From an uncultured Flavobacteriales bacterium (GTDB taxonomy: Bacteria; Bacteroidota; Bacteroidia; Flavobacteriales_G; Salibacteraceae), in the NCBI GenBank assembly GCA_943788725.1, contig CALSRJ010000001.1:186001-250000 (forward strand): 64,000 nt of DNA, written 5' to 3'. Positions 1 to 64,000 of the stretch are shown here, one piece after another. The notes beneath the pieces are model-generated. The model was not told the origin of the DNA. It was given only the letters and a program-made list of their open reading frames with translations, and ran no database searches. The translations under genes were made by a program, and so were the position numbers. The stretch's first letter is position 1; each line of letters opens with the position of its first letter.

Positions 1-429
1 CCCAGGCGCGGTAATCCGAATGATGATTTTCTTCGTGGCATCTGCCGTAAACTCAAAGGACTGAGGTAATGTGTTTTCAGGATCGGCTCCTTCTTCCACT
101 GGCACATCCAGCGCAGCATTCTGGTTGTCGAACAACACATCTTGACTGCGACCATCAATCACTTGAAATTTCAATGGTTCCTCGACCTTCTTTTCTTGGC
201 AAAGGCTGATGTTATAATCTTGTCCTGCATGCGCGACGAATACCAAGTCAGAAGTGTGTCCGAGTACGAACATTCCACTTTTCGACTGTGTGTTATATCG
301 CATAAATGCATTGTCTGAGCTGTAGCATTTCCGTTTATGGAAATTGTTACAATCCTGCGCCACTGAAGTGAGCACAAGCAATCCGCTTAATACGGCTGTC
401 AATCCAAATAGTCTAGTCATTCCCTTCAT
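1..429 (-). CDS. Secreted hypothetical protein, 3' part cut by window edge
   Basis: The reading frame is open for 143 codons from an ATG at 429 and runs off the left edge, so the C-terminus is not seen. The N-terminus MKGMTRLFGLTAVLSGLLVL followed by TSVAQD is a Sec signal peptide with a likely cleavage after SVA-Q. The mature part begins DCNNFHKRKCYSS and holds a stretch like GMFVLGHTSDLVFVAHAGQD, which recalls small periplasmic or surface proteins of unknown function common in Bacteroidota. No catalytic motif is visible. The start lies one base after the stop of the upstream lipoprotein gene (431-1333), so the two are probably co-transcribed from the promoter near 1369. An alternative start is the ATG at 420, three codons in. 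Confidence 0.75.
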   Translation of the reverse strand, partial: MKGMTRLFGLTAVLSGLLVLTSVAQDCNNFHKRKCYSSDNAFMRYNTQSKSGMFVLGHTSDLVFVAHAGQDYNISLCQEKKVEEPLKFQVIDGRSQDVLFDNQNAALDVPVEEGADPENTLPQSFEFTADATKKIIIRITAPG

Positions 430-430
430 C

Positions 431-1333
431 TTAGCTTTGGCTTGCGTTTGCAAAAGAGTTTCTGTAATTAGTTGCTGCTTCTTTCAAAGCATTGAAGTCA
501 GCTTCGTTCATGATGACGCGGTTTCCACCAAAAATCATCTTATTGCCTTCTCCCTTCCGATCTTCTGAGACCTTTTCTTCTGAAAGACCCAAGAACAAGG
601 TAGAGACGGGCTCCAATTCTTTCATCACTTCTTGTACACGATCTTCATCCTCATACATTTTGAGGTAGTCCATGACATTCTCCATGACAATCTTTTCATC
701 CGCTAGACGTTGAATGACCGGACTGTTTGCAGTATACTCACCAATCAAATTCGTGAGGATGTAGATGCTTTCCACATAGCCACCAGTAGCGATAATCGCC
801 AAGGTGGATCCTTTCTCATTTTCTTCCAACATCGAGATGATGCGCTGGTAAGAATTGGTAGAGATGACTTCAAGTGAATCCGCATTGTTCATGTTGTTCT
901 TCACACGGTTTACCATGATCTCGTCAAACACATAAGAAATGCCTAAGTCGTCGCCAATCTTTCGAAGGTTCTCGAAGTTCGACATCGATTCATTGAACTT
1001 CTCGTAGGAAGCTGTGTAGGCGATGTCTGCTGTGATACGCCCAAAGTTCAATGCTTGATCCTTTGAAGAGGTGTATATCGAAGGCTCTGTACTGATCAAG
1101 TCCTCCCGATAGGGAAGCTTACTCTCCTTTATAATGGAGAACAGTTCATTCGGGCTAGGAACGGTGTAGGTGGAAGAACCCTGATCGCCGAACCCAACAG
1201 GTGTAGCGTCATGGATTACAGGTTGATCATCCTGTGGAATGGCTTCTTTGTTCTCCTCTGTCTCGCCACCGCATCCCGCCATCACTATGGTGAGGGAGCT
1301 GACAAAGAGAAGTTTAAGGTATCGTTTATTCAT
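431..1333 (-). CDS. Lipoprotein of unknown function
   Basis: A 300-residue protein with a lipoprotein signal peptide: MNKRYLKLLFVSSLTIVMAG then C at residue 21, followed by GGETEENKEAIPQD, a flexible acidic linker typical of surface-directed lipoproteins in Bacteroidota. The rest is mostly helical and charged, with a segment NFGRITADIAYTASYEKF around residues 95-112. Similar lipoproteins are found in many Flavobacteriia, but no function is known to me and no catalytic motif is visible. It has a strong promoter at 1369-1398 and is followed by a secreted protein one base downstream, which suggests a two-gene envelope operon. Confidence 0.85.
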   Translation of the reverse strand: MNKRYLKLLFVSSLTIVMAGCGGETEENKEAIPQDDQPVIHDATPVGFGDQGSSTYTVPSPNELFSIIKESKLPYREDLISTEPSIYTSSKDQALNFGRITADIAYTASYEKFNESMSNFENLRKIGDDLGISYVFDEIMVNRVKNNMNNADSLEVISTNSYQRIISMLEENEKGSTLAIIATGGYVESIYILTNLIGEYTANSPVIQRLADEKIVMENVMDYLKMYEDEDRVQEVMKELEPVSTLFLGLSEEKVSEDRKGEGNKMIFGGNRVIMNEADFNALKEAATNYRNSFANASQS

Positions 1334-1368
1334 GTGATAATGATAGTTACACGACGTTGTGAACGCGT

Positions 1369-1398
1369 CAAAAATAGTAAATATTCAATATGTTCAAA
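1369..1398 (-). promoter_or_regulatory. Bacteroidota-type promoter for the lipoprotein operon
   Basis: On the minus strand the -33 element TTTG (1395-1398) is separated by 18 nt from the -7 element TATTTTTG (1369-1376), an exact match to TTTG-N17-23-TAnnTTTG. The start codon at 1333 is 35 nt downstream of the box, so this mRNA has a leader. Confidence 0.75.
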
Positions 1399-1471
1399 TT
1401 TCTGAAAAGCCCATGAATCCTGGGGTTCTGCAGATAGGCGAATACGCCACAGCCAAGATATAGGAAAAACG

Positions 1472-3073
1472 TCAAGATTCGGCCCGTGCCGCGGTTTTAA
1501 ATTCAGAAGTAAAGTGAAAGGTCAATTTTGGGTAGTTCTCTTGGGCCATCTGCAGCATCCATGAGCTAGGAGCCAAGAATACGGGATTGTCATCCTTGTC
1601 ATACGCAATCTCCGACGCCTTGAGTCTGACAAACTCGTCTAGTTGCGCCTCGTCTGTGGTTGTAATCCAGCAGGCTTTGTAAAAGGATTTAGATACGAGA
1701 TCACATGAAGCTCCATATTCTTCATTGAGTCGGTACTTGATGACTTCAAACTGGAGCTCGCCCACCGTACCAATGATTTTTTTACTTCCAGGTTGCTGGA
1801 TGAAGAGCTGGGCAACACCTTCATCGGTCAATTGTCGCACGCCTTTGTCCAACTGTTTTGACTTCATCGGATCCTTGTTGATCACCTCTCGGAAGATTTC
1901 TGGAGAGAAGCTAGGAATTCCCTGAAACTTGAAATCATCGCCATCCGTGAGTGTATCGCCAATCTTGAAATTCCCGGTATCATATAAGCCGATAACATCA
2001 CCGGGGTATGCCTCGTCTATGATGCTTTTTTCTCGTGCTAGAAAGCTGTAAGGATTGTTGAAACGAAACTGCTTGTCGAGCCGTGTATGGTGGAAGAACT
2101 TGTTTCGCTCGAACATACCTGAGCACACCCGAAGAAAAGCGATACGGTCGCGATGATTGGGGTCGAGGTTGGCGTGGATCTTAAAGATGAATCCACTAAA
2201 GTCTTTTTGGTAAGGATCAATGGGCCCTTTGCTGCTTGGTCGTGGAAGTGGAGTAGGGGCTATACTGACAAAGGTGTCCAGCATCTCTTTGATGCCAAAG
2301 TTGTTCACCGCACTTCCGAAAAAGACAGGCGCTACTTGTCCTTTCAAGTAGGCCTCAGGGTCTAGCGGCTCGTATACTCCTTCAATCAACTCAATGTCAT
2401 CGCGTAGCTGGTCGGCATCATTTCCAATCAAGTCGTCCAGGCGTGGGTCACTCAGGTCATCAAAAGAGACGACTTCAGTGGATACTTTGGTCTTATTGGC
2501 CTCAAAGAGATTGAGTTGATGCTCGTGCAGGTTATATACACCCTTGAAGCTCTTGCCTTTGTTGATTGGCCAGCTGAGGGGGCGCACTTGAATGCCGAGT
2601 GTTTTTTCTACTTCTTCCAGCAAGTCAAATGAATCGCGTCCCTCGAGGTCCATCTTATTGACGAATACGATGATGGGGGTATCGCGCATTCGGCACACTT
2701 CTGTGAGTCGCTTGGTTTGCTCTTCAACGCCGTTTACACTGTCAATCACGAGGATAACACTGTCTACCGCCGAAAGGGTTCTGTAGGTGTCTTCTGCGAA
2801 GTCCTTGTGACCCGGCGTGTCTAGCAGGTTGATCAAATGACCTTTGTACTCAAACGACATGACAGAAGTGGCAACCGAGATTCCTCTCTGTCGCTCTATC
2901 TCCATAAAGTCAGAAGCCGCCGTCTTCTTGATCTTGTTTGATTTCACTGCACCTGCTGTTTGGATAGCACCGCCAAACAGGAGGAATTTCTCCGTTAGAG
3001 TGGTCTTTCCAGCATCTGGGTGTGAAATGATAGCGAAGGTCTTTCTCTTGTTGATCTCTTCTGCGTACTTCAT
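1472..3073 (-). CDS. prfC: Peptide chain release factor 3
   Basis: A 533-residue translational GTPase, the usual length for RF3, which recycles RF1 and RF2 from the ribosome after termination. Visible motifs are G1 [15 protein letters not shown] near residue 18, the switch-I region with [17 protein letters not shown]3 DTPGHKDF, and G4 NKMD. The N-terminal block [14 protein letters not shown] with IQTAGAVK distinguishes RF3 from EF-G. The C-terminal RF3 domain is recognisable by [17 protein letters not shown]. It is the last gene of a tight cluster ndk - DUF1569 protein - prfC, with gaps of 5 and 9 nt, so it is probably read from the ndk promoter. Confidence 0.97.
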
Positions 3074-3082
3074 GTGGTCAAC

Positions 3083-3541
3083 TCAGATGAGGTCAAATTG
3101 ATGCAAATGGTGCTTCATATGCTTGGATTGAAAAATCAACCAACCCTCATAATCCAAGTCGCCGAACACCGGATGTGTTTCTATTACGTCTGGGTGAGCA
3201 TCGTGAAAAGTGAAGAAGGCGTTCATTTCATCTTCCAACTGGTCGATCGCTGCATCCAACGAAGGCTTTCGCAACGTAGGTGTTTTACCTCCTAACACAG
3301 GATTCGCAATGTTCTTTTCGTATTCTCGATCACTGAAAAGAAATTCCCTCCGATCGGCAAGCTCATCTTCCTGTAACACGGTTTGCACACGCGCCCTTCC
3401 ATTGGATATTCTCCAGGAACCAACGATGTGCTCCACCATGTGCTGTGGCCCCATCTCTCCCCATATCGGTCGCTGATCGGGGTCGAGCGATCGCATGAGG
3501 TCAATGCTTTTGAGGAAGAAATCCTTAGATTCTGCCTGCAT
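3083..3541 (-). CDS. DUF1569/DinB-like protein
   Basis: A 152-residue soluble protein with no signal peptide. The pattern PIWGEMGPQHMVEHI near the N-terminus and HPVFGDLDYEGWLIFQSKH followed by MKHHLHQFDL at the C-terminus matches the DUF1569 group of DinB-like four-helix-bundle proteins. The conserved histidines (HMVEH, KHMKHHLHQF) are where family members place a metal site. Some relatives act as thiol-dependent transferases, but no substrate can be inferred here. It sits 5 nt after ndk and 9 nt before prfC, so it is presumably co-transcribed with both. Confidence 0.75.
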   Translation of the reverse strand: MQAESKDFFLKSIDLMRSLDPDQRPIWGEMGPQHMVEHIVGSWRISNGRARVQTVLQEDELADRREFLFSDREYEKNIANPVLGGKTPTLRKPSLDAAIDQLEDEMNAFFTFHDAHPDVIETHPVFGDLDYEGWLIFQSKHMKHHLHQFDLI

Positions 3542-3546
3542 GGTGC

Positions 3547-3966
3547 TTAGAATCGCTCCAAGTCAGAGAAGAAGAATCCCGCTTCGATTTGTGCGTTCTC
3601 GTCGCTGTCGCTACCGTGAACGGCGTTTTTTGCCTTTGATTCAGCAAATGCTTTACGAATGGTTCCTTCTGCTGCCTCGGTTGGGTCTGTGGCCCCAATC
3701 AATACACGGAAATCTGCTACAGCGTTTTCCTTTTCTAGCACCATTGCTACGATCGGACCTGAAGACATGTACTCAGTAAGCTCGCCGTAGAACGGACGCT
3801 CTTTGTGCACTTCGTAAAACTTACCTGCGCGATCTTCGCTTAGCTTCATTTTTTTAAGTGCAACTAATCTGAAGCCAGCCTCTTGGATCTTTGCCAAGAT
3901 GGCACCTGTGTGACCGTTTTCTACGGCCTCAGGTTTTACCATTGTGAATGTGATGTTTCCTGCCAT
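3547..3966 (-). CDS. ndk: Nucleoside diphosphate kinase
   Basis: A 139-residue enzyme of typical length that transfers the gamma phosphate of ATP to other nucleoside diphosphates through a phosphohistidine. The active-site histidine is in NAVHGSDS, preceded by the family signature [15 protein letters not shown]; the N-terminus [13 protein letters not shown] matches the substrate-binding strand. It is the first gene of the ndk - DUF1569 - prfC cluster. A -7 box TACTTTCG lies at 3989-3996 on the minus strand, 22 nt before the start codon, so a leader of about 15-20 nt is expected. Confidence 0.97.
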
Positions 3967-3988
3967 TTCTATTCTTTCTTTCAGGCCG

Positions 3989-3996
3989 CGAAAGTA
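3989..3996 (-). promoter_or_regulatory. -7 promoter box upstream of ndk
   Basis: TACTTTCG on the minus strand fits the TAnnTTYG pattern seen repeatedly in this window. No convincing -33 TTG is visible at the usual spacing. Confidence 0.5.
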
Positions 3997-4033
3997 TAAA
4001 TCCCACTACGGTTAATAGGCATGATTGCATTAC

Positions 4034-4041
4034 TAATTTTG
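4034..4041 (+). promoter_or_regulatory. -7 promoter box, leaderless geometry
   Basis: TAATTTTG is an exact TAnnTTTG match and ends 7 nt before the ATG at 4049. Transcription from Bacteroidota promoters usually begins a few bases after this box, so the mRNA should start at or next to the initiation codon. Confidence 0.55.
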
Positions 4042-4048
4042 CCGCCCT

Positions 4049-4972
4049 ATGAAGAACCTCCTTTTCATCCTTTGCTTTGCCCTGTCGATCAACTCGCTCG
4101 GACAGGCCATTTCCGCGGCTTCGTGGACTTCGAAAGGGGTGAAGATAGACTACGCATGGTACGTTTCAAACGCCCCTGTTAAGGAGGTCTTAGTCGCCTT
4201 TTATGACGATACGGACCCGGCATGGCGATTTGAGACGTGGGCGCAGGAGCTTACTTGGCTTGCGGATAATAGAGGGGCATTGTTGATTGCCCCATTGGAA
4301 GATGTCGATCGCCTCGACAGTGCGAAGCTGGAGGCGTGGATTCGGTTTGTTTCCGATTCATTGACCCTTGAGCAAACGAAGTTCATTACACTAGGAAATG
4401 GCGTTCGGCACATAAACGGTTTGCTCAAGGAAGGGTGTGCTGGATTGATCATTGCCCCATCCGATACCATAGCGACGCGTTTGAATGAGCAGGAAGTGGT
4501 GGTTGGATTGATCGATTCACGAAAAGATGACAGCACCGACGCGGTAACCGCTTCCCTCAAGCAAAGTGGGGTTTGGTTGTTTTCGAAAATGGTGATTGGA
4601 GATCATCCGTATTATTTTGATCAACACAAGGAAGTGGTCCTGGATGTTTTCGCTAGGGTGGATTCTATGCTCCTTGTCTTAGTAGATAGTACGTCTAAGG
4701 CAGCGCTGCGCTCGAAAGTATTGGAGGCGGGGCCTGAAGTCTTGCGGCAGGGTAAGGCCTTCGAATTAAACCTTTTCATAGCAGAAGCCGGAATGTTTTC
4801 CTTCCAAGTGCTCGACCTCAGCGCAAAAGCGGTGTATACGAAGAAGATGTTTCTCGGCAAAGGTGGGCACCGCATTAAGTTACCTACCAAGGATTTGAAC
4901 TGGGGAGTGTACAAAATAGAGGTCGACGGACCGGGGATTCTTGTCAAACAAAAATTAATGATCAGAGGATGA
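4049..4972 (+). CDS. Secreted hypothetical protein with T9SS-like tail
   Basis: A 307-residue protein with a signal peptide (MKNLLFILCFALSINSLGQA). The middle, with DTDPAWRFETWAQELTWLAD and VVVGLIDSRKDD, has an alternating strand-helix pattern that could be a degenerate alpha/beta-hydrolase-like domain, but no GxSxG nucleophile is visible. The last 70 residues (FELNLFIAEAGMFSFQVLDL through GVYKIEVDGPG to MIRG) look like a T9SS type A sorting domain: beta strands, a GxY turn and a short basic end. It would then be exported to the surface or medium. It overlaps the following methyltransferase by 4 nt (ATGA), so the two are translated from one mRNA, although their roles seem unrelated. Confidence 0.7.
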   Translation: MKNLLFILCFALSINSLGQAISAASWTSKGVKIDYAWYVSNAPVKEVLVAFYDDTDPAWRFETWAQELTWLADNRGALLIAPLEDVDRLDSAKLEAWIRFVSDSLTLEQTKFITLGNGVRHINGLLKEGCAGLIIAPSDTIATRLNEQEVVVGLIDSRKDDSTDAVTASLKQSGVWLFSKMVIGDHPYYFDQHKEVVLDVFARVDSMLLVLVDSTSKAALRSKVLEAGPEVLRQGKAFELNLFIAEAGMFSFQVLDLSAKAVYTKKMFLGKGGHRIKLPTKDLNWGVYKIEVDGPGILVKQKLMIRG

Positions 4973-6120
4973 GCGAAGCATGGGTAAGATTGAAAAAAGG
5001 ACGGGAGCGTTCAGTAGAACGCGGGCACCCATGGGTGTTCTCAGGGGCAATCCAAGATGACTCTAGTCAACTGTCAGATGGTCAAATCGTTGACGTCGTG
5101 TCGTTCAACAAAAACTTCCTGGGTAGAGGCATGTATGCAGGCGGCTCTTTGTGCGTGAAAGTTCTGACGTTAAAAGATGAGCCAATAGACCAATCTTGGT
5201 TTGATCGAGTGTTGAAGGATGCTTTCGACTGGCGGCATCAATTGGGGCTTGTTTCTAAAAAGACGAATGCTTACCGACTGGTACACGGTGAAGGCGATGG
5301 TATTCCTGGACTCATCGTAGACATCTATGGGGAAGTGGCGGTAATCCAGCCCCACGCCAAAGGAATGACAGATCGGTTAGACATGCTGGTGATTTCTTTG
5401 AAAGCACTTGGTTTTGATAATGTGGTGCACAAGCCAGTTGGGAAAGGCAAGGCTGAAGTTTTGTGTGGACAGGTGCAAGAGCGCACGGAGATCGTGGAAG
5501 ATGGACTCAAGTACCACGTCGACGTTATCGCAGGGCAAAAAACAGGCTTCTTTTTAGATCAGCGCGATAACCGCGTTTTGCTCAAAGGATATTCCAAAGG
5601 AAAGCGGGTGCTCAACGTGTTCAGCTATACGGGTGGTTTCAGTATTTCTGCGGCGAAAGGCGGAGCGAAAGAAGTAATCAGTGTGGATGCGTCCTCAGCG
5701 GCGCTGGAATTGGCGGAGGGCAATGCCCAACTGAATGGCGTGAGCAAATTGCATAAGATCTTGAAGGTAGATGCCGTTCCATATTTGGAGGGAATGGAGG
5801 AATCGTACGATATCATCGTATTAGACCCGCCAGCCTTTGCCAAGCACAAGAGCGCGCGGCATAGCGCCATTCAAGCGTACCGACGTATCAATCAAGCTGC
5901 CCTTGAACACCTCCCAAAAGGTGGTATTCTATTTACGTTTTCTTGCTCCCAAGTGGTAGATCGGCACATGTTTGACAACATGTTGCTCAGTGCAGCTGTG
6001 AATGCAGGTAAGCGTATTCAGATATTGCATAAGCTTAGACAACCAGCAGATCACCCTGTTAATTTAGCCCATCCAGAAGGTGAGTACCTGAAAGGGCTTG
6101 CAGTTCGAGTAATGGATTAA
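4969..6120 (+). CDS. rlmI: Class I SAM-dependent rRNA methyltransferase (RlmI/RlmK-like)
   Basis: A 383-residue protein with the architecture of the YccW/RlmI family, which makes 5-methylcytosine in 23S rRNA. The N-terminal PUA domain starts WVRLKKGRERSVERGHPWVF; the middle carries KTGFFLDQRDNR; the Rossmann domain has VLNVFSYTGGFSISAAKGGA (motif I, SAM binding) and DIIVLDPPAFAKHK (motif IV). FSCSQVV holds the likely catalytic cysteine. The start overlaps the stop of the preceding gene (ATGA). I am sure of the family; the exact target cytosine is inferred from homologues. Confidence 0.9.
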   Translation: MSEAWVRLKKGRERSVERGHPWVFSGAIQDDSSQLSDGQIVDVVSFNKNFLGRGMYAGGSLCVKVLTLKDEPIDQSWFDRVLKDAFDWRHQLGLVSKKTNAYRLVHGEGDGIPGLIVDIYGEVAVIQPHAKGMTDRLDMLVISLKALGFDNVVHKPVGKGKAEVLCGQVQERTEIVEDGLKYHVDVIAGQKTGFFLDQRDNRVLLKGYSKGKRVLNVFSYTGGFSISAAKGGAKEVISVDASSAALELAEGNAQLNGVSKLHKILKVDAVPYLEGMEESYDIIVLDPPAFAKHKSARHSAIQAYRRINQAALEHLPKGGILFTFSCSQVVDRHMFDNMLLSAAVNAGKRIQILHKLRQPADHPVNLAHPEGEYLKGLAVRVMD

Positions 6121-6197
6121 ATCATTTCACTGTCAATAAGTTGTCATTGATTCGCGTGTAGACCAAACGTTTTTTTGAACATTTTCGTAGTCTACCT

Positions 6198-6569
6198 ATG
6201 ATGCAACCTAAGAAGCGACTTTCGCGCCGGGACCCAAGCTACTATGTTCCACTGCCGTATGCCATGGCCATCAAGCGCTGTTTGGATGAGGATGTCTTTG
6301 AGCTTCACTTGTTCAATGGTATGCAACTAGGATTGGCGGTGGAAGGTGTGATCAACACAACCATTGCTATAACGGCCCATTTCAATCAGCAGGACCATGT
6401 AATCGGATATATTCCCAAAGGTATGGTGTCAAGAATACAGGGACTTGTCGAACATGAGGAAAGGGTTGTTGTCACCGTAGAGCGGAAACGATGCGATCGG
6501 TTGAGGAATTCCTTTTGGATATGCTTTGATGAATTGCCAGAAGTAGGAGATTTAGGCATTCTTTTATAA
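6198..6569 (+). CDS. Small uncharacterised protein with HIRAN-like core
   Basis: A 123-residue cytoplasmic protein with no signal peptide. The core, IAITAHFNQQDHVIGYIPKG followed by MVSRIQGLVEHEERVVVTVE, matches the HIRAN pattern of a beta barrel containing IGYIPK and a following helix. HIRAN domains bind single-stranded DNA 3' ends in helicases or occur as stand-alone proteins, so a nucleic-acid role is possible, but this is inference. The N-terminal part (YYVPLPYAMAIKRC) is not diagnostic. It starts 77 nt after rlmI and precedes another unknown gene by 130 nt. A near-match -7 box CATTTTCG lies at 6180-6187. Confidence 0.55.
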   Translation: MMQPKKRLSRRDPSYYVPLPYAMAIKRCLDEDVFELHLFNGMQLGLAVEGVINTTIAITAHFNQQDHVIGYIPKGMVSRIQGLVEHEERVVVTVERKRCDRLRNSFWICFDELPEVGDLGILL

Positions 6570-6699
6570 TCCGTACTCTGTTTTTACTTGTTTCGTCCAT
6601 CTATAATTGTGATTGGGCGAAGGGGTGTTTATTTCAAGCTTCCTTTCATAAAATTCCGAGTCTCATAATTAGATTTACCAACCTAACTACTACGCTACC

Positions 6700-7512
6700 T
6701 TGGAAACGCTATCCTCGCTACTTTCTCTTCAAGAAAAGGAGAATGTATTCGATAAATTTGAGACTGCCGCTCATGACCTGGTCAACAATTGGATGATCAA
6801 ACGGAATGGCCAGACGTTTCAAATTTTGGAAATTGAGTTTTTTCTTCGCTCTGAAAAATTAAACCACTTAGACCCATTCATAGATGGTCATGCGGTTCAA
6901 CAGACCTTTGGTCATTGGATGTTGTTGATGTCAGGAGTCGAATTGACCATCGGAGAAAAGAATAGGTATGCTAGTGTGCGAATTAGGTCCATTCGCAATT
7001 TGACATCTGGTAAGCTATTCAACGGCCCTCAGCGGGTATTTAAAGAGTTATTCGAAGATGCTGGGAGTGCGCTTCTTCCGAATAACGATACGCATATTGT
7101 GCGGGTTCCTAGTACTGAAAAGCAAACTATTTTGGCTGTTCCGAGGGTCGGTTTGAATTTTACGGAGTTTTCGAATCAACTGGAAGAAAGGATGCGGTAC
7201 TTATTGAAGCCATATCGATTCGTCAGTACATCCGTGGGTGATATAGCAGATAAGTACGTTGCCCTGTTGTACTTGGAGAAAGTTGGAAAAAACGACCATT
7301 TAGTCAGCCCAGAACATACCATTTTTAAGAAGTACCTACACGCCTTTGACATAGGTTGCACGGCTGCGAATCTTGATGTTGTCTGGGAGGAACGATCTAA
7401 GTCTTTGCGACTTGGACGCTTGATGGGGTATATGAAGAAACGGAATGATTTGATCGTGCCTGAAGTATCTAATGTCAACCTCACTTCGTCCGAGGTGAAG
7501 GATATCCTTTAG
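6700..7512 (+). CDS. Uncharacterised protein, possibly DNA-glycosylase-like
   Basis: A 270-residue protein with no signal peptide. There is no in-frame ATG near the beginning; the frame is closed at 6670-6672, and the TTG at 6700 is the most upstream usable start, the next ATG being about 31 codons in. The block FQILEIEFFLRS - HLDPFIDGHAVQQTFGHW - GVELTIG - VRIRSIR - NGPQRVFKEL resembles a widespread unnamed family that reminds me of 3-methyladenine DNA glycosylases (E-V-E strand, ligand pocket, IR-x-I strand). I cannot confirm this without a profile search. The C-terminal about 110 residues look like a separate helical region. Confidence 0.5.
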   Translation: METLSSLLSLQEKENVFDKFETAAHDLVNNWMIKRNGQTFQILEIEFFLRSEKLNHLDPFIDGHAVQQTFGHWMLLMSGVELTIGEKNRYASVRIRSIRNLTSGKLFNGPQRVFKELFEDAGSALLPNNDTHIVRVPSTEKQTILAVPRVGLNFTEFSNQLEERMRYLLKPYRFVSTSVGDIADKYVALLYLEKVGKNDHLVSPEHTIFKKYLHAFDIGCTAANLDVVWEERSKSLRLGRLMGYMKKRNDLIVPEVSNVNLTSSEVKDIL

Positions 7513-7513
7513 A

Positions 7514-8167
7514 TTACTTAAAAGCCACTTGTTCTAAGATCAGGTTTACCCACGCTGCATATTGATCGGTAGAAGGATGTAATCCATCTGATGCGAACAT
7601 GTGCGCTGCGCTCGTGCGCGATGAAGGGGTGATGTCTACGAAAGGCACATTCAATTCTCTAGCTTTTATTGCCGTGTAGGCATTATACGCGTCGAGCTCA
7701 GCCGATATTTTACCTGTCTGTAATTTAGATCCATAAGGAGAGTAGGCGTAATCAGGAATACTTACGAAGAAAAGAGCCGAAGTGTCACCGCCACAACGTT
7801 CCAAGGCAAGGGAGATGATCACATCTAACTCCTGTTCGAACTGCATAAGGGGCTTTCCTTGGTATTGATTGTTAACGCCAATGAGGATGCTCACTTTGTC
7901 GTAGCTTTCGTTTTGTGGAGATGCGTTGATGGCAGCAATCAAGTCATCTGTTCTCCAGCCAGTGGTGGCTATTATGCTCACTTGGTTAGCGATGCCTTTA
8001 TTGCGCAGCGCTTCAGATAATTGATGAGGCCAATTTTTTTCGGATGGAACAGACTCACCAATGGTATAAGAGTCACCCAAAGCCAGAATTTTTAAAGCGG
8101 GTTCTTGAGCAGGGCAAAGAGATGAAAGCAAGCAAAAGAACAGGACTGCAAGGTGTTTTGTCTGCAT
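7514..8167 (-). CDS. SGNH/GDSL-type hydrolase, secreted
   Basis: A 217-residue esterase or lipase-like enzyme. A signal peptide (MQTKHLAVLFFCLLSSLCPA) is followed by block I LALGDSYTIGE with the nucleophilic serine. Block III is ILIGVNNQYQ and block V is SDGLHPS, giving the catalytic Asp and His. Together these are the SGNH signature; the substrate cannot be told. It ends one base past the stop of the convergent gene at 7512. The start ATG at 8167 lies 5 nt after a TACATTCG -7 box (8173-8180, minus strand), so the transcript is predicted to be leaderless. The ogt gene upstream on the same strand is 15 nt away and could also read into it. Confidence 0.9.
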   Translation of the reverse strand: MQTKHLAVLFFCLLSSLCPAQEPALKILALGDSYTIGESVPSEKNWPHQLSEALRNKGIANQVSIIATTGWRTDDLIAAINASPQNESYDKVSILIGVNNQYQGKPLMQFEQELDVIISLALERCGGDTSALFFVSIPDYAYSPYGSKLQTGKISAELDAYNAYTAIKARELNVPFVDITPSSRTSAAHMFASDGLHPSTDQYAAWVNLILEQVAFK

Positions 8168-8172
8168 GCAAG

Positions 8173-8180
8173 CGAATGTA
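8173..8180 (-). promoter_or_regulatory. -7 promoter box, leaderless geometry
   Basis: TACATTCG on the minus strand ends 5 nt before the ATG of the SGNH hydrolase. The same octamer at the same distance is seen before the starts at 22470 and 42760. Confidence 0.5.
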
Positions 8181-8182
8181 GT

Positions 8183-8680
8183 TCAGAAGAGCCGAAGTTG
8201 AGGTTGCTGTAAGGCTCCCTCGTGCTCCAGTAACCACTCTTTACTGCTGAGTCCTCCTGCGTAGCCCGTAAGGGTTCCATCACTTCCTATCACTCGGTGG
8301 CAGGGAATGAGCAGCAGTAAAGGATTGTCACCGATTGCAGATCCGACGGGTCGTGCGCGTTCTGCGCCTCCTAATTCTTCGGCCAACGCTAAATACGTTT
8401 TTGTAGTTCCTTTTGGAATGCGCAGTAAACGACTCCACACAGCCTGCTGAAATTCCGTACCCCGAGGGGCAAGGGGAAGGGTGAATGAAGCGCGCTTGCC
8501 CTGAAAGTATTCGCGCAATTGATTTTCTGCCATCCGTTTCCAAGGAACAATTCCGCCTCCGCTGCCAACAACGGCGTCTTCTTCAGCGATCCAATGCGCC
8601 TCTGTTATGGCCGATTCACTTCCCGTCATGCAAAACCAACCCAGAGGTGTGTCTACGATATGTTGAAATGCTTGATTCAT
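8183..8680 (-). CDS. ogt: Methylated-DNA--protein-cysteine methyltransferase
   Basis: A 165-residue suicide enzyme that removes O6-alkyl groups from guanine (and O4-alkyl groups from thymine). The active-site motif IPCHRVIG with the acceptor cysteine is present, followed by GYAGGLSSKEWLLEHEGA, the normal C-terminus. The helix-turn-helix region FQQAVWSRLLRIPKGTTKTY precedes it. Length and motifs suit the Ogt subgroup without an Ada-type regulatory domain. It ends 15 nt before the SGNH hydrolase on the same strand. A near-match -7 box (TTTCTTCG at 8689-8696, minus strand) lies 8 nt before the start. Confidence 0.95.
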   Translation of the reverse strand: MNQAFQHIVDTPLGWFCMTGSESAITEAHWIAEEDAVVGSGGGIVPWKRMAENQLREYFQGKRASFTLPLAPRGTEFQQAVWSRLLRIPKGTTKTYLALAEELGGAERARPVGSAIGDNPLLLLIPCHRVIGSDGTLTGYAGGLSSKEWLLEHEGALQQPQLRLF

Positions 8681-8769
8681 TTCTAAAACGAAGAAAGGGC
8701 TTGTGCTTTCAGCTGAGTCAGCCTCCGCTTAAACTTTTCAATATCTTACAGTTAGTCGTTTAATAGCCA

Positions 8770-8777
8770 TACCTTTG
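8770..8777 (+). promoter_or_regulatory. -7 promoter box for the DEAD-box helicase gene
   Basis: TACCTTTG is an exact TAnnTTTG match. It overlaps the most upstream TTG codon of the helicase reading frame (8775), so translation must begin downstream, most simply at the TTG at 8799. Confidence 0.6.
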
Positions 8778-8798
8778 CACCGAATTTTACTTATTGAT

Positions 8799-10466
8799 TT
8801 GCAGACATTTGAATCTCTTGGCCTTGATGCACGCATCGTAAAGGCCCTCCAGGAACTTTCCATCGTAGAACCTACCCTGATCCAAGCTCAGGCTATCCCG
8901 CTTCTTTTAGCAGGTGCCATTGATTTTATTGGACTAGCACAGACCGGAACCGGAAAGACGGCAGCCTTTGGTCTACCGCTGATCGAGCACATCGATCCGA
9001 ATATTCGCGCTGTTCAGGCGGTTGTGCTTTCTCCTACGCGAGAATTGGCTCAACAAATCGAGCAACAGCTTACGCGTTTTGCAAAGTACATTGATGGCGT
9101 TTCCGTGACCGTAGTGTATGGCGGTGCACCGATCACGAATCAGATCAAAGAGATTCAGCGCAATCGTCCTCAAGTCATTGTGGCGACGCCAGGAAGGATG
9201 ATCGACCTGATTGATCGAAAAGTATTGAACCTTTCCAATGTGCGTTTCGCCGTCCTCGACGAGGCGGATGAGATGTTGAACATGGGATTCAAAGAAGACA
9301 TCGATACCATTCTGTCCTTTACCCAACACGATAAGAACACGTGGCTTTTTTCGGCAACCATGCCGAAGGAAATTCGAAACATCGTACACAAGTACATGGT
9401 AGACCCAGCAGAGGTCTCCATTCAGGCAGAGAGCAAGGTAAACGTGAACATTTCGCACGAGTACACGCTTGTGCGTCGGCCTGACAAACAACCTGGATTG
9501 CAACGCATCATGGATGCTGCTGGTGATATGTATTGCCTCGTCTTTTGCCGAACGAAAGCGGAGACACAACGCTTGGCTACCAGTATGGCCGAGGCGGGGT
9601 ATGCCATGGACGCCTTGCATGGCGACATGTCTCAAGCTCAGCGGAATCAAGTGATGCGGAAGTTCAAGTCTGGACACCTCCGTATGTTGGCGGCTACGGA
9701 TGTTGCAGCGCGCGGTATCGACGTGGATAATTTGACGCACGTAATCCATTACGATCTTCCGGACGACTTATCCTTCTATACACACCGAAGTGGTAGAACG
9801 GCACGAGCAGGAAAGAAAGGAATAGCCATCTCCATGGTGACGCCTGCAGAACAGTATAAAATCAGAAACCTCGAGCGGCAATTGGCCATCACTTTCAAAA
9901 AGATTCAGATTCCGACCATTGAAGAGGTGAAAACCATGCACATTCAGTCTCGCTTGGATGAGTTGCTCTCAGTGGAAGCCTCGGATGAAGCGAAAATTTG
10001 GGTGCACGGCCTGATGGAGCAGCTGGAATTTCTTTCTCAGGAAGAGATATTGGCCAAGTACATCACCAAGGCATTCGATCAGATATCTATGGATCAGGGT
10101 GCAGACCTAAATGCCTCCGAACGTAAATCGGTCAAGGATGGTAAGTCTGATCGCGGTAGAGATCGTGATGGTGGTCGTGACCGTGATCGCGAAAAAGGAA
10201 AGAAAGGTAAACGCGATGACCGTGGCCGAGAAGAGGGGATGGACACCTTTGAGATCAACCTAGGTAAAGGAGATCAAATCGAAAAGGGTGATCTACTTAA
10301 GATCATCTGCGATATCACAGGCGTTCGCAGTAAATTCATCGGCCGCATCTATATGGACAAGGAAGGGTCGAGGTTCGACGTGCAAAACGCAAAATCTAAG
10401 GGCGTCGCGAATGCGTTTCAAGGCCTTCGCTTCAAGGGTCGCGCGATTAAGGTTGTTCAGAAATAG
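8799..10466 (+). CDS. deaD: DEAD-box ATP-dependent RNA helicase with DbpA-type C-terminal domain
   Basis: About 555 residues. The Q motif region FESLGLDARIVKALQEL is followed by Walker A AQTGTGKTAAFGLPL, motif Ia PTRELAQQI, motif Ib TPGRMIDL, DEAD in VLDEADEML, SAT, and C-terminal motifs DVAARGIDV and HRSGRTARAGK. After residue 440 comes a linker rich in Arg, Asp and Gly, then a DbpA-like RNA-binding domain (INLGKGDQIEKGDLLKIICD to GRAIKVVQK), as in DeaD/CsdA helicases of ribosome assembly and cold adaptation. The frame is open from a TTG at 8775, but that codon lies in the -7 box, so I use the TTG at 8799, which gives the usual short N-terminus (QTFESLGL). The gene overlaps the convergent SulP gene by 20 nt. 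Confidence 0.93.
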   Translation: MQTFESLGLDARIVKALQELSIVEPTLIQAQAIPLLLAGAIDFIGLAQTGTGKTAAFGLPLIEHIDPNIRAVQAVVLSPTRELAQQIEQQLTRFAKYIDGVSVTVVYGGAPITNQIKEIQRNRPQVIVATPGRMIDLIDRKVLNLSNVRFAVLDEADEMLNMGFKEDIDTILSFTQHDKNTWLFSATMPKEIRNIVHKYMVDPAEVSIQAESKVNVNISHEYTLVRRPDKQPGLQRIMDAAGDMYCLVFCRTKAETQRLATSMAEAGYAMDALHGDMSQAQRNQVMRKFKSGHLRMLAATDVAARGIDVDNLTHVIHYDLPDDLSFYTHRSGRTARAGKKGIAISMVTPAEQYKIRNLERQLAITFKKIQIPTIEEVKTMHIQSRLDELLSVEASDEAKIWVHGLMEQLEFLSQEEILAKYITKAFDQISMDQGADLNASERKSVKDGKSDRGRDRDGGRDRDREKGKKGKRDDRGREEGMDTFEINLGKGDQIEKGDLLKIICDITGVRSKFIGRIYMDKEGSRFDVQNAKSKGVANAFQGLRFKGRAIKVVQK

Positions 10467-12681
10467 CCGATTTCTTTTCGTGCTTAGGCTGGCCTAGATA
10501 GGAACACAGCGAATAGGCGAATAAGTAGAGCTCTTTTATCTCCTCACTGCTTAAGGGTTTGAGGTCGCCGAAAATGAGCAGCTGGTCTGTATTGGCCTCG
10601 ACATGATATTGCTGGTGTTCCAAAAGAAATTTACGCAATGGCTCAGTGAATAATCCACGCACTAAGTGGGGAACAGTGCCGCTTAAGAGTACCCTCTTCG
10701 AGAATTCAGGGTCCTCTTCAAAATCAATATCGTTAAAGCCCGAGTCTGAGAATATCCTGTCATACAACTCTTCACGATCCACCACAAACTCTGGAATGTG
10801 CATCCTCAAATCGATAACCATCAAGGTGGTGTCGTACAGGGTCTTAGCTTGCAGGGCCCCCTCATCAAAGACAACGTCCATGACACGGAAAAAGAGGTTG
10901 TAGTCTTCTACCAGCCCAGACGAAACGTTATGCACATATTCAATTGGATGCTTCCGAAAGAATTCAAAGCGCTCCAAATCCGAGAAGCCATATTCTTTGC
11001 CAATCGCGAACTGCCACCCGAAGTAAGCCGCGGTTTTCATCAATTCGCGCTGATGCTGGTTCATCCACCTTGGGCTATGTTGATGCTGGGGTGAAAGCGT
11101 GCGCATGCTGTTCGGATGACTGGATGTCGTCTCGTGGATGTCCAATCCAGCAATCTCCCATTCGCCGCCTTTCTCTTGGTATTGTTTTCCGTATTCATTG
11201 AGGTATTCCATTACCGTGAAGTCCACGAGAATGGCGTCTCCCATATTGATCTCAACGCGTTCGTTACTCGGCGCAGAACGAAGTGCCCCCTTCACTTTCA
11301 ATAGGTTTAGGAAATTGAAAACTCCACTCATCTTCACCTCATACTTGTCGTGCAATTGATGCGTGTTGAGCTTTGGACGAAAAATGGCCATGACAAAGGC
11401 CCGCATGTTCATCCGTGATTTGATCCACTGAACTAAGAAGCTTGCGCAAAGTCCGAGGAAAATCCCCCAAAGCAAGCCGTAAATCAGCACAGAAAGAAGG
11501 GTGGAGGCCATCACGAGGAGCTGTTCTTCCCCTCGATCATATGCATCTGCAAACTCTCGTGGCGAAGCCAATCGATAACCAGTGTATACCAAGATGGCTG
11601 CTAAAGCTGCCATGGGAACTTCTTCTAACACCGGCCGCAAGGCAACAACAAAGAAGAGTACGATCAGTCCGTGAAAGAAATTTGCATTGGAGGTCTTACC
11701 ATTGTTCGAAATGTTCACCGAGCTGCGTACGATGACCGTAATCACCGGCAATCCACCAATAGCTCCAGATACGATGGTGCTCAATCCGACACCGATCAAG
11801 TCCTTGTTGAGGTTGGTCTTCCGTTGCTCAGGGTCTAAGTTGTCGACGGCCTTCGTACTGATCAGGCTTTCGATTGTGGTCACGATCATGATGCTGAAAA
11901 CAACCAGCCAAAAACCCAAGGTTCCCACCTTTCCAAAATTCGGAAAAAGCAGCCCAGACCAGAGGTCAGAAGGGAAGGAGATCAGTTGGCTTTCGGGATA
12001 GCTGAGCGCAGAGGAGGTGATGCCCAAGAGGTCTGTGATCCAGTTCCGGTAGATGAACACCAGCGGTATGGTGATGACCAATATCCAGACCGAAGAAGGA
12101 ATGAAGTGAATCAGCTTGTTCTTGATGCGCGGATGTATAATGGCAATGGCCAATCCGGTAAGCGTCACCAATGTAATCAAGGGGTGTAGGTTGAAGATGG
12201 AGACGGGCAATTCAAAGATGCTGTCCATAGCGGAGTCTGCAGTGCTGTGGTGGCCGAGGCCGACGTGCAGTTGTTTGACCAAAATAATCACTCCAATCGC
12301 TGCCAACATTCCGTGTACGACCGAACTAGGTACTACTTCGCCAAGCCTGCCTAGTTTCAGCAAACCCATGACCACCTGGAGGGCACCAGCGATGCAAATG
12401 GCGGCAAGGACGTATGGAAACCCACTCTGACCAGGATCTGCAAGCATATGATTACCTGTCAGGATCACTACAATGGCCCCAGCACCTGGGCCGTTGATGG
12501 CCAATTTACTGCCCCGGATGAAGGTGGTTACCAATCCGCCGACAATGGCTGAAATGAGTCCAGAAATGGGCGGCGCTTCCGATGCAATGGCGATTCCCAA
12601 CCCTAATGGAAGGGCGACCAGCGAGACACTGATGGCCGCAACTAGATCATTCTTCCAATATTTTTTAAGGTCTTGGAGCAT
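10447..12681 (-). CDS. SulP-family inorganic anion transporter with long C-terminal extension
   Basis: A 744-residue inner-membrane transporter. The N-terminal 430 residues hold the SulP transmembrane core, starting KYWKNDLVAAISVSLVALPL and including INGPGAGAIVVILTG and GGLPVITVIVRSSVN. A STAS-like domain follows at about 440-560 (VKGALRSAPSNERVEINMGD, ILVDFTVMEYL). SulP proteins of this type exchange sulfate, bicarbonate or other anions; the substrate is not evident. The last 180 residues (AAYFGWQFAIGKEYGFSDLE onward, with DTTLMVIDLRMHIPEF) form an extra domain beyond STAS that I cannot name. It converges on the helicase gene with a 20-nt overlap. Upstream, 12682-12750 holds no gene. Confidence 0.9.
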   Translation of the reverse strand: MLQDLKKYWKNDLVAAISVSLVALPLGLGIAIASEAPPISGLISAIVGGLVTTFIRGSKLAINGPGAGAIVVILTGNHMLADPGQSGFPYVLAAICIAGALQVVMGLLKLGRLGEVVPSSVVHGMLAAIGVIILVKQLHVGLGHHSTADSAMDSIFELPVSIFNLHPLITLVTLTGLAIAIIHPRIKNKLIHFIPSSVWILVITIPLVFIYRNWITDLLGITSSALSYPESQLISFPSDLWSGLLFPNFGKVGTLGFWLVVFSIMIVTTIESLISTKAVDNLDPEQRKTNLNKDLIGVGLSTIVSGAIGGLPVITVIVRSSVNISNNGKTSNANFFHGLIVLFFVVALRPVLEEVPMAALAAILVYTGYRLASPREFADAYDRGEEQLLVMASTLLSVLIYGLLWGIFLGLCASFLVQWIKSRMNMRAFVMAIFRPKLNTHQLHDKYEVKMSGVFNFLNLLKVKGALRSAPSNERVEINMGDAILVDFTVMEYLNEYGKQYQEKGGEWEIAGLDIHETTSSHPNSMRTLSPQHQHSPRWMNQHQRELMKTAAYFGWQFAIGKEYGFSDLERFEFFRKHPIEYVHNVSSGLVEDYNLFFRVMDVVFDEGALQAKTLYDTTLMVIDLRMHIPEFVVDREELYDRIFSDSGFNDIDFEEDPEFSKRVLLSGTVPHLVRGLFTEPLRKFLLEHQQYHVEANTDQLLIFGDLKPLSSEEIKELYLFAYSLCSYLGQPKHEKKSAISEQP

Positions 12682-12750
12682 TCGTTAGGGTAACAGATTT
12701 GTCAGGTGATTCGGTCGATAATATACGGCTTTCAGATCATCTGATGCAGA

Positions 12751-13218
12751 TCAGAGTTGGAAGGTGTCACCACGTTTGGTTATGTGCATGCCCTCTTTTT
12801 TTATTCGATTGCTCGCTTCACTGTGCGGAATGAAGAGTGGATTGGTGTGGTTGAGGTGAATGAAATGCACCTTCTCCTTATCCTGACTTTCCAAGGGTGA
12901 GAGGGCCGAGATCGATTCGGTCACGAAGGGGTGTGGGATCTCTATCATATTCCTGCCCGGTAATTCATCGCCATCAAAAAAAGTTCCGTCGAGCAGGACA
13001 TAGGTAGACGACTTAACAAGGTCTACGATGGAATGGCTCCAGTGTTCCCATTTGTCAATGTCGGGTATGTACACGAGCGAGGCGCCGTTGGTGGCGATGC
13101 TATAACCTACGGTTTCTGAGTATTCATCACGGTGAGGGAACGTCATGGGGGTGATGCGCACGGATTGAAGTTGCACCTCTTTGTTTTCAGAAAGTGGAAG
13201 CAACTGGATGATGTTCAA
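12751..13218 (-). pseudogene. C-terminal half of a PqqB-like MBL-fold metallo-hydrolase (5' truncated)
   Basis: The frame encodes about 155 residues, with FPHRDEYSETVGYSI, YIPDIDKWEHWSHSIVDLV, LLDGTFFDGDELPGR, IPHPFVTESI and HFIHLNHTNP, which together match the C-terminal half of Bacteroidota PqqB-like metallo-beta-lactamase-fold proteins, normally about 300 residues. The N-terminal half with the HxHxDH metal site is absent. The only start candidate is a TTG at 13218, and upstream the sequence becomes the coding strand of an unrelated T9SS tail. The protein would lack most metal ligands and is almost surely non-functional as it stands. The cause is either a deletion or a wrong join in the assembly. 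Confidence 0.8.
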
Positions 13219-13386
13219 ATCACCGTCTTGGACGCCGATGGCGGAAAGGTGATGGAGAAGACTTTGAAGATGGGGGCGGAGGGACTCTTGACTAGAATTG
13301 ACCTAACAGATCAAGCGTCTGGTATTTACTTCATCTCGGTACAACAAAATGGCAAGGGGAAGGTTAGCAAGGTAGTGAAGCAGTGA
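13207..13386 (+). pseudogene. Orphan T9SS type A C-terminal sorting tail (5' truncated)
   Basis: The last about 58 residues of a plus-strand frame read DVQITVLDADGGKVMEKTLK, then MGAEGLLTRIDLTDQASGIY and FISVQQNGKGKVSKVVKQ, a textbook T9SS sorting domain (V-x-D-x-x-G, L-x-x-GIYF, basic end). Nothing upstream encodes the passenger protein; the sequence before about 13205 is the antisense of the PqqB-like fragment. It is therefore the 3' end of a larger secreted-protein gene whose body is missing. It is followed by a good terminator at 13408-13436, as expected for a genuine gene end. Confidence 0.8.
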
Positions 13387-13407
13387 CCCTCATAGAAATA
13401 ACATGTG

Positions 13408-13436
13408 AAGCCTTCCCGTCTGGGAGGGCTTTTTTA
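13408..13436 (+). terminator. Rho-independent terminator after the T9SS tail remnant
   Basis: Ten-base-pair stem AAGCCTTCCC / GGGAGGGCTT with one G-T pair and loop GTCT, followed by a T-run (TTTTT). Its end overlaps the stop codon of fmt on the opposite strand, which it may also serve. Confidence 0.85.
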
Positions 13437-14378
13437 TTGGCAAAGGAGGGAGGAGGCGTTCCCGCGGTAACCGTTCAAAAACTCAACTGCGCTCAACTTT
13501 TTCTTTCCAGGAGGCTGGATGAGGAGAACCTCGAGCTCTTTGTCGCCCGTCCCAATAAAGAGTTGAGCTCCTTCGGATCTGAACTGTCCTGGGGCGTTTG
13601 AAAAGAAGCCAGTCATCTTCGTCTTTCCAATCTTCCAAGGCTCTAGGCCGTCTTCGTTCTTAACCAGGGTAAACGCGCCGGGGAAAGGGTTCATTCCCCG
13701 TATGAAGTCGTGTACGCGTTGAGCTGGAAGGTTCCAATTGATCTTGCAATCCTCCTTATGAATCTTGGGTGCGTGCTTGAATACCTGACTGGGCTGAGGT
13801 GTTAAATTTACTTCGTCTCTGGCAATAAGCTCAATAGACTCTACCAGTAGTTCAGCCCCCAAGTCCATAAGCCGCATGTACACATCACCTGCGTTTTCAT
13901 CTGGGCCAATGGCTGTGGCCCTCTGCAGCAGCAGGTTGCCAGTGTCGATTTGGTGCTGTAGCTTAAAGGTTGTCACTCCTGTTTCACGCTCACCGTTGAT
14001 GATGGCCCAGTTGATCGGTGCGGCTCCACGATAGTCGGGGAGAAGAGAACCGTGCACATTGTAGGTACCTAATGTAGGCATGTCCCAAACGACTTCAGGA
14101 AGCATGCGAAAGGCGACTACGATTTGAACATCAGCATGGCACTTTCGAAGGGCATCGACAAAATCATCGGACTTCAAATTCGTAGGCTGGAGGATCTTAA
14201 GTCCATGCTGTAACGCACACTCTTTGACCGGAGATGGACTTTCTTTCTGTCCTCTCCCTGCGGGTTTGTCAGGTGCCGTAACAACTGCTACAACCTCGTG
14301 CGACGTCCTGAGCAGGGCTTCCAAGCTAGCCACCGCAAAATCAGGCGTTCCAAAGAATACAATGCGCATGTTTTCCAT
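13434..14378 (-). CDS. fmt: Methionyl-tRNA formyltransferase
   Basis: A 314-residue enzyme of normal length that formylates initiator Met-tRNA using 10-formyl-THF. The N-terminus MRIVFFGTPDFAVASLEALL, the catalytic site LLPDYRGAAPINWAIINGE (with the upstream N in GTYNVHGS), and TDTGN-like QIDTGNLLL are all present, followed by a C-terminal OB-like domain. Start: ATG at 14378 gives MENMRIV; the ATG at 14369 is an alternative. A TATCTTCG box (14386-14393, minus strand) ends 7 nt before 14378, favouring that start and a leaderless mRNA. Confidence 0.97.
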   Translation of the reverse strand: MENMRIVFFGTPDFAVASLEALLRTSHEVVAVVTAPDKPAGRGQKESPSPVKECALQHGLKILQPTNLKSDDFVDALRKCHADVQIVVAFRMLPEVVWDMPTLGTYNVHGSLLPDYRGAAPINWAIINGERETGVTTFKLQHQIDTGNLLLQRATAIGPDENAGDVYMRLMDLGAELLVESIELIARDEVNLTPQPSQVFKHAPKIHKEDCKINWNLPAQRVHDFIRGMNPFPGAFTLVKNEDGLEPWKIGKTKMTGFFSNAPGQFRSEGAQLFIGTGDKELEVLLIQPPGKKKLSAVEFLNGYRGNASSLLCQ

Positions 14379-14385
14379 TCTTGTG

Positions 14386-14393
14386 CGAAGATA
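14386..14393 (-). promoter_or_regulatory. -7 promoter box, leaderless geometry (fmt)
   Basis: TATCTTCG on the minus strand ends 7 nt before the fmt start codon. No clear -33 element at usual spacing. Confidence 0.45.
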
Positions 14394-14402
14394 CTTGGCT
14401 AC

Positions 14403-14430
14403 TTGAGATCGAGTGGATTGATTAGTTTTG
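14403..14430 (+). promoter_or_regulatory. Promoter with leaderless geometry (DUF6265 lipoprotein)
   Basis: TTG (14403-14405), 17-nt spacer, TAGTTTTG (14423-14430). The ATG follows after only 5 nt. Both elements match the Bacteroidota consensus, making this one of the clearest leaderless candidates. Confidence 0.65.
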
Positions 14431-14435
14431 ATTGA

Positions 14436-14909
14436 ATGTCAAAACCGTTGAACATACTGCTCGTCGTTTTCATGACCTCATTGTTAGGCTTAGGCTGCAG
14501 CGAGAAAGACAATGCTTTTCGTAATCAATTTCGCTGGCTCTCAGGGAAATGGGAAGGCTCCAACGAGGGCACTGAATTGATAGAGCAATGGATTTGGAAT
14601 AAGACGCGTTTTGAGGGACAAGCGTTCGAAATTAAGGGTGGTGACACCCTTTTGGTGGAAGACCTATTCCTCGATGAATATAACGGCATTCCGGGCTATG
14701 CCGCCATCGTCAATGGAGATGGGCCTTTCATGTTTGCTTTTAAAGGGGAAAAGGATGGTGTTTATGAATTCCAAAATGAGGAGCATGATTTCCCATCCAT
14801 CATCCGCTATAGGTATGATTCTGATTCTTCGATCACCATTTCATTGATGAGCAAGGAGAGCCCGAACGAGGCAAACCTTTCGTACCAATTGAAACGCATT
14901 CAGCGATGA
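14436..14909 (+). CDS. DUF6265-type lipoprotein
   Basis: A 157-residue lipoprotein. MSKPLNILLVVFMTSLLGLG then C gives a clear lipobox. The mature part, FRWLSGKWEGSNEGTELIEQ, W, then FEGQAFEIKGGDTLLVEDL and FQNEEHDFPSIIRYRY, has the WLxGxW motif and the ExHDFP motif of the DUF6265 family, a small lipocalin-like barrel of unknown ligand. It overlaps the VIT-family transporter gene by 4 nt (ATGA), so the two are co-translated; a link to metal handling is possible but unproven. Confidence 0.8.
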   Translation: MSKPLNILLVVFMTSLLGLGCSEKDNAFRNQFRWLSGKWEGSNEGTELIEQWIWNKTRFEGQAFEIKGGDTLLVEDLFLDEYNGIPGYAAIVNGDGPFMFAFKGEKDGVYEFQNEEHDFPSIIRYRYDSDSSITISLMSKESPNEANLSYQLKRIQR

Positions 14910-15607
14910 ATCGCTTCAGTAGATGGATCAATGACCACCTCGGTGAAATAGTATACGGAGGCATCGATGGATGCGTAACCACCTTCGCTGTAGTTGCGGG
15001 GGCGGAAGGAGCAGGGCTTTCCAGTTCTATTGTAATCATATTAGGATTTGCCAACCTTATTGCTGACGGTTTTTCGATGTCGGTAGGAGCCTACCTCAGC
15101 AGCAAAAGTGAGAAGCAACGCTATCACAAGGAAAAGCGCAAAGAATACCGTGAGATTGAGGAAGTGCCCGAGGATGAAATCGAAGAAGTGCGCGAAATTT
15201 TTACCGATTTGGGCTTTGAAGGAAAACTCTTGGAAGATGTGGTCCTGAAGATTACGGAAAATGAGGATCGTTGGGTGGATGTGATGATGAAGCATGAATT
15301 AGAGATGATCGAAGAGAAGAAGGCTTCCTCGCTGATCGGCTTGAGCACATTCGTCAGCTTTATAACGTTCGGAGTGATTCCGCTGCTTACATACGTGTAT
15401 GCTATGGCGTGGGAAGTGGAAATGGACAGATTCCTGATCTCATCGCTCTTGACGGCATTGGCCTTTGTAGCTATTGGTTGGATGAAGAGCTTTGTCACCA
15501 AAACCAGTCGCGTTCAAGGTGTGTTGGAAACATTGGGATTGGGTGCACTGGCAGCCTTGCTGGCCTTTTTTGCCGGTGATATTTTGGAGCAGATCCTTTT
15601 GACTTGA
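14906..15607 (+). CDS. VIT1/CCC1-family divalent metal transporter
   Basis: A 233-residue inner-membrane protein. The first helices, IVYGGIDGCVTTFAVVAGAE and ILGFANLIADGFSMSVGAYL, are the signature of the VIT1/CCC1 (Fe2+/Mn2+) family. Between TM2 and TM3 is the acidic cytoplasmic metal-binding helix pair (EKRKEYREIEEVPEDEIEEV and ENEDRWVDVMMKHELEM), as in plant VIT1. Three more membrane spans follow. It probably exports iron or manganese from the cytosol. Its start lies inside the stop of the DUF6265 lipoprotein gene. Confidence 0.88.
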   Translation: MNRFSRWINDHLGEIVYGGIDGCVTTFAVVAGAEGAGLSSSIVIILGFANLIADGFSMSVGAYLSSKSEKQRYHKEKRKEYREIEEVPEDEIEEVREIFTDLGFEGKLLEDVVLKITENEDRWVDVMMKHELEMIEEKKASSLIGLSTFVSFITFGVIPLLTYVYAMAWEVEMDRFLISSLLTALAFVAIGWMKSFVTKTSRVQGVLETLGLGALAALLAFFAGDILEQILLT

Positions 15608-15667
15608 TCTGCATTCAGAATTGAGACCAATGCTTAGTTTCGTGCACCTTCACTCAGACCATAAACC

Positions 15668-16714
15668 ATGCACGACCTTTCAGCCGTTTCCATTAAAAAG
15701 ATCGCCATCCACAAAGTAGGTAACAAGGCCCACGAGGAAAAATTGACACTCAGCGAAGACCATTTGCGATCGCTTGCAGTGGAAGAAGAGGGAATCCTGT
15801 TAACGTATTTCCTCAAGTCGTTTCAGCAAGAGGAATATTGCACCTTCACCCATCATACTGATTTGGAGTTGAATGAGGCCTACAGTTTCGTCCATGAGCT
15901 GTTCTTTACGTCTATAAATTTCATAGAGGCGTCTCAGCGCCTCGCCAAGCATTTGTATGCCCATTCGATCCACCCCAAGGTAAAGGGTGGAGAGTTTTAT
16001 GTCGTTTTCTTCGAAGGTGCCGTCATCGACGGAGAAGAAGTGGATGCACTTGGTCTGTTCAAGAGCGAACAGAAAAGCCTATTTCTGAACATCCAACCGC
16101 AATCAACCAATTTCGACCTCTCAATTGAGAAGGGAATTGACATCAAGAAGCTCGATAAAGGGTGCGTCATATTTAATACAAAGGGGGAAGAGGGGTACCG
16201 CGTTTTGATTCACGATGCAGTGAGCAAAGGAGACGAAGCCGCCTATTGGAAAGACGACTTCTTAGGCGTGGAAGTCATCAGCACTGAATTCACGAAAACG
16301 CGCGATTACATGGAGTTAACGCGTTCATTCGTCATGGATGAAATGCCGCAGGCCTTCGATGTGGATCGGACGATGCAAATTCAAATGATGAATCGTTCCT
16401 CAGGGTATTTCACCGAAAACGACGCCATCGATACGGAAGAGTTTACGCAGACCGTGCTGGAGCAGCCAGAGGTGATCCAGACGTTCAACGCGTATAAAGA
16501 GCGCTATGAAACGGAAAACAACATTGAAATAGAAGACCACTTCGATAGCTCAAAGAGCGCCGTGAAGCAAGGAAAGAAGTTCTTCAAGAGCGTGCTAAAA
16601 TTGGACAAGAACTTCCATATCTATGTGCATGGAAGTCCTGATAATATCGAACAAGGCTACGATGCAGAGAAGGGGATGAAGTTCTACAAGGTCTTCTATA
16701 ACGAGGAGAAGTGA
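15668..16714 (+). CDS. Nucleoid-associated protein, NdpA/YejK family
   Basis: A 348-residue soluble protein starting MHDLSAVSIKKIAIHKVGNK, with FTHHTDLELNEAYSFVHELF in the middle and GGEFYVVFFEGAVIDGEEVD followed by ALGLFKSE, the hallmark of the NdpA/37-kD nucleoid-associated family. The role of these proteins in Bacteroidota is not known; the E. coli homologue is found in the nucleoid. It stands alone: 60 nt after the VIT gene and convergent with the polyamine operon across a 41-nt gap holding a 7-bp inverted repeat (16723-16740). Confidence 0.85.
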   Translation: MHDLSAVSIKKIAIHKVGNKAHEEKLTLSEDHLRSLAVEEEGILLTYFLKSFQQEEYCTFTHHTDLELNEAYSFVHELFFTSINFIEASQRLAKHLYAHSIHPKVKGGEFYVVFFEGAVIDGEEVDALGLFKSEQKSLFLNIQPQSTNFDLSIEKGIDIKKLDKGCVIFNTKGEEGYRVLIHDAVSKGDEAAYWKDDFLGVEVISTEFTKTRDYMELTRSFVMDEMPQAFDVDRTMQIQMMNRSSGYFTENDAIDTEEFTQTVLEQPEVIQTFNAYKERYETENNIEIEDHFDSSKSAVKQGKKFFKSVLKLDKNFHIYVHGSPDNIEQGYDAEKGMKFYKVFYNEEK

Positions 16715-16755
16715 TTTAAGCTTTTCCTTGTGGAAGGAAACGTTGCGTCATGGCC

Positions 16756-17733
16756 TTACCAACCCAATAAGTAGGCAAAGATCAGAGGTGCAACGATGGT
16801 TGCATCGCTTTCCACAATGTACTTGGGCGTGTCAATGTCCAGTTTCCCCCATGTTATCTTTTCATTTGGAACGGCCCCTGAGTAAGAGCCATAACTGGTG
16901 GTGGAATCACTGATTTGGCAGAAGTAACTCCAAAATGGGATGTCGTGCATCTCCATGTCTTGATAGAGCATGGGCACAACACAAATAGGGAAGTCTCCCG
17001 CGATACCTCCACCTATTTGGAAGAATCCGATGCCCTCGGTGCCTGCATTCTTGCTGTAGTAATCTGCCAACCACATCATGTATTCAATCCCTGACTTCAT
17101 AGTGGATGCCTTCAATTCTCCCTTAATGCAGTAAGAGGCGAAAATATTGCCCATGGTGCTGTCTTCCCATCCAGGGACGACGATTGGAATGTTCTTTTCG
17201 GCAGCAGCGAGCATCCAGCTGTTTTCTGGGGGAATCTCATAGTATTGCTCTAATACACCGCTCTTTATCATCTTGTACATGAACTCATGCGGGAAGTATC
17301 GTTCGCCGTTTTCTTCGGCTTCTTTCCAAATCTCAAACACGTGCTGTTGCAATCTTCTGAATGCTTCTTCTTCTGGAATACAGGTGTCCGTAACCCGATT
17401 CAGCCCACGCTCGAGCAAAGCCCATTCTTCCTTTGGGGTTAGGTCACGATAATGAGGTACACGTTCGTAATGACTGTGCGCCACCAAATTCATTAAGTCC
17501 TCTTCCAGGTTAGCCCCTGTACATGAAATCAAATGCACTTTGTCCTGACGGATCATTTCAGCAAACGATCTTCCCAACTCGGCAGTGCTCATGGCTCCAG
17601 CAAGGCTTACCAGCATCTTCTTGCCGTCGTTTAGGTGTTTTTCATAGCCCTTTGCCGCATCTACTAATGCGGCTGCGTTGAAGTGCTTGTAATGATTCTC
17701 TATGAATCCACTGATGGGTCCTTTGTTGCTCAT
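16756..17733 (-). CDS. Deoxyhypusine synthase-like protein (probable polyamine enzyme)
   Basis: A 325-residue NAD-dependent enzyme of the deoxyhypusine synthase fold. Visible are SCTGANLEEDLMNLVAHSHY, PGWEDSTMGNIFASYCI, FFQIGGGIAGDFPICVVPML, and GSYSGAVPNEKITWGKLD, whose WGK carries the lysine that takes the aminobutyl group in eukaryotic DHS. Bacteria lack eIF5A hypusination, and related bacterial proteins have been tied to homospermidine-type chemistry, so the likely job is transfer of an aminobutyl group between polyamines. This is inference from context: it is the last gene of an operon with agmatinase and arginine decarboxylase, overlapping agmatinase by 4 nt. Confidence 0.85.
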   Translation of the reverse strand: MSNKGPISGFIENHYKHFNAAALVDAAKGYEKHLNDGKKMLVSLAGAMSTAELGRSFAEMIRQDKVHLISCTGANLEEDLMNLVAHSHYERVPHYRDLTPKEEWALLERGLNRVTDTCIPEEEAFRRLQQHVFEIWKEAEENGERYFPHEFMYKMIKSGVLEQYYEIPPENSWMLAAAEKNIPIVVPGWEDSTMGNIFASYCIKGELKASTMKSGIEYMMWLADYYSKNAGTEGIGFFQIGGGIAGDFPICVVPMLYQDMEMHDIPFWSYFCQISDSTTSYGSYSGAVPNEKITWGKLDIDTPKYIVESDATIVAPLIFAYLLGW

Positions 17734-18581
17734 GCGTTTAAGAATTTGTAGCTCAGCATTTTATAGTACAATTTGGCAGCTAAGAATTGGGGCGCCTTGA
17801 AGCCATCGATAGGGGCCAGCTCCACGATGTCAAAGCCCACCACGTTCTTTTGGTCGAATACTTTTCGCAAGTAGCGGATCATGGTATTCCAGTCTATGCC
17901 GCCTGGTTCAGGTGTGCCGGTAGACGGCATGATAGAGCCATCAAAGACGTCGAGATCAATCGTGATGTAGACATCGTCTGTCATCTGAGCTATGGACGCG
18001 TCCATCCAATCGGTCTGGCCGTACATGTCTTCAGCGAAATACACTTTCGTTCGGTCCATGTGGTCTTCTTCCTCGATGTCCATGCTTCGGATGCCGACCT
18101 GGATGAGGTTGGCGTGTTTACTTGCATCGTACAAGGCACATGCATGGTTGTAGGGAGTACCGTGGTAATGAGGGCGCAAGTCAGCATGTGCATCGAGCTG
18201 CAGCACAGACATGTTTTCGTGTCGCTCGTAAAAGGCTTTGATTATGCCAATGCTCACGCTGTGCTCCCCACCAAAGAAGGTCAAGAACTTGCCTGCTGAA
18301 TCAAGCAATTCCCTTGTTTTCTCATACACTGCATGAAACATCGCTTCTGCTGAATCATCTTCAGTGATGGCAGGAAGGATGTGCACGCCCTTGTGGTACA
18401 CTTCGCTGCGCGTTTCTATGTCGTACAACTCCATGTTCTCGGAAGCGTCTAGAAAGGCCTCAAAGCCTCTGTCGGCACCTTTGCCCCAGGTACTTGTACC
18501 GTCGTAGGGAATCGATTGCAGCAAAATGGCTGCGTTGTTTAATGTGCAGAGTTCTTCTGCAATACCTGCGTAGTTAGTCAT
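17730..18581 (-). CDS. speB: Agmatinase
   Basis: A 283-residue ureohydrolase that cleaves agmatine to putrescine and urea. Manganese ligands are visible in FFGGEHSVSIG, LQLDAHADLRPHYHG and ITIDLDVFDGSIMPSTGTPE, and the substrate loop in TPYNHACALYDAS. Overlaps of 4 nt on both sides link it with the arginine decarboxylase upstream and the deoxyhypusine-synthase-like gene downstream; it sits exactly between its supplier and its likely consumer. Confidence 0.95.
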   Translation of the reverse strand: MTNYAGIAEELCTLNNAAILLQSIPYDGTSTWGKGADRGFEAFLDASENMELYDIETRSEVYHKGVHILPAITEDDSAEAMFHAVYEKTRELLDSAGKFLTFFGGEHSVSIGIIKAFYERHENMSVLQLDAHADLRPHYHGTPYNHACALYDASKHANLIQVGIRSMDIEEEDHMDRTKVYFAEDMYGQTDWMDASIAQMTDDVYITIDLDVFDGSIMPSTGTPEPGGIDWNTMIRYLRKVFDQKNVVGFDIVELAPIDGFKAPQFLAAKLYYKMLSYKFLNA

Positions 18582-20005
18582 GCGTTGTCTTGAGAATAGC
18601 CCAATAATCGAAACATATCATCGGCAGATTGCTCGTTTCGATAAACGTAGTCAATGATGTTGCCTTTGTCATCTCGATCGATGATGACATGTTTTGGGGA
18701 TGGGATGAGGCAATGCTTGATTCCGCCGTATCCACTGATGGCATCCTGATAGGCTCCTGTATGGAAAAAACCTAGGTAGAGCGGTTCAGGATCGTCTTCA
18801 GGATAGGTGGGAAGCAAAACCTCTTGGTTAAAGTCCTCTGAATTGTAGTAGTCGGAATGATCACAGCTGATGCCCCCAATGTTGGCCCTGCGGTATTCAT
18901 TGCTCCATTTATTGATCGGAAGAAGAATGAATTTTTCGTGGATTGACCATGCGTCGGGAATGGTGTTCATCAAGCTGTTGTTGATGATGTACCAGCTTTC
19001 GGTATCGTTCTGCAGTTTTTGCTCCAGTACTTTGAATATGATGGCGCCGCTTTCACCGACGGTATACTTTCCAAACTCTGTGAAAATGTGTGGCTCACGC
19101 ACTTTCTCTGCATCACAAGTTTCCTTGATGTTCTTTACAATTTCATTGATGATGTAATTGTAATCGTACTCAAAGCCCAAATTGTTTCGGATTGGAAAGC
19201 CACCACCCAAGTTGAAGGAATCCAGGTTTTTACAATCCTTCTTAAGGTCGATGTACAACTTGAGCGCCTTCTGAAATTCACCCCAGTAGTACAAGCTGTC
19301 TTTGATGCCCGAATCCACGAAGAAGTGGAGCATCTTGAATTCAACGAATTCGTTGTCCTTGATATGCGTGTGGTAGAAGTCGATCATATCCGCTGGGCGA
19401 ATACCAAGCCTTGAAGTGTAATAGGCACTCTGTGGCTCCTCGTTGATCGCCATCCGCATACCGATTTTGATGCGCTGCTTTAAGTTGAGTTGCTTGGCTA
19501 TGCCCACCAAGCGTTCCAGCTCTGACTTACTGTCGAGTACAACCATCACGTTTTTGAACCCACCTGCCATGAGTCCGACAATCTTGGTCAGGTATTCCTC
19601 GGTTTTATAACCATTGTTTACGATGATCCTGTCCTTGTCGATCTTCCCCTCTGCATGCAGATTCAGGATAAGATCTATGTCAAATGCAGAAGAAGTTTCC
19701 AAGTGCACATTGTGCTTCAGCGCTTCAGAAATTACATGGGAGAAGTGGTTGCATTTGGTGCAGTAGCAGTAGTGATAATCCCCTCGGTAACCGTGCTTCT
19801 TAATTGCTCGGTTAAACAAGTTGCGCGCTTTTTTTATCTGATCGCCAATTTTGGGCAAGTAGATGAATCGAAAGGGAGTGCCATGCTTCTCGATCAAATG
19901 CTTGAGTGAGATGCCGTGAAATGTTAAAGAGTCGTCTCGTAGATCGAAGCCTTCTTGAGGAAAGTAATAACTCTGATCGATCAGGTTGAAATAGGTGTTT
20001 TTCAT
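18578..20005 (-). CDS. speA: Arginine decarboxylase (PLP, alanine-racemase-fold type)
   Basis: A 475-residue PLP-dependent decarboxylase of fold type III, shorter than the 630-residue E. coli SpeA and typical for Bacteroidota. YHYCYCTKCNHFSHV has the PLP lysine (TKCNH). GGFPIRNNLGFEY and the C-terminal GAYQDAISGYGGIKHC are characteristic. It makes agmatine, the first step of putrescine formation here. The frame is open from a TTG at 20026, but the ATG at 20005 (MKNTYFNLIDQ) is the natural start. A promoter at 20042-20071 reads into it and presumably drives all three genes. Confidence 0.9.
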   Translation of the reverse strand: MKNTYFNLIDQSYYFPQEGFDLRDDSLTFHGISLKHLIEKHGTPFRFIYLPKIGDQIKKARNLFNRAIKKHGYRGDYHYCYCTKCNHFSHVISEALKHNVHLETSSAFDIDLILNLHAEGKIDKDRIIVNNGYKTEEYLTKIVGLMAGGFKNVMVVLDSKSELERLVGIAKQLNLKQRIKIGMRMAINEEPQSAYYTSRLGIRPADMIDFYHTHIKDNEFVEFKMLHFFVDSGIKDSLYYWGEFQKALKLYIDLKKDCKNLDSFNLGGGFPIRNNLGFEYDYNYIINEIVKNIKETCDAEKVREPHIFTEFGKYTVGESGAIIFKVLEQKLQNDTESWYIINNSLMNTIPDAWSIHEKFILLPINKWSNEYRRANIGGISCDHSDYYNSEDFNQEVLLPTYPEDDPEPLYLGFFHTGAYQDAISGYGGIKHCLIPSPKHVIIDRDDKGNIIDYVYRNEQSADDMFRLLGYSQDNA

Positions 20006-20041
20006 GGACGCCTTGGCGGATTTCAATTTTATTAGGGCGAA

Positions 20042-20071
20042 CGAAGTTAACGGAACTCACTTGTTTACCAA
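20042..20071 (-). promoter_or_regulatory. Promoter of the polyamine operon
   Basis: Minus strand: TTG (20069-20071), 19-nt spacer, TAACTTCG (20042-20049). The leader before the ATG at 20005 is about 30 nt. The remaining bases to 20313 hold no convincing gene; a 17-codon frame at 20133 has no support. Confidence 0.65.
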
Positions 20072-20313
20072 TGAAAAAACTGCAGCGCAAAATATTACCT
20101 AAAATCCTGTATATTAACTATTTATTCGCTTATGGATGAAAAGAAGATAGAGGTAAAGGGCGTGAATGCGTTCATAGGATGTTGAAAGGCTGTTCGAGAG
20201 AGGATTGAATCTGGCCATTTTGCTGATTCCGTCGATTACTCGAACTACAATCTTGCGTAAAATATATAACAGGGATTGCACCTTTCATGCTTACTTACCC
20301 GCATCTTCGCGGT

Positions 20314-22191
20314 GTGAATTACCTATCAGTAGACCGCCTGGCTAAGCATCTGGGAGAACGTACATTATTTGAGGACATCAGCTTTGGTTTGGCCAAAGGA
20401 GAAAAAGTCGCGTTGATTGCGAACAACGGTACCGGAAAAACTTCGTTGCTCAATATTCTTGCCGGACAAGATGCACCGGATGAGGGGGAGTACAACTTCA
20501 GAAACGGCATTCGAGTGGCTTATTTGGAGCAACAGCCTACTTTGGATGAAGGCCAAACAATTGAAGCCTTCATCACGTCAGCGAATTCTGAGACCTTGAT
20601 GCTGATTGAGGAGTACAACGATAAGCTTGCCAAATCTGCTGAGGGAGATCAAGGAGCTTTGAAGGATTTGGAAGAGGTGCAGCAGCGCATGGATGCGCGA
20701 AAGGCGTGGGATCATGATCGTCAACTACGCGCCATGCTGTCGCGCTTTGGCGTCACGGATCTTGAAAAGCAAATTTCAGAATTGAGTGGAGGTCAGAAGA
20801 AGCGACTAGCACTTGCATTAACCCTTTTAGATCAGCCGGACCTGCTCATTTTGGATGAGCCTACCAACCACCTCGACATTGAGATGGTGGAGTGGTTGGA
20901 AGACTTTTTGGGTCAATCGAACCTGACACTTCTGATGGTAACCCACGACCGGTATTTCTTAGACCGCGTGTGCAATGTGATTCTGGAAATGCACCGAGGG
21001 AAGTTGTACAAGCACAACGGCAATTACAGTTACTTTCTGCAAAAGCGCGCGGAAAGAGAGGAGGTACTGCAAACCGAGATCGATAAGGCGGGAAAGCTCA
21101 TGAAGCGGGAGCTTGAATGGGTGCGCCGGCAACCAAAGGCAAGAACAACAAAGAGCAAGGCGAGGTTAGATGCCTATGATGAAATTGAAGCCAAAGCAAA
21201 AAGCGGAGTCAAGGAGCAAGATTTGATCTTCGATGTGAAGATGTCGCGGGTAGGCGGCAAAATCTTGGAGTTAAAGAAAGTGTACAAGAGCTATGACGAC
21301 CTCACCTTGATCTCGGGGTTTGACTACACGTTCAAACGTGGAGAACGGATCGGTATCATCGGAAAGAATGGAGTGGGGAAGAGTACCTTTCTCAACATCA
21401 TAACCCAGCAGTTGAAACCGGATTCAGGCAAGGTGAATGTGGGAGATACCATTGTGTATGGCTACTACACCCAAGGTGGTTTAAAGGTCAAAGAAGACAA
21501 ACGCGTCATTGAGGTGCTCAAAGACATCGCGGATGTCATCCAATTGGCGGATGGGTCAAAATTGACGGCTTCTGCATTTCTGCAATACTTTCTCTTTCCG
21601 CCTGAAATGCAGTATACGCAAGTTTCGAAGCTAAGCGGAGGTGAACGGAGGAGGTTGCACCTGATGACGGTGCTCATGAAGAATCCTAATTTTCTCATCC
21701 TGGATGAGCCAACCAACGACCTGGACCTGCTTACCCTAACCCGTCTGGAAGAGTTTCTGGAAAACTTCGGTGGTTGCTTGGTGATCGTATCCCACGACCG
21801 GTATTTTCTAGATAAGCTCGTCGATCACCTGTTCATCTTCGAAGGAGAGGGCATCATTCGTGATTTTTGGGGTTCTTACGCCAAGTACAGAGAGGAGAAA
21901 AAAGACAAGGAGCGTGAAGTAAGTGCAACGAAAACGAAACAGGCCGTTGCGACTCCTCCAGTAAAGCCTCAGAGCAAGAAACGCCTCGGGTTCAAAGAGA
22001 AGTACGAACTGGAACAAATCGAAAAGGAATTGCCTGAATTGGAAAAGCGAAAGGCAGCACTGGAGGAGTCGCTATCCAGCGGAACCATAGACCATGCCCT
22101 CATCGAAAGCGTTTCAATTGAACTGCATGAACTCGCTGAACGCGTAGACGCGTTGACCACGAGGTGGATTGAGTTGGACGATATGACGTAA
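20314..22191 (+). CDS. ABC-F family ATPase (ribosome-associated type, Uup-like)
   Basis: About 625 residues with two ATP-binding cassettes and no membrane part. First cassette: IANNGTGKTSLLNILAG, LSGGQKKRLALA, LLILDEPTNHLDIEM. Second: IIGKNGVGKSTFLNIIT, LSGGERRRLHLM, LILDEPTNDLDLLT. A linker follows the first cassette and a charged coiled-coil C-terminus (LEQIEKELPELEKRKAAL) follows the second, as in Uup. Such proteins act on the ribosome or on DNA branch structures. The frame opens at an ATG at 20287, but the GTG at 20314 gives the family-typical beginning NYLSVDRLAKHLGERTLF and lies 4 nt after a CATCTTCG -7-like box (20302-20309) with TTG 23 nt upstream. Confidence 0.9.
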   Translation: MNYLSVDRLAKHLGERTLFEDISFGLAKGEKVALIANNGTGKTSLLNILAGQDAPDEGEYNFRNGIRVAYLEQQPTLDEGQTIEAFITSANSETLMLIEEYNDKLAKSAEGDQGALKDLEEVQQRMDARKAWDHDRQLRAMLSRFGVTDLEKQISELSGGQKKRLALALTLLDQPDLLILDEPTNHLDIEMVEWLEDFLGQSNLTLLMVTHDRYFLDRVCNVILEMHRGKLYKHNGNYSYFLQKRAEREEVLQTEIDKAGKLMKRELEWVRRQPKARTTKSKARLDAYDEIEAKAKSGVKEQDLIFDVKMSRVGGKILELKKVYKSYDDLTLISGFDYTFKRGERIGIIGKNGVGKSTFLNIITQQLKPDSGKVNVGDTIVYGYYTQGGLKVKEDKRVIEVLKDIADVIQLADGSKLTASAFLQYFLFPPEMQYTQVSKLSGGERRRLHLMTVLMKNPNFLILDEPTNDLDLLTLTRLEEFLENFGGCLVIVSHDRYFLDKLVDHLFIFEGEGIIRDFWGSYAKYREEKKDKEREVSATKTKQAVATPPVKPQSKKRLGFKEKYELEQIEKELPELEKRKAALEESLSSGTIDHALIESVSIELHELAERVDALTTRWIELDDMT

Positions 22192-22299
22192 GCGTCTGTG
22201 CGAATGCGTTATTTTGCATTGACTGTTTAAATCAATTTAACGGCCTGTTATCAAGTAATTTATATGTTGAAAACTCATTTGTTAAATAGCCGATTTTCA

Positions 22300-22329
22300 T
22301 TGGTATTGGCAGGCGAGTTCCTAACTTTG
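22300..22329 (+). promoter_or_regulatory. Promoter within the ABC-F/DUF6155 intergenic region
   Basis: TTG (22300-22302), 19-nt spacer, TAACTTTG (22322-22329), a near-perfect Bacteroidota promoter. No open frame starts near it; the next gene starts 140 nt downstream with its own box. It may drive a short RNA. Confidence 0.55.
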
Positions 22330-22334
22330 AAAAG

Positions 22335-22448
22335 CAGTCTGTTAGATAACGGATTGACTCAATAGATATCGATAAGTCTAAGAGGGGGGCGAGGCGATAG
22401 GTTCGATAGGGTTAGAATTATTCATTGCTTCGTGCCTCCTCTTTTTTT
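22335..22448 (+). ncRNA. Candidate small RNA or leader with terminator-like hairpin
   Basis: Between the promoter at 22300-22329 and 22448 lies about 110 nt with no open frame. It ends with a hairpin whose arms AAGAGGGGG (22380-22388) and CCTCCTCTT (22437-22443 region) can pair over 9 bp with one G-T pair, followed by seven Ts at 22442-22448. The loop is long (about 45 nt) and contains a second possible GAGGC/GCCTC pairing. Promoter plus U-tract hairpin is what a small RNA, or an attenuator ahead of the DUF6155 gene, would look like. I do not recognise 6S, SRP or any other named RNA family. Confidence 0.3.
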
Positions 22449-22456
22449 ACTTCTGC

Positions 22457-22464
22457 TACATTCG
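22457..22464 (+). promoter_or_regulatory. -7 promoter box, leaderless geometry (DUF6155)
   Basis: TACATTCG ends 5 nt before the ATG at 22470. Identical to the octamer and distance before pyrD (42747-42754). Confidence 0.5.
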
Positions 22465-22469
22465 TTCGC

Positions 22470-22976
22470 ATGGGACTCCGCGACGTACGCAAAGAGCTAG
22501 AATCGCTCGAAAAGCAATCCATCATTCATCACGTTTTAGAAGTCTATAAGCGTTACCCCGCCGTCAAAGAGTATTTTGACTTCTTTGTCAACCCGGATGA
22601 GCTAGCGCTTTTAGAGGAATATAAACGTCGTGTGCATGAGGGATTTTATCCCACTCGGGGCAAGCGTCTCAAACTGTACCGATCGAGGAAGGCACTCAAC
22701 GAATTCAAGAAATTGGCCATTTCACCTGAAGCAGTAGGAGCGCTGCTGCTATACTTCACGCAAGTGGCGGTAATGTGCGGGAGGGAGAGACACGTGAAGA
22801 CAGAGGCGTTTTATACCCGCATTGAAACCAGTTTTCGCGCTGCACTGGAATACTTGGATAAAAACAACTTCCTACTTCCTTTTTCCACAGATGTGGAAGA
22901 CCTCGTTGCGCGCTGTGAGCCATTTCCATGGAATTGTCATGTGCATATGATCACGATCAAAAGCGATTTCTACTGA
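22470..22976 (+). CDS. DUF6155 family protein
   Basis: A 168-residue soluble protein. GLRDVRKELESLEKQSIIHH, LEVYKRYPAVKEYFDFFVNP and VHEGFYPTRGKRLKLYRSRK fit the DUF6155 pattern; no function is known. The frame is open 15 codons further upstream, but the ATG at 22470 gives the family N-terminus and follows a TACATTCG box by 5 nt. The next gene, an imelysin, starts 59 nt downstream. Confidence 0.75.
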   Translation: MGLRDVRKELESLEKQSIIHHVLEVYKRYPAVKEYFDFFVNPDELALLEEYKRRVHEGFYPTRGKRLKLYRSRKALNEFKKLAISPEAVGALLLYFTQVAVMCGRERHVKTEAFYTRIETSFRAALEYLDKNNFLLPFSTDVEDLVARCEPFPWNCHVHMITIKSDFY

Positions 22977-23035
22977 AGGGTACTTTTCCGTTGAATGAGA
23001 TATTCTTTATTTCTTTGATACATCAATCGATTTCC

Positions 23036-24319
23036 ATGCGGCACATCTCCATTGCTAAACTCCCTTTGATTTTTCTCTTCGTCAGCTTATTCAGCTTGAG
23101 CAGCTGTTTTGATAAAGGTTGTATAGACCCAATGGCTTCTAATTACGATCCATTGGCAGATCGAGACGACGGCAATTGCAAGTATGCTTTTGCTACGGAT
23201 GAGACCAAAGCTGCCTTCGCTGAGAATTATGCGGTAATCGCCCACGCGATGTACCAAGATGCCTATACGCAAAGTGAGGCACTGCGTGAGCTCATTTATT
23301 CATTTGTAGCGAATCCCACAATTCCGGGACTGCAAGCGTGCAAGGATGCTTGGGTCATAGCCCATATACCATACAGTCAAGCGGAGGTGCTTCAATTTCC
23401 GGGATCACCGGTAAGGTCTTCGGGTAGCGCTATACTGCAAGAGCGCATAAACGCTTGGAATTTTACGCCAGCCCATATCGATTACGTCAAGGACAGTTTA
23501 GAAGCTGGAATCATTAATCAAGTGTCAAAGTATCCACAAATCGACGCAGCGCTGTTGCAAGGGCTTAACAACACGGTGGACGGCAAGCGAATTACCCTCG
23601 GATACCATGCCATTGAATTCTTGCTTTGGGGTGAAGATAAAGATCCTGCGGACGAATTGACTGTAGGCAAGCGAACATTTAAGGATTATGACACATCTGA
23701 TACCAATGTGGTTCATGCCGCTAGACGTGGGCAATACTTAAAGCTATGTGCAGATCAACTGACCAACGACCTCGCTTCGCTCGTGAATGCTTGGTCGCCC
23801 CTGGGTGGTAGCAATTACCTCAAAACTTTTCAAGCGCACAGTGCCAAAAAACAGACCCGTCTTGCGATCACAGGATTGGTGTTGTTTGGCCAATATGAGC
23901 TTGGAGAAAACAGGTTGTTGACTACGCTTACCGGGTTAAACCCAGAACGGGAAGAATCCACCTTCAGCGATAATACGCAGCGAGATGTTTTCTTTAACAT
24001 ATTAGGGTTAAACTCCATATTTAGAGGTCGATATGGAATGTCGGATAGTACCTACATCGAAGGCGCTTCGTTGTACGATGTAATCGCCGAACAAGACTCT
24101 AGCTCCGCGAAACAACTGGATGTTCTCATGCGCAATGTGCTGAATGCGTCTAAAGAAGTCACGTCTCCTTACGACCATCAGGTGAGTTTGGAACAAGCTG
24201 CTGGGGTGGGGCCGATCACTGACTTGACGATAGCCTTAGAAGCATTTGGTGAGCGACTAACTGAGGTTGCCTCTGCGTTGAACATGGGTATTCAGAAAGA
24301 CCTCCCTTTGGACGAATAG
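23036..24319 (+). CDS. Imelysin-family (M75-like) lipoprotein
   Basis: A 427-residue periplasmic or surface lipoprotein. MRHISIAKLPLIFLFVSLFS precedes LSSC, a lipobox. Just after is a short cysteine-containing linker with core CIDPMASNYDPLADRDDGNC, a module common in Cryomorphaceae secreted proteins. The imelysin domain carries TLGYHAIEFLLWG, the GxHxxE motif of the family. Imelysins are tied to iron acquisition and have no proven peptidase activity. The start ATG at 23036 was chosen because it opens the signal peptide. The DUF3667 gene begins one or two bases after the stop, so the pair is probably one transcript. Confidence 0.88.
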   Translation: MRHISIAKLPLIFLFVSLFSLSSCFDKGCIDPMASNYDPLADRDDGNCKYAFATDETKAAFAENYAVIAHAMYQDAYTQSEALRELIYSFVANPTIPGLQACKDAWVIAHIPYSQAEVLQFPGSPVRSSGSAILQERINAWNFTPAHIDYVKDSLEAGIINQVSKYPQIDAALLQGLNNTVDGKRITLGYHAIEFLLWGEDKDPADELTVGKRTFKDYDTSDTNVVHAARRGQYLKLCADQLTNDLASLVNAWSPLGGSNYLKTFQAHSAKKQTRLAITGLVLFGQYELGENRLLTTLTGLNPEREESTFSDNTQRDVFFNILGLNSIFRGRYGMSDSTYIEGASLYDVIAEQDSSSAKQLDVLMRNVLNASKEVTSPYDHQVSLEQAAGVGPITDLTIALEAFGERLTEVASALNMGIQKDLPLDE

Positions 24320-24320
24320 C

Positions 24321-25052
24321 ATAGAATCTCGCTGTCTGAATTGTGGCGCTGAGGTTAATGGCGCATTCTGTGCACAATGCGGGCAGAAAAAAACGCTTTC
24401 TGGCATCCGATTGAGGGACGTCGTCAACGATTTCTTTTCGTATAGTTTTTCCATTGACGGTCCCGTATGGAGGACATTGCGGCTTCTGGTTCTCAATCCT
24501 GGGAAACTCTTCCATGAGTTTATAGAAGGAAGGCGGAAGAGTTACTACAAGCCCATTGAATTCTTTGTTCTGACCGCACTGATATACTTTGCATTTGCGG
24601 AGCTAATTGGCTTTGACCCATTGAAAGATCAATTTGCGGGCCCCGCTCCTGGTAGTGCCCAACCTTATATGGAACACATCAAGGAGGCGGCACAGTTCAT
24701 GGTGAAGAACGTGAACAATTTCCTATTTCTTCGAGTGTTGTCTATTGCCATTGTGCTCAAGACACTTCACTGGAAGCGACATACCCTGGCAGAGTATTTA
24801 GCTGTTGGGTTTTACATTTCCGGATTCTATTTACTGATCGGAATGTTGGACTTGGTGGGCAGTCTCTTTGAGCTCTCTTCAGGGCAATTCAAGCTTTTTC
24901 TTTTTCCGTTGTATTTTACCTATGCCTATGTTTCGTTCAGAGCGAAGCTCGCGTGGTCAACAGTTCTACTGGGGCTAATTTCCTCTATCGCCGTCTTTGT
25001 CTTCTACATGGTCATGAGTTTTGGCTTCAGTCTGTTGTGGGTGGCCTTATGA
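24321..25052 (+). CDS. DUF3667 membrane protein with zinc ribbon, unclear start codon
   Basis: About 243 residues. The N-terminus reads SRCLNCGAEVNGAFCAQCGQ, a zinc ribbon with two CxxC pairs, as is normal at the start of DUF3667 proteins; then LRDVVNDFFSYSFSIDGPVW, LNPGKLFHEFIEGRRKSYYK and several membrane helices. The coding sequence clearly includes the ribbon, yet the frame has no ATG, GTG or TTG before it: it is closed at 24279-24281, and only ATA at 24321 (right after the imelysin stop) or CTG at 24336 could begin it. A TTG at 24411 would lose the ribbon. The start is therefore either unusual, coupled to the upstream stop, or obscured by a sequence error. It converges with the broken permease, overlapping by 6 nt. 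Confidence 0.75.
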   Translation: MESRCLNCGAEVNGAFCAQCGQKKTLSGIRLRDVVNDFFSYSFSIDGPVWRTLRLLVLNPGKLFHEFIEGRRKSYYKPIEFFVLTALIYFAFAELIGFDPLKDQFAGPAPGSAQPYMEHIKEAAQFMVKNVNNFLFLRVLSIAIVLKTLHWKRHTLAEYLAVGFYISGFYLLIGMLDLVGSLFELSSGQFKLFLFPLYFTYAYVSFRAKLAWSTVLLGLISSIAVFVFYMVMSFGFSLLWVAL

Positions 25053-25547
25053 AGATGTCTTACTGTAGCTTCGGATAGCAATGAAGTTAAATCCAATTAC
25101 GAACAATACAACGACGGCAAAATGTCCTCGGATGTCTGTCCAACCACTCCCTTTGAGCATGACCATGCGCATCACTTCAACAAAGTATTTGATCGGATTG
25201 AAAAGGTTGATTCCTTTTGCCCAAACCGGAATATTGTCAGCCGGAGTGAACAGTCCGCTCAAGAGCAAGAAAATAACCAAGAAGAACCAGGTGATGAACA
25301 TGGCCTGCTGTTGGGTCTCGGTAACCGTGCTGATCAAGATGCCAAACCCTAGGATGGCCACCAGGTAAATCGACACAAACCCAAAGAGAAGGAGCGTACT
25401 ACCTGCAGTTGATATTCCGAAAAGCACATTAGCGACCACCAGTCCGAAGCCCATCAGGACCATGCCAATAATCCAAAACGGAATGATCTTGCCCAGTATG
25501 AACTCAAATTTGGTGAAAGTCGAATTCGTGATCCCGTAGTGCGGCAT
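25047..25547 (-). pseudogene. C-terminal part of a YhhJ/ABC-2 type permease, joined out of frame
   Basis: From about TKFEFILGKIIPFWIIGMVL onward the frame is the C-terminal 155 residues of an ABC-2 (YhhJ-like) permease: five or six membrane spans, FGILISTVTETQQQAMF, FLLLSGLFTPADNIPVWAK and FNPIKYFVEVMRMVMLKGSG. The normal protein has about 370 residues with a large periplasmic loop after TM1; that part is missing. The frame begins with MPHYGITNS, which is out-of-frame sequence of the neighbouring permease. It cannot make a working permease alone. Confidence 0.8.
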
Positions 25548-25776
25548 TATTAAAGAATGCCGCTGCGATCAGGAGTCCTAGTAGGGTTAAGATGAATGTA
25601 TAGTTGGCGAGAATGTGCGGTGCATTCTTGTGCACGTTGCCGACCGTCCCACCGATGATGACATTGTCGCTTGAAACAGCGCCAAACACCATGAGGGCCA
25701 TCATGAAAAAAAAGATGTAGACCATGGGCTGGCGAAAGCCGCGCCTCAATTCTTGCAGGTAGAATTCTTGAAACAT
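25504..25776 (-). pseudogene. N-terminal part of an ABC permease/M1-peptidase fusion protein, truncated
   Basis: Ninety residues: MFQEFYLQELRRGFRQPMVY, FFMMALMVFGAVSSDNVIIG, HKNAPHILANYTFILTLLGL and FNNAALRDHEFDFH match the beginning of the roughly 1,200-residue Bacteroidota ABC-2 permease fused to an M1 aminopeptidase. A stop follows at the point where the sequence switches to another permease (around 25515-25525). Its ATPase partner, just upstream, is intact. The rest of this gene is absent from the window, so this is either a real deletion or a misjoined assembly. Confidence 0.8.
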
Positions 25777-25785
25777 AGGTGTGGC

Positions 25786-26667
25786 TTAAGCGGTTGCGGT
25801 GGCTTGTGTCTTGGTAAAGAAGACGTCCTCAAGGTTCGGTTTCACTTGTTCGAATTCGGAATCGGGTTGCGCATCGCTCAGCACGTGGATCTGTGGCTTT
25901 CCGGCTACCATCTTATCTGAGATGACCGTATAATTCCTTTTGTATCGCTCCATTTGGTCGCGTTCAATCGAGGTATGCCACACCTTTCCCTCTAAAGCTT
26001 GTAGTGCAATTTGAGGGGAACCATTGTAGACGATTTGACCTTCGTTCATGATGGCCATTTCGGTGCAAAGTTCTCGCACGTCATCTACAATATGAGTGGA
26101 AAGGATCACAATAACTTCTTGTCCCACATCCGCCAATAGGTTGTGAAAACGATTGCGCTCTCCAGGATCAAGTCCAGCAGTAGGTTCGTCTACGATGATC
26201 AGCTTTGGGTCGCCAATTAAGGCTTGAGCAATGCCTACCCGCTGTTTCATGCCGCCACTGAAGCCTTTTACGCTTTTCTTGCGAACGTCATAGAGGTTGA
26301 CTTTTTGCAAGAGATGAGCGACAAGGTCTTTCCGCTGACCTCGATGAGAAACTCCTTTCAACACTGCAATGTGATCTAACATCTGTTCCGCAGTAAAGCG
26401 AGGGTACACTCCAAATTCTTGTGGAAGGTAGCCCAGCACTTTTCTAAGCTCTGCGGGTTCCTCAACAATGTCTAACTCATCTAAAAAGACAGAACCGGCG
26501 TCGGCCTCTTGAAGAGTAGCAATGGTGCGCATAAGCGAGGATTTACCGGCTCCATTGGGGCCGAGCAGTCCAAACATACCGTTCGAGATCTCAAGTGAAA
26601 CATCATCAAGCGCCTTCACGCCGTTGGCGTAGGTCTTGTTCAATCCTTTGATGGAAAGTGTAGGCAT
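25786..26667 (-). CDS. ABC transporter ATP-binding protein
   Basis: A 293-residue ATPase. Walker A LLGPNGAGKSSLMRTIATL, Q-loop LPQEFGVYPRFT, signature FSGGMKQRVGIAQAL, Walker B KLIIVDEPTAGLD and the H-loop ILSTHIVDDVRELC are complete. The C-terminal extension (KVWHTSIERDQMERYKRNYT to LEDVFF) resembles the ATPases that partner permease/M1-peptidase fusions, which fits the fragment 9 nt downstream. The frame is open to 26775, but the ATG at 26667 (MPTLSIKGLNKTY) is the natural start and has its own promoter. With its permease broken, it may have no working partner. Confidence 0.92.
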   Translation of the reverse strand: MPTLSIKGLNKTYANGVKALDDVSLEISNGMFGLLGPNGAGKSSLMRTIATLQEADAGSVFLDELDIVEEPAELRKVLGYLPQEFGVYPRFTAEQMLDHIAVLKGVSHRGQRKDLVAHLLQKVNLYDVRKKSVKGFSGGMKQRVGIAQALIGDPKLIIVDEPTAGLDPGERNRFHNLLADVGQEVIVILSTHIVDDVRELCTEMAIMNEGQIVYNGSPQIALQALEGKVWHTSIERDQMERYKRNYTVISDKMVAGKPQIHVLSDAQPDSEFEQVKPNLEDVFFTKTQATATA

Positions 26668-26682
26668 AACGTCGGTTTTAAT

Positions 26683-26713
26683 CAAAACTAAACTATGCCG
26701 TTGGTCGGAGCAA
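26683..26713 (-). promoter_or_regulatory. Promoter of the ABC transporter operon
   Basis: Minus strand: TTG (26711-26713), 20-nt spacer, TAGTTTTG (26683-26690), with the ATG at 26667 after 15 nt. Confidence 0.65.
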
Positions 26714-26811
26714 AGAACGATTTTGTTACAAACGGTGGGATATCCAACTTGGAAGGGAAATGGTATGAGCAACACGTCTTAATGTACATTAGGACTTTCG
26801 TTTTCCTCAAC

Positions 26812-26844
26812 AAAAAAGCCCACCTCTTCAAGAGGCAGGCTTTT
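26812..26844 (-). terminator. Rho-independent terminator of pruA
   Basis: On the minus strand AAAAGCC, then CCTCT-TGA-AGAGG, then GGCTTTTTT: a stem of two parts (AAGCC/GGCTT and CCTCT/AGAGG) separated by a small internal loop and followed by six Ts. It lies 20 nt after the pruA stop. Confidence 0.85.
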
Positions 26845-26864
26845 CAAGTCAATTAATCGAAGAC

Positions 26865-28493
26865 TTATCCCAAGAAGGGATATCGGTAATCGGTCGGTGT
26901 AACAAAGGTCTCCTTGATTGTCCGAGGGCTGACCCATCGGATCAAGTTCCACTGTGATCCGGCCTTGTCGTTTGTTCCAGAGCCACGCGCACCACCAAAC
27001 GGCTGCTGGTTTACCACTGCGCCGGTCGGCTTGTCGTTGATGTAGAAGTTTCCTGCCGCATCTGAAAGCTTTTTGCAAGCCAAGTCGATCGCGTAACGAT
27101 CACCAGAGAAAATACTGCCCGTCAATGCGTATGGTGAGGTCTCATTGAGCAAGTCCATGGTCTCTTCGAACTTGTCATCCTCATAAACGTAAATCGTCAT
27201 TACAGGGCCAAAGATCTCTTCTTCCAAGGTGCGGAAGTGTGGATTTGATGTCACAACAACGGTAGGCTCGATGAAGTAACCCTTGCTGTCGTCATAGTTT
27301 CCTCCAACGATGATTTCTGCATCGCTTTGCTCCTTCACATAATCGATGTAGCTGCTGATCTTATCGAACGCTGGTTTGTCGATCACCGCATTGACAAAGT
27401 TGCTCGCATCGCGTGGCGTGCCCATTTTGAAAGACTTCACATCGGCAATCACATTCGCCCTTACTTCAGACCACATACTAGAAGGAATGTAAGCGCGTGA
27501 AGCCGCAGAACATTTCTGCCCCTGGAACTCAAACGCACCCCTAGAAATGGCCGTAGACACTTCCTTGCGACCTGCGCTCGGGTGCACCATGATGAAGTCC
27601 TTGCCGCCAGTTTCTCCGACAATGCGAGGATACGAGCGGTAGTTGCTGATGTTATTTCCTATCTCTTTCCACAGGTGCTGGAAAACGGCAGTAGATCCGG
27701 TAAAATGCAATCCAGCGAAATCTTTGTGTTTGAATACCACATCGCCGGCAACTGGTCCTTCTACTGAAATCAAATTGATCACGCCATCTGGTAGGCCGGC
27801 AGCCTTGAACAAATCCATTACGACTTGAGCAGAATACATCTGACTTTCTGCTGGCTTCCAAACCACGGTATTTCCCATCATAGCTGCAGAAGCTGGAAGA
27901 TTGGCCGCAATAGAAGTAAAGTTGAACGGAGAAATTGCGAAGACAAAACCTTCCAATGGACGGTACTCCATGCGATTCCATATACCCGGTTGTGAGTCAG
28001 GTTGATCGCTGTAGATCTCCTGCATGTAGTGGACATTGAAGCGAAAGAAGTCGATCATTTCACAAGCAGCATCAATTTCCGCTTGAAAAACGTTCTTGGA
28101 TTGAGCCAACATGGTAGCGGCATTCATACGGTCGCGGAAAGGACCTGCCAGGAGCTCTGCGGCCTTCATAAAGATACTAGCGCGGTGTTCCCAAGGCAAA
28201 GCGGCCCACTTATCTTTAGCTGCCATGGCCGCATCAATTGCGGCAGTTACGTGAGATGCATCACCGTAATTGAAGTGTCCTAAGACTTTAGCATGCTCAT
28301 GCGGTGGAGACATGGGGCGTTTATCATTCGTACGGACCTCTTCACCACCAATGTACATTGGCATATCGATCGGGGCTTGGTTGTACATTTCATCATACGT
28401 AGCCATCAAAGTGGCTAATTCTGAACTACCTGGTGCAAAACTGCCCACGGGCTCATTGTCAGGATAAGGGATCTGATAAATTCCTTTTGGCAT
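26865..28493 (-). CDS. pruA: L-glutamate gamma-semialdehyde dehydrogenase (1-pyrroline-5-carboxylate dehydrogenase)
   Basis: A 542-residue aldehyde dehydrogenase that oxidises glutamate semialdehyde to glutamate in proline and arginine catabolism. FAISPFNFTSIAANLPASAA and NTVVWKPAESQ (NAD binding), VGETGGKDF with the general-base Glu, and GQKCSAASRAY with the catalytic Cys, are all present; the N-terminus NEPVGSFAPGSSE is typical of the single-domain P5CDH of Bacteroidota. It lies 69 nt after the 3-hydroxyacyl-CoA dehydrogenase gene on the same strand and is followed by its own terminator at 26812-26844. Confidence 0.96.
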   Translation of the reverse strand: MPKGIYQIPYPDNEPVGSFAPGSSELATLMATYDEMYNQAPIDMPMYIGGEEVRTNDKRPMSPPHEHAKVLGHFNYGDASHVTAAIDAAMAAKDKWAALPWEHRASIFMKAAELLAGPFRDRMNAATMLAQSKNVFQAEIDAACEMIDFFRFNVHYMQEIYSDQPDSQPGIWNRMEYRPLEGFVFAISPFNFTSIAANLPASAAMMGNTVVWKPAESQMYSAQVVMDLFKAAGLPDGVINLISVEGPVAGDVVFKHKDFAGLHFTGSTAVFQHLWKEIGNNISNYRSYPRIVGETGGKDFIMVHPSAGRKEVSTAISRGAFEFQGQKCSAASRAYIPSSMWSEVRANVIADVKSFKMGTPRDASNFVNAVIDKPAFDKISSYIDYVKEQSDAEIIVGGNYDDSKGYFIEPTVVVTSNPHFRTLEEEIFGPVMTIYVYEDDKFEETMDLLNETSPYALTGSIFSGDRYAIDLACKKLSDAAGNFYINDKPTGAVVNQQPFGGARGSGTNDKAGSQWNLIRWVSPRTIKETFVTPTDYRYPFLG

Positions 28494-28562
28494 TGTTTAT
28501 TAATTTATGGTTTAGAAATCGCGCTAAAGCTGCACGATACTCTCGTTGGTTTATGTGATTGC

Positions 28563-29453
28563 TTATTTCTTGAAATTATCGGCCAGTACGAGCTCCTTCG
28601 TGCCATGGGTCCAATTGTAGAACCCTTCGCCGGATTTAACCCCGAGCTTCCCGGCAGTGACCATGTTGACCAGCAGAGGGCACGGTGCATACTTCGGATT
28701 GCCAAATCCGTCGTGTAAAACGTTGAGAATACTCAAGCATACGTCGAGTCCAATGAAGTCTGCAAGCTGAAGAGGCCCCATAGGGTGCGCCATACCCAAC
28801 TTCATCACGGTGTCGATTTCCTCAACACCTGCTACGCCTTCATAAAGGGTAATGATGGCTTCGTTGATCATGGGCATGAGAATCTTGTTGGCGACAAAAC
28901 CTGGGTAGTCATTTACTTCAACAGGAACCTTTTTCAAGCTCCTGCTCGTTTCCATGATGTTCTTGGTAACGGTATCTGAAGTGGCGTAGCCTCGAATGAT
29001 TTCTACCAACTTCATCACAGGCACAGGATTCATGAAGTGCATTCCGATGACCTGCTCAGGGCGAGATGTCACAGCAGCAATCTTTGTGATGCTGATGGAA
29101 GAGGTGTTAGACGCCAAGATGCATTCTGCTGGAGCGTTAGCATCGAGGTCTTTGAATATCTTGAGTTTGAGGTCTACGTTTTCAGTAGCTGCTTCAACGA
29201 CAAGTTCACGGTCGCTAACGCCCTTTGCCATGTCGGTGGTGGTGGCAATGCGTCCTAGGATGGTAGCTTTCTCCTCCTCAGTGATTTGCTCTTTCTTTAC
29301 TTGACGGTCCAGGTTTTTACCAATGGTAGCCATGCCTCGCTCGATATTGCTGTCACTGATGTCGATGAGGTTTACGTTGTATCCAAACTGTGCGAATACG
29401 TGGGCAATTCCATTTCCCATCGTTCCCGCTCCAATCACTGCTATTCTATTCAT
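28563..29453 (-). CDS. 3-hydroxybutyryl-CoA / 3-hydroxyacyl-CoA dehydrogenase
   Basis: A 296-residue enzyme of the length of stand-alone 3-hydroxybutyryl-CoA dehydrogenase. It has the NAD-binding MNRIAVIGAGTMGNGIAHVF, the active-site region IGMHFMNPVPVMKLVEIIRG with the catalytic His, NDYPGFVANKILMPMINEA, and GMAHPMGPLQLADFIGLDV. It would oxidise short 3-hydroxyacyl-CoA to 3-ketoacyl-CoA with NAD. Promoter at 29482-29511 (minus strand), leader about 25 nt. Substrate length is not resolvable from sequence alone. Confidence 0.93.
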   Translation of the reverse strand: MNRIAVIGAGTMGNGIAHVFAQFGYNVNLIDISDSNIERGMATIGKNLDRQVKKEQITEEEKATILGRIATTTDMAKGVSDRELVVEAATENVDLKLKIFKDLDANAPAECILASNTSSISITKIAAVTSRPEQVIGMHFMNPVPVMKLVEIIRGYATSDTVTKNIMETSRSLKKVPVEVNDYPGFVANKILMPMINEAIITLYEGVAGVEEIDTVMKLGMAHPMGPLQLADFIGLDVCLSILNVLHDGFGNPKYAPCPLLVNMVTAGKLGVKSGEGFYNWTHGTKELVLADNFKK

Positions 29454-29481
29454 GTCTTGCGCTTGTTTTGAATTTGCGCTG

Positions 29482-29511
29482 CAAAAGTAGTAACCTCAGT
29501 AGGGTGGGCAA
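29482..29511 (-). promoter_or_regulatory. Promoter of the 3-hydroxyacyl-CoA dehydrogenase gene
   Basis: Minus strand: TTG (29509-29511), 19-nt spacer, TACTTTTG (29482-29489), 28 nt before the ATG. Confidence 0.7.
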
Positions 29512-29647
29512 GCAATAGAGGGTGAGGTTGCAAGTGGATGTTGTACAACAGATGCAAAACGCTGGGAAGATGGATTGTTTCTTTGGGAAAGTACTCAAAA
29601 CAGTGTACATGAATTCATCGGATATTAGTTTCATAATCAAGGAAAAC

Positions 29648-30043
29648 ATGAAACAATTCATCGTCACTACAAGCTTGTTTTTCGCCCTTACGGCAGTCAA
29701 TGCCCAGCCTCAATTCACAGACCTACCTGTGCTTACCGGAGATGATGTGGTGATCACCGTGCTCGAAAGCACGGATGAGTGTGGCACTAAGCCTGGTATT
29801 TTTCAGCTCCATGAGAATGGGTACACCAAGATTCTTGATTTGGAACCGATGACGGCGTCGGAGCCCAATTTGGTACTCAAGCGGAACTCTGAGCGCGTGC
29901 TGGAGGTTATAGCTACCATCGGAAACGACAAGATGGAAGTTCGGGATTATCGGGAATTTTGGATCGATGAATGTTCGAAGCAAAGTCAGTACGTCTTGTA
30001 TGAAAAACCAAGTCTGCGCTATACGGTTTCTTTTCTTCATTGA
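29648..30043 (+). CDS. Small secreted hypothetical protein
   Basis: A 131-residue protein starting at the ATG at 29648 with a signal peptide (MKQFIVTTSLFFALTAVNAQ). The frame is open much further upstream, but no earlier ATG produces a signal sequence. The mature part is beta-rich (DDVVITVLESTDECGTKPGI, FQLHENGYTKILDLEP) with two cysteines that could form a disulfide. I do not recognise the family. It stands alone between the divergent dehydrogenase gene and the convergent T9SS gene, whose stop is 8 nt away. Confidence 0.65.
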   Translation: MKQFIVTTSLFFALTAVNAQPQFTDLPVLTGDDVVITVLESTDECGTKPGIFQLHENGYTKILDLEPMTASEPNLVLKRNSERVLEVIATIGNDKMEVRDYREFWIDECSKQSQYVLYEKPSLRYTVSFLH

Positions 30044-30051
30044 GCGTTTGC

Positions 30052-32486
30052 TCAGCGCACTATCACGATCTTCTTTGGATCAGAATTTCCTATCCTGACA
30101 TAGAAGATGCCTCGATTTCCAACCATTGGGAATTGCATTGCCTCACTGGTCACCCGTTCTTCAAGAACCACTCTTCCCAAGGCGTCATGAACGCTGATCA
30201 TCGTACCTGCTTCTTGACCCACTAGGCGCAACGAGCCATCCGCATAATAAATGCTACTGTTTTCTATTCCTCTAATCTCTTCGGTGCTCACTATTTCGCA
30301 CAAAGTCTTTTCCACATAAAAAGGGTCGGTGATGATGAGCCGGAACTGATCCACAATGTTGGAGTCGTTTTGAAGGGTGATTTGTCCATTCGCATTCAGC
30401 ACGGGATAAAGTTCTCCCGATATAACATCACGTACCACTAAGCAGAGGTTTTCAGCCGCTTCATTCACATCAAAATGCAATGTAACTTCTTCAGTAGGGG
30501 AGTGGAGTAGCAAGGGTAAACTGTCTATTCCATTGGTAGGAAAGCTGTTGATTCCAAAATCATTTTCTCCTATCCGCGTGCATACTTTATAAGGATCTTG
30601 GGCCACCGATAGGTGATAAGTGTCGAAGGCTGGATCAAATGCTACGGAAGCATCATCGGTCAGTCGCACAATTGTCTCTCTTAATCCCGGTGCATTGGAC
30701 AATTTAATGCGGACAATGGGGTCGTCATTTCTCGGTCGTAAGAAGGAAACTGCCGTCGCAGATTTACAGTTCTCGCTAATGGAGAGTGCCGGGCTTGCCG
30801 CGTTCGCTTTGATATAAAAGGCTTGGCTCGATGCTATTAAATTGCTCCCGCCATTGACGCCCACACCATTCACGTATGAAGCATAAGATCCCGTATTGGT
30901 GTTCCATACATAGACGCCGTCATCCACGTTTGTTTTCGCCAAGCTTAACGCGCCCCAATCGATCACACTTGCATAGGGATTTGACACAACGTTCCAGCCA
31001 TCTGCGGTTAAGGCTGTATTGGCGGTGTAGGCAACGGGATAATTGATTGTGCCTGTATTCAGAGGACCTGCTACGTCAATAAGGAAGGAGGCTGTACCCG
31101 AGAGCTGATCTCCACAATAGACCCAATAGCCTCCAGTGGTGGGAATGGATTGACCGATGCCGCTAGGATTTACAAACCCACTGTCCTGATGTCCTGCAAC
31201 CGTTTCATCGTAACCTTTGATGGAGGAGAAATAAAAGGTCGGAAAATCGGATCCAGGAAATCCTGCGGTGATGAAATCGTCGTTCCAGTCGCTCAAGGTG
31301 GCACCGCTCACTGGAGCACTCATGAAACGCCAGCCGGTTGCGCCTGCACCGATAAACCTATGTACGGTAACATCGCCGCTGATCGAACCAAGCACTGGAC
31401 CAACGTAGGCGTCTCCCGTAGCATCTGATTCGATCAATAAAAATCCCGCCGTGCTGACGGCTCCTGATTGAATGTTTAGGCCGCCATGTATGATAGACGT
31501 GTCTGAAGTGAAGGCATCACTAGGTCCCGAATTGTTGATCGTGAGGTCATAAAAGTCGATTGCACCGCTTACCGATTGCGCAATGTTTCCGTTCATTGTG
31601 ATCTTCGATTGGTTGGTCATCACATCCAGTGCGGCATTGCTGGCTGCAAGGGTAATGCTACCTCCAACATAGAGAGTGGGGGCTTGGATGAGCAGAGCAG
31701 TGGCATTGATCTTCAGGTCGTTGAGGATGGTATCCATGGTCACTATGGATTTTTGACTCGCTGCAGTATTTCCGTCAATGGACAAATTGTAATACCCCCC
31801 TAAAGATTTCTTCACCACCTGAGCGCCAGAGCCGAGCCCACTGTAGACCACGGTATTCTCATTTTCTGAAGCTACTAGCACCCCGGATGTCAATACTGCA
31901 CCTCCTGCGTTCAAGATACCGTCATTTTCATTCTTAAAAACAGAAGTGGCCAGCCCAACAATATCGGAAGCCAACAATGTCAACGTTCCTCGGTTAAACA
32001 AAGTATCCAGGTCGGGGCATTGAATGTTACCTCCTGATCTGGTAAGGTAACTGCCCGGCATAATGGTTCTAGGAAATTTTATAAAAAAACAAACCAGTAT
32101 TTGTGATTGATCCCGACCCGGCAATGCTATCGCTAAAGTTGAGCATTTCGATGGTAGAGATGCCTGAGTGAATCCCATCATTCACATATGCACCTCGAAC
32201 ACCAATGCTATTATTAGATTCCAATTCGCCATTGGATTGAATAACCAGACGAGTCGGCCGCTGTTTTTTTGGACTGGCTGACGGTCGTAGCGGAAGAGAT
32301 AATCACATTGTCATTGTTCGCAGGAAAGTCGACTCCTTTTTGACCAGGTGAATTATTACCCCACGTAGCACCGTTCTCCCATGGTCCAGTTTGTACAGAA
32401 GTAAATGTCTGTGCTACTGAAGCAAGAAAGATAAACTGCAGCAAAACCGCTGCAAATAGCACCTTAAGCCTTCTACATATACGCAT
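30052..32486 (-). pseudogene. Large T9SS-secreted surface protein, two homopolymer frameshifts
   Basis: With two single-base corrections this is one protein of about 810 residues. It starts MRICRRLKVLFAAVLLQFIF (signal peptide), then TFTSVQTGPWENGATWGNNS, the opening of Bacteroidota surface proteins with right-handed beta-helix-like repeats (TLTLLASDIVGLATS, SITLAASNAALDVMTNQSKI, MNGNIAQSVSGAIDFYDLTI), then GWRFMSAPVSGATLSDWNDD and YWVYCGD, and ends with a T9SS type A sorting tail (MISVHDALGRVVLEERV to KKIVIVR). The first shift is at a 7-T run (plus strand 32264-32270), the second at a 7-A run (32083-32089); removing one base from each restores the frame. Either the gene is broken, or the runs are misread. 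The start ATG at 32486 follows a TTACTTTG box by 6 nt. Confidence 0.85.
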
Positions 32487-32556
32487 ACCTTGCAAAGTAA
32501 CGAGCCAATCAAACCAGTATGCAGTACTGTACGTTTCATCATCAATAAGGTTCGGT

Positions 32557-33420
32557 TCAAAACTTTGTGATTTTCAATTCTACTCGTCGATTCGCTTGGC
32601 GGTCTAATTCAGTGCGCTCAGGAAATATTTTCGGATCTGAACTTCCCTTTCCAATATAGGTCATCCGATGCTCTGAAATCCCTTCTTGTATCAGGTATTT
32701 GTAGACATATTTCGCGCGGTTTTCAGAAAGGTTCATCGTGCCTGCATCCGCATCCAAACCATCGAAGGCCTCGTACTCACAGCAGATGTGGCCTTGGATT
32801 TCAATCTCGAGTGTAGGATACTTCTTCATGGTTTCTAGCAGCTTTTCCAGTACAGGTATCGATTCTTGTGTAGGAAAATGTCTTCCTCCGATGAAGGACA
32901 AACCGTCCAATACAATGTTGGCCTTGCTCACAGTATCGATTTCGAAAGCGTCTTCTGTTGAGGCAGGCATTGGCTCAACAGGCAAGGGGCGCGGTGGAAC
33001 AGGTGTTTTAACGCTGGGCATCAGGGGTTGAATTATGACGTCTACCCGACGGTGCATTCCGTAGCCTGTGCTGTTAGAAGAAGGTGAGGGTAGTTCTCCA
33101 TCTCCACGGATTACGCTCAAATTGCGTTTTGAGACGCCTTGGCTCATCAGGTATCGAGCTACAGACTCAGCGCGCCTGAATGACAGGGCTTCGTTATAGG
33201 CATCCGAGCCGAGATGATCGGTATGGCCAATGACCATGATTCCTTTCATTTGGATCAAATCGGCGCTCCGATCGTCGATGGGCTTGGCTTCAAAACGAAC
33301 GTCTTCGTTGTGGTCAAAGAATACTGAAATGGTGTCCGTTTGTGCGGTGGATGAATTGATAAGTCCCATCAGCACGAGCGAGGTGATGGCTGCAGCTTTG
33401 TTGAATTCAGTGTGACGCAT
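32557..33420 (-). CDS. Double OmpA-like domain envelope protein
   Basis: A 287-residue secreted protein with two OmpA/MotB-type peptidoglycan-binding-like domains in tandem. After the signal peptide (TSLVLMGLINSSTAQ) comes a first domain with IMVIGHTDHLGSDAYNEALS and FRRAESVARYLMSQGVSKRN, then a proline-rich linker (VKTPVPPRPLPVEPMP), then a second domain with IEIQGHICCEYEAFDGLDAD and LSENRAKYVYKYLIQEGI, ending NRRVELKITKF. There is no beta-barrel domain. It may anchor envelope components to peptidoglycan. The second copy has a double cysteine (HICCEYEAF) where a TD pair is normal. The ATG at 33420 follows a TATCATTG near-match box by 4 nt. Confidence 0.85.
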   Translation of the reverse strand: MRHTEFNKAAAITSLVLMGLINSSTAQTDTISVFFDHNEDVRFEAKPIDDRSADLIQMKGIMVIGHTDHLGSDAYNEALSFRRAESVARYLMSQGVSKRNLSVIRGDGELPSPSSNSTGYGMHRRVDVIIQPLMPSVKTPVPPRPLPVEPMPASTEDAFEIDTVSKANIVLDGLSFIGGRHFPTQESIPVLEKLLETMKKYPTLEIEIQGHICCEYEAFDGLDADAGTMNLSENRAKYVYKYLIQEGISEHRMTYIGKGSSDPKIFPERTELDRQANRRVELKITKF

Positions 33421-33504
33421 GGTCCAATGATAACGCATTTCTCACTTATGAAGTGCACCGCACCATACCTTGGTCATTCTACCCATATTTGTACCGATAA
33501 TTCC

Positions 33505-34077
33505 ATGTACCTCGTCCTAGAAATCATAGCGGTTCTGTTGAGCCTCGCATTTTTAATCCTCCTGATCAAGGAGGTGAAATGGTGCTGGCCTTTTGGGATT
33601 GTGTCTTCAGCTCTGAGCATTGCCCTTTTTATTGAAGCACGTCTCTATTCAGAAGCGTTTCTGTATCTATTTTACGTGATCATTGGGTTCTATGGATGGT
33701 GGGTGTGGACGAGCAATAACGCGCAGAAGGGAGAACCTTTACCTGTGAAGCGGTTCTCCCTCGGAAGAGCAATCCTTCTTTTTGGTCTAGGAACAGTTGG
33801 TGCGTATGCCTTGGGTGCTACCTTCGAGCGATATACTGACGCGGCCAATCCCTTTCTTGATGCAACATCAACTTCTTTCAGCTTTATCGCTAGCTTTCTG
33901 GAAGCCCACAAGGCAATCTCAGCTTGGTTGTATTGGATTGTGATCAATGCCATCTCCATATGGTTGTACTTAGATCGTGGACTACCGATCTACAGCGCGC
34001 TAATGGTAGTGTACTTGTTGGTAAGTGTATATGGGTGGTTTGATTGGAAGAATAAATGGACGAAGGCAATCGCATGA
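33505..34077 (+). CDS. pnuC: Nicotinamide riboside transporter, PnuC family
   Basis: A 190-residue inner-membrane protein of six or seven helices. KEVKWCWPFGIVSSALSIAL, YSEAFLYLFYVIIGFYGWWV and the C-terminal WLYWIVINAISIWLYLDRGL match PnuC, which imports nicotinamide riboside for NAD synthesis; a related subgroup takes thiamine (PnuT). No riboswitch is seen upstream, so NAD or thiamine control is not indicated. The frame opens at 33412, but the ATG at 33505 starts the first helix. A CATATTTG near-match -7 box lies at 33484-33491. It overlaps the next gene by 4 nt. Confidence 0.88.
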   Translation: MYLVLEIIAVLLSLAFLILLIKEVKWCWPFGIVSSALSIALFIEARLYSEAFLYLFYVIIGFYGWWVWTSNNAQKGEPLPVKRFSLGRAILLFGLGTVGAYALGATFERYTDAANPFLDATSTSFSFIASFLEAHKAISAWLYWIVINAISIWLYLDRGLPIYSALMVVYLLVSVYGWFDWKNKWTKAIA

Positions 34078-35045
34078 CAGAAAGATCATCAGATATTGAG
34101 CGCGCAGCAGCGTTCCTCTCAAAAAGTGAGTTGGTTGCTATCCCCACGGAGACCGTATACGGCATGGCAGCGAACGCTTTTGACGAAGTAGCTGTAAAGG
34201 AGATATTTAGGGTGAAGAATCGACCGTTCTACGACCCCTTGATCTTGCATACCAACAGCATTGAAAAAATTGAACGTTGGGGAGTTGCGATTCCTCCAAG
34301 GTTGAGACGCCTGGCGGAAACCTTTTGGCCGGGGCCTTTAACCTTGCTACTTCCACGATCAGAGAAAATTTCAGACAGCGTCACGGCTGGATTAGATCGC
34401 GTGGCTTTCAGGATTCCCAGTCATCCGCTCACACATCAATTGCTCGAACAACTCGACTTCCCAGTAGCTGCTCCAAGTGCGAATCCATTCGGTTATGTGA
34501 GTCCAACAAGTGCAGACCACGTGCTGAAGCACTTTGACGAAAAAATTGCGATGGTGCTAGACGGTGGGGCGTGTGATGTCGGCATAGAATCAACCATAGT
34601 GGGAGAGGAAGATGGTAGGATTGTCGTTTATAGACTTGGGGGCTTGTCCGTAGAACAGATCGAGCGAGTGATCGGGAATATTGAAATCCGCACATCCTCT
34701 TCAAAACCAATGGCGCCAGGTATGTTGGTGAGGCACTACTCACCTCAAAAAGAGCTTATTGTGGTCGACACACAGGAAGAAGTCGACGAGCACAATGTGC
34801 AACAATCGGCTTACATTCTGTTTCTTTTGGAGGCGCCTGAGTTTAACCTTCCCAATGTCATTCACTTGACCCCAGGGGGTAATCATGAGAAAGCAGCAAG
34901 GCAATTTTATCAGGCGTTACGCACGTGGGATGACGATCCAGACATCAAACGCATCATAGTAGAAAGGCTTCCAGACTTCGGCCTAGGAAGAGCGATAAAC
35001 GACCGCCTCAAAAGAGCAGCAGGTGCCGAATCGGAAGAAAAGTGA
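34074..35045 (+). CDS. L-threonylcarbamoyladenylate synthase, Sua5 type
   Basis: A 323-residue enzyme that makes threonylcarbamoyl-AMP for the t6A37 modification of ANN-decoding tRNAs. The YrdC domain is clear: [72 protein letters not shown]-terminal Sua5 domain follows a linker containing [12 protein letters not shown], so this is the two-domain (YwlC/Sua5) form. The start is taken at the ATG at 34074, inside the pnuC stop (ATGA); 34056 is an alternative. The MFS gene overlaps its end. Confidence 0.95.
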
Positions 35046-36253
35046 AAAGTGGTAAGGCGGCGGTAAGCTTTATTTTCATTACACTCATGTTGGACGTTAC
35101 CGGCATTGGAATCATCATTCCGGTGATGCCAAGCCTGATCATGGAGCTAACCGGCGAAGGCTTGAGTGCAGCTTCTAAATACGGAGGATGGCTTCTATTC
35201 GTCTATGCATTTTTCCAGTTCCTGTTCTCACCGATTATAGGTGCATTGAGCGATCGCTTTGGTCGCAGACCCGTCTTGTTGATTTCTTTATTCGGATTTG
35301 GATTAGACTACATTGTACTCGCCATGGCACCAACCATTGTTTGGCTTTTCCTCGCCCGTATCGTTTCGGGAATCATGGGAGCAAGTTTTACAACGGGTGC
35401 CGCCTATATCGCAGACGTTTCTGCCCCAGATAAAAGAGCGCAGAATTTTGGTTTAATAGGAGCGGCATTTGGACTAGGGTTTATTGTAGGTCCAGTGATC
35501 GGAGGCTTGCTGGGTGAACTAGGACCGAGGGTTCCTTTTTATGCAGCCGCGGGATTGTCGCTTCTCAATTGGTTGTACGGCTATTTTGTACTGCCCGAAT
35601 CACTGCCCATGGACCGAAGACGTCCATTCGAATGGAAAAGGGCGAATCCTGTCGGCAGCCTCTTAAACCTAAAACGGTATCCGGTCATTGCAGGCTTGAT
35701 CTTCGCGTTAGTCTTCGTATACATCGCATCCCATGCCGTGCAGAGTACATGGTCCTACTTCACGATGTACGCCTTCGATTGGAGTGAGGCGGATGTGGGG
35801 TATTCATTGGGCGCTGTTGGTGTTATGAGTGCCCTTGTACAAGGTGTCTTGATCCGATGGCTTATTCCGAAAATTGGACAGAAGGCCTCGGTATACATTG
35901 GCATGTTCATGTATATGGCAGGCCTGTTGGCATTGACGTTCATCACGAAGGGCTGGATGGTATACCCAACAATTGTCATGTATAGTCTAGGTGGCGTGGC
36001 AGGTCCAGCGCTGCAAGGTATCATGAGCAATGAAGTTCCAGGTAACGAACAAGGGGAATTGCAAGGCGCACTTACCAGCATGATGAGCGCTACGGCCATC
36101 GTAGGTCCGGTTGTCATGACAAGCCTCTTCGCCTTTTACACAGAAGAGGGTGCTAGCATCATTTTTCCTGGCGCACCGTTTTTGTTGGGAGCAATACTCG
36201 TGCTCATAGGCTGGTTCTTCGCCTGGCGGACTTTAAGTACAAAGGTTCATTGA
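35042..36253 (+). CDS. TCR/Tet-family MFS transporter
   Basis: A 403-residue permease with twelve helices. [20 protein letters not shown] is the MFS motif A, and [20 protein letters not shown] followed by [20 protein letters not shown] is characteristic of the Tet subfamily (drug:H+ antiporter). The start is a GTG at 35042 overlapping the sua5 stop. Many chromosomal members of this subfamily have no resistance function, so I would not call this a tetracycline gene. It is the last gene of pnuC - sua5 - MFS and converges with TIGR02757, overlapping by 7 nt. Confidence 0.85.
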
Positions 36254-37014
36254 CCGAGCTTAGCATTAACGCCCATTCCAAAAAGGGCTAAGTCATACTT
36301 CACAGGATCTTGAGCATCGAAGTCGCGCAACGAAAGGGTGAGCTCCACAACCGCCTTCCAGTCGTCCTGCTTACGCGTCAATAATCCCAATTTCCTTCCC
36401 ACAGTAGAAGTGTGCACGTCAAGCGGCATCATGAGGTCTTTAGGATCCAAGGAACGCCAAATTCCAAAGTCGATGCCTTCCTTATCGGAACGCACCATCC
36501 AACGCAGATACATATTCAAACGCTTGGCAGAAGAGCCTTTCATGGGGTCACTGACGTGTTTTTCTGTGCGGGACAGATGCTCAATGCTAAAAAACTGCCG
36601 TTTGAAACCATGGATACGCTCTTGCATGCTAGAACCCTCTCCGGTCGCAAAAGCCTGTTCGAGACTCATTCCTGACGTGTACATATGCTGCAAGGCCTCC
36701 ATGAAGTACATGGCATCCACTTCTGAAAAGGTGCGGTGAACGAATCCTGAGAATCGCTTTCTGTCGCTCGGTTGGTGATTCATCACAAAGTCATAGGGAG
36801 CGTCATCCATCAAGTTGAGTAAACGAGAAGCGTTGTTGATGATGGTAACACGCTGCCCCCAAGCTATCGTGGCCGCTAAAAAGCCTGCAATTTCAATGTC
36901 TTCCTTTCGTCGAAAACGATGCGGTATTTGAATCGGGTCGTTCTCAATGAAGGCAGAGCGGGCGAAGGACCGATAGGCCTCTTCAACAATCTCTTTGACC
37001 TTATCCCTTTGCAT
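36247..37014 (-). CDS. TIGR02757 family protein
   Basis: A 255-residue soluble protein. [60 protein letters not shown] and [20 protein letters not shown] are the conserved blocks of TIGR02757 (DUF2400), whose helix-hairpin-helix-like arrangement and LDVHT motif recall DNA glycosylases of the HhH-GPD class. The function is unproven. It ends inside the end of the MFS gene. Confidence 0.9.
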
Positions 37015-37078
37015 ACTTGCGAAGGAAGTAAATCATTCTCGCATGGGTCAACATTTGAAAGTCTCCCGAGGATTGACG

Positions 37079-37086
37079 CATCTTCG
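37079..37086 (+). promoter_or_regulatory. -7-like box, leaderless geometry (glycosyltransferase)
   Basis: CATCTTCG ends 5 nt before the ATG at 37092; a TTTG at 37054-37057 lies 21 nt upstream. The box itself deviates from TAnnTTTG at two positions. Confidence 0.4.
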
Positions 37087-37091
37087 CAGCC

Positions 37092-38099
37092 ATGGAGAAA
37101 CCCTTGGTATCGATCATCATGGCTGCGAAGGATACGGCGCCTTACCTGCGGGAGTGCATAGACTCTATTGTAGCGCAGACGTATTCCAACTGGGAATTGA
37201 TCGCCGTAAACGACCATTCAAGCGATGCAACCCCCGACATTCTGGAAGCATACGCCAAAAGAGACCAGCGGATCAAAGTGGTCCACAGCAAACGAAATCT
37301 GCTGATTCCTGCATTGAAAGAAGGGTATGCAGAAGCAACAGGGGAATTGATCAATCGCATGGACAGTGATGATCGAATGCCGCAAGACAAAATAGAGGTT
37401 CTGGTGCGTGAATGGCTCAAAGTAGGGAAGGGGCACATCATCGCTGGAGGTACCGAACATTTTGTTGATGAAGGAGAAGTAGGAGGTGGGTTCTTGCGTT
37501 ACGAGCAATGGTTGAATCGAATTGCACGAGAACAGCTGCATTGGCAGGAAATCTATCGTGAATGCGTGATTCCGTCCCACTGTTGGATCATTCACCGAGA
37601 CGACTTTGACGCTGCAGACGGGTTCAATCCCGAAGTGTATCCTGAGGATTACGACCTGTGTTTCCGTTTTTACCGACAGCAGCTGCGCGTAATTGGGATC
37701 GACAAGGTGCTCCATCATTGGCGCGACAGGTCGGAGCGCATTTCACGCACGTGGGACGAATACCAAGACAATCGTTATTACACCATGAAGCTGCGCTATT
37801 TCTTCGAACTCGATCGCGACCATGGTCGCCCCCTCGTGCTGTGGGGAGCAGGACGCAATGGAAAGGATTTGGCAAAACTCATGCTTGCGCAAGACCAAGC
37901 GTTTCATTGGGTGTGTGACAACCCCAAGAAGATAGGCCTAGATGTATACGACATCCGAATGCACGGTGTCAATAGCATTCTAGACCTCGAATCTCCTCAA
38001 ATAGTGGTGGCTGTAGCATCGCCAGAAGGTCAAGATGAAATCCTGAGTTGGTTTGACCAAGCCGATAAACGACCAGGCGCTGACTATTGGTTCTTCTAA
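37092..38099 (+). CDS. Family 2 glycosyltransferase with C-terminal Rossmann-like extension
   Basis: A 335-residue protein. The GT-A domain starts PLVSIIMAAKDTAPYLRECI, with RMDSDDRMP as the nucleotide-binding DxD region and GFNPEVYPEDYDLCFRFYR as the acceptor/catalytic ED. After residue 235 there is an extra segment, PLVLWGAGRNGKDLAKLMLA, VCDNPKKIGLDVY, QIVVAVASPEGQDEILSWFD, which looks like a nucleotide-binding Rossmann domain as found in sugar-modifying or CoA-binding-like proteins. The combination suggests a cell-surface glycan enzyme, but the donor and acceptor are unknown. Its stop overlaps that of the convergent SOUL gene by 4 nt. Confidence 0.85.
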   Translation: MEKPLVSIIMAAKDTAPYLRECIDSIVAQTYSNWELIAVNDHSSDATPDILEAYAKRDQRIKVVHSKRNLLIPALKEGYAEATGELINRMDSDDRMPQDKIEVLVREWLKVGKGHIIAGGTEHFVDEGEVGGGFLRYEQWLNRIAREQLHWQEIYRECVIPSHCWIIHRDDFDAADGFNPEVYPEDYDLCFRFYRQQLRVIGIDKVLHHWRDRSERISRTWDEYQDNRYYTMKLRYFFELDRDHGRPLVLWGAGRNGKDLAKLMLAQDQAFHWVCDNPKKIGLDVYDIRMHGVNSILDLESPQIVVAVASPEGQDEILSWFDQADKRPGADYWFF

Positions 38100-38701
38100 C
38101 CCTCTGGATAGGCAATCTCAACCACGATCTCATTGCGCCGATTAACAACTTCGTAGGGTGGATTGTACCCCATGAAGGTGATCTTACCCTTGGCCTGATA
38201 TCCTTCACGCTCGAGGGCTTCTAGGAGCTTCGTTGAGTAGGTCGCGATTTTCTCGTCGTTGGCCCAACCTCCAAATTGAATGGCAGCGAGTACCTTTTCA
38301 GGTTCCGTTTTAAATCCAATGCGCTCATCGTTGGGCTTTGGGAGTTCATCTGCCTTGAGGTCAGAGGGTACCATGAAGGACATGGTTACTGAGTCATCCA
38401 TCTCCATGGCAACGGGACTCGTCATGGCGATTTTTTGATTCTCATCGTTCCCTCCAAAAATGTACCCAGCGAGGGTTCTAAAACCCTGACTTGACACTTC
38501 GCGATAACTCGCGGCATTCATTTTCACATAACTAAAGGTGGCGGGTTCGTATCGGCGAATCTCAAAGTCTGTGTGAGATTCAATTACTTCATAGCCGTAG
38601 ACTTCGATACCTTTAGAAGATCGCATGACAAAGGATTGGAAAACGACAAATAAAACGATCAGAACTAGGATCGAGATCAAAAAGAGGGTGGTGATTTTCA
38701 T
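38096..38701 (-). CDS. SOUL heme-binding family protein
   Basis: A 201-residue protein with an N-terminal membrane anchor (LFLISILVLIVLFVVFQSFV) and a SOUL/HEBP domain: IEVYGYEVIESHTDFEIRRY, GFRTLAGYIFGG, KIAMTSPVAMEMDD and a C-terminal YNPPYEVVNRRNEIVVEI. SOUL proteins bind heme or porphyrins, usually loosely; no invariant ligand can be named. It is the last of three same-strand genes (ABC ATPase, DUF4197 protein, SOUL). Confidence 0.92.
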   Translation of the reverse strand: MKITTLFLISILVLIVLFVVFQSFVMRSSKGIEVYGYEVIESHTDFEIRRYEPATFSYVKMNAASYREVSSQGFRTLAGYIFGGNDENQKIAMTSPVAMEMDDSVTMSFMVPSDLKADELPKPNDERIGFKTEPEKVLAAIQFGGWANDEKIATYSTKLLEALEREGYQAKGKITFMGYNPPYEVVNRRNEIVVEIAYPEG

Positions 38702-38754
38702 GGTGGCTCATTTTGGTTTGCAACAACCGACGGCCACATATTGTTTCGCCACAC

Positions 38755-39528
38755 TCAGTTTTCAAACACATACCCAAACACCCTTTTCAGGATGTCTGTG
38801 ACCCGGTGGATCGGATTCTCTCGAATCATCTTCTCCTCTTTAGCTACCTTAATAAACAGGCCGTTTAAGGCTTTCTTTGTCGTGTGTTCTGCCAAGGAGT
38901 TATTCTTGATCTTATCCCAAAGCATCCCGTTCACAGAAGCCGTGTTGTATGTGTCGATTACCTTTTTATAAGAACCTTCCGCAGAAAGGTTTCCGACGTA
39001 CTTCTTTTCAAGTGATTGCTGAATCTTCGGCTTGAAGGCATTATAGAGCTGCTGGTAAGTCTTTTGGCGTAAATAGTGTGTAGCCGCCGTGTCTACTCCG
39101 CGAAGAATGGACATGCCTTCCTGGATGGTCATTCCTTTGATTGCATTTAGAAAAATTGGCTTTGCTTCAGTGGCCGCGTCCTCGGCAGCTCGGTTAATGC
39201 TCAATACGGCATCTGAAATCAATCCATCAATGATTGGAACCTTCTCCAAACGATCATAGATAGGCTTGGCCTCTTTTGGAAGTAGAATTTTCAATGCGGC
39301 ATCGCCATAAAACCCATCCTTCAAACTTAACCTAGCAACAGCAGAATCCGCGCCGTGCACAAGTGCATCCTTTAGTCCTCGGATGATCTCATCATTGCTT
39401 AACACATCTTTGACTTCAACGCCTCCAGAATCTTCAACGTGCTTCAGAATGGCTTGCAGTTCAGCGCATGCCGTAATTGTGTACATCATACCTAGAAGTA
39501 GGCTGATGCGGAGGATTGCTTTTCTCAT
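38755..39528 (-). CDS. DUF4197 family lipoprotein or secreted protein
   Basis: A 257-residue protein with a signal peptide ending TITACAELQ, a likely lipobox (TITAC). IIRGLKDALVHGADSAVARL, IPLIDGL-like VPIIDGLISDAVLSINRAAE, MTIQEGMSILRGVDTAATHY and LRQKTYQQLYNAFKPKIQQS are the conserved blocks of DUF4197, a helical periplasmic family of unknown function. It starts 18 nt after the ABC ATPase gene, so the two may be co-transcribed. Confidence 0.88.
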   Translation of the reverse strand: MRKAILRISLLLGMMYTITACAELQAILKHVEDSGGVEVKDVLSNDEIIRGLKDALVHGADSAVARLSLKDGFYGDAALKILLPKEAKPIYDRLEKVPIIDGLISDAVLSINRAAEDAATEAKPIFLNAIKGMTIQEGMSILRGVDTAATHYLRQKTYQQLYNAFKPKIQQSLEKKYVGNLSAEGSYKKVIDTYNTASVNGMLWDKIKNNSLAEHTTKKALNGLFIKVAKEEKMIRENPIHRVTDILKRVFGYVFEN

Positions 39529-39546
39529 GTTGTTGTGTTTAAGGCG

Positions 39547-40200
39547 TCAGACCTGGCCATCCACAATTTCAAGTTTTCGATCGGCCATGTCTGCGAGCGC
39601 TCGATTGTGGGTCACAATTACAAAGGTCTGGCCAAATTGATCCCGAAGATCGAAGAAGAGCTTGTGCAGGTCGTCTGCATTTTTTGAATCTAAGTTGCCG
39701 CTGGGTTCATCCGCAAACACAACGCTAGGATTGTTGATCAATGCCCGAGCCACGGCCACACGTTGCTGTTCTCCACCACTGAGCTCATTTGGCTTGTGAT
39801 GCATGCGATGATCTACCTTCAGGAAGTTTAGGATTTCTTTGGCCCTAGCTTCAGCTTCAGAACGCGTCTTTCCATGGATGAAAGCGGGGAGGCAGGCATT
39901 CTCCAATGCCGAGAACTCCGGAAGAAGCTGGTGAAATTGGAAGATGAAGCCAATTTGCTCATTTCTAAACTTGGACATTTTCCGATCGCTTAGCGAAAAA
40001 ACATCCGTTCCTGCGATGCTCATTTTTCCTTGATCTGGACGATCCAACGTGCCTAGGATCTGAAGCAAAGTTGTTTTGCCGGCGCCCGAAGCACCCACAA
40101 TGCTGACGATCTCCTTCTCGGCGATCGCGAGATCAATGCCATTCAAGACCTTCAGTTCCCCATAGCTTTTCTCCAGTCCCTTTGCTTCGATGATCGCCAT
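39547..40200 (-). CDS. lolD: LolD-like ABC transporter ATP-binding protein
   Basis: A 217-residue ATPase of the MacB/LolD class. Walker [20 protein letters not shown], signature [16 protein letters not shown], Walker [15 protein letters not shown] and H-loop [11 protein letters not shown] are complete. LolD drives lipoprotein release from the inner membrane with LolCE; no LolC/E gene is adjacent here, so the symbol rests on family likeness. The frame is open to 40299, but the ATG at 40200 ([14 protein letters not shown]) is the family start and lies 3 nt after a TACATTCG box. Confidence 0.88.
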
Positions 40201-40203
40201 GCG

Positions 40204-40253
40204 GCGAATGTACGATATGCAGGCTATGGTTGCGTTCCAAGCACTTACATTTG
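40204..40253. promoter_or_regulatory. Divergent pair of -7 boxes in a 58-nt intergenic gap
   Basis: TACATTCG on the minus strand (40204-40211) lies 3 nt before the lolD start at 40200, and TACATTTG on the plus strand (40246-40253) lies 5 nt before the ATG at 40259. Both promoters fit within the gap and both transcripts would be leaderless. Confidence 0.5.
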
Positions 40254-40258
40254 GCCCT

Positions 40259-42028
40259 ATGCGATCATCTTGGCTTTTGTTCGTCTCCATCGGCATCATC
40301 GCCGTGTTTTACTTGTTCCGCTTCGATTTTTGGAAGAACGACTTGGTCATTCGTAGCGATGGATTTGCTTACTACGGATACATACAAGGGACATTAGTGC
40401 ATCACGACCCCTTGAACACTTTTCACGGTGCACTTGAAGCTTCGGCTTTGCATCATTCGTGGATGCATGAGGGGCTTCCGGGGCGCTACCTGCCCAAGAT
40501 GACCATGGGGTTGGCGTATGCTTGGACGCCTGGATTCTATGCCGCCGATGTGATTGCCGGCTTATTGGACTACCCTCAAGACGGTTGGAGTAGGCCGTAT
40601 CAGTTATCGGTCGGCTTCACTGGCATTGCCTTCTTAATCATCGGCATGCTTGCCCTTTGGAAAGTGCTGATCCGCCGCTTTTCAAGTACGGTGGTTGCGA
40701 TTACCCTCTTAACCCTCTATATGGGTACAAATTTATTGCAGTACGCAAGCGTAGATAACAGCCTTTCGCATGTCTATACCTTTGGGCTTGTATCCTTGTT
40801 TCTATTGTTTAGTGATAGATGGATAAGTACCTATAAAACAAGACATTTACTTATATCGGCACTATTTCTAGGATGGTTGGTACTGATACGCCCCACCAAC
40901 ATTGTTGTCGGGTTCTATTTGCTCTTCGCACTCTATGAGAAGGATCGCAGCTTGCAACGCGTATTCAGAACAAATACCATCTTGGCAGCCTTGGTCGCCT
41001 TCCTCCCAATAGCCCCGCAGCTCCTCTTCTGGAGGCTCACCGCAGGAGAGTGGGTACATTATTCTTACGAGCAGGAGGCATTTTACTGGCTCAACCCTCA
41101 CATATGGGAGGGATTGTTCAGTTACCGAAACGGGTGGTTGCTCTACACGCCTATCATGGGATTGGCCCTCATCGGTATTTGGATCATCAGAAAGCAGAGT
41201 AGGTGGATGGCTGTGGCTATTTCGGGTATCGCGCTGATCCACGTGTACATCACCTTCAGTTGGTGGTGCTGGTATTACGGTGGCAGTCTCTCCATTCGTC
41301 CGATGATAGACATATATCCTCTCTTGGCCTTTGGCCTAGCTGCCTTCGTAGCGTGGACCCTGCGGCGACCGATTTGGACTTGGGGGTTGGTTGGCTCACT
41401 AATAATAGTGCTGATCTGGAACAACCTGCTTCAAATCAAGTACGCCAATCTTGGTGTGATCACGGATAGTACGATGACACGAGAGGCATTTTGGGCTACC
41501 TGCATGAATCCAAACCAACCAAAATACTTGGCCTTTGCAGGAGTTTACCGAGATCCTGACACAGAGCATTTGCGCCAAGGATTGCCAGAACGGCTTGAAT
41601 ATGACACTACTTTTCACGCTCCGATTGGGAGGCTAGACTTAGGACAGAGTGAGAAGGGTTCTGTACTGAATGAAGGGCGCAGCTTTTCTGCCATGCTCGA
41701 GATTCCAGGGAGTAGCTTAACTGATGACCCATCAACCTTGCTCATGATTAAAATGGAGGTTCAGTGCGATGATCCCAAGCGAAATGGCCTGCACGCTGTG
41801 GCTTCCTTCCAAAAGTACGAGTTGAACTACAGCTATCAGGCGGCAAATATGGCAGACTTAAGGGTGGGTAAAGGTGTTCAGGTCACGGTAAAGCTGTACA
41901 CAAAACGGCCCACATACTTTCCAGAGGAGGGTGTGCTTCAAGTGTATGGATACATGACTGGCAAGGGAAACAGCGAAGTGTATTCGATGGAAGTAATTCC
42001 AATCACCCTAAAAAGAAAGGAGCTTTAG
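40259..42028 (+). CDS. Large polytopic membrane protein, GT-C-like
   Basis: A 589-residue membrane protein with about ten to twelve predicted helices. The first ([18 protein letters not shown]) is followed by an extracytoplasmic loop with [23 protein letters not shown] here resembles the acidic motif of GT-C glycosyltransferases that use lipid-linked sugars. The C-terminal 170 residues (from about 430) are soluble, probably periplasmic, and beta-rich. Function is inferred only from topology. The frame opens at 40190, but the ATG at 40259 is preceded by an exact TACATTTG box ending 5 nt before. Its stop overlaps the convergent gene by 4 nt. Confidence 0.75.
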
Positions 42029-42699
42029 TAAGCAAGGTCCTTCAGCTCCTTTTTGATTTTTTCTTGCTCCTTGTGTGTCTTTTCAATCTGCTTTTCTCCG
42101 TCTGTCCGAGCCACCTCACCCTTGGCGATCTCCTCGGTGATCTTTGCTAATTCTTTGTCTGTTTTTTGAAGTTCCTCCTTCAACTTGTCGATCTTCTTTT
42201 GCGCTTTTTCTTGTTCCTTTCCTATGTTTTGAATGCGCTCCAATGCCTTCAGCTCATCGCTTGTCAAATCTTCTTCCTTCACAAGGAGCACATGGTCATT
42301 GATCATGTCAGCCGAAATGGTCATCTTTTCTACGTCCTCAAAGACTCTGTTGGCCATGTGATATGGGGGGATGCCACCTGGGTATTTCGTATCAGATTTG
42401 ATCAGCGTAACCTTGTGCTTGTTGTCGCCTTCGTCGTGCACATTATGGATGACGTGAGGTACATATCCTTCTTTCTGAATCCATATTTCATAGACCCTTC
42501 CGGATTCAAGTTCAAGCTTGACGTCAGCGTCTTTCACTTTTTCAGTAATGAACGTCTTACCGCGCTCCAGCGCCGTGACCAAGGTGCCATCCATGCTCAT
42601 GTGGTCAACGGTTTCGAGTTGAAGCTTGAACTTAAAATCGTCGGCAATTGCCAAGTTGGCTAACAGCGAAAGAGAAAGTATGAAAAGCGTGCGGATCAT
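42025..42699 (-). CDS. Secreted coiled-coil protein
   Basis: A 224-residue protein starting at the ATG at 42699 with a signal peptide (MIRTLFILSLSLLANLAIA). The first 120 mature residues are beta-rich (KFKLQLETVDHMSMDGTLV, GRVYEIWIQKEGYVPHVIHN), similar to small carboxypeptidase-regulatory-like domains. The last 75 are a charged coiled coil (EKAQKKIDKLKEELQKTDKE, then KEQEKIKKELKDL). I do not recognise a named family. The frame is open further upstream into the pyrD region, but that part carries no signal. It could bridge envelope layers. Confidence 0.7.
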   Translation of the reverse strand: MIRTLFILSLSLLANLAIADDFKFKLQLETVDHMSMDGTLVTALERGKTFITEKVKDADVKLELESGRVYEIWIQKEGYVPHVIHNVHDEGDNKHKVTLIKSDTKYPGGIPPYHMANRVFEDVEKMTISADMINDHVLLVKEEDLTSDELKALERIQNIGKEQEKAQKKIDKLKEELQKTDKELAKITEEIAKGEVARTDGEKQIEKTHKEQEKIKKELKDLAY

Positions 42700-42746
42700 C
42701 TTGATTTGGTTTGTATCAAATGAATGAAAAAGAAACGAGATAAGGC

Positions 42747-42754
42747 TACATTCG
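42747..42754 (+). promoter_or_regulatory. -7 promoter box, leaderless geometry (pyrD)
   Basis: TACATTCG ends 5 nt before the ATG at 42760, which supports that start over the upstream ATG at 42724. Confidence 0.5.
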
Positions 42755-42759
42755 CACTG

Positions 42760-43782
42760 ATGTATAAGTCGATCATCCGTCCGCTGCTGTACAGTATGCC
42801 TCCTGAACGAGCCCATTACTTCGTAACCGGCTGGCTCGAAAAGTTTTACCATCTCGGTCTGCTGCAAAGTCCAATTACGCCCTCTTTCAAGGTCAACGAT
42901 GCCCGACTAGAACGCAAGCTTTTTGGACTCACTTTCCCCAACCCTGTAGGATTAGCTGCTGGCTTTGATAAGGATGCAAAATGGATAGATTCCTTGACGG
43001 AACTCGGATTTGGATTTTTGGAGATTGGGACGGTAACTCCCTTGGCGCAACCGGGGAATCCAAAACCTCGCATGTACCGCCTGGTGCAAGACGAAGCCTT
43101 GATCAATCGCATGGGGTTCAACAACGATGGAGTAGACGCAGCCGTTGAGCGGATCAAAAACGGAAAGCGCAGCATTCCGTTAGGAGGAAATATCGGCAAG
43201 AACAAAGTTACCCCCAACGACGAGGCGGTGCGCGATTACGAGGTGTGCTTTGAGAAATTGTACGATCACGTGGATTATTTCACAGTGAATGTGAGTTCCC
43301 CCAACACTCCCGGTCTGCGCGAATTGCAGGGAAAGGATGAGCTGAAACGCATTTTCGACGCACTCTTTACCATTCGCTCTAAGCAAAGCAAGGAGAAAGC
43401 GGTCTTACTAAAAATAGCCCCGGACTTAGAAAAGGCTCAACTGGATGATATCGTAGACTTGGTCAAGGAAAATGGCATTGACGGACTCATCGCTACCAAT
43501 ACCACCTTAGACCGATCAGGTTTACGCTCGCCTAAGGAGGTGGTGAATCAAGCCGGCGGATTGAGTGGTGTTCCGGTGAAGAATAAGAGCACCGAGGTGA
43601 TCCGACACATTCATCAAGCGTCAGACGGCAGTATTCCAATCATCGGAGTAGGCGGAATTCACTCGGCGGACGATGCTTTGGAAAAGTTGAATGCAGGAGC
43701 GTCTCTCGTTCAACTGTACACTGGATTTATCTACGAGGGCCCTTGGCTGATCAAGAACATCAATAAACGGCTCTTAGCATGA
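42760..43782 (+). CDS. pyrD: Quinone-dependent dihydroorotate dehydrogenase (class 2)
   Basis: A 340-residue flavoenzyme of pyrimidine synthesis, membrane-associated, passing electrons to quinone. Present are FGLTFPNPVGLAAGFDKDAK, FLEIGTVTPLAQPGNPKPRM, NRMGFNNDGVDA, VNVSSPNTPGLRELQGKDEL (catalytic Ser), and the FMN-phosphate site IGVGGIHSADDALEKLNAGA. The N-terminal helical extension (YKSIIRPLLYSMPPERAHYF) marks class 2. The ATG at 42760 gives that N-terminus and lies 5 nt after a TACATTCG box. It overlaps the HMG-CoA lyase gene by 4 nt. Confidence 0.97.
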   Translation: MYKSIIRPLLYSMPPERAHYFVTGWLEKFYHLGLLQSPITPSFKVNDARLERKLFGLTFPNPVGLAAGFDKDAKWIDSLTELGFGFLEIGTVTPLAQPGNPKPRMYRLVQDEALINRMGFNNDGVDAAVERIKNGKRSIPLGGNIGKNKVTPNDEAVRDYEVCFEKLYDHVDYFTVNVSSPNTPGLRELQGKDELKRIFDALFTIRSKQSKEKAVLLKIAPDLEKAQLDDIVDLVKENGIDGLIATNTTLDRSGLRSPKEVVNQAGGLSGVPVKNKSTEVIRHIHQASDGSIPIIGVGGIHSADDALEKLNAGASLVQLYTGFIYEGPWLIKNINKRLLA

Positions 43783-44633
43783 GCGTAAAAATCATCGAAT
43801 GTCCTCGGGATGCAATGCAGGGCATGGAAGAATTCATTCCTACCGAGAAAAAGGCCCGATACATTAATCAGCTCCTCACTGTAGGATTTGACACCCTTGA
43901 CTTCGGGAGTTTTGTGTCTCCGAAAGCCATCCCTCAACTTAGGGATACCGCTGAGGTTCTGTCGAAATTGGATTTATCCAATACCGCCACCAAACTATTA
44001 GCCATCGTTGCGAACAGGAGAGGAGCCGAAGACGCTTGCTCCTTCGAAGAAATTGACTACCTCGGCTATCCGTTCAGTATTTCGGAGACCTTCCAAAAAC
44101 GAAACACCAACGCGACGATAGATCAGTCCTTGGCTCGGGTGGAGGAGATGCAATCGCTGAGCGTCAAGGCCAATAAGAAAATGGTCGTATACATCAGCAT
44201 GGCATTCGGTAATCCATACGGCGATCCTTGGAGTGGGGAGTTGGCTGCCGTATGGACAGAGCGACTGACGAAAGAAGTTGGGATTGAAATCATTGCGCTG
44301 TCGGATACGGTAGGGGTGAGCGACCAGTCGAACATTCAAGAACTATTTGAAACCATCATACCCGCCTTCCCATCGGTTGAGATTGGAGCGCATTTGCACT
44401 CAAGACCAGAAGACGCAGTGGGAAAAGTGCATACGGCTTACCTAGCGGGTTGCCGACGATTCGATGCTGCAATCAAAGGATACGGCGGGTGCCCGATGGC
44501 AGAGGACGAGCTAGTAGGTAATCTTGCCACCGAACAATTGCTTTCTGCACTGAACAATCTAGAACCTTCTGGCATTGATGAAAAAGCATTCGCAGAAGCA
44601 CTATTCTTGTCTGGCGATACGTTCCCCATATAG
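43779..44633 (+). CDS. Hydroxymethylglutaryl-CoA lyase
   Basis: A 284-residue TIM-barrel enzyme that splits HMG-CoA into acetyl-CoA and acetoacetate, the last step of leucine degradation. ECPRDAMQG is the N-terminal metal and substrate motif (DxxQ), ALSDTVGVSD and IGAHLHSRPEDA give the metal-binding histidines, and KGYGGCPMAEDELVGN holds the catalytic cysteine. The start overlaps the pyrD stop. Co-transcription with pyrD does not imply a shared pathway. Confidence 0.93.
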   Translation: MSVKIIECPRDAMQGMEEFIPTEKKARYINQLLTVGFDTLDFGSFVSPKAIPQLRDTAEVLSKLDLSNTATKLLAIVANRRGAEDACSFEEIDYLGYPFSISETFQKRNTNATIDQSLARVEEMQSLSVKANKKMVVYISMAFGNPYGDPWSGELAAVWTERLTKEVGIEIIALSDTVGVSDQSNIQELFETIIPAFPSVEIGAHLHSRPEDAVGKVHTAYLAGCRRFDAAIKGYGGCPMAEDELVGNLATEQLLSALNNLEPSGIDEKAFAEALFLSGDTFPI

Positions 44634-44683
44634 TCGGCAACGGTCGAATTTTTTCTCCGTCTCCAATGCAAAGTCATTTTCCG

Positions 44684-44691
44684 TAATTTTG
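44684..44691 (+). promoter_or_regulatory. -7 promoter box, near-leaderless geometry
   Basis: TAATTTTG, exact TAnnTTTG, ends 8 nt before the ATG at 44700. Confidence 0.5.
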
Positions 44692-44699
44692 AGCGCCAT

Positions 44700-45527
44700 A
44701 TGAGTCGTACATACAGAAATCTTGCTTTCGCCTCCATCTTCATAATCCTCGCTGGAGTGATTGTGTCTTCATGCGAGCGCGGTGTATCAGAAGGAGTGTT
44801 CGGAAAACCCCAGGACGGTGAGTTTCCGGTTTTTGACACCTTCAATATCCCTACTGCCAATTACTTCTTCTACGGCAAATTCGACGGTCACTTCAAGAAG
44901 TGGCAAGACGGAAAACGATCGAAATGGGATACGATTACGCGCAAAGATCCGAAGGATCCAGACTTTCCAGATTGGGTATCTTGGCCCGTTTACACCGAAA
45001 ACATTTATCGAAATATTCCAGAGCAATACAGCGATGAGCCGTGCATTAGCGATTCCGGAAACATATGGTTCGAGCACATTACGCGATTCATTCGTCCAGA
45101 GATTCCTTCTGAGCGAATCGAGATTTTCTTTTACGATTGCGTGAATGCAGATGACCAAGACACCATCGACGCTCAAAATGGTTTCCACCCGGAGATCATC
45201 ACCTTCTTAGATATGTTCAGAAGTGAGGCAGGAACTGGCATCGCTCAGCCATTCACCACTACTGACTTTGGTAGACGCGGAGCGAAATTGGTCTACACAG
45301 ACGCCAACCGTGATCGTTGGGTGAGCGCTCCGGGCAGTGGTCAGTTGGTGGACAGTTACATCCGAATCACCGATCTCATTAAGAGGAACATCGTTACGGA
45401 CACCTTGGACACCCTTGGCATGTACATCGTGGAAGGTGAGTTTGCTGGACGCCTTTATAATGGCGGTCAGAACATCCCCGTAACGGAGGCGAAATTTCGT
45501 GCCAGATTGGTTCCAAGAGAGCCTTAA
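44700..45527 (+). CDS. Lipoprotein of unknown function, related to the one at 50654
   Basis: A 275-residue lipoprotein: MSRTYRNLAFASIFIILAGV then IVSSC (lipobox). No enzyme motif is seen. The C-terminus, TDANRDRWVSAPGSGQLVD, YIVEGEFAGRLYNGG and EAKFRARLVP, closely parallels that of the lipoprotein at 50654-51499 (DTAGMEWRSDFWPTFQPYG, DIIEGEFAVRLYNKF, YGKFRMRLYS). The two therefore look like paralogues sharing a beta-rich C-terminal domain. This one lies just upstream of the cobalamin riboswitch and has its own -7 box, so it is not under that riboswitch. Confidence 0.8.
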   Translation: MSRTYRNLAFASIFIILAGVIVSSCERGVSEGVFGKPQDGEFPVFDTFNIPTANYFFYGKFDGHFKKWQDGKRSKWDTITRKDPKDPDFPDWVSWPVYTENIYRNIPEQYSDEPCISDSGNIWFEHITRFIRPEIPSERIEIFFYDCVNADDQDTIDAQNGFHPEIITFLDMFRSEAGTGIAQPFTTTDFGRRGAKLVYTDANRDRWVSAPGSGQLVDSYIRITDLIKRNIVTDTLDTLGMYIVEGEFAGRLYNGGQNIPVTEAKFRARLVPREP

Positions 45528-45541
45528 TCTCAATTCTTACT

Positions 45542-45549
45542 TATTTTCG
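45542..45549 (+). promoter_or_regulatory. -7 promoter box ahead of the cobalamin riboswitch
   Basis: TATTTTCG fits TAnnTTYG and would start transcription just before the riboswitch. No -33 TTG at the usual distance. Confidence 0.45.
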
Positions 45550-45554
45550 TAGCG

Positions 45555-45740
45555 CTTTTGGTTCGTGGTTGACTCCACGATGAAAAGGGAATCCGGTGTA
45601 ATTCCGGAACTGTCCCCGCAGCTGTAAGCCCAATCATGCTAAAGTGTGATGATGGCCTTGACATTTAAGCCACTGATGACAATTGCTCATTGGGAAGGCG
45701 TCAAGGCTGGGTGAGTCAGAAGACCTGCCTGAAGCGAAAT
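45555..45740 (+). promoter_or_regulatory. Cobalamin (AdoCbl) riboswitch
   Basis: The conserved core is evident: AAAAGGGAATCCGGTGTAAT at 45583-45602, ACTGTCCCCGCAGCTGTAAG at 45609-45628 (including the B12 box), GCCACTGATG, GGGAAGGCG at 45692-45700 and GAGTCAGAAGACCTGCC at 45713-45729. Downstream, AGCTTT/AAAGCT can form a hairpin at about 45751-45770 before the B12 locus, which may be part of the expression platform. High cobalamin should turn off the downstream uptake genes. Confidence 0.95.
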
Positions 45741-45861
45741 TTTTGCGAAAAGCTTTCGGGAATAAAAGCTGATCGGATCTTGCTTCGCCTATGGGGCATC
45801 TTCCTTTCTCTTATTCACTGGATGTTTCTCGTGTTGTTCATTATCTAAGCACGAAAGCAAC

Positions 45862-46857
45862 ATGAAACATTTACTCCTTCTACTCATTATCGGGCTCACA
45901 ACATCGGTTGTAGCTCAAACTGGATCAACGATAACCTTCGAATCGTTCGCACTAGAACCAGACACCTTTATCAACGGTCAAGATACCCATCTACTCACCG
46001 AAGAATGCTTTCTATGGGCATGTGAATACGATACTTCGTTTGGGGGGTATTGGGCAAGTGGAGTCGCTGTTAGCACAATGCGAGATGATTCTACCGGACA
46101 ATATTCCAATCTATACAGCAGTAAAGCGGGAAGTGGTCGACAAAGTGAAAGCTACGGTGTAGTGAGTGCTTCAGCGGAGACCTTTCTCAACGTAAATGAA
46201 GACTGTTACGGTTGGGAGGCAGGCATACGATGGATGGGGGGCTATGTTTCCAATTCAACTTATGCCTATTACAGCATGCTTAACGGAGACCAGTTTGCAA
46301 AGAAGTTTGGAGGGGCAACGGGAGATGATCCTGACTACCTCTTCATCCGATTCAATTTCTATGATTACATGGGAGGAGAGAACAACAGCGCTCCTGACAG
46401 TCACTTTGACTTTTACCTAGCAGATTTTCGTTTCGAAGACAACAATCAAGACTACATCCTTGAGGATTGGACTTTCGTGGAACTCAATGACTACCCAGCC
46501 TATGAGCACGGAGGGCATCGCGTGTCTATGCATTTATTCTCTAGCGATACGGGAGCTTTTGGCATCAATACCCCGGCCTATTTCTGCTTGGACGACCTCA
46601 TGTTTAGCTATGCATCAGGAGTGCCATCAGAGCAAGACGCTCCATCCTCGCAGATTGCCGTAAAGGATGATTCATTTGAAGTTACTTCGGAGGAGCTCAG
46701 TTCAGCAAGGTTGATTTCCTTGGGCGGTAAGATTTTATGCAGCTCCCAAGAAAGCTACAAGCATATCCTCAGTACTGCTTCGCTGCCTCAGGGTGTGTAC
46801 ATTGTGCAAATCGTATCAAGAGATGCCGTTACCTCTCAAAAGGTTTTCAGATGGTGA
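45862..46857 (+). CDS. DUF4465 surface protein of the B12 locus, T9SS-secreted
   Basis: A 331-residue protein with signal peptide (MKHLLLLLIIGLTTSVVAQ). The DUF4465 domain is recognisable by TFESFALEPDTFINGQDTH, FGGYWASGVAVSTM, YGWEAGIRWMGGYVSNSTYA and YLADFRFEDNNQDYILEDW. The last 75 residues are a T9SS type A tail (IAVKDDSFEVTSEELSSARL, LPQGVYIVQIVSRDAVTSQK). DUF4465 proteins regularly occur in B12 loci of Bacteroidota and may bind cobalamin at the surface. It is the first gene after the riboswitch. It overlaps the next gene by 7 nt. Confidence 0.9.
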   Translation: MKHLLLLLIIGLTTSVVAQTGSTITFESFALEPDTFINGQDTHLLTEECFLWACEYDTSFGGYWASGVAVSTMRDDSTGQYSNLYSSKAGSGRQSESYGVVSASAETFLNVNEDCYGWEAGIRWMGGYVSNSTYAYYSMLNGDQFAKKFGGATGDDPDYLFIRFNFYDYMGGENNSAPDSHFDFYLADFRFEDNNQDYILEDWTFVELNDYPAYEHGGHRVSMHLFSSDTGAFGINTPAYFCLDDLMFSYASGVPSEQDAPSSQIAVKDDSFEVTSEELSSARLISLGGKILCSSQESYKHILSTASLPQGVYIVQIVSRDAVTSQKVFRW

Positions 46858-47717
46858 AGTTCGTCTTACCTCTATTGGTGTTGATTTGCTCTCAGGGTTT
46901 TGCGCAAGGATCGTTTGCGCCTCAAGCCGGTGAATTGGGGTCTACCGCAATTCCAAAAGACTCCGCCTGCTTTCGTGACTGGGCAATCTCGTGCACATTA
47001 GAGCGTGGATTAAGACAAGCAGGAATGCCCGACTCGGGTTATGCAAGTGCTGGAGCGGCTGTATATGCAAATGGGCCCGCAGACGCCCCTTTAACGGTCA
47101 GTTTGGGGGATAGTGGCATAGCCACCTTGTTATTCACGGCACCCTTCTATGATGGAGAAGGAGCAGACTTTGCAGTGTTTGAAAATGGATTTGGTAGTGG
47201 TCCAGACGCGTTTTTAGAGTTTGCCTTTGTCGAGGTCAGCTCCGACGGCGAACATTTTTTCCGCTTCCCGGCCATCTCAGAAATTTCGACAGCAACTCAA
47301 AAAGCTGCCTTTGAAAACACAGATGCTAGTATGGTTCACAACTTGGCCGGTAAGTATATAGCGAATTACGGTGTCCCTTTTGATCTTGCAGAATTGCCGG
47401 ATACCGCATTGCTGGACAAGCAACGCGTCACCCACGTGAGGATAGTGGATGTCATAGGAAGTATCGATGCTGAAATTGCGACCTATGACAGTCAAGGGGG
47501 ATTGATCAACGACCCGTGGCCGACGAACTTTGGACCAGGGGGATTCGACTTAGATGCAGTCGGAATCATAAACAGCAGCATCCCAATCGGCGTACGTGTG
47601 ATGAGTTCTAAGCAGGGCCCGGTTCTTTTTAATATCGACTTGTTAGGGCGAGCGTCTCAAGGCGCTACCACACTTCAATACAACTCAGAGGGCGAAAAAT
47701 ACTTAACGATTCCATGA
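46851..47717 (+). CDS. Surface protein of the B12 locus
   Basis: A 288-residue secreted protein. The frame is open upstream, but the ATG at 46851 (MVKFVLPLLVLICSQGFAQG) begins a signal peptide and overlaps the DUF4465 gene end. YDGEGADFAVFENGFGSGPD, FLEFAFVEVSSDGEHFFRFP and FDLDAVGIINS are the conserved blocks of a beta-sandwich family that usually follows DUF4465 in cobalamin clusters. Its exact role is unknown. The C-terminus (RVMSSKQGPVLFNIDLLGRA to EKYLTIP) is short and may be a T9SS-like end. It overlaps btuB by 4 nt. Confidence 0.85.
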   Translation: MVKFVLPLLVLICSQGFAQGSFAPQAGELGSTAIPKDSACFRDWAISCTLERGLRQAGMPDSGYASAGAAVYANGPADAPLTVSLGDSGIATLLFTAPFYDGEGADFAVFENGFGSGPDAFLEFAFVEVSSDGEHFFRFPAISEISTATQKAAFENTDASMVHNLAGKYIANYGVPFDLAELPDTALLDKQRVTHVRIVDVIGSIDAEIATYDSQGGLINDPWPTNFGPGGFDLDAVGIINSSIPIGVRVMSSKQGPVLFNIDLLGRASQGATTLQYNSEGEKYLTIP

Positions 47718-49600
47718 CCCGGAGTTCCTGGCTTCTTTTCATTGTGGTTTCAATTGGACTCACTGCCAATGCCCAGGACACACTGGAGCTACGAGAGTTT
47801 CAGATCATTGACACCATGGCCTTGAAGTTGGGTTCCTCCTATGAACAGCGCTTTGATTCCTTAAACGCTCCTTCGTCAATGCCATCGTTAAACGTAACGG
47901 AGGTGCTTCAGTCGAAGGGAGGTATAGCGTTCAAGAACTATGGACCAGGCTTGCTTTCTACCAGCACGTTTCGAGGTGGAGACGCAAACCACACGCAAGT
48001 GATGTGGAATGGCATGAAACTCAACTCTCCCATGCTTGGCACGATGGACCTCTCCACGCTTCCGGTCACCCAATTCGATGGGCTCTCGATCATGAGCGGT
48101 GTCTCCTCTTCACTTTACGCTACGGGGGGAATGGGAAGCTTGATCGCGATACAGCAATCGGCCGACGTGAGAAGTGAATCGGCCCGACTGCTGATTGGAG
48201 GAGGATCATTTGGCACCTTTCATTCCGCGGCACAATTCAATCTCCCAATCAAATTATTGGGTCGTCCTTCTGCCATTTCATTTTCGGCAGATCTGCAAGA
48301 CGTCGAAAACAATTATCCATATGAAGACATCACGGCCAACCCGTGGAAAAGGGAGATTCTAAAGGATGCGACGTTCGCACGAAGCAATGTATCGCTTTCC
48401 CTCGTGAGTCGTGTCACCGAAAAAATTGAGGTGGAGGCCATTTGGTGGACAAGCCAAACACAACGTAAAATTCCATCAACTATTAACACTCCCCAGGGCT
48501 ACAGCGAACAATCGGATGCATCTCAAAAAACCTTCATACGCTTGAGAAAGGAGGAAGGGAAAGTGCAGTGGACCCTCCGCTCCATGTACGAACAAAACGA
48601 CAATGCATATGCCGACATCGCATCAGGTATTGACAACTTGAATCGCTACGAGAGCTTTCAGAATCAATTCGAAACGTCTTATTCAATCGCAGGCTGGCTG
48701 CGTCTCTTTGGTCGTGTGGGATATGATAGGATCCGAGCTCAAAGTGGGAATTATGCTAAAACGTACGTCGCCGATCAGTTAAGTCTGCTTGGTGTTGCGC
48801 GTTCAACCTTGTTGAAGGACGCCGTGCAATTGGATGGAGGTGCTCGGTTTGAAAAGTTCATGCACAATCGCAGGGTATTGCCTTTTGCCGGAATTCGCGT
48901 TCGTCCGTTGAAAGCAATTCCCATCGAGTTCACCGCATCGACAGCGAGCACCGCAAGGTTTCCAACTTTAAACGAATTGTATTGGGTGCCTGGAGGTGAG
49001 GCTGCCTTGCGACCTGAAATTGGCCAGACCATTGAGGCAGGTTTGTCGTCAGCACCTAAGCGATCCCGAGCGTCTCTTGTCGGCTACCACAGCAGCTACC
49101 GTGACCGCATCCGTTGGTTGCCGCAAGGCGCGATTTTCTCACCCATTAATATTGATGAGGCCGTTATGAGAGGGATTGATTTTAATGCAGGTCATACCGT
49201 CGGCGCTAAAGGCAAGAAGCTAGATGTGGACATGGCTTATCACTTCACCAAAGCGGAAGGTCGAAATAATGACGAGTCCTTCCAGTCCCTGAGTTACATT
49301 CCGGCGCACAGCTTGTCACTGAATGCCTCCTTAGGATGGGATGCATTTACCTTCCATATGTTATATAAGGGAACAGCCAAGCGGTTCATTACAAATGATG
49401 CGTCAGCATTCATGCCGCCTTACCACATAAGTTCCGCAGGATTGAGTTATGCCCATGGGTTTAGAGACAACATGCAGATGCACCTTTCCATGTGGGTAAA
49501 CAACCTGTTTGATTGGCAATACCAAAACATGCCTTGGAGGCCGATGCCAGGACGTAATATTTACCTCAAACTCGACCTCAGATGGGCAAAGCATTCATAG
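47714..49600 (+). CDS. btuB: TonB-dependent receptor, BtuB-like
   Basis: A 628-residue outer-membrane receptor of modest size, as is usual for BtuB. After the signal peptide come a short TonB-box region (LELREFQIIDT) and the plug (NVTEVLQSKGGIAFKNYGPG, TSTFRGGDANHTQVMWNGMK, LNSPMLGTMDLSTLP, SSLYATGGMGSLIAIQ). A 22-stranded barrel follows, ending MPGRNIYLKLDLRW, an aromatic-rich last strand. Position behind a cobalamin riboswitch and beside a BtuG-like protein points to B12 as the ligand. It overlaps the next gene by 19 nt. Confidence 0.93.
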   Translation: MTRSSWLLFIVVSIGLTANAQDTLELREFQIIDTMALKLGSSYEQRFDSLNAPSSMPSLNVTEVLQSKGGIAFKNYGPGLLSTSTFRGGDANHTQVMWNGMKLNSPMLGTMDLSTLPVTQFDGLSIMSGVSSSLYATGGMGSLIAIQQSADVRSESARLLIGGGSFGTFHSAAQFNLPIKLLGRPSAISFSADLQDVENNYPYEDITANPWKREILKDATFARSNVSLSLVSRVTEKIEVEAIWWTSQTQRKIPSTINTPQGYSEQSDASQKTFIRLRKEEGKVQWTLRSMYEQNDNAYADIASGIDNLNRYESFQNQFETSYSIAGWLRLFGRVGYDRIRAQSGNYAKTYVADQLSLLGVARSTLLKDAVQLDGGARFEKFMHNRRVLPFAGIRVRPLKAIPIEFTASTASTARFPTLNELYWVPGGEAALRPEIGQTIEAGLSSAPKRSRASLVGYHSSYRDRIRWLPQGAIFSPINIDEAVMRGIDFNAGHTVGAKGKKLDVDMAYHFTKAEGRNNDESFQSLSYIPAHSLSLNASLGWDAFTFHMLYKGTAKRFITNDASAFMPPYHISSAGLSYAHGFRDNMQMHLSMWVNNLFDWQYQNMPWRPMPGRNIYLKLDLRWAKHS

Positions 49601-50577
49601 GCCTTCTCTGCACACTGTGCTTGTTAGGGTGTCAAAAGGAGCCTTCAATTGGTCCTGTGAGCAATTTCCCATTATCAAGTGATACGGTCTATGGTAGACG
49701 CTTGCTGATTGGATGCGAAGGAAATTTCCAATACAACAATGCCTCCATCACCGCCTACGGGCTGGAAACCCGAAAGACTGTCCAGAGGGTATACCAAACA
49801 GAAAATGGCGACCCCATCGGGGACGTCTTACAATCGATTTACCGCAATGGGGACTCCTTGTTCGTCGTCATGAATAATTCTGGCTTGATTAGAATTTTAG
49901 CGGACAGTTCGCTCGAGGAAATCGGTTTGGTCGAGGAACTTGGTTCGCCAAGGCACGTGCATTTCATCGGATCAGACCTTATGTTGGTCAGTGACTTGTT
50001 TAGCCAGTTAATCTCAGTGGTGGATATGAACTCCCTTCAAGTCCTTCGAACCCTGTCAGCAGAGCAATGGACAGAGATGTTCGGAGAGGCAGGAGGCGAA
50101 GTTTTTGCAGCTGGAATGAGGGATAGTGTTTTACTCCGGATCAATGTTCAGCACAACCTCGTAGACTCTATCATACAACTGCGAATGGCTCCGGAACACC
50201 TTATCACCTCAAAGGACAGTCTGTTAATCGTAGGAAACACTCAAGATGGGGGCACGTTGGCGTGGTTGACGCCCAAAATGGAGCTGTTTTATGCCGGATT
50301 AGACATCGCGATCAACGATGCCGCCGTTCATGGGAACTACGTATATGTGCTAGGTAAAAACAGGGTTTATGTGTATAACAAGAAGTTCGTTCCTATAGGG
50401 GGGTGGAAGCACGGCGCAACCACTCCGTATGGCCTATTTATCAGTGATGACGGTGTTTTTGTAGCGGATGTTAAGGACTATATATCGAGCGGAGAAGTGT
50501 TCTATTTCGGCCACGATCAACAACTTAAAGACCGTATCCCATGCGGCTACATTCCTCAGTCTATGATTTCCTTATGA
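49582..50577 (+). CDS. btuG: BtuG-like surface lipoprotein (beta-propeller)
   Basis: A 331-residue lipoprotein: MGKAFIGLLCTLCLLGCQKE has a clear lipobox. The repeating strands with LLIGCEGNFQYNNASITAYG, SLFVVMNNSGLIRILA, LMLVSDLFSQLISVVDM and YVYVLGKNRVYVYNKKF make a seven-bladed propeller of the DUF5074/YncE kind, as in Bacteroides BtuG, which binds B12 extremely tightly and caps BtuB. Overlap with btuB by 19 nt suggests equal expression. The symbol is by context and fold; direct binding is not shown. Confidence 0.85.
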   Translation: MGKAFIGLLCTLCLLGCQKEPSIGPVSNFPLSSDTVYGRRLLIGCEGNFQYNNASITAYGLETRKTVQRVYQTENGDPIGDVLQSIYRNGDSLFVVMNNSGLIRILADSSLEEIGLVEELGSPRHVHFIGSDLMLVSDLFSQLISVVDMNSLQVLRTLSAEQWTEMFGEAGGEVFAAGMRDSVLLRINVQHNLVDSIIQLRMAPEHLITSKDSLLIVGNTQDGGTLAWLTPKMELFYAGLDIAINDAAVHGNYVYVLGKNRVYVYNKKFVPIGGWKHGATTPYGLFISDDGVFVADVKDYISSGEVFYFGHDQQLKDRIPCGYIPQSMISL

Positions 50578-50653
50578 ACATCGAATTGTGGCAATTATTC
50601 AACCCTTAATCCGTTGGTTACGTCTATTTCGTAAATTCGCTACCGCTTATCAT

Positions 50654-51499
50654 ATGCGCATGATTAAGAACATATCAATCATATTAGTTGTTTGCGGGCT
50701 GTTTGCGGCGTGCAAAGATCAGACGCCTGTTGTGATTCAGAATCCGCCACCACCGCCTGTTCCATCGCCGCACATCATCGATAATTATTACTACGCCCAA
50801 TTTACGTACGGCAAGAAAGGAGATACCATGACCTACGAAGTGTTGGATGATACCAATGCTTGGGGGGATTCCAATTTCGTGAACGTAGTGGTGGACTTGC
50901 GCAATGAAGCTGTTTTGGATACTACTGGAGCTTCTGAAGATCAGCTTGAGCCACCATATACTAAGTTGGGATGGACTTATGCGCCGACCACTAGTATGAT
51001 CACCAAGCAACTGTATGACTTTCGTTATGCGCCACCAGGAGAGGAACCTAGTCTGGAAGAATTGATTGATGCTACACGTGATATTTTCAGCATCAGTTTT
51101 CCTTGGAGCACAGAAGACACTCTGGCAGTATGGGATATTGACGACTACTTGAACCACCCTGTGGTAAAGGAAGGGCAAATCAAGTGGGGCAGAATTGGCA
51201 ACAACACATTCAACGATACGGTTTGGAACAATGATGCTAGAGAAGGTGTCGTGATATCTTACATCGACACCGCTGGAATGGAATGGCGTAGCGATTTTTG
51301 GCCTACGTTCCAGCCTTATGGCTACTTTGTTATTGAGAAGCAACAAGCGAATCTTTCTGACGGTGAGTCCTATGACATCATCGAAGGTGAATTTGCTGTA
51401 AGGCTATACAATAAGTTCCAGCAATGGAAAGACATTCGCTACGGAAAGTTCCGCATGCGTCTATACTCGGATATCGAGTGGGGGCCTGAGCCACAATAA
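50654..51499 (+). CDS. Lipoprotein of unknown function, related to the one at 44700
   Basis: About 281 residues from the ATG at 50654 (MRMIKNISIILVVCGLFAAC, lipobox FAAC); the ATG at 50660 is also possible. A proline-rich stretch (VIQNPPPPPVPSPH) follows the lipid anchor. The C-terminal domain, EWRSDFWPTFQPYGYFVIEK, IIEGEFAVRLYNKFQQWKDI and GKFRMRLYSDIEW, parallels the lipoprotein upstream of the B12 locus. A TAAATTCG -7 box lies at 50632-50639, so it may be transcribed apart from the riboswitch operon, though read-through is possible across the 76-nt gap. Confidence 0.75.
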   Translation: MRMIKNISIILVVCGLFAACKDQTPVVIQNPPPPPVPSPHIIDNYYYAQFTYGKKGDTMTYEVLDDTNAWGDSNFVNVVVDLRNEAVLDTTGASEDQLEPPYTKLGWTYAPTTSMITKQLYDFRYAPPGEEPSLEELIDATRDIFSISFPWSTEDTLAVWDIDDYLNHPVVKEGQIKWGRIGNNTFNDTVWNNDAREGVVISYIDTAGMEWRSDFWPTFQPYGYFVIEKQQANLSDGESYDIIEGEFAVRLYNKFQQWKDIRYGKFRMRLYSDIEWGPEPQ

Positions 51500-51584
51500 T
51501 CAGCCATATTCCCTTGTTTATTGCCTCGGTCGACGTGTTCGGCTAAATCAGCAGCCATCAAGCTTGTAACACCTTGACATTGCT

Positions 51585-51592
51585 TAAATTCG
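51585..51592 (+). promoter_or_regulatory. -7 promoter box for the repeat protein
   Basis: TAAATTCG with TTG at 51564-51566 (18-nt spacer); the ATG at 51609 follows after 16 nt. Confidence 0.55.
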
Positions 51593-51608
51593 AGCGTCGC
51601 TGAGACTC

Positions 51609-54446
51609 ATGATACGTCATTCTTTCCTTTTAATCCTTTTGAGCATCGTCTCAATACAGCTTTTGGCGCAAGACCCAAATAACTTGGCTGTGGATGGAAC
51701 CATCAAGGATGAAAATGGAGGTAGGATTACGGGTGCTGTCATTACCCTTATCCAAGACGGAGAGGAAATCAAGCGCGTGCAGACAGGGAAGAATGGCCGT
51801 TTTGACCTTTACCTTGATTTTGGGCACGAATTCCTCATTGAAATATCCAAGGCTTCTTATGTGGCGAAGAGTCTCTATATCAACACAAACAACGTGCCCA
51901 GTGATGAACAAGCGTGGGGCTACGAGTTCGGAGGCTTCGTAGTCGACATGTTCAAACGAATGGATGGAGTTGACTATTCCGTTCTGAAGAATCCTATAGG
52001 CAAGGTTTACTATGAACCTAACGTTGAGAATTTTGTAGATGACCGCGTATATACGCGGCAAATCAAGCAAGAAATTGACAGACTCGAAGATGCTCAGAAA
52101 GAACGCCTCAAGCAAGAGGAAGAAAGGTTAAGGCGAATCGAGGAAGATTTCGATCTGGCCATCAAAGACGCCCAGCAAGCCATGAATGATGGTGATTATT
52201 TACTTGCTAAGGACAATGCCCTTGCTGCGCAATCAATGAAGCCTGACTCAGAGATACCCAAGCAATTGCTACGTGAGGTAGACGCAAAGCTGGCTGATGC
52301 TGGTGCCAAAGAAGATACCTATCAATCCATACTTGCCTCAGCAGATCAAAGTTTTGGGAATGGATCGTACAATGAAGCAATTGGATTCTATATCAAAGCC
52401 CAAGAAATAAAGCCCGATGAAGCATACCCAAAGCAACGCATAGAGGAAAGTAGAAAACGCCTCGAGGCGGAGCAAAATGCGAACGCTCAACAAGCTGCAC
52501 TCGCCGCCAAGGAAAAGGAATACAGCGATTTGATTGCCCAAGCGGATGCAGCATACGCTCAAGATAAGTTTAGAGACGCGAAGACTTACTATCAGCGATC
52601 CTTAGAGTTAAAGCAAGCGGATCATTCTAAACAGCGCTTGGCCTTAATCGACCAAAAGATTGCTGAAGCGTCAATGGCGCAGGAAGCTGCACAAAACCAA
52701 GCAGCAATCGACGCTCAATACGCGGATAAGATTGACAAGGCTGATGCTACGTTTAAGGCAGGTAACCTTGAAATGGCCAAGTCGCATTACCAAGCAGCTG
52801 CTGACCTTAAGACAAAAGAACGCTATCCAAGAGATCAGATTGCAGCTATTGATCAAAAACTGAAAGACCTCGCCTTGCTCAGGGAAAAACAAAACGACGC
52901 GAAAGCACTCGATGAACAATATGCGTCACTGGTCCAGTCAGGTGAACGCTATTACAACGGAGGAGACTTAGAAAGTTCATTGGGGAGGTTTAAAGAGGCG
53001 GCCACAGTCAAGCCGGAGGAGGAATATCCAAAGCAACAGATTGAAAAAATTCAAGGCGAGATAGATAAAAGGTCTGAGATTTCGCTTGAACAACAGAGAC
53101 TTAAGGAGGCTGAGCGTTTATACCTTACCAAGGTTGAGGCAGCGAATAAGTTGTTCAATTCTGGGAAGTTCAAGGAAGCCAGACAGGTTTACGAAGAAGC
53201 GCAAGCCCTCCGACCCGACGAAAAGCACCCAGCCACCCAGATTACGCGCATCGATGCGGAGCTAGAGAGACAGTCACGCGAAAAGGAGAAGGACGCGACC
53301 TATGCAGCCAGCATTGAACAAGCCGACCAACTATTCGAACAGAATAAATGGTCCGAAGCGATCAATGTCTATCAACGAGCTTCAGATGTTAAGCCAGGTG
53401 AACCCTATCCTAAAATCAAAATAGGTGAGGCGCAGAAATACATCGACCAAGAAGCGCTGGCAGCATCAGAAAAGAGGGCTAAGGAACAAAAGGAAGCTGG
53501 TTTTAGGGCGATGGTAGATGCAGGTGATAAGGCTTATGAGGCAGGCGACCTGAAAGGGGCCGTCAACAAATATGACCAAGCACTGAGGATTCGTGCCGAT
53601 GAATACGCCAGAGGGCAGGTGGAAAAAATTGCCAAAGAATTAGATCGAATCGAACAAGAAGATAAGCAGGCACGCCTGCAGGCCGAAATCGATAAGCAAT
53701 ACAACGATGCCATAGCACGGGGTGATCAGCAATTTGATCTGGCCAATTATGAAGAGGCAAAGACGTCCTACAATGTCGCCATGGGATACAAGGCCGAAGA
53801 AGACTATCCGAAACAAAGATTGGCGGAGGTAGAGGTTAAGCTGGCTGAGTTAGCGGAGCAAAAAAGACAGGAAGAAGCCCTAAAAGCCAAGCGGTCAAAG
53901 TATGAGGACCTATTGAAACTAGGTAACGAGCAAATTGCTAACCGCGATTACGACCAAGCCAAGAGCAATTTCACCGAAGCACTTTCGTTGTATCCTGAAG
54001 AAGAAATTCCTCAACGAAAATTGGCTTTGATAGAAGATTTGATAGCGCGAGAAAGGGTAGCGCAAGTTCAACAAGAGTACCAAGAGGCAGTTTCTAAGGC
54101 GGACAGAGCTTTTGCTAGTAAAGAGTATGAAGCTGCCATTCCATTGTACGAAGCAGCTCAAAAAGTAAAGCCCGACGAAAGCTATCCTGGTGAACGCATC
54201 AAGAAAATCAACGAAATCATCCTTGACTTGGCTAATAAAGCAAGGCAAGCGGAGGAGGATAACCGGAAGAGGGTTGTAGAGGAGACGTTTGACGAAGGGA
54301 GGACCAAGGTCACCATTCGGCGCGTAAGCATGGATGGAAAAGAAGACGTTTACAAACGCGTTGTACACGCATGGGGAGGGAAATATTATTTTCTTAACGA
54401 GATGCCCATCACGGAACTCGTTTGGAGTCGTGAAACAGCAAAATGA
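51609..54446 (+). CDS. Envelope protein with eleven TPR-like repeats
   Basis: A 945-residue secreted protein. Signal peptide (MIRHSFLLILLSIVSIQLLA), then a carboxypeptidase-regulatory-like domain (residues about 27-95; VDGTIKDENGGRITGAVITL), then a coiled coil (about 150-180, KERLKQEEERLRRIEED). From about 181 to 880 there are eleven repeats of roughly 64 residues, with consensus Y-x-x-L-I-x-x-A-D-x-x-F - y-x-E-A-k-x-x-Y-x-x-A - K-P-x-E-x-Y-P-k-x-R-I. Each unit looks like a TPR pair plus a helical spacer. It ends with a charged domain containing KVTIRRVSMDG and YKRVVHAWGGKYYFLNEMPI. Architecture suggests a periplasmic or surface scaffold. A small membrane protein follows 7 nt later. Confidence 0.85.
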   Translation: MIRHSFLLILLSIVSIQLLAQDPNNLAVDGTIKDENGGRITGAVITLIQDGEEIKRVQTGKNGRFDLYLDFGHEFLIEISKASYVAKSLYINTNNVPSDEQAWGYEFGGFVVDMFKRMDGVDYSVLKNPIGKVYYEPNVENFVDDRVYTRQIKQEIDRLEDAQKERLKQEEERLRRIEEDFDLAIKDAQQAMNDGDYLLAKDNALAAQSMKPDSEIPKQLLREVDAKLADAGAKEDTYQSILASADQSFGNGSYNEAIGFYIKAQEIKPDEAYPKQRIEESRKRLEAEQNANAQQAALAAKEKEYSDLIAQADAAYAQDKFRDAKTYYQRSLELKQADHSKQRLALIDQKIAEASMAQEAAQNQAAIDAQYADKIDKADATFKAGNLEMAKSHYQAAADLKTKERYPRDQIAAIDQKLKDLALLREKQNDAKALDEQYASLVQSGERYYNGGDLESSLGRFKEAATVKPEEEYPKQQIEKIQGEIDKRSEISLEQQRLKEAERLYLTKVEAANKLFNSGKFKEARQVYEEAQALRPDEKHPATQITRIDAELERQSREKEKDATYAASIEQADQLFEQNKWSEAINVYQRASDVKPGEPYPKIKIGEAQKYIDQEALAASEKRAKEQKEAGFRAMVDAGDKAYEAGDLKGAVNKYDQALRIRADEYARGQVEKIAKELDRIEQEDKQARLQAEIDKQYNDAIARGDQQFDLANYEEAKTSYNVAMGYKAEEDYPKQRLAEVEVKLAELAEQKRQEEALKAKRSKYEDLLKLGNEQIANRDYDQAKSNFTEALSLYPEEEIPQRKLALIEDLIARERVAQVQQEYQEAVSKADRAFASKEYEAAIPLYEAAQKVKPDESYPGERIKKINEIILDLANKARQAEEDNRKRVVEETFDEGRTKVTIRRVSMDGKEDVYKRVVHAWGGKYYFLNEMPITELVWSRETAK

Positions 54447-54453
54447 TGAAAGC

Positions 54454-54678
54454 ATGGTAGAAAGCATAAAAAAAATCACTGCATCGGTCTTGATACTAGC
54501 GGTGCTATTCTTCTCAATATTGGCCATACTATCTATTTGGGACATCATCGAAGTAGAACGAATCTTTCGAAAATCGATCATGACCATGGTTGTAATTTTT
54601 TGCGCATCGGTTGTGATTCTCTTCGTCTTTTTCAACTTTTTGAAGAGTGATGACCGAAACAATACGCCCCCGCGTTAG
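54454..54678 (+). CDS. Small two-helix membrane protein
   Basis: A 74-residue protein starting at the ATG at 54454 (MVESIKKITASVLILAVLFF), 7 nt after the repeat protein's stop. Two hydrophobic helices (ASVLILAVLFFSILAILSIW and MTMVVIFCASVVILFVFFNF) are joined by a short basic turn (EVERIFRKSI); the tail is SDDRNNTPPR. No family recognised. The tight spacing suggests co-expression with the repeat protein, perhaps as its membrane partner; this is inference. Confidence 0.65.
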   Translation: MVESIKKITASVLILAVLFFSILAILSIWDIIEVERIFRKSIMTMVVIFCASVVILFVFFNFLKSDDRNNTPPR

Positions 54679-54688
54679 GGCTTTTTTA
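54664..54688 (+). terminator. Terminator after the small membrane protein
   Basis: GCCC/GGGC stem (54666-54669 with 54678-54681) over a short loop, followed by TTTTTT. The stem is short; it overlaps the stop codon of the small protein. Confidence 0.5.
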
Positions 54689-54734
54689 TTCCAAAGCATT
54701 GTTCTATTTTTAGTAGCTAAACCTAAGCGTGAGT

Positions 54735-56945
54735 ATGGAAACCAAAGACATGTCACTTGAATCGGCATTAAAAGAGCATTTCGGCTTTGATGCCTTCAAG
54801 GGAATGCAACGAGAGGTGATCGAAAGTTTGATGGCGGGGAAAGACACCTTTGCGATCATGCCAACGGGAGGGGGGAAATCACTTTGCTATCAGCTTCCTG
54901 CGCTGATGAAACCTGGAACCGCGATCATCATTTCTCCCTTGATCGCCTTGATGAAGAATCAAGTGGATTCTATTCGGAGTTATGGAAGCGAAGACAACAT
55001 CGCTCATTTTCTGAACAGCTCACTCAACAAGACGGAGATAACCCAGGTCAAGGAAGATGTTGTCAACGGCAACACTAAAATGCTTTACCTGGCTCCGGAG
55101 TCTTTGAACAAGGCTGAGAACCTTGAGTTCCTCAAATCAGTAACGATCTCCTTCGTGGCCGTAGACGAGGCGCACTGCATCTCCGAATGGGGACACGACT
55201 TCAGGCCAGAATACAGACGGATCAAGGAAATGATCAAAGGCATTGATCAAACGATACCCGTCATGGCGCTCACGGCTACCGCGACTCCAAAGGTGCAGTC
55301 AGACATTCAAAAGAACCTGGGCATGACAGATGCCGCTGTTTACAAAGCATCCTTTAATCGGCCCAATCTTTTCTATGAGGTACGCTCTAAATCGGACCCA
55401 GTCAAACAACTCATTCGATTTATTAAAGAGAACGAAGGTAAGTCTGGCATTATCTATTGCCTCAGCCGCAAGAAGGTAGAGGAGATTGCATCTACACTAC
55501 AGGTCAATGGCATCAAAGCCCTACCGTACCACGCCGGTTTTGACGCCAATACAAGGTCCAGACACCAAGACAACTTCCTAATGGAAGACGTGGATGTCAT
55601 TGTTGCCACCATCGCCTTCGGAATGGGTATTGACAAGCCAGACGTTCGTTTTGTAATCCATTACGACATGCCGAAGAGTCTTGAAGGCTACTATCAAGAG
55701 ACGGGGAGAGCAGGCCGGGATGGAGGAGAAGGCAAGTGCATTGCGTTTTACGACTACAAGGACATCGAAAAGCTCGAGAAATTCATGCACAACAAGCCCG
55801 TCGCGGAGCAAGAGGTGGGTCGACAGCTTTTAGAAGAAGTGGTTTCGTACGCCGAAACTGCCATTTCGCGGAGAAAATTCCTGCTCAATTACTTTGGTGA
55901 AGAGTGGGATGAGAACAATGGTGAAGGCGCCAACATGGACGACAATTCTGTCCGCCCTAAAGAGGCAATTGAATTCAAGGACAACATGACGACCTTGTTT
56001 ACGATGATTGACACTGTTAAGCAGCGGTTTAAGTCCAAACACATTGTTAACATTTTGTGCGGAATGAACACCTCAGAGGCGTCGACCTATCGCCACAACA
56101 AGCTTCCAAGTTTTGGAATAGGAAAAGCGGTTGATCCAAAGCTATGGATGGCTGCGGTGCGTCAAGCCCTCGTTCAGGGATACCTGTATAAGGATATCGA
56201 AAACTATGGCCTGCTCAAGATTTCAGAGAAAGGACGTGCTTTTATGGAGAACCCACCTTCTAGCTTCGTGATTTATAAAGATCACGATTACTCGGCCGAA
56301 ATCGAGAAGGGAGGAGAGGTTCTGACCAATGCACGATCTGGGGGAGCTGTGATGGATGAGCAGTTGATGGGGCTTTTGAAAGACCTCCGCAAGAAAATAT
56401 CAAAGGAAAAGAATGTTCCTCCTTTTGTCGTTTTCCAAGACCCCTCGCTCCACGACATGGCCAATCAGTATCCAATCTCCATAGACGAGCTGAAGAATAT
56501 TCAGGGTGTTGGGAATGGTAAAGCCCTGAAATTCGGAAAGCCGTTCGTTGAGCTCATCACAAAATACGTTGACGAGAATGGCATAGAGCGACCCCAGGAC
56601 ATGGTGGTCAAGAGCGTCGTCAATAAGTCAGGGCGCAAGGTGTACATCATTCAAAGCATCGATCGAAAGATTCCGCTCGAAGACATCGCAAAAGCCAAAG
56701 GGATGCAGTTCGATGAATTGCTCGAAGAACTAGAGCATATAGTAGACAGCGGAACACGGGTCAACATAGATTACTATATCGATGATGTGGTTGATGAAGA
56801 TCGATTGGATGAGGTCTACGAGTACTTCATGGAAGCAGATTCACCAGACATCGATGATGCACTAGAAGAACTTGGCAATGACGACTATACCACTGAAGAG
56901 CTCCGTCTCATACGAATCAAGTTCATGTCTGAGGTTGCAAACTGA
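54735..56945 (+). CDS. recQ: ATP-dependent DNA helicase RecQ
   Basis: A 736-residue 3'-5' DNA helicase. KGMQREVIESLMAGKDTFAI, Walker A MPTGGGKSLCYQLPAL, AVDEAHCISEWGHDFRPEY (DEAH and aromatic loop), VMALTATATPKVQ, ATIAFGMGIDKPDVRFVIHY and YQETGRAGRDGGEGKC are present. Next come a zinc-binding/winged-helix region and an HRDC domain near 530-610 (PPFVVFQDPSLHDMANQYPI). The C-terminal 120 residues (LEDIAKAKGMQFDELLEELE) resemble an additional helicase-associated domain. The zinc-binding region shows few of the usual cysteines. Start: GTG at 54729 or ATG at 54735; I use the ATG. Confidence 0.96.
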   Translation: METKDMSLESALKEHFGFDAFKGMQREVIESLMAGKDTFAIMPTGGGKSLCYQLPALMKPGTAIIISPLIALMKNQVDSIRSYGSEDNIAHFLNSSLNKTEITQVKEDVVNGNTKMLYLAPESLNKAENLEFLKSVTISFVAVDEAHCISEWGHDFRPEYRRIKEMIKGIDQTIPVMALTATATPKVQSDIQKNLGMTDAAVYKASFNRPNLFYEVRSKSDPVKQLIRFIKENEGKSGIIYCLSRKKVEEIASTLQVNGIKALPYHAGFDANTRSRHQDNFLMEDVDVIVATIAFGMGIDKPDVRFVIHYDMPKSLEGYYQETGRAGRDGGEGKCIAFYDYKDIEKLEKFMHNKPVAEQEVGRQLLEEVVSYAETAISRRKFLLNYFGEEWDENNGEGANMDDNSVRPKEAIEFKDNMTTLFTMIDTVKQRFKSKHIVNILCGMNTSEASTYRHNKLPSFGIGKAVDPKLWMAAVRQALVQGYLYKDIENYGLLKISEKGRAFMENPPSSFVIYKDHDYSAEIEKGGEVLTNARSGGAVMDEQLMGLLKDLRKKISKEKNVPPFVVFQDPSLHDMANQYPISIDELKNIQGVGNGKALKFGKPFVELITKYVDENGIERPQDMVVKSVVNKSGRKVYIIQSIDRKIPLEDIAKAKGMQFDELLEELEHIVDSGTRVNIDYYIDDVVDEDRLDEVYEYFMEADSPDIDDALEELGNDDYTTEELRLIRIKFMSEVAN

Positions 56946-56966
56946 GATTACCGCCCTTTACCATGC

Positions 56967-56995
56967 AAAAAAAAGCCCCGTCAGGGGCTTTCTTC
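56967..56995. terminator. Bidirectional terminator between recQ and clpC
   Basis: AAAGCCCC/GGGGCTTT, an 8-bp perfect stem with loop GTCA (56972-56991), with A-rich and T-rich flanks so it can serve both convergent genes. Confidence 0.9.
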
Positions 56996-56996
56996 A

Positions 56997-59568
56997 TTAG
57001 GACTCTTTATCCTTTTTCTTTCTAGGCTTCTTGACCTTAATGACGATGTCTGTTCCGTCCTTGTTCAGATCAACCGCCAGCTCATCGCCTTCGTCGATGT
57101 TCGACTTGATGATCTCCTCGGCCATTGGGTCTTCCAAGTACTTCTGTATAGCCCTTTTAAGCGGCCTAGCACCATACTTTTCGTCAAAGCCTTTTTCAGC
57201 GATGTAAAGCGTTGCCTTGTCAGTGATACTCAATTTGTACCCCATCTCTTCTACACGATGGAAGAGTGACTTTAACTCAATAAGAATGATCTTCTTGATG
57301 TGCTCCTGATTCAAGTTGTTGAACAAGACAACGTCATCAATACGATTCAAAAACTCGGGAGCAAAAGCATTCTTCAACGCCTTTTCTATGACTCCCTTTG
57401 TGATATCTTCCGATTGATCCATTTTGGCCTGGGTAGAAAAGCCTACGCCCATTCCAAAATCTTTCAATTGACGCGAGCCGATGTTTGACGTCATGATCAC
57501 GATAGAGTTTCTAAAGTCAATCTTTCTTCCAAGGGAATCGGTAATCTGCCCATCGTCCAATACTTGGAGCAAAAGGTTAAATACGTCCGGATGCGCTTTT
57601 TCGATTTCATCCAGTAAAACGACAGAGTAGGGGCGACGCCGCACTTTTTCAGTAAGCTGTCCACCTTCTTCATACCCTACATAACCAGGAGGTGCCCCAA
57701 TCAATCGGGAAACGGCGAATTTCTCCATGTACTCACTCATGTCGATACGGATAAGCGCATCGTCCTTATCAAACAAGTAACGAGCCAACACTTTCGCCAG
57801 TTGTGTTTTTCCGACACCCGTTGGACCGAGGAAAATAAAGGTGCCAATCGGCTTGTTGGGGTCTTTAAGTCCCGCTCGATTTCTGCGAATTGCTTTGGTC
57901 ACTTTCAAGATGGCATTGTCCTGACCTACCACCGAGCCTTTTAACTCTTCGTCCATCTTCACCAATCTACTGCCTTCGTTCTGGGCAATACGCTGGGTGG
58001 GAACACCTGTCATCATCGCGACTACTTCAGCTACGTTGTCTTCGCTGACTTCCTCACGGTGGTTTTTGGTTTCTTCTTCCCACTTTTTCTTTTCGCGCTC
58101 GAGCTCTTCGATCAATTGACGCTCCGTATCTCTCAGTTTCGCAGCCTCCTCATAACGTTGACTTCGAACTACGCGGTTTTTTTCGTCCTTGATGTCTTCG
58201 ATCTTCTTTTCAATCTCGATGATGGCCTCAGGAACTTTAATGTTCGTAATGTGCACCCTGGAACCCGCTTCATCCAAAGCATCAATCGCCTTGTCCGGCA
58301 AGTGTCGGTCACTCATATAACGATCCGTCAGGTGAACGCAAGCCTTGATAGCTTCAACGGTGTAATTGACATTGTGGTGTTCCTCGTACTTTTCTTTGAT
58401 GTTCTGAAGGATCTGAACGGTCTCTTCAATCGTAGTCGGCTCGATCAATACTTTTTGGAAGCGTCGCTCCAAGGCTCCGTCTTTTTCGATGTACTGTCGG
58501 TATTCGTCCAAGGTAGTGGCTCCGATGCATTGTAGCTCACCTCTGGCAAGGGCCGGCTTAAACATGTTGGAAGCGTCTAGAGAACCGGAAGCACCTCCAG
58601 CTCCGACCAGCGTGTGGATTTCGTCAATAAAGAGAATGATGTCTGGACTCTTTTCCAATTCATTCATGACAGCCTTCATACGTTCTTCGAACTGACCGCG
58701 GTACTTCGTGCCTGCCACTAAAGAGGCGAGGTCAAGTGTGACAACGCGTTTGTTGAACAAGACCCGCGATACTTTTCGTTGGACAATTCTTAGGGCAAGA
58801 CCTTCAGCAATTGCAGACTTTCCAACACCTGGCTCACCGATTAAGATGGGGTTGTTCTTCTTTCGTCTACTCAAGATTTGAGAAACGCGTTCAATTTCTT
58901 TCTCACGCCCTACAATAGGGTCAAGCTTATCGTCTTCTGCCAGTTTGGTCAGGTCTCGACCGAAGTTGTCCAAGACAGGGGTTTTGGACTTACTGTCGCC
59001 TACACGACGGGATGCGCCCGAACCACCGCCAGCGCTTGGTCCTGAACCACCTCCGTAGGTCGGTCCATCATCGTCATCATCATCGGAAGGGGTGTTCGGG
59101 AATTCTGAACGAGGCTCGTCTTGTGCTAGCATGGTTTCAAGTTCTTCTTTAACGACTTCGTAGGTTACGTTGAAAGCCGAGAGCGCACGCGAAGCCACGT
59201 TGTTCTCATCCTTTAATATGCTGAGTAATAAATGCTCGGTGCCAATAACCGTGCTTTTGAAAAGCTTGGCCTCTAGGTAGGTAATTTTTAATGTTTTCTC
59301 CGCCTGTTTGACCAGTGGGATGTTTCCAAGGCTGTTGAGCGGTTTCCCACTCTTCTCAACGCTTTTTACAGAGTTTTCAATGAGCTTGCGCAATTCAACT
59401 AGGTCAACTTCCAGGTTCTTGAGGATCTTAATCGCCACCCCCGTCCCCTTCGCGTATCATGCCAAGGAGAAAGTGTTCTGTTCCTATATAATCGTGCCCC
59501 AACCTCAATGCTTCTTCTCGACTGAACGAAATCACATCCTTAACGCGTGGTGAAAAATTTGTATCCAT
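56997..59568 (-). CDS. clpC: ATP-dependent Clp protease ATP-binding subunit ClpC, with a frameshift near the N-terminus
   Basis: ClpC unfolds proteins for ClpP. From GTG 59438 onward the frame is complete: Clp_N repeats ([14 protein letters not shown]), AAA+ 1 with [16 protein letters not shown], a UVR-like linker, AAA+ 2 with [20 protein letters not shown], and a C-terminal domain ending [11 protein letters not shown]. But the true N-terminus is in another frame: from the ATG at 59568, [40 protein letters not shown], then D. The two parts meet at a G5 run (plus-strand C5 at 59438-59442); removing one base gives [13 protein letters not shown] and a protein of about 856 residues, the family length. 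An essential-type gene with such a defect suggests a sequence error. Confidence 0.93.
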
Positions 59569-59749
59569 AATTATCTATCGTCTAATCCAGTCTCTCCAAG
59601 GCTTATGCCAGAGCAAAGTAGTGGAATTTTTGTCTTAATCAAATCTACAGTCAACCAATTGTTGAAAACCTCAGAAATACTAAGTCTACTAACAGAATTT
59701 TGTTTAAAAATAGGCCTGTTTTCAAGGCGATTATCGTGGTTGCGAATGT

Positions 59750-59757
59750 TACTTTCG
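59750..59757 (+). promoter_or_regulatory. -7 promoter box upstream of gyrA
   Basis: TACTTTCG, 56 nt before the gyrA ATG. No TTG at the usual upstream distance. The gap 59569-59813 holds nothing else that I can identify. Confidence 0.4.
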
Positions 59758-59813
59758 AACACTTCTGAATTCCTTTTCAGACCTACTATTTACCACGATT
59801 ATAGAAAGACATT

Positions 59814-62396
59814 ATGGCAGACGGAGAAAAGATCATTAGCGTCAACATTGAGGATGAAATGAAAACCGCCTACATCGACTATTCGATGTCGGTGATTGTG
59901 TCGAGGGCTTTACCTGATGTGCGCGACGGTCTCAAGCCAGTGCATAGGCGTGTATTGTTCGGAATGCTTGAACTGGGCGTGATGTCCAACCGCCCCTACA
60001 AGAAGTCAGCAAGGATTGTTGGAGAAGTATTGGGTAAGTACCACCCGCACGGTGATTCTTCTGTTTATGACACCATGGTGCGTATGGCGCAACCTTGGTC
60101 TTTGCGTTATCCCCTGGTAGACGGACAAGGAAACTTCGGATCCATTGATGGTGATAGTCCGGCAGCAATGCGATATACTGAAGCGCGCTTGCGTAAGATC
60201 GCTGAAGAGTTGTTGGCTGATATTGATAAAGAAACAGTAGATCATCAGTTGAATTTTGATGATTCACTTCAAGAACCCGTCGTTCTTCCTGCTGGAATAC
60301 CAAATTTGTTGGTAAACGGAACCAGTGGTATTGCGGTGGGTATGGCAACCAACATGCCGCCCCACAACCTTACGGAGGTCATTGATGGTATCGTAGCGTA
60401 TATCGAGAACAATGACATCGACATCCCCGAGTTGATGCAGCACATCAAAGCCCCAGATTTCCCTACCGGAGGTATTATCTACGGATACGAAGGTGTGAAA
60501 GCAGCATTTGAGGAGGGCAGAGGTCGCATCGTAATGCGCGCCAAAACGCTGATTGAAGAGGATGACGACGGACGAGCCACGATTATCGTTACGGAAATAC
60601 CGTATCAGGTGAACAAGGCAGACATGATTCAGCGCACGGCTGAATTGGTGAATGAAAAGAAGATCGAAGGCATCCGGGATATCCGTGACGAATCAGACAG
60701 AACCGGTATGCGTATCGTGTACGAGCTGAAGCACGACGCAATTCCAAACGTAGTTCAGAACCACTTATACAAGTACACGGCGCTTCAGACTAGCTTCAGC
60801 GTCAACAATATTGCACTAGTGAAAGGTCGCCCAATGGCCTTGAACTTGAAAGAATTGATCAAGTACTATGTCGAGCATCGGCATGACGTGGTGATTCGAC
60901 GAGCGAAGTACGAACTGCGTAAAGCCGAAGAGCGCGCTCACGTCCTCGAGGGCCTGCTCATCGCACTCGACAACATTGAGGCAGTGATTGCCTTGATCCG
61001 AGGATCAAAAACACCAGACGAGGCTAGAGAAGGCTTGATGACACAGTTCAAGCTATCTGAGATTCAAGCGCGAGCCATCCTAGATATGCGACTCCAGCGA
61101 TTGACTGGATTGGAACGCGATAAGATCAAAGCAGAATTTGATGAGTTGATGAAGACCATTACTGGTCTCAAGGAATTATTGGAAAACGAAGACCTTAGAA
61201 TGGCTTTGATCAAGGATGAGCTCATCGCGATCAAGGAGAAGTATGGGGATGAGCGACGCACTGAAATCGTTTATGCGGCTGAAGATTTCCGCATTGAAGA
61301 TATGATTCCGAACGAGGAGGTGGTTGTGACCATTTCACATCTGGGGTATATCAAGCGGACGCAACTGAATGAATACCGAACACAGAGTAGAGGAGGGGTA
61401 GGAAGTAGAGGTTCAAGCACTCGGAATGAAGATTTCCTTGAGCATCTATTTGTCGCCAGCACTCACAACTACCTACTGATCTTTACTGAAAAAGGCAAGT
61501 GCTTCTGGATGCGGGTGTTTGAAATCCCTGAAGGAACCAAAGCTTCAAAAGGAAGAGCGATTCAAAACCTGCTCAATATCGAACCCGATGATAAGGTTCT
61601 GGCGTATATCAATGTGCCGGATTTGAACGATGAAGAGTTCCTGAACAGTCATTCGATCATGATGTGTACCAAGAATGGTATCATTAAGAAAACTTCCCTT
61701 GAGGCCTATAGTCGACCGAGAAGCAATGGTATTATCGCAATTGGAATCCGCGAAGGAGATCAATTGTTGGAAGCAAAGCTCACCAACGGCGAAAACCACA
61801 TCATAATGGCACTCCGCTCAGGAAAAGCCATTCACTTCAACGAAAACACCGTGCGTAATATGGGGCGGGGCGCTAGTGGAGTGAAAGGAGTCACTTTGGC
61901 GAATCCAAAAGATGAAGTGGTAGGCATGATTTGCGTCAATGATCCTAGCGAGACCGTTCTAGTCGTTTCAGAAAAGGGATATGGCAAGCGTACTTTGGTC
62001 GAGGATTACCGGATCACGAATCGTGGTGGTAAAGGAGTGAAGACACTCAACATTACCGACAAAACGGGCGACTTGATTTCCATCAAGAACGTAAGTGACG
62101 ACAACGATTTGATGATCATCAATCGATCGGGAATTATAATTCGACTTTCCGTCGCTGAACTCCGGGTAATGGGACGTGCCACGCAAGGGGTGCGACTCAT
62201 TAATCTTCGAAACGGGGATGAAATTGCGGCCGTTGCTAAGGTAGATGCCTTAGACGAAGAAGACTTGGTAGACATTGACGGCATAGAAGTCGCTGATGGA
62301 GCAGAAGGAACCCCGGTATTGCCGGAAGAGGGTAATGCTCCGGATTCGGACGAAACCAGCGACACTTCTGAAAGCGAAGAAGAAACGGACGATTAA
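59814..62396 (+). CDS. gyrA: DNA gyrase subunit A
   Basis: An 860-residue type IIA topoisomerase subunit. The breakage-reunion domain has SYAMSVIVSR-like [37 protein letters not shown] (quinolone region, with Ser and Asp), and [10 protein letters not shown] with the catalytic tyrosine. The coiled coil and the beta-pinwheel follow, including a GyrA-box-like [10 protein letters not shown] near residue 525 and further pinwheel repeats such as [11 protein letters not shown]. The C-terminus is a long acidic tail ([14 protein letters not shown]). Length, tail and box favour GyrA over ParC. Confidence 0.96.
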
Positions 62397-62403
62397 TTCA
62401 AGG

Positions 62404-62433
62404 TTTGGTCTTGTTGTTGATTAGCTACTTTTG
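62404..62433 (+). promoter_or_regulatory. Promoter of the secreted TPR protein
   Basis: TTTG (62404-62407), 18-nt spacer, TACTTTTG (62426-62433), both perfect; 17 nt before the ATG at 62451. Confidence 0.75.
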
Positions 62434-62450
62434 AATCAAAATTTACAATT

Positions 62451-63626
62451 ATGAGAAAGGTCGTAGCATTTGCGCTATTGATGGTTACAGGAAGTGCGGT
62501 GTTCGCGCAGGGAGCGAAGGTTTTAAATGCGTACAACTACCTGAATGATGGCGAGTTGTTGAAGGCAAAAGAGCAAATTGAACCTGCAACAGAACACGAG
62601 AAGACCATGAGCGATGGTAAAACATGGTATTACCGCGGTCAAATCTTCGAACAGCTCTATTTTTCAGACGATCCTAAGTTTGCCGATCAAAAGGAGGGAA
62701 GCCTGTTGGAAGCCGTTAAGTCGTTTGAGAAGGCCATCGAATTGGGCAGCAAGCGCATTAATATGAACGATGTACAAGACAGGTATACCCGCTTGGGAGC
62801 GTTTTGCTATCAAGAGGGCGTCAATTCCTTCAATGTCAACAAGTATGAGGAAGCAATGAACTACTTCCTCACGTGCAATAGCGTTAGGGAAGGAAACGGA
62901 TCCTTGGATTCAGGGGCGATCTACAGCGCCGCGGTGGCTGCCTTAAACGGAAAGATCTACGACACGGCTGAGGAGAATTTCCGAAAGGTAATCGCAATGA
63001 ATTATCAGGTGGAAGATAGCTACATCAACTTGGCAAACATGTACAAGGAAATGAATGCTACCGAAAAGTACAAGGCTACGCTTACAGAAGCGCGAAAGGC
63101 AATGCCAAATAGCCAAGAAATCATTACCGCTGAGATCAATATCTATTTGGAATCCAAAGAGTACGATAAGGCACTGGCCAACCTGGATCTCGCGATTAAA
63201 AATGATCCATCAAATTCACTGCTTTACTTCGTTCGCGGTAATATTTATGATAGTAAGCAGGCTAGCATGATGACAGGCGAGAAGATGGACGCCTCAAATG
63301 AGACGTTTGAAAAGGCTGAGCAAGATTACCTCAAGGCCTTAGAATTAAAACCGGATTACTTTGATGCAGCGTACAGTCTGGGCGCATTGTACTACAACCG
63401 CGGGGCTGAAATGCTGAACCGGGCTAACCTAATTTCAGACGACGCGGCGTATAGAAAGGCCAAAGAAGTAGCAGAAGGACAGCTGAACGAAGCGCTTCCA
63501 TTCCTGGAAAAAGCGCATGAACTCAACCCTGAGGATGTAAGTACCATGACTTCATTGAAGGCAATGTACGGGCGTACGAATCAGGTGGACAAGTACAACG
63601 AGATGGACGAAAAACTGAAAAATTGA
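62451..63626 (+). CDS. Secreted tetratricopeptide repeat protein
   Basis: A 391-residue protein with signal peptide (MRKVVAFALLMVTGSAVFAQ). Several TPR units can be read: TWYYRGQIFEQLYF with EAVKSFEKAIELG, NVNKYEEAMNYFLTCNSV, YDTAEENFRKVIAMNYQ, ESKEYDKALANLDLAIKNDP, EKAEQDYLKALELKPDYFDA and LPFLEKAHELNPED. Such periplasmic TPR proteins are abundant in Bacteroidota; no partner is obvious. It has a strong promoter and a terminator, so it is a single-gene unit. Confidence 0.88.
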   Translation: MRKVVAFALLMVTGSAVFAQGAKVLNAYNYLNDGELLKAKEQIEPATEHEKTMSDGKTWYYRGQIFEQLYFSDDPKFADQKEGSLLEAVKSFEKAIELGSKRINMNDVQDRYTRLGAFCYQEGVNSFNVNKYEEAMNYFLTCNSVREGNGSLDSGAIYSAAVAALNGKIYDTAEENFRKVIAMNYQVEDSYINLANMYKEMNATEKYKATLTEARKAMPNSQEIITAEINIYLESKEYDKALANLDLAIKNDPSNSLLYFVRGNIYDSKQASMMTGEKMDASNETFEKAEQDYLKALELKPDYFDAAYSLGALYYNRGAEMLNRANLISDDAAYRKAKEVAEGQLNEALPFLEKAHELNPEDVSTMTSLKAMYGRTNQVDKYNEMDEKLKN

Positions 63627-63647
63627 TCGTTCATTTATACAGAATTG

Positions 63648-63676
63648 AAGCCTCGACTTGGTTGGGGCTTTTTTTT
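63648..63676 (+). terminator. Rho-independent terminator
   Basis: AAGCCTC/GGGGCTT, a 7-bp stem with one T-G pair and a 9-nt loop, followed by eight Ts. Confidence 0.85.
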
Positions 63677-63681
63677 GTGCT

Positions 63682-63689
63682 TAACTTTG
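63682..63689 (+). promoter_or_regulatory. -7 promoter box for the EGF-like lipoprotein
   Basis: TAACTTTG, exact TAnnTTTG, 11 nt before the ATG at 63701. An ATG at 63691 opens only a six-codon frame. Confidence 0.55.
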
Positions 63690-63700
63690 GATGGAACCGC

Positions 63701-64000
63701 ATGCATTCTAAGCTTTCATACCTAGTTGCCATCACGGCCTTGCTCTTTGCTTCTTCTTGCACTAATCCATGTCGAAAGCTGGATTGTCAAAATGAGGCTT
63801 TTTGCAATGATGGCGAGTGTATCTGTCAAAAATGGTTTGCCGGAGAGGCCTGTGAGTTGAAAATCAATCGAAACTATACCGGGACTTACTACGGGGTGTA
63901 TGAAGTTGAAAATGGGACGCAAATGAGAACCTCTGACAGCCTTCATATAGCAGCCGGAGAGCTCCCAAATGAACTGATTACCGATATTGGCCTGTCCCTT
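63701..64000 (+). CDS. EGF-like lipoprotein, cut by window edge
   Basis: The frame is open for 100 codons from the ATG at 63701 and leaves the window. MHSKLSYLVAITALLFASSC is a lipoprotein signal with C at residue 20. Immediately after, CRKLDCQNEAFCNDGECICQ and KWFAGEACE form an EGF-like domain with the six-cysteine pattern, followed by beta-rich sequence beginning NYTGTYYGVYEV. Such lipoproteins are frequent in this phylum and have no known role. The C-terminal part is unseen. Confidence 0.75.
   Translation, partial: MHSKLSYLVAITALLFASSCTNPCRKLDCQNEAFCNDGECICQKWFAGEACELKINRNYTGTYYGVYEVENGTQMRTSDSLHIAAGELPNELITDIGLSL

Follow-up and report, generated by a model that had tools for sequence, protein, structure and literature searches.

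The two overlapping minus-strand reading frames at 25047-25776 of the window, the stretch of 64,000 nucleotides from an uncultured Flavobacteriales bacterium analyzed here, are very probably a fresh chimeric pseudogene left behind by an ordinary 10.46-kb deletion at a short homology. Comparison with another genome of the same genus (G008) reveals both parental genes, the colinear surroundings, the size of the loss, and the junction itself; the scar has presumably lost its function. The original prediction had interpreted the frames as the start of an ABC permease/M1-aminopeptidase fusion joined out of frame to the C-terminus of another ABC-2 permease, and both of these parents are intact in G008.

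The chimeric frames and the undeleted locus

The 5' part of the chimera (25504..25776, minus strand) is a 90-aa frame running from 25776 to 25504 that matches the beginning of a G008 open frame of 1215 aa at 96% identity. That open frame corresponds to a gene of 1193 aa with a Pfam Peptidase_M1 domain at residues 867-1077. The 88 residues originally assigned to the fusion were therefore right to within two. The frame is closed by a minus-strand stop at 25506-25504, located at the join. Only 90 of the ~1193 residues are kept; about 1100, including the peptidase domain, are gone from the window, and the remnant has no Pfam match and lacks the M1 domain that characterizes permease/M1-peptidase fusions. 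We take ABC permease/M1-aminopeptidase fusion to be the appropriate family name, judging by the domains seen.

The 3' part (25047..25547, minus strand, about 155 of 370 codons) comes from a gene for an ABC-2 permease of the YbhR/YhhJ/RbbA-C-terminus type. Residues 9-166 of the 166-aa frame at 25547-25047 are 94% identical to the C-terminus of a 370-aa ABC-2 permease of G008 and match the second halves of PF01061 and PF12698, and the initial ~10 codons are an out-of-frame reading of the fusion gene. Where a YbhFSR/RbbA-type exporter would have full-length permeases and ATPases, what the window retains is ~155 codons from the C-terminal end of a single permease. The two remnants sit in different reading frames, which is the frame break of a deletion-derived chimeric pseudogene, and internal stops are absent from both ahead of the join or the natural end.

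In G008 the fusion (1193 aa) and the ABC-2 permease (370 aa) are both whole and lie on one strand of contig C17, 10.46 kb apart and at the same chromosomal place, in agreement with the proposal that genes of the same orientation were joined by a deletion of several kb. The intact operon for which a comparison with a related genome had been suggested is found between them. Its order is the breakpoint-cut permease of 370 aa, a second permease (369 aa), two ATPases (247 and 306 aa), HlyD (305 aa), TolC/OEP (433 aa), TetR (229 aa), a LiaF-like gene on the opposite strand (260 aa), and the fusion, which is cut by the other breakpoint and followed by its own ATPase. Pfam places ABC2_membrane_3 in both permeases. 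The best NCBIfam match is RbbA for both permeases and the 247-aa ATPase and DrrA for the 306-aa ATPase, all under the curated cut-offs, and we read the deleted operon, from its sequence, as encoding a putative YbhGFSR/RbbA-like tripartite exporter.

The window aligns with G008 along a single colinear path of six blocks with 82.6-85.2% DNA identity and two large breaks, at which the window is missing 6,839 bp (at 13207-13218) and 10,460 bp (at 25505-25516). Lesser differences consist of 742 bp (a DUF3667 gene) in the window versus 108 bp in G008, and 72 bp in the window versus 466 bp (a DoxX-like gene) in G008. The DUF3667 gene, at 24411-25052, is not present at the corresponding place in G008; there is a 6-base overlap between its end and that of the chimera remnant. 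On the left, the join is flanked by an imelysin-family gene (22928..24319, plus strand; PF09375) and on the right by an aldehyde dehydrogenase gene (26865..28493, minus strand), which we presume to be PruA-like; both are colinear with G008, and the dehydrogenase has a strong match in all 13 genus genomes.

An intact ABC ATPase gene (25786..26775, minus strand; ABC_tran, PF00005) has a 299-aa ortholog in G008 and adjoins the intact fusion both there and in a second relative, G003. It was once the neighbor, and probably the partner, of the M1-fusion permease. The original prediction held that an intact ATPase upstream had been deprived of its partner, and the ATPase has indeed lost the fusion that it adjoined, so that the deletion appears to have left it partnerless. 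Its dN/dS is inside the range of its neighbors and gives no sign of decay yet.

Junction homology

At the deletion junction (25505..25516) the blastn blocks overlap by 12 bases, which align, imperfectly, with both parental breakpoints. The word CACCAAATTT, previously pointed out near the join on the minus strand as possible microhomology, is present there. As a control, 1500 pairs of places lying 6.8 or 10.5 kb from each other in the genome of the window were joined artificially, and the products were put through an identical alignment to G008. An overlap of at least 12 occurred in 11 of the 1498 scorable joins, compared with 12 at each of the two real joins, at 25.5 and 13.2 kb. A cruder test using G008 only yielded P = 0.12 for the best score at the 25.5-kb join, which is not significant, and P = 0.014 at the 13.2-kb join; for the longest exact run the values were P = 0.71 and P = 0.07, respectively. 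A weaker outcome may be expected of a test in which the ancestor is represented by G008, with one difference in every six bases. The proposed microhomology is thus favored over chance by the artificial joins and not by the best score of the G008-only test.

We propose that a single 10.46-kb deletion at an imperfect direct homology of ~8-12 bases would have joined codon ~90 of the permease/M1-peptidase fusion out of frame to codon ~216 of the ABC-2 permease. Such an event would have removed the rest of the TetR-TolC-HlyD-ATPase-ATPase-permease-permease exporter operon, the LiaF-like gene, and the peptidase domain, and it could have proceeded by RecA-independent short-homology joining or by replication slippage.

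Recombination driven by homology between the two permeases was also considered and rejected. The breakpoint positions in the two proteins are nearly equivalent, but their profile alignment does not reach significance and no similarity of the DNA around the breakpoints is visible outside the junction; we regard the equivalence as chance.

Fate of the lost DNA and the history of the site

The lost 10,460 bp have no DNA match in the seven contigs of the window's own genome (G000). An empty DNA search, lacking a known-positive genome, is inconclusive by itself; the same kind of search, performed with junction DNA against the 13 genus genomes, did recover DNA with 77-86% identity. Among the genes of the lost operon, protein searches across the genus covered TolC and the fusion, and a DNA search of G000 covered the rest. 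The protein search of G000 yielded no match to the TolC gene, and for the fusion it gave residues 1-94 only, together with one weak match of the peptidase part to another peptidase. The C-terminus of the 370-aa permease has one protein match in G000, the remnant itself. By DNA, and for TolC and the fusion by protein, the lost segment is accordingly not found elsewhere in the genome, which is rated 99.07% complete, and relocation of the operon within the genome was rejected on the same searches.

The genus comparison covered 13 genomes including G000. The fusion is present at full length in two of them (G008 and G003) and as residues 1-94 in the window's genome; the other matches are weak and concern the peptidase part. 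The TolC gene is full length in G008 alone, with one weak match in G004. The neighborhood of the PruA-like gene was examined in nine further genomes, leaving out G002 and G009, where this gene is at a contig end. In G003 an imelysin gene, the fusion, the ATPase, and a distant LiaF-like gene lie ahead of the PruA-like gene. In G011, G007, and G005, the spacing between the imelysin gene and the PruA-like gene is 1.8, 0.6, and 0.08 kb, respectively, and none of the queries from the insert matched there. What was recognized in G004, G006, G010, and G012 was the PruA-like gene and its other neighbor only; in G001 the PruA-like gene was recognized along with an imelysin gene at a distance. We read the history of the site as a gain followed by a loss in the window's lineage.

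A relative carrying the same chimera with both frames conserved, which would have contradicted the original prediction, was not found among the 13 genomes: a search with 221 bp of junction DNA detected the join in one of them, the window's own. A chimera common to the relatives was rejected, as G008 matches this DNA only at the two parental places.

Age of the proposed deletion

The ratio dN/dS was obtained from Nei-Gojobori counts. The fusion remnant (86 codons) has dN 0.025 and dS 1.2, and the permease remnant (155 codons) dN 0.026 and dS 1.5. With dN/dS ~0.02, both are inside the range of 13 intact window genes (dN 0.003-0.078, dS 0.7-2.2), and no decay of the chimeric frames is seen by this measure. 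Because both remnants fall within the range of their intact neighbors, the deletion is probably recent, as far as can be judged from substitutions, and a recent deletion would explain why the two halves still read well. If the whole dN of these remnants were neutral, the neutral period would be at most ~3-4% of the branch, a rough figure with dS near saturation. The remnant of an MBL-fold gene at the 13.2-kb join has dN 0.088 and dS 1.35, and its dN/dS of ~0.065 is the highest of the 14 rows compared.

The good state of the remnants could also mean that the overlapping frames are still useful, as a short 6-TM-like permease made by recoding at the join or as the C-terminal half of a permease with a translation start of its own, in either case working with the intact ATPase. 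The uninterrupted frames would fit this idea, as would their summed length, comparable to a short ABC-2 permease, and the position of the join near equivalent sites in both permeases (80-113 against 199-232 in the alignment), although that alignment is not significant (probability 0.3%, E 0.19). We consider this very improbable. The join occurs in only one of the 13 genus genomes, it breaks the reading frame and meets a stop at once, the match never reaches the first five residues of the query among 80 of the 157 loci found, and the lack of decay is explained by the recency of the deletion. More speculatively still, the join might lie in the loop that precedes membrane span three in both permeases and yield a new short chimeric permease, made at a low level via recoding or re-initiation and served by the intact ATPase. 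To this we give hardly any credence; if true, it would be a transporter born by deletion, at one stroke.

The second join and the possibility of an artefact

A second deletion junction, separate from the chimera, is located at 13207..13218, where the blastn blocks also overlap by 12 bases and 6.84 kb are lost relative to G008. It is the same kind of event as the join at 25.5 kb. The loss comprises a 1284-aa type IX secreted protein with SprB repeats, a 366-aa PorP/SprF protein, and the greater part of a 525-aa PDZ protein, and the MBL-fold gene at this join is cut down from 304 aa to a 155-aa frame.

Other differences are found to the right of the window. At G000:C1:296023-297129, 46 kb away, a 368-aa frame stands where G008 has 4.49 kb more (frames of 913, 405, and 535 aa); this is perhaps a further gene-joining deletion. 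At G000:C1:276603-276607, 27 kb away, 837 bp of G008 are missing with a 5-base block overlap, and a 379-aa frame of G008 corresponds to a 311-aa frame in G000. Over the sampled region G000:C1:83324-307374, the segments present only in G008:C17 are many (14.3, 10.5, 6.8, 4.6, 4.5, and 1.3 kb, and smaller), whereas those present only in G000 are few and shorter, the largest being 742 bp. The imbalance suggests a deletion bias in the window's lineage or gains in G008.

The original prediction took the second join to raise the chance of an assembly artefact, and this was its weaker part. An artefact would mean that the organism does have the operon, which was collapsed through a misjoin, a mixture of populations, or chimera formation during amplification. 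Two joins with an identical overlap only 12 kb apart lend it some weight, amplification chimeras also use short homology, and remnants without decay are what an artefact would show as well. Several of the matched records are MAGs, and the window's genome may therefore be one; five of the 12 sampled differences between G000 and G008, both joins included, cut into G008 genes. The deletion reading itself has against it that the homology is imperfect with G008 as the ancestor and that the species is represented by one assembly. Nevertheless, an artefact is unlikely. The lost DNA has no match in a nearly complete genome, the surroundings of both joins are colinear with G008, the other seven differences lie at gene ends or close to them, the pattern to be expected of real gain and loss, and the dN/dS of the 13.2-kb remnant hints at some decay there. 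Moreover, ~12 bases of imperfect homology are far under the usual assembly word lengths and would not normally mislead an assembler.

Discussion

With its size, content, and boundaries established against G008, a suspicious join is settled as a probable recent gene loss. Together with the loss of a 6.84-kb SprB/PorP-SprF-type cluster 12 kb away, it illustrates on a small scale the loss of accessory genes, for transport and for the cell surface, in Flavobacteriales. Short-homology deletions would be the route of both losses, and no new mechanistic question is opened by them.

In recA mutants of Deinococcus, deletions at repeats of 4-11 bp have been documented and likened to alternative end-joining in E. 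coli (PMC8149714). The large deletions at short direct repeats in D. radiodurans recA mutants, and in E. coli as cited there, resemble the present one in their kilobase scale and short direct homologies; they differ in that the present deletion, which comes from no known mutant background, is deduced from a relative at ~83% DNA identity, so that its repeat is approximate (PMC8149714).

With respect to proteins that fuse an ABC permease to an M1 aminopeptidase and have an adjacent ATPase, a family for which a literature search by annotation words returned no paper, the window is alike in the first ~90 residues and in the ATPase, and unlike in that the remainder of the ~1193 residues has disappeared together with the peptidase domain. 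The deleted operon invites a comparison with YbhFSR of E. coli, which has YbhG as its adaptor and a regulator of the TetR type. The E. coli system is an exporter of tetracyclines and ethidium (PMC7190983). The G008 operon is similar to YbhFSR and to RbbA/YhhJ in combining an HlyD adaptor, ABC ATPases, two ABC-2 permeases, and a TetR-family regulator, and it is similar to RbbA in the best NCBIfam matches of both permeases and the 247-aa ATPase, at scores below the curated cut-offs. In contrast to both YbhFSR and RbbA, it has two separate ATPase genes, the 306-aa one being nearest to DrrA, and a TolC gene within the operon.
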